Below, in pieces: positions 1 to 24,134 of a DNA stretch of 24,134 nt. Every line of letters starts with the position of its first letter. The first letter of the stretch is position 1. This DNA comes from a virus. The stretch is from the IMG/VR virus record IMGVR_UViG_3300044612_000951, positions 1-24,134 of that record. One strand, written 5' to 3'. Position numbers and translations under genes: made by a program. The notes under the pieces were generated by a model, which did not search any database, had not been told where the DNA came from, and was given only the letters and a program-made list of their open reading frames with translations.

Positions 1-150
1 GGGGTATTTGAAGATATCACACAGGCTACTGAATTTATAGATTTGTGCTATGGGGAGAGTAATCCATATCAGTATCCAGTCCTGGCGACGAACTTCCTAA
101 CTAGGAAGAGAGTTGGACCGGAGTATAGAATTGATAGCTGGAGAAACTAG
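1..150 (+). CDS. 3' end of an unidentified protein (partial, 49 codons visible)
   Basis: The window opens inside an open frame that begins at base 1 and ends with TAG at 148-150. The visible C-terminal 49 residues are soluble-looking, with acidic residues first and several arginines and aromatics near the end (VGPEYRIDSWRN). No motif is recognisable. The frame uses the same AT-rich codons as its neighbours and is followed by a 73-base spacer holding hairpins and a promoter-like word, which fits the end of a transcription unit. Too little is visible to assign a family. Confidence 0.5.
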   Translation, partial: GVFEDITQATEFIDLCYGESNPYQYPVLATNFLTRKRVGPEYRIDSWRN

Positions 151-158
151 AACTGATC

Positions 159-186
159 GCGGTCGAACCGCTTCCGGGAGCCGGGG
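159..186 (+). other. Two adjacent GC-rich hairpins in a spacer
   Basis: Bases 159-171 form GCGGT-CGA-ACCGC (5 bp, 3-base loop). They are followed directly by 172-186, where CCGG-GAG-CCGG pairs with two extra T-G wobbles. The 28-base block is far more GC-rich than its surroundings and lies between a stop codon at 150 and the promoter-like word at 196. There is no T-tract, so it is not a canonical intrinsic terminator. It could be a processing site or a structured end of the upstream transcript. Confidence 0.35.
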
Positions 187-195
187 ATAGCTAGG

Positions 196-211
196 TTAAC
201 AACTAATATAG
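196..211 (+). promoter_or_regulatory. TTAACAACT promoter-like element, copy 1
   Basis: TTAACAACT at 196-204 is followed by AATATA and a G at 211, then AAACG and a ribosome site before the ATG at 224. It is one of seven identical 9-base words in the window. The shape is a 9-base box, six AT-rich bases and a purine. The tail TATAGAAACG is shared with copy 3 at 4541. It would start a transcript covering the zinc-finger, HNH and endolysin block. Confidence 0.65.
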
Positions 212-223
212 AAACGAGGAACT

Positions 224-448
224 ATGGAAAACAATGAATCAGACCTATCTAGCTGTAGACTTTGTGAAAAGATCAAGGTTAGGAAGCTTGTAGGTAAGTT
301 CGATGATAAGAATAAGAAGTATATTGATGAGACTGGAATCTTGTGGTCGGGCAGGATATGTCCTGCATGTCATAAAGATAGGGTTAAGTTTAGGATGAGG
401 AAACTCCGCGCAACCAGGAAAGAAGATGAAAGTTTGCAGCCGGTGTAA
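224..448 (+). CDS. Small two-CxxC zinc-finger protein next to an HNH nuclease
   Basis: This 74-residue protein has two CxxC pairs (C11/C14 and C46/C49), which could bind one zinc ion, followed by a strongly basic helix (residues 51-66, rich in R and K). That suggests a nucleic-acid-binding zinc ribbon. The ATG at 224 follows a GAGGA ribosome site. The last 23 bases overlap the HNH endonuclease gene, which itself starts with a CxxC finger, so the two probably work as, or travelled as, one module. Small CxxC proteins beside HNH genes are common in phages. Function beyond zinc or DNA binding is inferred. Confidence 0.7.
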   Translation: MENNESDLSSCRLCEKIKVRKLVGKFDDKNKKYIDETGILWSGRICPACHKDRVKFRMRKLRATRKEDESLQPV

Positions 449-1025
449 GATTTCTTTACCTTTGGATAGGTTCCATAAGGACTCTAATAAATCAGACGGT
501 CTTTATACAATATGTAAAGGTTGTAGGAGCCTGAAAAAGGTCGTTCTATCAGAAAAAGCTATAGAGAAAAGAAAGATAGATCACAGACTTAGAAGAAAAA
601 ATGTAACTCCAGAGCAGCGGGAAAAGAATAGAATTTGGAAAAAAGAGTACTATTATAGAAACAGGGACCGAATTAGAAGTTACGAAAACAACAGAATTAA
701 AAATAATCTTAGTATACGAATTTCTAATCAAGTTCGGAAAAGATTAGGTAGTGCAATAAAGAGCGGTAGAAAAAAGGGTTCGGCGGTTAGGGATTTAGGG
801 TGTTCCATGGAGTTTTTTATATCATACATAGAAAACCTTTTCCAGCCCGGAATGAGCTGGGATAACTATGGGAAAAAAGGTTGGCATCTAGATCATATAA
901 TACCGCTTGCTTCTTTCGATTTAACTGACGAAGACCAGTTTAAAAAAGCTGTTCACTATACAAATATACAACCTTTATGGGAACTAGATAATTTGATAAA
1001 GAGTTATAAAGTGAGTGGTGAATAA
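426..1025 (+). CDS. HNH endonuclease with N-terminal zinc finger
   Basis: This 199-residue protein starts with a zinc finger (C4, C7, C30, C33; pattern CSRC...DGLY..C..C) typical of free-standing phage HNH nucleases. A very basic middle region (about residues 40-120) should bind DNA. The C-terminus carries the HNH core: H154-L-D156-H157, then YTNIQPLW with N180 and a final N189...K192 in place of the third histidine (an HNN-type variant). Such enzymes cut DNA using one divalent metal ion. It could be a homing endonuclease. Alternatively, because HNH proteins encoded beside terminase genes assist packaging-site cleavage in cos-type phages, it could serve packaging. The stop overlaps the next start as TAATG. 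Confidence 0.9.
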   Translation: MKVCSRCKISLPLDRFHKDSNKSDGLYTICKGCRSLKKVVLSEKAIEKRKIDHRLRRKNVTPEQREKNRIWKKEYYYRNRDRIRSYENNRIKNNLSIRISNQVRKRLGSAIKSGRKKGSAVRDLGCSMEFFISYIENLFQPGMSWDNYGKKGWHLDHIIPLASFDLTDEDQFKKAVHYTNIQPLWELDNLIKSYKVSGE

Positions 1026-1297
1026 TGGAAAGACCGGGACTGTCATTCAAGATTGAGCTGCTAGGTAGCCTACTTCTCCAGCTTCAGTATCTGTCAACTG
1101 AGTTTAATGACGGAGAGTTGGACCTAGTAGAGAATGAGTTTACTAAGACCTTGGAATCTCTTATAGAAATGCGCGGGTTAGTATTAGAGGAATTAGATGA
1201 ATATTTCGAACATTGTAAAGTTAATAATGAGCCTGTTTACCTACCATACTGGACAGTTAGAAAAGAACTCAGGGAAACAACCTTCCAAAATCGTTGA
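1025..1297 (+). CDS. Hypothetical acidic helical protein
   Basis: This 90-residue protein is predicted to be mostly helical and is rich in Leu and Glu (for example residues 10-60). It has no signal peptide, membrane segment or known motif. Its ATG overlaps the HNH stop codon as TAATG, so it is probably coupled to HNH translation. Its last 101 bases are shared in another frame with the M15 peptidase gene if that gene starts at 1197. Function unknown; the position between HNH and endolysin gives no clear hint. Confidence 0.65.
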   Translation: MERPGLSFKIELLGSLLLQLQYLSTEFNDGELDLVENEFTKTLESLIEMRGLVLEELDEYFEHCKVNNEPVYLPYWTVRKELRETTFQNR

Positions 1298-1745
1298 GGA
1301 TGTTGTAGTTATAGTGCCGGGGATAAAAGAGTCAGATGGTTATTATTACTGGAATAAGGGACAGGAGTTTAACCTAGGTCCGTATTTTAAGACAGCCGAG
1401 TTTGACTGTCAGTGTAAACATGATAGCTGTGTAGAACAAAAGATATCTATTGAGCTTGTAAAAAAGCTACAGGATGTTAGAGTTGAACTAGCCCGCCCAG
1501 TAAAGGTAACGTCTGGATTTCGTTGCAGTAAACACCAGGCTGATCTTAGAAGCTCTGGGGTAAATACTGTAGTAGCCAGGGTTAGTACTCACGAGCTAGG
1601 TAACGCAGCAGATATCCGTCCGGTGGATAGAAATATGACTGGGTTCTTAGAAATAGTAGAAAAGAGCTTTTTAAGCATCGGGTTAGCCAAAACGTTTTTA
1701 CACGTCGATTTACGAGAAGATAAGGAGCGCAGATGGAACTACTAA
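1197..1745 (+). CDS. M15-family peptidase, probable endolysin
   Basis: This is a D-Ala-D-Ala carboxypeptidase-like zinc peptidase that would cut peptide cross-links of murein. The core runs from about residue 59 (PYFKTAEFDC) to the end. SGFRCSKHQ at about residues 106-114 precedes the zinc-ligand motif H132-x6-D139 (STHELGNAADI), and the third ligand is H169 in FLHVDL. The total of 182 residues fits phage M15A endolysins. The start is uncertain. ATG 1197 has an excellent AGAGGA site six bases upstream but overlaps the previous gene by 101 bases; ATG 1227 and GTG 1314 are alternatives, and the conserved core needs none of the first 40 residues. It is adjacent to a two-helix holin candidate, separated only by the small ATPase gene. 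Confidence 0.85.
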   Translation: MNISNIVKLIMSLFTYHTGQLEKNSGKQPSKIVEDVVVIVPGIKESDGYYYWNKGQEFNLGPYFKTAEFDCQCKHDSCVEQKISIELVKKLQDVRVELARPVKVTSGFRCSKHQADLRSSGVNTVVARVSTHELGNAADIRPVDRNMTGFLEIVEKSFLSIGLAKTFLHVDLREDKERRWNY

Positions 1746-2230
1746 ATAAGCCAGGTCTTACTGTTTGGATTGGAGAAAGAAGACAGGGTAAAACTTATCA
1801 GCTATGTCGAAACGCAGTCCTTAATTGTATTAAAAATGATAGTAACTCTTTGCTTGTGTCTGAGAGCAACTTTTCTAGAGTAACTAGCTATTGTTTAGAG
1901 GGTTTTTTAAAAAACGAAAACATTGAATATAAACTTAATAAGACTGATAGATGTTACACCTTTAGTAATGGGTCGAAGCTCTACATTAGAACTCCTACTA
2001 GTCCGGAGTGGTTCAGGGGTACTACTTGGGGTTTTATTGGTATAGACGAGGCTAAAGACATTAAAGATTTGGATTACCTAGTAAAGTCAATTCTATATCC
2101 GACGATTGTAACTAAAAATGGAACTATAGTTTTAGCATCCCTTTTTGATCACTTTAAGCAGAGCAATTTTAATGGCTTTGTATTAGATGCTGCTGCTGGG
2201 AATAAACTTATAAATACTATTAATAACTAG
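1733..2230 (+). CDS. Stand-alone terminase-like ATPase domain (mini-TerL)
   Basis: This 165-residue P-loop protein has Walker A at G14-ERRQ-GKT21, Walker B FIGIDE at 101-106 and a coupling-type motif IVLAS at 132-136. The same order appears in the full TerL at 3101: Walker A, then F-x-NGS (77-81 here, 114-118 there), an RG pair (95-96 and 134-135), Walker B DEA, then K/T-IVLAS. The nuclease domain is absent: the protein stops about 30 residues after motif III. It overlaps the peptidase gene by 13 bases. It may be a paralogue that assists packaging, a decayed duplicate, or an unrelated-role ATPase. The fold assignment is fairly firm; the function is not known. Confidence 0.75.
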   Translation: MELLNKPGLTVWIGERRQGKTYQLCRNAVLNCIKNDSNSLLVSESNFSRVTSYCLEGFLKNENIEYKLNKTDRCYTFSNGSKLYIRTPTSPEWFRGTTWGFIGIDEAKDIKDLDYLVKSILYPTIVTKNGTIVLASLFDHFKQSNFNGFVLDAAAGNKLINTINN

Positions 2231-2233
2231 AGA

Positions 2234-2249
2234 TTAACAACTCTCTCTG
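2234..2249 (+). promoter_or_regulatory. TTAACAACT promoter-like element, copy 2
   Basis: TTAACAACT at 2234-2242 starts four bases after the stop codon of the mini-TerL gene. It is followed by CTCTCT and a G at 2249. The sequence just after the box matches copy 6 (17612) for four more bases (CTCT). It lies upstream of the holin candidate, small-terminase candidate and terL genes. This copy has the least AT-rich spacer of the set. Confidence 0.6.
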
Positions 2250-2260
2250 ACAGGGCGACT

Positions 2261-2302
2261 ATGCAATGCGGAGAGCCTCTATTGGGGAAATTCATATTAT
2301 GA
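2261..2302 (+). CDS. Possible 13-residue leader peptide coupled to the next gene
   Basis: An ATG at 2261 lies five bases after AGGG and opens a 13-codon frame (MQCGEPLLGKFIL). Its TGA (2300-2302) overlaps the ATG at 2299 as ATGA. This is the usual geometry of translational coupling and supports 2299 as the start of the membrane protein downstream. No conserved motif is expected in such a short peptide, and the frame could be accidental. Confidence 0.3.
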   Translation: MQCGEPLLGKFIL

Positions 2303-2646
2303 AGCCGGTCACGCAAAAACTTCTGTCAATTATTCAGTCTCTAACCTATGGAAAAGTCGTAAGATCAGCTCTATTCCTTTTGCTGATTATTTCCTGCGGT
2401 CTAGGTCTAAAACAAAATCCCATACATTCTGCTATTATATCATTGATTGCTTTTGTAGCTTTCGATGTTGTTTGTGCGTTTAAGCGTCCGAAATTTAAGG
2501 ACTTTAGTGAAGAGATATCTACTCTCCAGGCTAAATTAAAGGCATCTGAAGAAAAAACTACAAATCTAGAATCGCAATTTAAAGAGGTTAAATCTGACCT
2601 ATCTGTTGCAAAAATTAGTACCGTCATTGGACAAGCGAGGAGATAA
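2299..2646 (+). CDS. Two-helix membrane protein with coiled-coil tail, holin candidate
   Basis: This 115-residue protein has two hydrophobic segments (about 24-37 and 44-61) separated by a short polar turn. A basic stop (K62-R63) and a long charged helical, coiled-coil-like tail (about 70-105) follow. Two close membrane helices with a charged C-terminus fit class II-like phage holins, and an M15 endolysin gene lies just upstream. ATG 2299 is chosen because GGGGAA lies about nine bases upstream and ATGA coupling is possible; an in-frame ATG at 2266 would add 11 residues. The stop overlaps the next ATG (TAATG). A spanin or a membrane-bound assembly factor are alternatives. Confidence 0.6.
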   Translation: MKPVTQKLLSIIQSLTYGKVVRSALFLLLIISCGLGLKQNPIHSAIISLIAFVAFDVVCAFKRPKFKDFSEEISTLQAKLKASEEKTTNLESQFKEVKSDLSVAKISTVIGQARR

Positions 2647-3098
2647 TGAAAAACGATTCAATTGATAAACTAGCTGAAGAATATGCTAGTACGGATAACG
2701 ATCAGCAAGCTTATAATAAAGCTCTGAGTTCTACAATCATTTCCCAAACTAAGGAAATCAATAACTTAAAGCGTGAGACTGAAAAACTTGCCAAAGAAAA
2801 TGAACGGTTATTGATGGAGAATGCTCAGCTTAAAGCTCTGGCTCCACAGGAACAGGGACAGTTTGCTACGTCGGATGAGGAAACAATTTGCGTAGTCCAG
2901 TTAGCTATTTTAAAGAACACAGCTCTTACCCGCGAGCTTACTTTGGAAGAAACTAAAAAGACCGAGATATATGTAAAAACTCTGAAAGAAATCCGGGGTA
3001 AAAAAGTAATGGCAGTTGACGAGGAAGAAAAGGTTGAGAAGCTTAGTAATGAAGATTTACTGAAGCTCATGGAATCTGTAAATAAAGTTGGTAACTAA
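2646..3098 (+). CDS. Coiled-coil protein in the small-terminase position
   Basis: This 150-residue, highly charged protein has a coiled coil at about residues 33-65 (heptad leucines, NNLKRETEKLAKENERLL). A helical segment follows (about 80-118) containing ARELTLEE-like sequence (TRELTLEETKKTE) that recalls the oligomerisation region of some small terminase subunits. It starts at the TAATG overlap with the membrane protein and ends two bases before the terL start. Small terminases recognise the packaging site and hand DNA to TerL, and they usually sit directly before terL. No clear N-terminal helix-turn-helix is seen, so the call rests mainly on position and architecture. Confidence 0.6.
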   Translation: MKNDSIDKLAEEYASTDNDQQAYNKALSSTIISQTKEINNLKRETEKLAKENERLLMENAQLKALAPQEQGQFATSDEETICVVQLAILKNTALTRELTLEETKKTEIYVKTLKEIRGKKVMAVDEEEKVEKLSNEDLLKLMESVNKVGN

Positions 3099-3100
3099 TT

Positions 3101-4540
3101 GTGAGTATTAGTAAAAAAGCTGCCAAACACGAGTTGATTCGAAGGGGGATGCTTCAGTTTTTGATGCACCCCGGGCAATTAGAAATGTATAACATTTTTA
3201 AGAATGCTCCGGATAATTCTATTATGACTTGGCTTCTTGCGCGTCAGTCAGGTAAGTCATATGGTATGGCTATCATTGGAACCATCACCTGTATGGAAAA
3301 ACCTAATGTTATCGTCAAGTTATTGACGGACACTAAACTTCACTGTAAGACAATCTTCGAACCTATCTTTCGTCAAATATTCGACGAATTCCCTAATGAT
3401 TTAAAGCCCGAGTATATTCCATCTCAGTATGTGTATATATTTAAAAATGGCAGTCAGATTCAGTTGGCGGGTTCTGACGGTAACTCCGCAGAAAGATTAC
3501 GTGGTCAGAAGTCTGACTTGGTACTAGTTGACGAGGCTGGCTTCTGTAATAATCTAGAATATAACGTAATGTCTATTTTGCTACCGACAACTACACATAC
3601 CGGCGGTAAGATTGTTCTAGCATCTACTCCCCCAGAAGACCCAGCTCATGAGTTCTTACAGTTTATTGAGCGGGCTGAAAAAGACAACCTTCTTACAAAG
3701 AAAACTGTTTACGACAACCCACTACTAACATCCGGACAGATTGAAAATATTGTATCTAAGTTTAGCGGCGGAGCTAATAATTCTCAGTTTAGACGCGAGT
3801 ATCTATGTGAAATTGTTAAGGATGAGCAGATGTCTGTTCTTCCAGAAGTTGACGACGACTTATTAAGACAGATAGTTAAAGAGGTAGAACCTCCGGCTTT
3901 TTGTAACAGATACGTTGCGATGGATATTGGATTTAAAGATTTAACTGTAGTATTGTTTGGATACTATGATTTTCGTGAAGACATTATAGTTATCCAAGAT
4001 GAGATTGTCAAGAATGGTAAAGAAATTCACTTACCAAAGTTCACAAAAGAAATCCAGGACAAGGAAGCTGAACTCTGGACAAATCCTCTAACTAATGAAT
4101 TATTCAAGCCCGACAGTAGGCTTTCAGACATTAACCCCTTTGTAATACAGGAAATCACAATTGCATCCAATAACCAGATCAGCTTTGGTATGGCTAGCAA
4201 AGATAATAAACTGGCTAATCTCAATAAGCTACGAGTTATGCTTGCTGCTAAGAAGATTATTATAAACCCTAAGTGCACTACTCTAGCCCGACATTTAAAA
4301 AACTGTCGCTGGAAAGATAAGACTTCTAAAGAAGAATTCGCTCGTTCCCCTGACGAAGGTCACTACGATGCGGTCGATGCTTTGTTGTATTTCACCCGTG
4401 CGGTAAACTATAAAAAGAACCCGTATCCGGTAGGTTATGGACATGATCTCAGGAACATGCATATTGAAAATAGAAACAAATTCCGTGGAGCCCAGCACCA
4501 AATGGTGTACGAGGCTATCTTTGGAATAAAGAAAAAATAA
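3101..4540 (+). CDS. terL: Terminase large subunit (packaging ATPase and nuclease)
   Basis: The protein has 479 residues, the usual length. The N-terminal ATPase has Walker A-type LARQSGKS (46-53), F-KNGS (114-118), RG (134-135), Walker B LVLVDEAG (140-147) and motif III KIVLAST (170-176). The C-terminal RNase H-fold nuclease begins with YVAMDIG (D275) and ends with the late acidic pair in DEGHYDAVDALLY (about residue 420-430). It pumps DNA into the prohead and cuts the concatemer. The start is GTG at 3101, two bases after the upstream stop, with only a weak ribosome site, suggesting coupled translation. A promoter-like word follows immediately at 4541. Confidence 0.96.
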   Translation: MSISKKAAKHELIRRGMLQFLMHPGQLEMYNIFKNAPDNSIMTWLLARQSGKSYGMAIIGTITCMEKPNVIVKLLTDTKLHCKTIFEPIFRQIFDEFPNDLKPEYIPSQYVYIFKNGSQIQLAGSDGNSAERLRGQKSDLVLVDEAGFCNNLEYNVMSILLPTTTHTGGKIVLASTPPEDPAHEFLQFIERAEKDNLLTKKTVYDNPLLTSGQIENIVSKFSGGANNSQFRREYLCEIVKDEQMSVLPEVDDDLLRQIVKEVEPPAFCNRYVAMDIGFKDLTVVLFGYYDFREDIIVIQDEIVKNGKEIHLPKFTKEIQDKEAELWTNPLTNELFKPDSRLSDINPFVIQEITIASNNQISFGMASKDNKLANLNKLRVMLAAKKIIINPKCTTLARHLKNCRWKDKTSKEEFARSPDEGHYDAVDALLYFTRAVNYKKNPYPVGYGHDLRNMHIENRNKFRGAQHQMVYEAIFGIKKK

Positions 4541-4556
4541 TTAACAACTTATATTA
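4541..4556 (+). promoter_or_regulatory. TTAACAACT promoter-like element, copy 3
   Basis: TTAACAACT begins on the base directly after the terL stop codon. It is followed by TATATTATAGAAACG; the last ten bases repeat those in copy 1. Transcription from here would cover the serine protease, the portal and the long run of virion genes downstream. The purine at the usual distance is A4556, with a second candidate start at G4559. Confidence 0.65.
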
Positions 4557-4579
4557 TAGAAACGCAAAAAAGGACGCAA

Positions 4580-5317
4580 ATGATTTTTAAGATTCTCAGA
4601 AAAAGTGCAGCAATCCTTTCTATAGGTGCCGCTGTTTTATTCCTTAGTATTACAGGTCCAAGTCTACATAATAGTTATTTACGTTCAAGTGTAGGTGATT
4701 CTGTGGTTAAGGTTTTAATTCCTGGTCGCGGGGGTGGAACTGGATTTTCGGTAGAAGCTGCTTCTGGTGAAAAGTATATTGTAACCAATGCTCACGTCTG
4801 TGCTCCGTCTAGAGATGGGCTAGTCAAAATTACAAACGGGGATAAACTATCTACGTTTAAAGAAATCATATACATTGATGACGAGCATGACATCTGTCTA
4901 GTAGAAGGTGATTGGAGGCTTCCAGCTCTATCTCTTTCTGAAACCCCAGAAAAGGGGGACTTTATGTACATCGTAGGTCATCCAGGCTTGAGGGCTCTAA
5001 CGGTTTCTCAAGGTGAGTTTATTGGCAAGTCTAGTGTCAAAATGTTAAAGGATGTAGAAGATCGAGAAAGCTGTAAGGGCGAAGTCTACGAACTCAATAT
5101 ATTCGAACAGTTAATGTATCAGAGAGAGTTTGCCTGTATTGTAAAATATAAAACATATTCAACTTCAGCCGTAGCTTATGGTGGAAACTCTGGTAGCCCG
5201 GTTGTTGACTATCGTGGACGAGTTATGGGAATCCTATTTGCCGGGAATCGCGAACAAGAAAGAGACAACCATGTTGTTCCTCTTCCTGAGTTAAAAAGAG
5301 TTCTTAAGAATTTCTAA
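4580..5317 (+). CDS. Signal-anchored trypsin-like serine protease
   Basis: This 245-residue chymotrypsin-fold protease has a complete triad: H72 in TNAHVC, D104 in EHDICLV and S204 in GGNSGSPV. Residues 1-26 are a basic start (KILRK) plus a hydrophobic stretch (about 10-26), so it is probably exported or inner-membrane anchored with a periplasmic catalytic domain. Four cysteines (74, 106, 165, 186) could form disulfides there. Length and layout match HtrA-type protease domains without a PDZ domain. It lies alone between terL and portal, where many phages carry a head-maturation protease, but the signal argues against an intracapsid role. It is the first gene after copy 3 of the promoter word. 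Substrate unknown. Confidence 0.88.
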   Translation: MIFKILRKSAAILSIGAAVLFLSITGPSLHNSYLRSSVGDSVVKVLIPGRGGGTGFSVEAASGEKYIVTNAHVCAPSRDGLVKITNGDKLSTFKEIIYIDDEHDICLVEGDWRLPALSLSETPEKGDFMYIVGHPGLRALTVSQGEFIGKSSVKMLKDVEDRESCKGEVYELNIFEQLMYQREFACIVKYKTYSTSAVAYGGNSGSPVVDYRGRVMGILFAGNREQERDNHVVPLPELKRVLKNF

Positions 5318-5326
5318 GGGATTACA

Positions 5327-7366
5327 ATGAGCGATAATAAAACATATTTTGCTGCCCAAGAGCCAGAAAAAACCGCCTCGAATCTCTTAAAGAAGTCGGA
5401 AACATTTTTTAACGTATTGAATTCCAATTCATATCTTAGTAAAATCAAAGATATGTATAGATTTTATTACGGACATTTTAATGGTGACGCTAACGATTCT
5501 CACGAGATTTCATTTACTGGAGAACAGGGCGAACTTGTAAAGCTCCCGGTAAACCATTTTAGAAATCTAGCCCGCCATATGTATAATATGATTACGGCTA
5601 ACCGCCCGACTTTAGAAGCTCGGGCTATTAACTCGGATTATAAATCCCTATCTCAAACATATCTAGCTAACGGTATTCTCGATTACTATATGCGAGAAAA
5701 GGGATTGGAAGATAAACTGTACGATGCGGTAGAAATGTCTGTCGTGTTAGGTTCGGCTTACTTAAAGATGGAATGGAATGCCACTTCTGGTGAAACATAT
5801 GATGTTGACCCTGAATCTGGCGAACCTGTAAATGAAGGTGAAATTGAATTCAGTCTACTAAGTCCTATGGATGTTGTAGTAGATGGAACAAAAGAAAATT
5901 GGTTATCTCACGAGTGGGTTTTAACTCGTTCATGGATAAATAGATATAATTTAGTTGCAAAGTATCCTGACATGGAAGAAAAGATTATGTCGGTCGAGAC
6001 TAAAAACGCAGCTAGTCAGTATCGCGTTTCTGTATTTAGTAACGATGATACAGATGACATTCCCGTATATGAGTTCTTCCACAAAAAGACAGAGGCAATG
6101 CCTGAAGGTAGATACCTTTTATTCTTGTCGGACGACTGTATTCTACTTGATCTAGATATGCCTTATCGCAGTATTCCAGTATTTAATCTTAGTCCGTCTA
6201 TGATTATGGGAACTCCGTATGGTTACTCTGATATGTTCGATGTCTTTCCAATTCAGGAAGCATTAAACTCTATGTACTCTGCTGTAATGACAAACCAAAA
6301 CGCATTTAATGTACAGAATTTATTTGTACAGAAAGGTGCTGATCTAAACGTTTCCGAGCTAGCTGGTGGAATGACTGTGGTTGAAGGTAACTTTAAACCA
6401 GAGCCATTACAACTTACTGCTACAGCTCCTGAAACATTTAACTTCTTGAATCTATTAATTGGTGCATCTGAAACGTTGACGGGCGTAAGCTCGGTAACAC
6501 GAGGTCAGCCAGAAGCTTCTTTGCGTTCGGCTTCTGCGCTGGCTCTCGTCCAATCTATGTCACTACAGTTTGTGTCAGGCTTTCAAAAGAACTATGTTAA
6601 GTTCTTGGAAAGAGTTGGAACCAGTTTAATTGAAATCCTAAAAGATTTTGCACAGACACCCAAGCTTATTGCTCTCGTCGGCAAAAACAAACAACCATAT
6701 CTCAAAGAATTTACTGGTGATATGATTAAAGATGTTAAACGAGTTGTAGTAGATGTAGGTAACCCTTTAGCCAGAACTACTGCTGGTCGCGTTCAAATGG
6801 CTGAGCAATTAGCACAGATGAATCTTTTAAAGAACCCACAACAATACTTCATGGTTATTGAAACTGGTCGTATTGATACAATGATTGAAGGTGATATTTC
6901 TGATCTAATGTTGATTAAGCGTGAAAACGAATGGTTGATGGAAGGTCGCGATGTATTTGCTGCGCTTCTAGACAAACACAGTGTTCACATTATGGAACAC
7001 CAGTCAGTAATTAATGACCCAGAGCTTAGACAGAATCCGGAATTGTTAGCTAAAGTTCAAGCACATATTCAAGAACACATTGATATTCTTAGAACTGCTG
7101 ACCCTGATCTATTGATGTTAATTGGTCAACAGCCGTTGCAGTCTCCACAAGCTCCACAACAACCTCCAATGCCAGCTCCTCCGGGAGGTCAAGGCGGTGA
7201 AGGTGGAGAGGGCGGACCTGCTCCAGCCCCGGCTCCTGGTCCAGGTGGAAGTCCTGCGGATATGATGAGTTCACAAGAAGGTGGAGTTCAAGCTCAACCA
7301 CCTAGAGAAGCAACTGTAGATGCTGGATTACTACCTAATCCCAGTATTGACCCTCGGGCAAGGTAA
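5327..7366 (+). CDS. Portal protein
   Basis: This 679-residue protein has the size and composition of large portal proteins of short-tailed phages. It follows terL and the protease. The N-terminal half has the wing/stem pattern, including VNHFRNLARHMYNMITANRP near residues 85-105 and a mixed alpha/beta region with SPMDVVVDGT. A helical stem and crown follow. The last 75 or so residues are low-complexity Pro/Gly/Gln-rich sequence that is probably disordered. A dodecamer would form the DNA channel at the capsid vertex and dock TerL and tail proteins. The ATG follows AGGGATTACA. The stop forms TAATG with a tiny downstream frame. Confidence 0.9.
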   Translation: MSDNKTYFAAQEPEKTASNLLKKSETFFNVLNSNSYLSKIKDMYRFYYGHFNGDANDSHEISFTGEQGELVKLPVNHFRNLARHMYNMITANRPTLEARAINSDYKSLSQTYLANGILDYYMREKGLEDKLYDAVEMSVVLGSAYLKMEWNATSGETYDVDPESGEPVNEGEIEFSLLSPMDVVVDGTKENWLSHEWVLTRSWINRYNLVAKYPDMEEKIMSVETKNAASQYRVSVFSNDDTDDIPVYEFFHKKTEAMPEGRYLLFLSDDCILLDLDMPYRSIPVFNLSPSMIMGTPYGYSDMFDVFPIQEALNSMYSAVMTNQNAFNVQNLFVQKGADLNVSELAGGMTVVEGNFKPEPLQLTATAPETFNFLNLLIGASETLTGVSSVTRGQPEASLRSASALALVQSMSLQFVSGFQKNYVKFLERVGTSLIEILKDFAQTPKLIALVGKNKQPYLKEFTGDMIKDVKRVVVDVGNPLARTTAGRVQMAEQLAQMNLLKNPQQYFMVIETGRIDTMIEGDISDLMLIKRENEWLMEGRDVFAALLDKHSVHIMEHQSVINDPELRQNPELLAKVQAHIQEHIDILRTADPDLLMLIGQQPLQSPQAPQQPPMPAPPGGQGGEGGEGGPAPAPAPGPGGSPADMMSSQEGGVQAQPPREATVDAGLLPNPSIDPRAR

Positions 7367-7416
7367 TGAATGATATGTCAAGCTTTAGTTTTAACTCTAT
7401 GTATTGGAAATGTTAG
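7366..7416 (+). CDS. Possible 16-residue linking peptide between portal and transglycosylase
   Basis: The portal stop overlaps an ATG as TAATG at 7364-7368. The resulting frame encodes MNDMSSFSFNSMYWKC and stops at 7414-7416, one base before the ATG of the transglycosylase at 7418. That arrangement would keep ribosomes moving across the gap. The peptide matches nothing known and may be only a coupling device or chance. Confidence 0.25.
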   Translation: MNDMSSFSFNSMYWKC

Positions 7417-7417
7417 T

Positions 7418-8008
7418 ATGTTAGATAAATTAAAAAAAATGTTGTCAGCTAAAGAACGCGACAACTACGTAGAAAAAACAGCAAACGATGTTTATCGAGG
7501 AATTGCTGATAAAACTGAATTGACTAAAGAGCAAGTCGCTAAAATTGGTGGAGTTGAGTCCCAACACGGCAAATATACTAAAAATATGGGTGGCAGCTCA
7601 GCTACTGGTATAATGCAAATTATGCCTAAACTTGCAGAAACTCTCCGTCCAGGTTCATCTAAGAATCTGAGCGATATGAATGTTCAAGAAGAACTAGCTT
7701 CTGACTTTATTAACATGAATACTCCAACAATAAAAGAGTTAAGCAAGAGTCCTAGTTCATTAAACCAGTATATCATGTATAATCTTGGTCAGGGAACTGG
7801 TAAAAGATTTTTAAAAGCTGGTGATAATGAAGATATTTCTAAAATACTTCCAGCTAAAGTAATAAAAGCTAATCCTAAATTATATAAATACAAAACTGTT
7901 GGAGAAGCTAAGAAAGCTATGCAAGGTTTTCTAGATTCCCGTGGGGCTGAAACTGAGTTTTATCCAAACGAGCAAGATTTTGCTAACCTATTCAAAGAGG
8001 AAGAATAA
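7418..8008 (+). CDS. Lytic transglycosylase (SLT-like), virion-associated
   Basis: This 196-residue protein has the soluble lytic transglycosylase core. The catalytic glutamate is E47 in GGVESQHG, followed by the ATGIMQIMP motif at 62-70 (family GLMQ motif). A later YNLGQGTGKRFL stretch corresponds to the family's conserved Tyr-rich part. It would cleave the beta-1,4 bond of murein glycan to form anhydro-muropeptides, probably as an ejected protein that opens the wall during DNA entry. ATG 7418 is chosen, with GGAAA upstream. An upstream in-frame ATG at 7370 has AAGG six bases away and would add a hydrophobic 16-residue extension. The stop overlaps the next start (TAATG). Confidence 0.82.
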   Translation: MLDKLKKMLSAKERDNYVEKTANDVYRGIADKTELTKEQVAKIGGVESQHGKYTKNMGGSSATGIMQIMPKLAETLRPGSSKNLSDMNVQEELASDFINMNTPTIKELSKSPSSLNQYIMYNLGQGTGKRFLKAGDNEDISKILPAKVIKANPKLYKYKTVGEAKKAMQGFLDSRGAETEFYPNEQDFANLFKEEE

Positions 8009-8310
8009 TGTCTGGTAAATTTAAAAAACTAAAAGAAACAATGTCTTGTAATAAACCAAGACCTTCTAACCGTCCGGGTAAAAAACGTATGGTAAAAGGT
8101 TGTCAAGACGGTAAAGAAAAGCTAATACATTACGGAGCTTCCGATTACGGCTCAAATTATTCTGACAGTGCGAGAAAGAATTTTCGTGCCAGACATAGTT
8201 GCGATACAGCAAAGGATAAAACCACAGCTCGTTACTGGGCTTGTCGTAATTTGTGGAGCAAAAATAGTACAAAATATTCTACTAAAGGTAAGAAGGGTGG
8301 GAACAAGTAA
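8008..8310 (+). CDS. Small basic four-cysteine phage protein
   Basis: This 100-residue, very basic protein has C14, C32, C65 and C79. The block from GCQDGKEKLIHYGA through the RKNFRARH and TARYWACRNLW sequences recurs in small proteins of many tailed phages, usually within structural gene clusters. The cysteine and histidine spacing could bind zinc. The lysine-rich ends suggest DNA contact or packing inside the capsid. It is coupled on both sides by TAATG overlaps, so its amount should track its neighbours. No biochemical function is known to me. Confidence 0.75.
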   Translation: MSGKFKKLKETMSCNKPRPSNRPGKKRMVKGCQDGKEKLIHYGASDYGSNYSDSARKNFRARHSCDTAKDKTTARYWACRNLWSKNSTKYSTKGKKGGNK

Positions 8311-8909
8311 TGTCTGATCGTAGAATTTTAGAAGAAGAAACAAATAAAATTAATCAGTTATATCAAGAATATGACTTACAGATGCGCAAAGCTGGAGCTT
8401 CTATGGAGCAAAGACAGCAGATGCGTGACATGATGAATGCTAAAAAAGCTGCTCTTGTTGATCAGTACGGTGATCATCTTCAGAATATGAACGCTGGTAA
8501 GGGTGTTTTAGTTCCAGGTGGCACAGTATCCAAGGCAGCTAAAGATGCCGGTGAAGGAATTGATGTTGCCGATATTAGAAAAAAAGGTATTATCAAGGGT
8601 GTAGGAAAGAAAATGCTTGGAGCTTTACCTTTAGTTGGTATGGGTATGGCAATTGCAGATTCGCCAGCAGCCTCAGCGTCTGAACTAATTCAAGACCCAA
8701 AAATTCAACGAGCAGCATTTTCAGAACTAGCCGGACCGGTTGGTGACGCTATTGATATTGCTGGAGATGTAGCTGAGTATGGTTTGGATGAATATCGGGA
8801 TTACAAAGATAAATCTGATATGGAAAAGTCGGAAAGTCAGGCTAAAAAGGATTATGCTAAGTCCCCAGCTAGACTAGATAAGTTAAAAACTTTAATGGGT
8901 AGGAAATAG
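8310..8909 (+). CDS. Helical virion protein candidate with apolar centre
   Basis: This 199-residue protein is largely helical. The N-terminus is a charged helix (1-55). The centre is Gly/Ala/Met-rich (about 100-125, GALPLVGMGMAIADSPAAS) and could insert into or cross a membrane. The C-terminus is Lys/Asp-rich. This charged-apolar-charged layout, directly after a transglycosylase, is reminiscent of internal proteins ejected with DNA by short-tailed phages. That role is inference only. The ATG overlaps the preceding stop (TAATG). Confidence 0.65.
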   Translation: MSDRRILEEETNKINQLYQEYDLQMRKAGASMEQRQQMRDMMNAKKAALVDQYGDHLQNMNAGKGVLVPGGTVSKAAKDAGEGIDVADIRKKGIIKGVGKKMLGALPLVGMGMAIADSPAASASELIQDPKIQRAAFSELAGPVGDAIDIAGDVAEYGLDEYRDYKDKSDMEKSESQAKKDYAKSPARLDKLKTLMGRK

Positions 8910-8917
8910 GATTAGAA

Positions 8918-9736
8918 ATGGCAGCACCAAATCCAACAAAGTTAGACGCTGGGCAAGTATTACAAGGTGCTTTCGATGAGGAAACTGGTAGACTTCGGAC
9001 AGACGCTGAAGCCACCATAGTAAATGCTGATATTGACGTTGAGTTAACCGCTCAAGATAGTAGCGTTGCCATCGGAGATGCGACCACCGGAATTACTGCC
9101 GAGGTAACTGGAAATAATGAATTAAAAGTTGTTACGGATGCCAATACCTCCTCAATGGAGGTTTTCCAGATCGATCCGGACGGGTTACAGACTAATGCCC
9201 ATCTTCAGGTAGCCGGGGCTGATGTATCGAATTCTAATCCAGTGCCGGTAAATATTCAAAACTTACCTTCAGACCCTGCGACGGGGGCAAACCAAGTAAG
9301 TGCCAATAATTTATTAACAACTCTAAATGGAACCGCAGTATCAATTGATTCTAAGTTACCGAATTTAGGTCAAAACGATTCTGCAAATTCCTTAAGTGTA
9401 GTATTAGCTACTGATCAGGCACCGATACAGACAAATGTTACTCTAGACGCTTTTACAAAGCCTACAGTAGATAACGTTCAGATTGTCGGAAGTCAAGATG
9501 GTACTAAGTCTGGGGCTAAATTTGGGGTTGTTTACAATAAAAGACAACAAATTTTAGATTCTCACGATAGAATTGCACTTTTTACATACGCAGATTTTGG
9601 AACAAAAAACCAAAGAATAACAGCAATTGAATACACAAGTGCTACGTTTTCTGGTGTTACAATACGAAGAGAATTTACATACACTCTAGTTTTAGGAAAA
9701 TATAGAAGAGATTCCGAAACCTGGGACGAAGTTTAA
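8918..9736 (+). CDS. Beta-rich virion (tail or neck) protein
   Basis: This 272-residue protein is rich in Thr, Ser, Asn, Val and Asp. The opening PTKLDAGQVLQGAFDEETGR and the later SANSLSVVLATDQAPI are stock phrases of phage tail or neck proteins. The C-terminal 60 or so residues (FTYADFGTKNQRITAIEYTS onwards) look like a separate small beta domain. The start has AGGA seven bases upstream. A copy of the TTAACAACT word lies inside the gene at 9314. It belongs to the long virion gene run after the portal. The precise position in the particle cannot be read from sequence. Confidence 0.7.
   Translation: MAAPNPTKLDAGQVLQGAFDEETGRLRTDAEATIVNADIDVELTAQDSSVAIGDATTGITAEVTGNNELKVVTDANTSSMEVFQIDPDGLQTNAHLQVAGADVSNSNPVPVNIQNLPSDPATGANQVSANNLLTTLNGTAVSIDSKLPNLGQNDSANSLSVVLATDQAPIQTNVTLDAFTKPTVDNVQIVGSQDGTKSGAKFGVVYNKRQQILDSHDRIALFTYADFGTKNQRITAIEYTSATFSGVTIRREFTYTLVLGKYRRDSETWDEV
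9314..9329 (+). promoter_or_regulatory. Intragenic TTAACAACT element, copy 7
   Basis: TTAACAACT at 9314-9322, then CTAAAT and GG at 9329-9330, gives the same spacing to the purine as the intergenic copies. It lies inside a coding region (codons for LLTTLNG), so codon constraint alone could have produced it. If active it would boost the 780-residue gene that starts 425 bases downstream and the genes after it. Confidence 0.3.
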
Positions 9737-9753
9737 TAACTTAGGAGATATAA

Positions 9754-12096
9754 ATGAAATTGTTAGACGTAAAACTTCTTGATTCAGTAGGTACATCCTA
9801 CGATCAAACACGCACAACACTTGCAGGGCGTGTAACTCAAAGAACAATTGACTCCAAGCCTGTTCTTGGACCATCGCCCACTCGATTCCTTGACGTGTTC
9901 TCAGACACTGCCGGTGCCTTCACGCCGCTCACCACGATGTTTGCAAGTGACAATGGGCGCGTGTTCATGATCGGTGCCATTGCTGCTGGTGTTTTGCCAG
10001 TTGTTTGTTATGAAATAAATCAAGTCACTGGTGTTCATTCTTATGTTGGACGAGTCAACATCTCAATGCCATCTTCACCAGCAATTGTTCACACAATCCG
10101 ATCTATCAAAGTGATCGACAATGGAACCACAGGATGGAAGGTCTACATTGTTGCTACAGGCACAATCCTCCTTGGTGGGTCTGGTGTGTTACTTGCTAAC
10201 AACCTTGCAAGAGCAGATTTCTCTCAAGTTTCTCCACCTAACATTCCATTTGCTACTGGTAACAACCAGAAAGCAGTTTACCAGCTTGGAAGATTGGCAT
10301 CTAAGAACTCTCGTTCTATGACAATCACGACGGGCACTCCGGTAAAGTTTAACTTTGCTGCTCATGGTTTTAACAATAATGACCAAGTTTATTTCACATC
10401 TCAAGTTGGTACCGCTTGGACAGCGTCCACATTTGCGGTCAACACTAAGTATTTTGTTCGTAACGCTGGTTTAAATGATTTTGAATTGTCGGCTTCATTT
10501 AACGGTCCATCTATCGGTGCTGCCGCCGGACCAACCTCTGTTGTGATGCAGCCACTGAACCAAGAGATTGATGCCTTTGGTGCAATCATCGACCTGGAGG
10601 CAAACCGCCTCTACACTCACGTGGGAACCGCCGCCAACCCACAATACTTTGTGCGAGACACCTCAGTCGCTCCAACTTACTCACCCTTAACCGTTGACGT
10701 AACGGCGGGAACTCCTGCCAAGATCGGACTAGTCGCCCACGGCTTGACAGAAAACGAACCCGTGCAATTCCTTGCTGGTACTTTACCCGCCCCATTTGCT
10801 TTAAATACAACCTACTTTGTGCGCGTTGTGACAGCGAACGACTTTGAATTGTCGCTTACCGCTGGCGGTGCTTCGATTAACGCCGCGACAACCTCAACGG
10901 GTGTGACACTTGGGAAAGCGTTTGGCTACACCAATTCCCAATGGCTGCACTCAACAAGCATCCTTCCAGCAATTTCAGGTACTCTGCTCGCCACAACTGA
11001 CGTTGATGCAATTGCTACTCCCGTCAATGCTCCCCTTAACGGTTCAATCCTGAACGGTCAGAAGTGTGCTTTCTTTGCAACATCGTCCAACCTTTACTTG
11101 GGCAGACTCGATGAGTTGACTGCTGGCGCAACCACATGGCCATCACTCACCACATCGAACCTGCTCGGATTGCCGTCCCAGATTGTTGCACCTGTTGTTG
11201 TTTCTGCCTCTTGGTCGGACGCACTCGATCACGCCATTGTGTTAATCGGTCAAGCAGCAACTAACGCTTTCCGATTTATGCTTAAAAAAGTTGAGAACAA
11301 TAAGCTTACGGCTTTGTTTGGTGACTATTGCATGGAGTTCTATGAGACAACTACAAAAGAAGCGTATGAGTTGCGCCCAGCGTTGCCATTTCTCAACTTC
11401 ACAAACAACTCTGGATGGCTTTTTAGTCTATCTGGTGCAACAGGTCAAAGAGGTGTTTTTGCCTCTGACGTGCGTTCTGATTCTTTTTTTGACCACAGCT
11501 ACATCGTTTCAAGAGTTTTAACTATCCCACAAAATGCTGTAATAAAATCAGTAGACGTAGAAAAAGAACTTGTTAAAAGTGGAGGCGAGGCTAAGGTTGA
11601 ATATCGTATGAGTGGCTTTGGGTCCATTTCAGGTGGATGGATTGAGCTAGACCCCGACCAAGAGCTGTCTATTGTAGCTGGAACTCAAGTTCAATTCAAA
11701 CTAAGCTTCAAAACACATACATTTGATAGGACAAGTCACGTTCAAATTTCTGACCTGTTGGTTGGCTACGACGCACTAGAAGAACTCTCTGACAACTGGG
11801 AATACTCTTACGACGACTCTTCTGCAGGGTCTCCAACTCGTATTGGTTTCCGCTTGAAGCAAATTTACTCAGGTTCAATTCCATCAACTTTGAAGTTCCA
11901 AGCATCTGATCTTAGCGGGTTAATTCTTGTAAGTCAAACAATTACAAGCAATCCAACTAATTTCGAGTATTCTACAGATGGCGGAACGACTTGGCTTGCA
12001 CTTGGAACAATTCCTAATACTGTTGGAACACTTGTAAGATATACTTTCACAAGCCCTCCGGGAACAGATATTCGTCCGAGCTTAAAGGATAGTTAA
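9754..12096 (+). CDS. Large virion protein with two AHGL-type repeats (tail or appendage)
   Basis: This 780-residue protein is almost entirely beta-rich. Two homologous segments (about residues 189-265 and 313-386) each read TGTPVKF/TAGTPAKI, then AHG, then an NTxYFVR...NDFELS core. This repeat type is common in phage tail fibres and baseplate proteins. A C-terminal segment (about 600-780) has STDGGTTWLALG near its end. The ATG has AGGAG seven bases upstream. Base composition changes sharply inside the gene: both ends are AT-rich like the neighbours, while about 9840-11280 is far richer in G and C, so the middle looks imported. It lies in the virion cluster between portal and scaffold; the exact location in the particle is unknown. 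Confidence 0.75.
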   Translation: MKLLDVKLLDSVGTSYDQTRTTLAGRVTQRTIDSKPVLGPSPTRFLDVFSDTAGAFTPLTTMFASDNGRVFMIGAIAAGVLPVVCYEINQVTGVHSYVGRVNISMPSSPAIVHTIRSIKVIDNGTTGWKVYIVATGTILLGGSGVLLANNLARADFSQVSPPNIPFATGNNQKAVYQLGRLASKNSRSMTITTGTPVKFNFAAHGFNNNDQVYFTSQVGTAWTASTFAVNTKYFVRNAGLNDFELSASFNGPSIGAAAGPTSVVMQPLNQEIDAFGAIIDLEANRLYTHVGTAANPQYFVRDTSVAPTYSPLTVDVTAGTPAKIGLVAHGLTENEPVQFLAGTLPAPFALNTTYFVRVVTANDFELSLTAGGASINAATTSTGVTLGKAFGYTNSQWLHSTSILPAISGTLLATTDVDAIATPVNAPLNGSILNGQKCAFFATSSNLYLGRLDELTAGATTWPSLTTSNLLGLPSQIVAPVVVSASWSDALDHAIVLIGQAATNAFRFMLKKVENNKLTALFGDYCMEFYETTTKEAYELRPALPFLNFTNNSGWLFSLSGATGQRGVFASDVRSDSFFDHSYIVSRVLTIPQNAVIKSVDVEKELVKSGGEAKVEYRMSGFGSISGGWIELDPDQELSIVAGTQVQFKLSFKTHTFDRTSHVQISDLLVGYDALEELSDNWEYSYDDSSAGSPTRIGFRLKQIYSGSIPSTLKFQASDLSGLILVSQTITSNPTNFEYSTDGGTTWLALGTIPNTVGTLVRYTFTSPPGTDIRPSLKDS
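10321..10910 (+). repeat. Two diverged protein-domain repeats within the 780-residue virion gene
   Basis: The segments at about 10321-10548 and 10693-10910 encode the same roughly 75-residue domain. The shared order is G-T-P-x-K, A-H-G-(F/L), an NTxYFVR strand and NDFELS, then a Gly-rich end. They are diverged at DNA level, so the duplication is old or the two copies were acquired separately. Boundaries are approximate. Confidence 0.65.
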
Positions 12097-13184
12097 TGTC
12101 TAATCTATTATTCGCCGGGGGAGCTGTCGTACAAGGCACAACCCTCGGTGGCATATTTGGTAATCAACTAGTGACAGGTGGAGCAATTCAGCCCTCCTCA
12201 CAGGCTTGTATTGTCGATTTAACTCCTCCAACTTTTAGTGGAATTAACTTTCTTACTAGAGGTGCTTTGGGACAACTTAGAGTATCTTGGTTAGCAGCTT
12301 CGGATATGTCGTCTCCAATTAGATATGAGGTTTATGTTCAAGAGGCTCCTGCATTAAACTTATTCAATACAGCAAATATAGCTCTTGTAACTACAAATCT
12401 CCAAACAGATATTTTTGTCCTAGCTGACGGAACCCTTTTACAGTCTGGAGTAAATTACTTTGTTGGAGTAAGATCGGTAGATGCCGTTGGTAATAGAGAT
12501 AATAATATCGTAAGTCTCTCACAGACAACCCCGGGTATTACCGGTGCTACTAATGCTAAGATTAGTGGAGTGTTTGCTGTTAATACTAGTAATCAGCTTA
12601 TTGCAAGTTTTTGGGTAACAGATAATGATGGTGTAATTAATAACCCAGCTCGTCTTGGACTTGCAAGTTATGTAATTTATGATCAGAACGGAAATCTTAT
12701 TCCGAGTATGAGTCAAAGTAATATCGCGGCTGATTCTGAAGGATTTTATGAAATAAATCCAGTAACCTCTGTTCTTGATTTGGATAATACTTACTACACA
12801 GTAAAAGTCACCATTTTGGTTGATGGAATTGCAATTGCATATAACTTACCTATTACTTATGCAGAAGCCGGTCCTCAATATGAACCAAGAGCAGTATTCT
12901 CAATTGATGCGATTAACCAATTGCAAGCTACTATTTGGATTACTAAAAATGGAGAACAAGTTAGTGCTAACCTAGGTACGGCTTCTTATGCAATCTATAA
13001 TAAAGATGGAGTTGCTCTAGGAATATCTCAATCTGGAATTAATGCAGATATTAATGGACTGTATAAAACAACTCCTGTTTTGGCTACAGCATTAACAGAC
13101 TTGACTCATTATACTGTAATATTTAGTATAACTGCCGATGGAGCCTTAAGAAAAGGTGCAATCGGTATTACGGTGGCTGAATAA
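12096..13184 (+). CDS. Virion protein with fibronectin-III-like domain and two tandem beta repeats
   Basis: The protein has 362 residues. Residues 1-40 are Gly-rich. About 41-148 look like a fibronectin type III domain (DLTPPTFSG, RVSWLAASD, YEVYVQ, YFVGVRSVDAVGN). Two tandem homologous domains follow at about 153-257 and 262-362, each with an NQL-A-W strand, L-GxASY-IY(D/N)-G, a SQS-I-AD--G-Y segment and YTV at the end. Such proteins decorate tails or bind host sugars. The ATG overlaps the previous stop (TAATG) with AAGGA upstream. The AT-rich codon use contrasts with the middle of the preceding gene. Confidence 0.72.
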   Translation: MSNLLFAGGAVVQGTTLGGIFGNQLVTGGAIQPSSQACIVDLTPPTFSGINFLTRGALGQLRVSWLAASDMSSPIRYEVYVQEAPALNLFNTANIALVTTNLQTDIFVLADGTLLQSGVNYFVGVRSVDAVGNRDNNIVSLSQTTPGITGATNAKISGVFAVNTSNQLIASFWVTDNDGVINNPARLGLASYVIYDQNGNLIPSMSQSNIAADSEGFYEINPVTSVLDLDNTYYTVKVTILVDGIAIAYNLPITYAEAGPQYEPRAVFSIDAINQLQATIWITKNGEQVSANLGTASYAIYNKDGVALGISQSGINADINGLYKTTPVLATALTDLTHYTVIFSITADGALRKGAIGITVAE

Positions 13185-13185
13185 T

Positions 13186-13731
13186 ATGGCAAGTAGACGG
13201 ATTATGATGTTAACAAATAATCAGTACGTACAGCCACTTAAGTTGTCGTTTAATAATAAAAAAGTTATTACGCCAAATGCTGCATATAATTCCATTGTAA
13301 CAAAAGTTAGTTTTGAAAAGCCGCAGAATAAAGATTACAAAGTTAAGGCGTGGTTAAGATTTAATTCTAACACGTTTGATGGAGTCCAGCTAGTAGGCTC
13401 TCTTGTGAGGGGTATAGATACTAAAACAATCGCAGGCTGTACGTTTAAAGTGTACTCTATAGATTTAACAGATTCGTGGGTTGAAACCCTCCATACAACA
13501 GTATCTGGAACTGCCATATCTGGGAATAGATTTTCTGCAAATGTTTTAGGGGCAGCTTTGGCTCCTGCGGATTTAACTGGAGAGATAACCTACAAGATTG
13601 AAGTTACCGTTACAAGGCTTGGAAAATCGTACTCTGACGTATTTTACTTTAATCACTTAGGGATTTACGATAGCTTTATTCGACTTAAGAATGATGTAGA
13701 GTTTTTGGACATTACTAAAAAGGATTTATAA
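13186..13731 (+). CDS. Beta-rich phage virion protein
   Basis: This 181-residue protein is mostly beta strands and ends in a segment (YFNHLGIYDSFIRLKNDVEF, then LDITKKD) that I recognise as recurrent at the C-terminus of phage tail-associated proteins. ATG 13186 is preferred over a GTG at 13156, which would overlap the previous gene and add ten residues. It is one base after the preceding stop. The stop forms TAATG with the next gene. Probably a tail or appendage component; no enzymatic motif. Confidence 0.68.
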   Translation: MASRRIMMLTNNQYVQPLKLSFNNKKVITPNAAYNSIVTKVSFEKPQNKDYKVKAWLRFNSNTFDGVQLVGSLVRGIDTKTIAGCTFKVYSIDLTDSWVETLHTTVSGTAISGNRFSANVLGAALAPADLTGEITYKIEVTVTRLGKSYSDVFYFNHLGIYDSFIRLKNDVEFLDITKKDL

Positions 13732-14156
13732 TGGAAACTTACGCATTTATAAGAAACGGAATAGTTCTTCTAGTTGACACTATAAATGAAGAAGATTATA
13801 TCAATCATATCAGAGAATGGGACGCTATCATAAAAGTAGATACTTCCGTTATGAATCCTCGCCCAGGTTGGATTCTTTTTGGTAACGAGCAAATTTTTGG
13901 AAATAACCTCGCTTTAGAGTTAGTTAACATGGTTGGAACTATAAACCTTACACTATCATCGCAAGGTCAGATTGTGGACGTTGCAACCCTTTTATCCAAT
14001 CTAATGTCAGTCAAAATGCTCCTAGAAACCGGTGCACTTAAGACAGCGAGAGGACTCTGTGCATTTTATAAACCACGGTTTACTGTATATTCTAACGTTT
14101 TCCAGTATGCTATAGATGAAATAACTAAATACCTCCAGGCTAAAGGTTGGGATTAG
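13731..14156 (+). CDS. Hypothetical protein, possible tail chaperone-like
   Basis: This 141-residue protein has an N-terminal small beta unit (METYAFIRNGIVLLVDTI), then NPRPGWILFGNE. A Pro-Gly-Trp then Gly-Asn pattern of this type is common in short N-terminal domains of tail-fibre assembly-type proteins. The C-terminal 75 residues are helical (DVATLLSNLMSVKMLLETGA). The ATG overlaps the previous stop (TAATG). Its position beside beta-rich virion genes suits an assembly helper, but this is a guess. Confidence 0.55.
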   Translation: METYAFIRNGIVLLVDTINEEDYINHIREWDAIIKVDTSVMNPRPGWILFGNEQIFGNNLALELVNMVGTINLTLSSQGQIVDVATLLSNLMSVKMLLETGALKTARGLCAFYKPRFTVYSNVFQYAIDEITKYLQAKGWD

Positions 14157-14158
14157 TT

Positions 14159-14644
14159 TTGAACTTAATTGTTGGATTTTCAAAACCTAGAAATAGAACG
14201 CTTCCTATAGCGAGCTATATTATTAGGGCTTATGAAAAAACTGAATTTAGTCACGTTTATCTAAAAGTTTTTATACCACAAGCTAAAAAACACGTTGTTT
14301 ATGAAGCCGTGGGACATGGAGTTAGATTTATTTCTGAAGAAGAATGGCTAAAAAAAGCTAGGATTGTTAAAGAATTCTCAATTTTTATTACTGAGGAACA
14401 AAACGATCTACTAATTTCCGATTGTTTTGATAATTGTGGTAAAACTTATGGATTTTTACAGAATCTAGGTATAGTTATTACAGATACATTTGCTTTAGCT
14501 GGAAATCCTTTTACAAAACATAGAAATTGTTCTGAAGAGGTCGCTAAAAGAGTGGAAAAAGTCGGTATTATTTTTAAGAAATCAAAGAATTTAATAAGTC
14601 CAAAAGATTTATACGAGTATTTTAATGAAAATAAAGATTTATAA
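14159..14644 (+). CDS. Permuted NlpC/P60-like (YiiX-type) cysteine hydrolase
   Basis: This 161-residue protein (TTG start at 14159, GGGA six bases upstream; a TTG at 14147 would add four residues) has the circularly permuted papain-like layout. A histidine comes first in FSHVYLKV (H32), then strands with VYEAVGHGV, and a late cysteine in HRNCSEEVA (C124). Families with this order include YiiX/YaeF-like and LRAT-like amidases. A wall peptide, lipid or amide bond could be the substrate. YGFLQNLG before the cysteine matches the helix found in such enzymes. It starts three bases after the previous gene and overlaps the small membrane-peptide frame. A virion-borne wall hydrolase is plausible. Confidence 0.68.
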   Translation: MNLIVGFSKPRNRTLPIASYIIRAYEKTEFSHVYLKVFIPQAKKHVVYEAVGHGVRFISEEEWLKKARIVKEFSIFITEEQNDLLISDCFDNCGKTYGFLQNLGIVITDTFALAGNPFTKHRNCSEEVAKRVEKVGIIFKKSKNLISPKDLYEYFNENKDL

Positions 14645-14786
14645 CCAAAGAAAACCAGACCAGCTACCTATAAAAATAAGAACTACTAGACAAAAAGCTA
14701 GTATGTTTAAAAAATTATTTATTTGTTCACTTTTAGTTAATTGTGGACTCGTTTTATACATTATGAGAGTTAACAACTTTCTATAA
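14625..14786 (+). CDS. Small single-pass membrane protein (53 residues)
   Basis: An open frame of 53 codons overlaps the end of the hydrolase gene by 20 bases. The first 30 residues are strongly basic (10 Lys/Arg, no Glu, one Asp). Residues 31-47 form one hydrophobic helix (LFICSLLVNCGLVLYIM) with two cysteines, followed by a short tail. A GAG ribosome site lies about seven bases before the ATG; an in-frame ATG at 14703 would give a 27-residue version. The positive-inside pattern predicts N-in topology. A promoter-like word lies over its last codons. It could be a small holin, antiholin or inner spanin, but this is speculative. Confidence 0.45.
   Translation: MKIKIYNQRKPDQLPIKIRTTRQKASMFKKLFICSLLVNCGLVLYIMRVNNFL
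14770..14785 (+). promoter_or_regulatory. TTAACAACT promoter-like element, copy 4
   Basis: TTAACAACT at 14770-14778, then TTCTAT and an A at 14785, lies 63 bases before the scaffold start codon. It overlaps the last codons of the 53-residue membrane protein. The spacer and start region (TTCTATAAAC) fit the AT-rich opening seen in the other copies. Confidence 0.6.
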
Positions 14787-14847
14787 ACCTACCCAATTCC
14801 GGGCGGTTAACTTATTTCTCCACCTATTGGCGAGAAAAAGGATATAT

Positions 14848-15744
14848 ATGTCAGAAGAAAATGGTTCTATTGAGTCAAGTGAAGAGATTTTAGACGGTTC
14901 GGAAGAACAAAGTCAAGAACCTCAAGAACAAGCAGCCCCGATTGCTGAGCAACGGAAAATGCTTAAGAAATTGAAGCTAAAGTTTAACGGACGCGAGGTT
15001 GAAGAAGAACTTCCGTTTGAAATTGACGAAGCACATGCTGAATACATGACTCGTCAGCTACAAATGGCTAAGCTTTCTCAACACAAGTCACAAGAATTTA
15101 GTCAATTTGAGAAAGAAGTCGCATCTTTTATCCACGAATTGCGCACAAATCCTAAAAAAGCATTGTCTAACCCCGCGATTGGACTAGATATTAAGCAGTT
15201 TGCTGCTCAAATTCTAGAAGATGAGATTGCTCAGGCTCAAAAAAGTCCTGAACAAATCGAAAGAGAGAAACTGGAAGCTGAACTCCAGGCTTTAAAAGAA
15301 GAACGTGAGAAGGAAAAAGAAGAATTGCAACGCGCAGAGCTAGAAAGGCTTACTGAACGTGAGTTCGAACGCTACGATAACCTAATGTCTAGTGCTCTAG
15401 AGTCATCTAGTCTACCAAAATCTCCGTATGTTGTCAAGAAAATGACAGAATACATGATTCAAGCTGTTGAAAATGGGATTGATGTTGAGCCAAAAGACGT
15501 TATTCCTCTAATTCAAGAAGAAATGCAGTCTGATGTCCGTGATTTATTGCGCGCATTGCCTGCAGATGTAGTAGAAAAGCTTCTAGGTGATGAAATTATC
15601 ACCAGTTTACGTAAGAGTCGCGTAGCTGCTGCCAAGAAAGCTCCAGTTCCAGTTAAGTCTGGTATCAAGGATGTTGGTCGCCAGCCTGAAAAGAAAGAAG
15701 CCCCTGCTAAACAAACGACAATTAGGGACTTTTTCGGAGTATAA
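14848..15744 (+). CDS. Capsid scaffolding protein
   Basis: This 298-residue protein is acidic and helical, directly upstream of the capsid genes, as scaffolds usually are. Residues 1-35 are Glu/Ser/Gln-rich and disordered. A long coiled coil lies at about 140-180 (EREKLEAELQALKEEREKEK). The C-terminus is basic and Lys/Pro-rich (about 255-285), a common coat-binding arrangement, and ends QTTIRDFFGV. The start is ATG 14848 with AAGGA five bases upstream; a TTG at 14827 would add seven residues. No protease motif is seen in it. It has its own promoter-like word at 14770 and a terminator-like hairpin after its stop. Confidence 0.85.
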   Translation: MSEENGSIESSEEILDGSEEQSQEPQEQAAPIAEQRKMLKKLKLKFNGREVEEELPFEIDEAHAEYMTRQLQMAKLSQHKSQEFSQFEKEVASFIHELRTNPKKALSNPAIGLDIKQFAAQILEDEIAQAQKSPEQIEREKLEAELQALKEEREKEKEELQRAELERLTEREFERYDNLMSSALESSSLPKSPYVVKKMTEYMIQAVENGIDVEPKDVIPLIQEEMQSDVRDLLRALPADVVEKLLGDEIITSLRKSRVAAAKKAPVPVKSGIKDVGRQPEKKEAPAKQTTIRDFFGV

Positions 15745-15753
15745 GTACTTGAA

Positions 15754-15798
15754 ATTGGGTGATTTTGGAGTAAATTCCAGGGTCACTCAATAAATTTT
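15754..15798 (+). terminator. Terminator-like hairpin after the scaffold gene
   Basis: Bases 15754-15769 pair with 15776-15791 as a continuous 16-bp stem: ATTGGGTGA against TCACTCAAT with one G-T wobble, three T-G wobbles, then TGGA against TCCA. The loop is GTAAAT. A short T-run (15795-15798) follows. It lies ten bases after the scaffold stop and directly before promoter copy 5, so it probably limits readthrough into the capsid unit. The T-tract is short, so termination may be partial. Confidence 0.65.
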
Positions 15799-15812
15799 AA
15801 CAACTATAATTG
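15797..15812 (+). promoter_or_regulatory. TTAACAACT promoter-like element, copy 5
   Basis: TTAACAACT at 15797-15805, then ATAATT and GG at 15812-15813, starts within the T-run of the preceding hairpin. It would drive the decoration and major capsid genes, with an unusually long leader of about 130 bases before ATG 15943. Confidence 0.65.
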
Positions 15813-15942
15813 GATAACTCTGTAATATTGTTGTACTAGCCGCGATTCTTGAATATCCTTAGCCGGACTTCGATGATACCAAAGATGGGAAGATAGTACC
15901 AAAGGGCAAAATCTAATTAACTAACCATAAAAGGATATAAAA
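15813..15942 (+). promoter_or_regulatory. Long untranslated leader of the capsid unit with paired short repeats
   Basis: The roughly 130 bases between promoter copy 5 and the decoration gene contain no convincing frame. TAGCCG occurs at 15837-15842 and 15860-15865, and TACCAAAG at 15877-15884 and 15897-15904, so two short direct repeats are each spaced 20-23 bases apart. AAGGA lies seven to eight bases before the start codon. The leader could stabilise the mRNA or regulate capsid translation. Confidence 0.35.
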
Positions 15943-16272
15943 ATGGCTTTTCAATCAAAAGACAGTCTGATTTTGGGACGACAGTTAGAAGCTCAGGAAT
16001 TGGTAGTCAACGCCAATCTCGTAGCTGCTACTTCTGACCTTCCAGGCAAAGTTTCAATCGACAATAGCACACTAACTGCTACTGTTATTACTGCTGACCT
16101 AGGCGAAGACGTTGCAAAATGTTTTCTTGCTGAAGTTCGCAACCGTGCCACTGGTGCTGTAGTCGCAATTGCTGCTGCTCCATCTGTTTCTGGCTCGGAA
16201 ATCTCGGTTACGTGTAACGGCACATCTCTTGCTGACGTTGCTATCGTAATCAAATACAAAGTACAAGAATAA
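15943..16272 (+). CDS. Probable capsid decoration (head-stabilising) protein
   Basis: This 109-residue, Ala/Val/Thr-rich beta protein is encoded between scaffold and major capsid protein, the classic place for a decoration or cement protein. It has a single cysteine pair (FLAEV-preceding C and VTCNG) and no enzymatic motif. Codon use is as polished as that of the capsid gene (frequent GCT, GAA, AAC), which suits high expression. AAGGA sits upstream of the ATG. The stop is 13 bases before the capsid ATG. The call rests on position, size and composition. Confidence 0.65.
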   Translation: MAFQSKDSLILGRQLEAQELVVNANLVAATSDLPGKVSIDNSTLTATVITADLGEDVAKCFLAEVRNRATGAVVAIAAAPSVSGSEISVTCNGTSLADVAIVIKYKVQE

Positions 16273-16285
16273 TAAGGAGTATTAG

Positions 16286-17536
16286 ATGTCTACAGCTAAT
16301 AAATTTTCAACCCCAGACAATACCGTTGGTAATCTTAACGGTTTCTTCAAAGAAGTTTATGCAGATAAGCTTCATGAGTTGATTCCAGAAGGTCTCAAAC
16401 TCGTAAACCTCATCAAGTTCATTTCTAAAGAGAAAATGGGCGGTAACTTGTTCCACCAACCAGTAATTCTTGGTATGGAGCACGGTATTACTTTCGCTTC
16501 TAGCGACGACGACGCATTTAACTTGAACCCGGCTGTTGCTGGCGTTATCAAGGATGCACAAGTTCGCGGTAACCCTATGGTTATGCGTTCACTCTTGGGT
16601 TACGTAGCTGCTTCACGCGCTGCTAACGGCAAGAATGCATTTATGGATGCTACTAAGTATCTCGTAGCTAATATGCTCCGTTCTATGTCTAAGAAGCTTG
16701 AAATCCACTTGCTTTACGGTCAAAAAGGTTACGGAACTGTTGCTGCTGGTGGTGTTTCTACTACTCAAGTAACAATTGCAACTGCTGAATGGGCTCCGGG
16801 TATCTGGGCTGGTGCAGAAGGTATGCCAATCGAGATTCTCGACGCTGCTGGTACAACTTCTCGCGGTGAGTTCGTAATTGCTTCTGTTAACATGGAAACT
16901 CGCGTTCTTACTCTTAACGCTTCTGCTGCAAATGCTGGCGTTGTTGCTACTGACGTGATCTACCACAAAGGTGCATTCGGTAACGAATTCGCTGGTATCC
17001 ACAAGATTCTTGAAAACACTGGCACTTTGTTCAATATCAACGCCGGTACTTACAACCTCTGGAAAGGTAACTCTTATCCAGTAGCTGGTGCTTTGAGCTT
17101 CCAAAAAGTTTCAAAAGGTATCGCTCGTCCGGTTGAAAAAGGATTGGATTCTAAGATTACTCTTATGGTTAACCCTCGCGGTTGGGCTGATCTTCTCCAA
17201 GATTTGGCTGCTCTCCGTAAGTTTGACCAGTCTTACAGCCCAGCTCAACTTGAGCAAGGTTCTAAGTCAATCAAGTTCTTCTCTCAAAACGGCGACATCG
17301 AAATCGTTCCTTCAATCTACGTGAAAGAAGGTTACGCTTACGGTCTATGTGTTGAAGAGTGGATGCGCGTAGGTTCTAGCGACATTACGTTCAAGCGTCC
17401 AGGTCAAGGTGAAGAATTCTTCCGCGATCTAGAGAACTCAGCAGCTTACGAGCTTCGCTTGTACACTGACCAAGCTGTGTTCTGTATGTCTCCAGGTAAG
17501 AACGTTCTTTACACTGGTATCGTCAACGTAGCTTAA
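16286..17536 (+). CDS. Major capsid protein
   Basis: This 416-residue protein lies directly after scaffold and decoration genes, with a perfect AGGAG site seven bases before ATG. The sequence fits an HK97-fold coat: a helical N-terminal arm (FFKEVYADKLHELIPEGLKL), a spine-helix region near residues 110-145 (ATKYLVANMLRSMSKKLEIH), an inserted beta domain (about 150-225, AAGGVSTTQVTIATAEW onwards) and a C-terminal A-domain with FKRPGQGEEFFRDLE and YTDQAVFCMSPGK. Codons are strongly biased toward a preferred set, unlike most of the window, as expected for the most abundant virion protein. A strong terminator follows 25 bases downstream. The fold is inferred, not proven. Confidence 0.88.
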   Translation: MSTANKFSTPDNTVGNLNGFFKEVYADKLHELIPEGLKLVNLIKFISKEKMGGNLFHQPVILGMEHGITFASSDDDAFNLNPAVAGVIKDAQVRGNPMVMRSLLGYVAASRAANGKNAFMDATKYLVANMLRSMSKKLEIHLLYGQKGYGTVAAGGVSTTQVTIATAEWAPGIWAGAEGMPIEILDAAGTTSRGEFVIASVNMETRVLTLNASAANAGVVATDVIYHKGAFGNEFAGIHKILENTGTLFNINAGTYNLWKGNSYPVAGALSFQKVSKGIARPVEKGLDSKITLMVNPRGWADLLQDLAALRKFDQSYSPAQLEQGSKSIKFFSQNGDIEIVPSIYVKEGYAYGLCVEEWMRVGSSDITFKRPGQGEEFFRDLENSAAYELRLYTDQAVFCMSPGKNVLYTGIVNVA

Positions 17537-17561
17537 TAATTCTAAGTAGTTATTAAAGGGT

Positions 17562-17594
17562 AGCCCCGGGATAAAACCTGGGGCTTTTCTTTTT
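17562..17594 (+). terminator. Strong intrinsic terminator after the capsid gene
   Basis: AGCCCCGGG (17562-17570) pairs with CCTGGGGCT (17577-17585) over nine base pairs with one G-T wobble and an ATAAAA loop. It is followed by TTTCTTTTT. It is the clearest terminator in the window. It closes the capsid transcript before promoter copy 6. Confidence 0.92.
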
Positions 17595-17611
17595 GTATCT
17601 GCTATAAGTAA

Positions 17612-17627
17612 TTAACAACTCTCTATG
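17612..17627 (+). promoter_or_regulatory. TTAACAACT promoter-like element, copy 6
   Basis: TTAACAACT at 17612-17620, then CTCTAT and GG at 17627-17628. It sits between the capsid terminator and the tail-fibre genes, 26 bases before the ATG at 17653. Read with its upstream A bases, AATTAAC...CTC-CTA resembles the T3 RNA polymerase promoter (AATTAACCCTCACTAAAGGG), which supports the single-subunit polymerase idea. Confidence 0.65.
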
Positions 17628-17652
17628 GTTATATTATTATCATAGGAAAGTC

Positions 17653-18153
17653 ATGCCGCGATTAGTCATAAAAGGTACAATAGTAAATATACCTGATTCT
17701 GCCGCCTCTCCCAACTGGTCTCCAGCCATTATTCAAGGGTTTGAAGTTTTAGCAGATGCAGTTAACGCTGTAACAGGTTCATTTGACGTTGCACCTCAAG
17801 TTCAAAACATCGACGCAAACAACAATAGCTCAGATATTACATTAAATAATCTAGTATTCCCTCCTTCTGAAGTCAGGGCTGCTACAGTTTACTACACTGT
17901 TGCTCGCTCTACGAACGATTCTGGTCCACCAGACGGTCAAAACCTTACAGAAGCTGGAACAATAGAAATTAGTTACAATTCTAGCCGCCCAACAAACGAA
18001 AAATGGGAGCTAGTGCGCACCGGACAAGGTGATGCATTAATTACTTTTGAAATTACCGATCTAGGTCAGATCACATTTACAACCAGTCCTTTGACTGGAG
18101 TTGACCACACCGGTATTATATCTTACCGCGCAATAAGTATTCTTAACGATTAG
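17653..18153 (+). CDS. Tail-fibre-associated virion protein
   Basis: This 166-residue protein has a short N-terminal helix (WSPAIIQGFEVLADAVNAVT) and a beta-rich C-terminal domain. The signature is STNDSG, GTIEISYNSS, KWELVRTGQGDA, ITFTTSPLTG and GIISYRAISIL, which I recognise as a small beta domain found in proteins encoded next to phage tail fibres. AGGAAAG lies just before the ATG. It opens the unit after promoter copy 6 and stops ten bases before the giant fibre gene. It may join the fibre to the tail. Confidence 0.65.
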   Translation: MPRLVIKGTIVNIPDSAASPNWSPAIIQGFEVLADAVNAVTGSFDVAPQVQNIDANNNSSDITLNNLVFPPSEVRAATVYYTVARSTNDSGPPDGQNLTEAGTIEISYNSSRPTNEKWELVRTGQGDALITFEITDLGQITFTTSPLTGVDHTGIISYRAISILND

Positions 18154-18163
18154 GAGAATCGGG

Positions 18164-21100
18164 ATGTTAAATATTAAAAAGTTTTGGACTGGAATTAGAC
18201 TTGTTGCAAAGTCTGTTTTACAATCTGATACGAAGGGTGAATTGGAAGTAGAGGATAGTTCTGGTAAGTTAAATTACCATAACGGTTCAACTCGATCTCC
18301 GGTAGTTACAGAATCTCATTCTGCAACCCTAACAAATAAAACGCTAACTTCACCAGTCATCGATACTGGGGTTAGCGGAACTGCAATTGACGTAGATGGA
18401 ACTCTTTCTAGCGCGGTTGACACGAAAGTTCCTTCGGCTCTAGCTGTAAAAACATATGTTGACGCTAGTTCTGGTGATGTACAAGCTGATGTTGATGATT
18501 TGATCACTCTTTCTGGAGTTGCAGCAAATTCAACCGACCTTGGGACATTTACGGGAAGTACAATTCCTGATAACTCGGATAATAAAGAAGCTTTACAAGC
18601 TTTAGAAACTGGTTTAGAAGATCACATTAACGATGCTTCTGATGCACATGATGCTTCTGCAATTAGTAATGCTCCGGCTGGTACAATCGCAGCTACAGAT
18701 GTTCAAGCAGCTATTAATGAACTCGATGGTGATATTCAAGCTCATATTAACGATACTAGCGATGCACACGATGCCTCAGCTATTTCAAATGTGCCATCAG
18801 GTAACTTAGCTGCGACAGACGTACAAGGTGCGTTAAATGAATTGCAAAGTGATATTGACACTAGAGCAACTTCTTCAGCTTTAACTGCACACACAGGAGC
18901 TTCAACTGGAGTTCATGGTGTAGTCGGTTCTGTTGTTGGTACAACTGACTCACAGACTCTCACAAATAAAATCATTACCGGCGCGGATATCCGTACTCCA
19001 ATTCGTTCTGATGTAAAGCAAGACACCAAAGCTAATCTCATTACTTACGCTCTTACAGCTTCTAACGGTCAGCTCTGTTTTGCGACTGATACAAAGGAAA
19101 TGTTCCAGGTTGTCGATACTCTTCTTGAGTCTGTCGGTGGAAGTGCTGGCATCGGCGGAGTAGATATTCTCTTCGCTCAGACCTTTGAAGAAGCTGCTCT
19201 TACAGACTTTACACAAACTGGGCTCTCTCTTTCTACAAGCTCTCCGCTTCACGGGGAAATCTCTGCTCTTTTAACGCACGATAGCGTGTCTAATCAGTCG
19301 TTTAAGCAAGTTATTCCAGTAGATGCTAAGTTCCGTGGCGAGTCAATGACAATGCGTTTAAACGTCAAATCTAACGCTTCTGACGGCAACGTAACATTGA
19401 ACGTGTATGATGAAACAAACGCAGCTAATCTTATTGCTTCAGAACAGCTCCAGCTTTCTAACGATGTTTCAGGACAGCTAAACAAATTTGGTTTTACTAT
19501 CCCAGAAACATGTGCAAGCTTATCTTATACAATTACAGCTTTACCAGAAGCTGGTTCTCCAGAAACAAGAATTGATGATATTATTGCAGAACTTGCAGTA
19601 ACTTCTCTTCTTTCTACAAGCGTAGAAGTTCCCAACATCACGGCTTGGCAGGGTTATACTCCAACATTCCAAGGCTTCGGTACTCCAAGTGCTGTTGAAT
19701 TTGAATGGCGACAAGTTGGTGAGGATGTAGAAATTCGTGGTAAGTTTACTTCTGGAACTCCTACGGCTGTAGAAGCTAGAATTGGACTACCCGCTGGCTT
19801 GACTTCTGCGAGCACTGCACTCATTCCAAGCTTACAACAAGTAGGAGTTTATGCTCGCGGAGGTTCTGCTGTCTCTCACCACGGCTCTTTCATGCTACAG
19901 GAGCCTTCCGTTTCGTACATGACAATGAGCACAGACGCTTTCGGTAGCGGTTCTATTGACCCTCTAGCAAAAGCATTAGGTAACGCTATCTTATTGGCAG
20001 GAAATATCCTGTCTATCACAGCAAAAGTACCATGTGCAGGTTTATCAGCCACTACAACAAAATCTATTGACTTGACTCAAAGCGGGTTAGTTCAAGAAGG
20101 GGATAGTGTATTAAGATTAAGAACGTTTAACGCTTACGCATCAACCGCTACTCGTATCCCTAGATTTTCTAATGTTGATCAAAACTTAGGAAGCTCTCTT
20201 CAGTATAATTCGTCTGCCACAGATGGAGATAGTATTACAGTTCTTGAAAACGGAACTTACACCTTTAACTTCTCCTTTTCAGCAAACTCTACTCACTCGA
20301 TTGCTCTTTCGAGAAACCCCTCTGTCGGGGAGAGGGCGACCAATGCAAGTTCTTTAACAGGTGCAGTAATTTTAAACAGACAGTCAGGTATTCCAGGAAA
20401 CCAATCCACTACAGTCTCGTGGTCAGGTGAATTGAACTCTGGAGACGTGATATACCCCCATACTGAGGCTGTAGTCTCTAGTGGAGGTAATGAAGTTCGA
20501 GCTTTTTTCTCCGCGTCAAAACAAGGCTCCCTAAAACAAGTCTCTGTTTCTTCTGATCAGAAAATCAAAATCCCTACCTCAGAACTCCGCATGGAAGGTG
20601 CAAGTTCTCGCGGTGCAGTTGCAACAGCTATTGTCAGATTCGATAACGTAGCTAAAGTTCGTGGCGATGCTTTTACAATCACTAGTACGGCGAATGATGG
20701 TACGTTTATTACGATGAGGAAAGCTGGTAGATTAGATATTACAGCTTCGTTTGCTGCTCCTTCTGCGACCACTGTCTACTTATCGAAGAACCAACAAGTA
20801 CTTACGGCTGCTCCAGCAGCCTCTGAAACTTTGGCTGGACAGGTTCAAGGTTTAGCGTCGGCAGCTTTTGTTAGTTGCTCGTATTCTGGAGATGTAGCAG
20901 TTGGAGATGTAATTAGAGTAAATGCAGATGCAAACCCTACGTCCATCGCAGCAAACAATCTAAACCTATCATTCCAAGAACAAGACATCTCCGTTTCTGT
21001 TACAAACACATTGCCCCAGTTTAGTGAGAGTGATAGTAGTGTTCGTTTAAACGTAGCTAATGGTTTCGGTTCAACAGCAACTTCAACAATGCGGTTTGCT

Positions 21101-22948
21101 ATTTTGATAGAGAACTTAGGCTCGGATATTGAGTATGTAGACTCAGCTTCCAACGGAGCTACTTTTACAGCTAAAAGTGCTGGCTTATACTCTATAAGTG
21201 CCACAGTTCAGGGTTCTGGAGGAGTTACATCTTTCGGTATTACTCGTAATGCTGTAGGTAATGAATCTGTAGCTACGTTAGGAGCAGCAGGTTCTGCGCT
21301 CCTATTAGACTGGACTAGCGAGTCAGATGGCACATTCAATAATGTTGAGCAAATAGGAGGACAGTACCGTCTAGGACAAGGGGATGTCATTAGACTCCAA
21401 TCTAACAGTGCCCCTATTACTAACAGTAATATTAGATTCTCCATCTCAAAAGTCGGCAAACCTAACGTAACCGGTGTCGATGTGACACCGTTTGTGAACG
21501 TGCCACAGCCTGAAGTAGCTTTTATTAGACGAAGTGCTAATCCTACAGCTTTTGGTGGAACGGATACTCGGATTGTTAGATTTGCAAACTCGGTAGAATC
21601 TAAAGGTAGCGCGATTGCTGTCACAGATACGGCAGCAAATGGTACAATTATCACAGCGTTAAAAAAGGGTAAATTAAGCTTATCCACTAGTCTGACATTT
21701 AACGGAGTTGCTGGTTTTGGGTTTATAGCAAAAAACATATCAGGAGCTGATTTAACCAATACAGATTCGTCTGGAAATTATAATGTAGCTTCTTCTTACA
21801 CGGCAGCAACTTCAAACAACGTACAGTCTATGTCGTGGGAAGGGGATGTTGAGATTGGAGACACTTTCAGAGTTAAGGTAATTACAGGAACAGCCCCTAA
21901 CGGATATTCGACGATTAGTGCTTCTTTCACAGGGAACTCCGATCAAATCCTAACAGCTCCTGAAACGTTCTCTACAGACACAGCTTCGCTTACTTACGCA
22001 GGTTCTGGTACTTACACACTAGCTACTTTAGCTAATGCTCCAGTTGGTACGTTTATCACGTTTACTTACGCTGCTTCTACGAACACTAGAACGCAGACTA
22101 CTGTAGCTCCGACACAGACTACTGCGGATATGAACACTAATGGTATTCGTATGTTTACCAGAGTCTTCAGTGCTGCCTCTACAGCAGGTAATCCTTCTTG
22201 TATGGCAATACAGATCGGTAAAGGACTGAAGGGTAGAACTTTAGATTTGTATAAATCTACCGGAAAAGTTACACAGGGGACTGTAGATACGGTCTACATA
22301 GCTACAGATGTCCAATCTGGCTTTACTATAAAAGAATACAATGAAATAACTGGTATTCTTATTATTGATTCTGGGAGGACTTTAAACGGGTCTGGAACGA
22401 CTACGAATGTATTTACTTATAGTGACCTCACATCGCAAACAGACGGATATCTCGTAATTAACGCAAGTAAGAACCCTGCGCTGACTGGATTAGGGTTAGG
22501 AACTGTGGCTGTACGTGTTCAAAACACTAGCGGTCAGAGTATTCCCAACACGGGTGCGCATACTATTACATATGATGCAGCTAAAGTGTACGATACCCAT
22601 GGAGCTATGAATGCTGCTACGGGCATCTTTACAGCCCCCGAAAGCGGGTACTATCAAGTATCAGGGGCTCTTTATTTTAATAGTGCCGTATACGTATTAG
22701 CTAATAGTGCATCGTTGAGCTTGAGTGTAAATGGGGTCTTCCATACGTACTTAAATCTTCAATACGCAGAAAGAGCTGCCTCGATTGATATCCAGTTAGA
22801 CGGTTCAGTGGGTGTATTTCTTAAAAGAGGCGACACTTTAAATCTGGCAGTATCTAATGGTAGAACCGGAGGAGCTACGCCTCTATTTACAGGAGCTAAC
22901 TATAACTACCTAACTATCCATAAAACTTCTATCGGGACAGGTAACTAA
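18164..22948 (+). CDS. Giant tail fibre (receptor-binding) protein with jelly-roll array
   Basis: The protein has 1594 residues. About 1-150 form an attachment region with LTNKTLTSPVIDTG and a helical linker. Residues 154-233 hold two 40-residue repeats with the well-known fibre phrase HIND-SDAHDASAISN. About 330-475 look like a carbohydrate-binding-type beta sandwich. About 490-620 carry the fibre domain WQGYTPTFQGFGTP...EWRQVGEDVEIRGKF. About 650-1255 hold four diverged jelly-roll-like repeats (starts near 650, 806, 956, 1117). About 1445-1590 is a C1q/TNF-like domain (IFTAPESGYYQVSGALYFN). It should form a trimer that binds the host surface. AGGAGA precedes the ATG. No intramolecular chaperone motif is recognised. 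Confidence 0.88.
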   Translation: MLNIKKFWTGIRLVAKSVLQSDTKGELEVEDSSGKLNYHNGSTRSPVVTESHSATLTNKTLTSPVIDTGVSGTAIDVDGTLSSAVDTKVPSALAVKTYVDASSGDVQADVDDLITLSGVAANSTDLGTFTGSTIPDNSDNKEALQALETGLEDHINDASDAHDASAISNAPAGTIAATDVQAAINELDGDIQAHINDTSDAHDASAISNVPSGNLAATDVQGALNELQSDIDTRATSSALTAHTGASTGVHGVVGSVVGTTDSQTLTNKIITGADIRTPIRSDVKQDTKANLITYALTASNGQLCFATDTKEMFQVVDTLLESVGGSAGIGGVDILFAQTFEEAALTDFTQTGLSLSTSSPLHGEISALLTHDSVSNQSFKQVIPVDAKFRGESMTMRLNVKSNASDGNVTLNVYDETNAANLIASEQLQLSNDVSGQLNKFGFTIPETCASLSYTITALPEAGSPETRIDDIIAELAVTSLLSTSVEVPNITAWQGYTPTFQGFGTPSAVEFEWRQVGEDVEIRGKFTSGTPTAVEARIGLPAGLTSASTALIPSLQQVGVYARGGSAVSHHGSFMLQEPSVSYMTMSTDAFGSGSIDPLAKALGNAILLAGNILSITAKVPCAGLSATTTKSIDLTQSGLVQEGDSVLRLRTFNAYASTATRIPRFSNVDQNLGSSLQYNSSATDGDSITVLENGTYTFNFSFSANSTHSIALSRNPSVGERATNASSLTGAVILNRQSGIPGNQSTTVSWSGELNSGDVIYPHTEAVVSSGGNEVRAFFSASKQGSLKQVSVSSDQKIKIPTSELRMEGASSRGAVATAIVRFDNVAKVRGDAFTITSTANDGTFITMRKAGRLDITASFAAPSATTVYLSKNQQVLTAAPAASETLAGQVQGLASAAFVSCSYSGDVAVGDVIRVNADANPTSIAANNLNLSFQEQDISVSVTNTLPQFSESDSSVRLNVANGFGSTATSTMRFAILIENLGSDIEYVDSASNGATFTAKSAGLYSISATVQGSGGVTSFGITRNAVGNESVATLGAAGSALLLDWTSESDGTFNNVEQIGGQYRLGQGDVIRLQSNSAPITNSNIRFSISKVGKPNVTGVDVTPFVNVPQPEVAFIRRSANPTAFGGTDTRIVRFANSVESKGSAIAVTDTAANGTIITALKKGKLSLSTSLTFNGVAGFGFIAKNISGADLTNTDSSGNYNVASSYTAATSNNVQSMSWEGDVEIGDTFRVKVITGTAPNGYSTISASFTGNSDQILTAPETFSTDTASLTYAGSGTYTLATLANAPVGTFITFTYAASTNTRTQTTVAPTQTTADMNTNGIRMFTRVFSAASTAGNPSCMAIQIGKGLKGRTLDLYKSTGKVTQGTVDTVYIATDVQSGFTIKEYNEITGILIIDSGRTLNGSGTTTNVFTYSDLTSQTDGYLVINASKNPALTGLGLGTVAVRVQNTSGQSIPNTGAHTITYDAAKVYDTHGAMNAATGIFTAPESGYYQVSGALYFNSAVYVLANSASLSLSVNGVFHTYLNLQYAERAASIDIQLDGSVGVFLKRGDTLNLAVSNGRTGGATPLFTGANYNYLTIHKTSIGTGN
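18623..18862 (+). repeat. Two 40-residue HINDxSDAHDASAISN repeats in the fibre shaft
   Basis: Two consecutive 120-base units (from 18623 and from 18743) encode near-identical 40-residue repeats: HIND, SDAHDASAISN, then AATDVQ-A-NEL. DNA identity is clearly lower than protein identity, with many third-position changes, so selection rather than recent copying maintains them. This repeat type is common in fibres of unrelated phages. Confidence 0.8.
20098..21950 (+). repeat. Four tandem diverged jelly-roll-like domains in the fibre
   Basis: Segments beginning near 20110, 20582, 21030 and 21515 share one plan: an R-containing first strand, an ATxxIxRF-N strand, G(S/D)-(I/F) with a TA-(D/N)G(T/A)-(I/F)(I/T) segment, K-G/S-AG-L-I, a long variable loop, S-(S/E)GD(V)--GD-(I/F)R and a last strand. 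Each is about 150-160 residues long. The pattern resembles C1q/TNF-type heads. Boundaries are approximate. Confidence 0.6.
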
Positions 22949-22950
22949 TT

Positions 22951-23631
22951 ATGATTAAAGTATCTATTATAAAGAGTAGCCAAGTCACTAACGAAGCACA
23001 GTTTCCTTCACAAGAAGCTGCACAAGCTTGGCTCGATTATCACGAAGGTATTGGCTCTTTTGGACAGAAAGAGGGATTCGTAGAGCAGCCGTTCGAGGTT
23101 TCTCCTGCTGTTTATGCAGAAGAAGGAGATTTGCTTATTCCTGCACAGGTTGAACTCCAAGAAGTTGAAATTACTCCAGCAGTATATGGAGTCGAGGGTG
23201 ATCTAGTTGAACCAGCTCATTACGAAATGGTAGAAGTAGAAATTGCTCCAGCTATATATGCTTTGGGTGGAGAAATACTTGTTCCAGCTCAGTATGAAAT
23301 GCAAGAGGTTTTTGTTCCAGGATATTCTGTACAAATAGAGGATAAAACTGCTGAAATGGCAGCCGAGGCTTTAAAGCAGGCTAGAATCGCTCGCGGGAAA
23401 GAAGACAGACAGAAATGTGAAAATGCATTAGATTTGATCGCTGGTTACAATAGAGAGAGAACTCTAACTATTGAACAAATTACTCAAATGCAACAAACTT
23501 TTGCTCAAGCCGAGGCTTTACTTCGTGCTAATAGACCAGATTTTGCTAAACAGGTTATTCAAGCTATACAACCAGATGGTACTTTAATTACATCTGAAAT
23601 GAAAGCTGACGTTTTAGCTATTCTGGAGTAA
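22951..23631 (+). CDS. Tail-fibre accessory protein with three 24-residue repeats
   Basis: This 226-residue protein starts two bases after the fibre stop. Residues 51-122 are three back-to-back 24-residue repeats of the form (S/T/A)PA(V/I)Y---GDL--PA-YEMQEVEI. A helical C-terminal domain follows (about 130-226): QARIARGKEDRQKCENALDL, RTLTIEQITQMQQTF, EALLRANRPDFAKQVI. I recognise this C-terminal domain from proteins encoded right after tail fibres in many phages. A fibre chaperone, adaptor or shaft partner is possible; the function is not established to my knowledge. Confidence 0.68.
   Translation: MIKVSIIKSSQVTNEAQFPSQEAAQAWLDYHEGIGSFGQKEGFVEQPFEVSPAVYAEEGDLLIPAQVELQEVEITPAVYGVEGDLVEPAHYEMVEVEIAPAIYALGGEILVPAQYEMQEVFVPGYSVQIEDKTAEMAAEALKQARIARGKEDRQKCENALDLIAGYNRERTLTIEQITQMQQTFAQAEALLRANRPDFAKQVIQAIQPDGTLITSEMKADVLAILE
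23101..23316 (+). repeat. Three exact-length 72-base coding repeats
   Basis: Three consecutive 72-base units encode 24-residue repeats with no gaps: residues 51-74, 75-98 and 99-122. The PA-(V/I)-Y, G(D/E) and PA-x-x-E-(L/M)-x-E-V positions are constant. The units differ at many DNA positions. Confidence 0.85.
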
Positions 23632-23633
23632 AA

Positions 23634-24134
23634 ATGAGTCAACCATTAATATATGGTTTAAATAGACAGATCACTACTATAGGCAGTCTTGGTATTGGTT
23701 TAGTAAAAGACGAATCTAGAGTTCGTTTTGTGACTAGTTTTTGTGGTCCAGCGAACGTTTTTAGAGTGCGGGCTAGAATAACTGGTCAGGGAAGTTGGAA
23801 TACTTTAGTAGATTTGACTGGAAATGTCAATGAAGTTGTAGATGTTTTTACTTGGGATGAAATAGAAGTTGTATGTTTAGTGTATGACTCTACTGAATCT
23901 AGTGTAAAAATAGTTGCAACAAGCTTTGACAACGCTTTGGGACCTCTTTTTAGACTCCCGGACGACACAGAAGTTGAAGGTAGCATAGTTACTTTTACTT
24001 CTAGTGATAATTCTGTAACCATTACTGGCGATTCAGTAACTGGAGTTATAGATTTTGTTGCTATCGGCGGTGGTGCGGCTTCAAAATATACGCAAGAGTT
24101 TGATAATACCTCAGATTGGACATTAAATGGTGCT
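23634..24134 (+). CDS. 5' part of another virion or tail-fibre gene (partial, 167 codons)
   Basis: The ATG at 23634 lies two bases after the previous stop, with GGAG inside the previous gene about seven bases upstream. The frame is open to the window edge. The visible part begins MSQPLIYGLNRQITT, followed by a beta-rich region (ITGQGSWNTLVDLTG, WDEIEVVCLVYD) and a Gly/Ser-rich linker. This kind of N-terminal domain, a short sandwich that ends before FVAIGGGAA, is typical of tail-fibre or appendage proteins. The terminal YTQEFDNTSDW looks like the start of another beta domain. It belongs to the same operon as the fibre. Confidence 0.75.
   Translation, partial: MSQPLIYGLNRQITTIGSLGIGLVKDESRVRFVTSFCGPANVFRVRARITGQGSWNTLVDLTGNVNEVVDVFTWDEIEVVCLVYDSTESSVKIVATSFDNALGPLFRLPDDTEVEGSIVTFTSSDNSVTITGDSVTGVIDFVAIGGGAASKYTQEFDNTSDWTLNGA

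Follow-up and report, generated by a model that had tools for sequence, protein, structure and literature searches.

A TerL-type ATPase core encoded as a separate small gene upstream of a complete large terminase gene in a virus record

Phages are usually assumed to have a single gene for the large terminase (TerL), which serves as a marker. The virus record analyzed here over its whole length (the window; 24,134 bp) comes from an uncultured phage and appears to be a fragment. It encodes a complete TerL and, upstream of it, a much smaller protein with terminase-like ATPase motifs. What is this second protein, where did it come from, and what might it do beside an intact packaging enzyme?

Identity and fold of the small protein

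An earlier note had reported a 165-residue open reading frame (ORF) at positions 1733 to 2230, located 870 bases upstream of a 479-residue TerL, and both were confirmed. The ORF (+ strand; 165 codons) starts with an ATG preceded by a good ribosome-binding sequence (AAGGAG), and no alternative ATG, GTG, or TTG occurs in frame upstream of this codon. The protein matched Pfam Terminase_6N (23.4 bits; curated cut-off, 22) and, weakly, the PHROG 2 terminase. A profile built from the window's TerL family, with the small protein left out, gave it a score of 65.2 bits, compared with 3.8 bits for the best of 2,000 shuffles, which excludes a chance match. Profile-profile alignment with the TerL family (hhalign) gave a probability of 98.5% (E = 1.7e-15; residues 9 to 159).

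AlphaFold2, run on an alignment of 52 TerL ATPase-domain rows, yielded a model with a pLDDT of 90.9 and a pTM of 0.88; this model depends on the TerL alignment, given that the sequence by itself produced a poor one (pLDDT, 41). The top solved structures retrieved by Foldseek were the TerLs of T4 (gp17; E = 5e-8; TM, 0.79), D6E, P74-26, and HK97 (E values for these TerL structures, 5e-8 to 1e-6), followed by phi29 gp16; the matches also included 8dgc, the Avs3-PhiV-1 terminase structure. In the viral library, the named matches among those listed were mostly terminases. The evidence for fold and family is thus sequence homology, together with a model that agrees with it. The two checks proposed by the earlier note, profile-profile comparison and structure prediction, therefore place the protein in the terminase ATPase family. 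A fold outside that family, which the note had named as a possible refutation, was not obtained, and loss of Walker residues in relatives was not seen, since none of them has the gene. We conclude that the protein is almost certainly a TerL-type ATPase, consisting of a stand-alone core with the ASCE subdomain only (the terms ASCE and lid follow PMC5727402).

Conserved motifs and missing parts

Residue conservation was counted over 128 distinct complete TerLs. The small ATPase contains a Walker A motif, GERRQGKT (positions 1772 to 1795), with the conserved P-loop arginine R16; R16 and G19 were conserved in 126 of the 128 TerLs (the other 2 having gaps) and K20 in 120. These residues and T21 are followed by the NGS motif (residues 79 to 81; positions 1967 to 1975; N79 in 122/128), the RG motif (R95-G96; positions 2015 to 2020; R95 in 127/128), and the Walker B/catalytic glutamate motif DEA (residues 105 to 107; positions 2045 to 2053; D105 and E106 in 127/128). 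The claim that all ATPase signatures are kept held for every catalytic residue and for the IVLAS stretch, but not for the residues that follow this stretch. In the motif III region (LASLF; residues 134 to 138; positions 2132 to 2146), S136 is retained, while the T-P of TerL (T in 122 and P in 117 of the 128 TerLs) is replaced by L-F, giving S-L-F; S-T-P is common rather than strictly defining, and a few complete TerLs vary there as well. Moreover, the phenylalanine following DEA is replaced by aspartate, a histidine present in 120 of the 128 TerLs is replaced by serine, and 13 of 32 family-conserved columns are altered in total.

The motifs occur in the same order as in the window's own TerL, to which the small ATPase is approximately 26% identical. 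Walker A (R16-G19-K20-T21) corresponds to R48-G51-K52 of TerL, NGS (N79-G80-S81) to N116-G117-S118, RG (R95-G96) to R134-G135, Walker B (D105-E106) to D144-E145, and the motif III serine S136 to S175. The nearly equal spacing described earlier was also recovered, with two identical intervals (RG to DE, 10 residues; DE to S, 31 residues) and two that are shorter in the small protein (Walker A to NGS, by 5 residues; NGS to RG, by 2 residues). Colinearity with TerL extends to the last residue and includes the family-specific DLDY and FNGF-type stretches.

Both ends of TerL are missing. The small ATPase starts 13 residues before Walker A, without the N-terminal segment of approximately 35 residues that carries the Q motif, and it ends 29 residues past S136, so that only the first residues of the lid are present. 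No nuclease domain was matched in the protein by Pfam, hhalign, or the TerL alignment, as the earlier note had stated, and the linker and C-terminal portal-binding tail are absent as well. The protein is thus not a second motor and cannot package DNA by itself; it appears to descend from a member of the same broad TerL family through removal of both ends. R95 lies just ahead of the Walker B strand, which makes it a candidate trans-acting arginine of the P74-26 R139 type (position class as in PMC5727402).

Gene neighborhood and insertion site

The small ATPase lies behind a gene for an endolysin-type M15_3 peptidase (positions 1197 to 1745, + strand; Pfam Peptidase_M15_3; PHROG endolysin), and its start codon falls within the last 13 bases of that gene. 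The segment from 1746 to 2232 (ca. 488 bp) was absent from all relatives in which the site was readable. In a blastn comparison with L003, the nearest relative of the window (TerL, 83% identical), homology ended at 1744 and restarted at 2233, with 114 unrelated bases between these points in L003. A 34-aa membrane ORF fills the site in L003, and a 30-aa membrane ORF fills it in L009. In five other relatives (L004, L005, L007, L008, and L010), the site is empty and the M15 stop codon abuts TTAACAACT. Because the site is either empty or occupied by a 30- to 34-aa membrane ORF in these relatives, it is a small variable cargo slot between the M15 gene and the TTAACAACT element. The ATG used by the small ATPase recurs within the last M15 codons of L007, L008, L069, and L072, where it opens ORFs of 39 to 43 codons that start with ME[LI]LTT.

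The TTAACAACT element just behind the insert (positions 2234 to 2242, + strand) is preceded by an imperfect copy, TTAATAACT, which forms the 3' end of the small gene (positions 2220 to 2228). Across the window, TTAACAACT occurs seven times on the coding strand (starting at 196, 2234, 4541, 9314, 14770, 15797, and 17612) and not at all on the other strand, compared with an expectation of 0.28 per strand. The copies are mostly intergenic, and several are followed within approximately 10 bases by ATAGAAAC and a gene start. Its presence at corresponding gene junctions is conserved throughout the phage family (L003, L004, L007, L008, L010, L011, L069, L070, and L072), so that it is a candidate family-specific promoter or processing element. 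If TTAACAACT marks a promoter, the small ATPase would share its expression with the M15 gene and not with TerL.

Downstream of the element, a membrane/coiled-coil protein (positions 2266 to 2646, + strand) is the next gene in all close relatives. It is followed by a coiled-coil protein directly 5' of TerL (positions 2646 to 3098, + strand), which is conserved in the family and is, by position only, the candidate small terminase. The complete TerL (positions 3101 to 4540, + strand; GTG start at 3101) contains both ATPase and nuclease domains (Terminase_6N, 43.4 bits; PHROG 2, E = 3e-34; TIGR01547 over residues 48 to 438), and the genes 3' of it encode a trypsin-like protease, a portal protein, and a lytic transglycosylase. 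The small ATPase therefore sits behind a lysis-type gene and outside the unit formed by the membrane, coiled-coil, and TerL genes.

Distribution among related and cultured phages

Exact peptide patterns detected no close relative of the small ATPase in IMG/VR or in GTDB, sampled at one genome for each species. No relative of the window carries an orthologue, and the gene is known from this single record. We searched 134 related virus records whole; nearly all had their own TerL, and a second ATPase copy was found only in L109, which leaves the window and L109 as the only double carriers among the 135 records. Among cultured phages, the window TerL matched 370 records and the L029 TerL matched 926, at one place each; this search could miss a copy as diverged as that of the window but would not miss one like that of L109. 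Short TerL ORFs in L044, L048, L065, L068, L088, and L090 were rejected as second copies because they reach contig ends, and L167 and L191 were rejected because their TerLs are each broken by one TGA.

The search of related phages that the earlier note had proposed thus revealed no orthologue of the small gene, but it did reveal an ATPase-only copy beside TerL in L109 (IMGVR_UViG_3300033153_002496; 12.8 kb), a distant relative of the window. The gene order in L109 is a membrane/coiled-coil gene, a coiled-coil gene (34% identical to that at 2646 to 3098 in the window; E = 4e-7), a 233-aa ATPase-only TerL copy (L109 positions 2304 to 3005), a complete 485-aa TerL (L109 positions 3009 to 4466), and a portal of the window's type. 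The copy shares 50% identity with the complete TerL of L109, and its end coincides exactly with the start of the linker to the nuclease. All catalytic residues are kept, while the T-P of motif III is lost (S-S-L). In the tree, the copy fell into a clade of 16 TerL-type rows that was well supported; its branch measured 1.16, compared with 0.23 for the TerL of L109, yet its reading frame remains open over 233 codons. Like the small ATPase, it is a nuclease-less TerL-type ATPase beside a complete TerL in the same wider phage family. Unlike the small ATPase, it possesses the N-terminal Q-motif segment and the lid, and it lies between the coiled-coil gene and TerL, whereas the window copy lies behind the M15 gene. 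Common descent of the two copies was neither supported nor rejected (approximately unbiased [AU] test, P = 0.30).

Origin of the small ATPase

In the tree, the window copy had a branch length of 2.5 to 5 and no supported place. The view that the two copies in the window are too diverged for a recent duplication agrees with their 26% identity and with the absence of the small gene from L003, and a recent tandem duplication was rejected on these grounds; nevertheless, descent from within the window's own close TerL clade was not rejected (AU test, P = 0.41). A split TerL, i.e., two halves of one enzyme, was discarded because the TerL at 3101 to 4540 is intact and no separate TerL nuclease was seen in the window. 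Neutral drift of a TerL to 28% identity would be expected to introduce approximately 5.6 stops into 165 codons, and only 0.7% of simulated runs remained stop-free. These results argue against a drifting pseudogene and indicate that the gene, if a relic, is a recent one; the simulation does not count against a recently captured fragment. Profile-guided scans of IMG/VR and a search of 50,697 phage records yielded no source TerL closer than approximately 32% identity.

Possible role and alternative explanations

We tentatively favor an accessory TerL-derived ATPase that joins or perturbs a packaging ring, with a mechanism that we can only infer. The phage would have acquired, at a variable site, an accessory gene for a separate TerL ATPase core. 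The protein would bind and probably hydrolyze ATP, and it may contact neighboring TerL-type subunits, given that the active site and the RG arginine are kept, but it would lack the parts that translocate and cleave DNA, namely, the lid and nuclease. Such a nontranslocating partner could enter or cap a packaging ring, either tuning the phage's own motor or blocking that of another element that competes with it inside the cell. The change in motif III is consistent with an ATPase uncoupled from DNA movement. The isolated ATPase domain of the D6E TerL (residues 1 to 234) forms pentamers and hydrolyzes ATP approximately 60 times faster than the full-length protein (PMC5727402), and by analogy, natural ATPase-only copies could form or join rings without moving DNA; that construct is the size of the L109 copy. 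Family, fold, motifs, colinearity with TerL, insertion between conserved flanks, and the L109 case speak for such a partner. Against it stand the single record, with no orthologue from which selection could be measured; the loss of most of the lid, which the D6E construct retains, so that neither stability nor ATP turnover is assured; the location behind the M15 gene and upstream of a recurrent intergenic element, where the gene may not be coexpressed with TerL; and the dependence of the structural model on the TerL alignment.

The single record and the lack of a start codon within the insert place another explanation close behind, namely, that an internal piece of another phage's TerL was captured by illegitimate recombination behind the M15 gene, in frame with a preexisting ATG, and has no function. 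The motifs would then be kept only because the source was a working TerL. The insert does begin at the M15 stop, the ATG belongs to M15 codons and opens short ORFs in four relatives, and the inteins that invade TerL in this family (see below) make breakage and recombination there plausible. Yet a source TerL closer than that noted above was not found, the insert is in frame at both ends, the rarity of stop-free drift would require the capture to be recent, and L109 demonstrates that ATPase-only copies can stay open while diverging. It is improbable that the protein is a P-loop NTPase that has left packaging for another phage process (e.g., lysis timing or DNA metabolism). The place after a lysis-type gene and before an element possibly starting the next transcription unit would suit such a change, as would the altered family-conserved columns, but every one of the closest profile and fold matches is a packaging ATPase, and the RG arginine typical of ring-forming TerLs is retained. 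We consider it slightly less probable still that the protein is a decoy presenting a TerL ATPase surface to Avs-type STAND sensors and thereby sparing the real TerL. The proteins sensed by Avs1 to Avs4 are the large terminase, the portal, or a further phage protein (PMC12931631), the Avs3-bound terminase is among the structural matches, and sporadic presence at an accessory site together with a very long branch would befit an arms-race gene; TerL surfaces could, however, equally trigger the sensor, a protein without nuclease and lid may not bind it, and there was no match to PADLOC or to known inhibitors.

A broader proposal, which we regard as rather unlikely, is that ATPase-only TerL copies form a recurrent accessory class within this uncultured phage family that has kept hydrolysis, lost coupling and DNA handling, and regulates the phage's own ring or sabotages that of a rival.

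Comparison with known systems

The arrangement had been put forward as undescribed. We found no description of a second, split, or truncated terminase or of an ATPase-only second TerL in the open-access literature (subscription literature was outside the scope of the search), and to this extent the claim stands; the L109 copy and an annotated trio in Microbacterium phage Cece qualify it. In Cece, gp59 is a complete TerL, and gp63 and gp64 are annotated as nuclease and ATPase domains, respectively. As in the window, a complete TerL and a separate TerL ATPase gene occur in the packaging cluster, which makes this trio the nearest annotated precedent in an isolated phage. However, gp64 comprises a whole 253-aa ATPase domain with an annotated nuclease partner gene, and according to the annotation only, the pair may be a split second terminase. 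The solved TerL structures share their fold and motif set with the small ATPase, but they are domains of full TerL proteins, whereas the small ATPase is a natural gene without most of the lid. The phi29 gp16-type ATPase (5hd9; Foldseek E = 5e-5) is likewise a short packaging ATPase with a similar core; it comes from another branch and works as the only motor in its phage, while the window has a complete TerL besides.

A second, ATPase-only TerL copy can mislead annotation and marker-gene counts. If such copies join TerL rings, they would offer naturally occurring dominant partners with which to ask how many ring subunits need to be active and coupled, and they might also serve phages as a weapon or shield during packaging.

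Other features of the window and its relatives

The trypsin-like protease gene between TerL and the portal (positions 4580 to 5317) is kept in close relatives and possibly encodes a head-maturation protease, albeit one with an N-terminal hydrophobic stretch. A gene for an HNH/endonuclease VII-like protein (positions 426 to 1025) represents a second insertion, 0.7 kb upstream of the first and absent at that place in relatives. The two small genes on either side of it abut or overlap each other in close relatives, and homologues of the inserted gene sit elsewhere in L069 and L014.

The broken TerL of L167 (L167 positions 888 to 2384) is interrupted by one TGA, in frame, where DEAGF has its glycine; because no TGA occurs in the portal and other genes, this looks like a nonsense mutation or a read error rather than recoding. 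TerLs of 844 to 884 codons with Hint and LAGLIDADG domains were found in L036 (positions 3579 to 6128), L150 (positions 5956 to 8607), and L152 (positions 5944 to 8475), and the three inteins occupy three different places in the TerL of the window's phage family.

By its TerL (positions 3101 to 4540), the nearest cultured record to the window is a Silvanigrella aquatica phage (CP017838.1; 26% identity), and one GTDB match is a Bdellovibrionales MAG. These matches hint weakly that the window's phage family infects Bdellovibrionota-like hosts.
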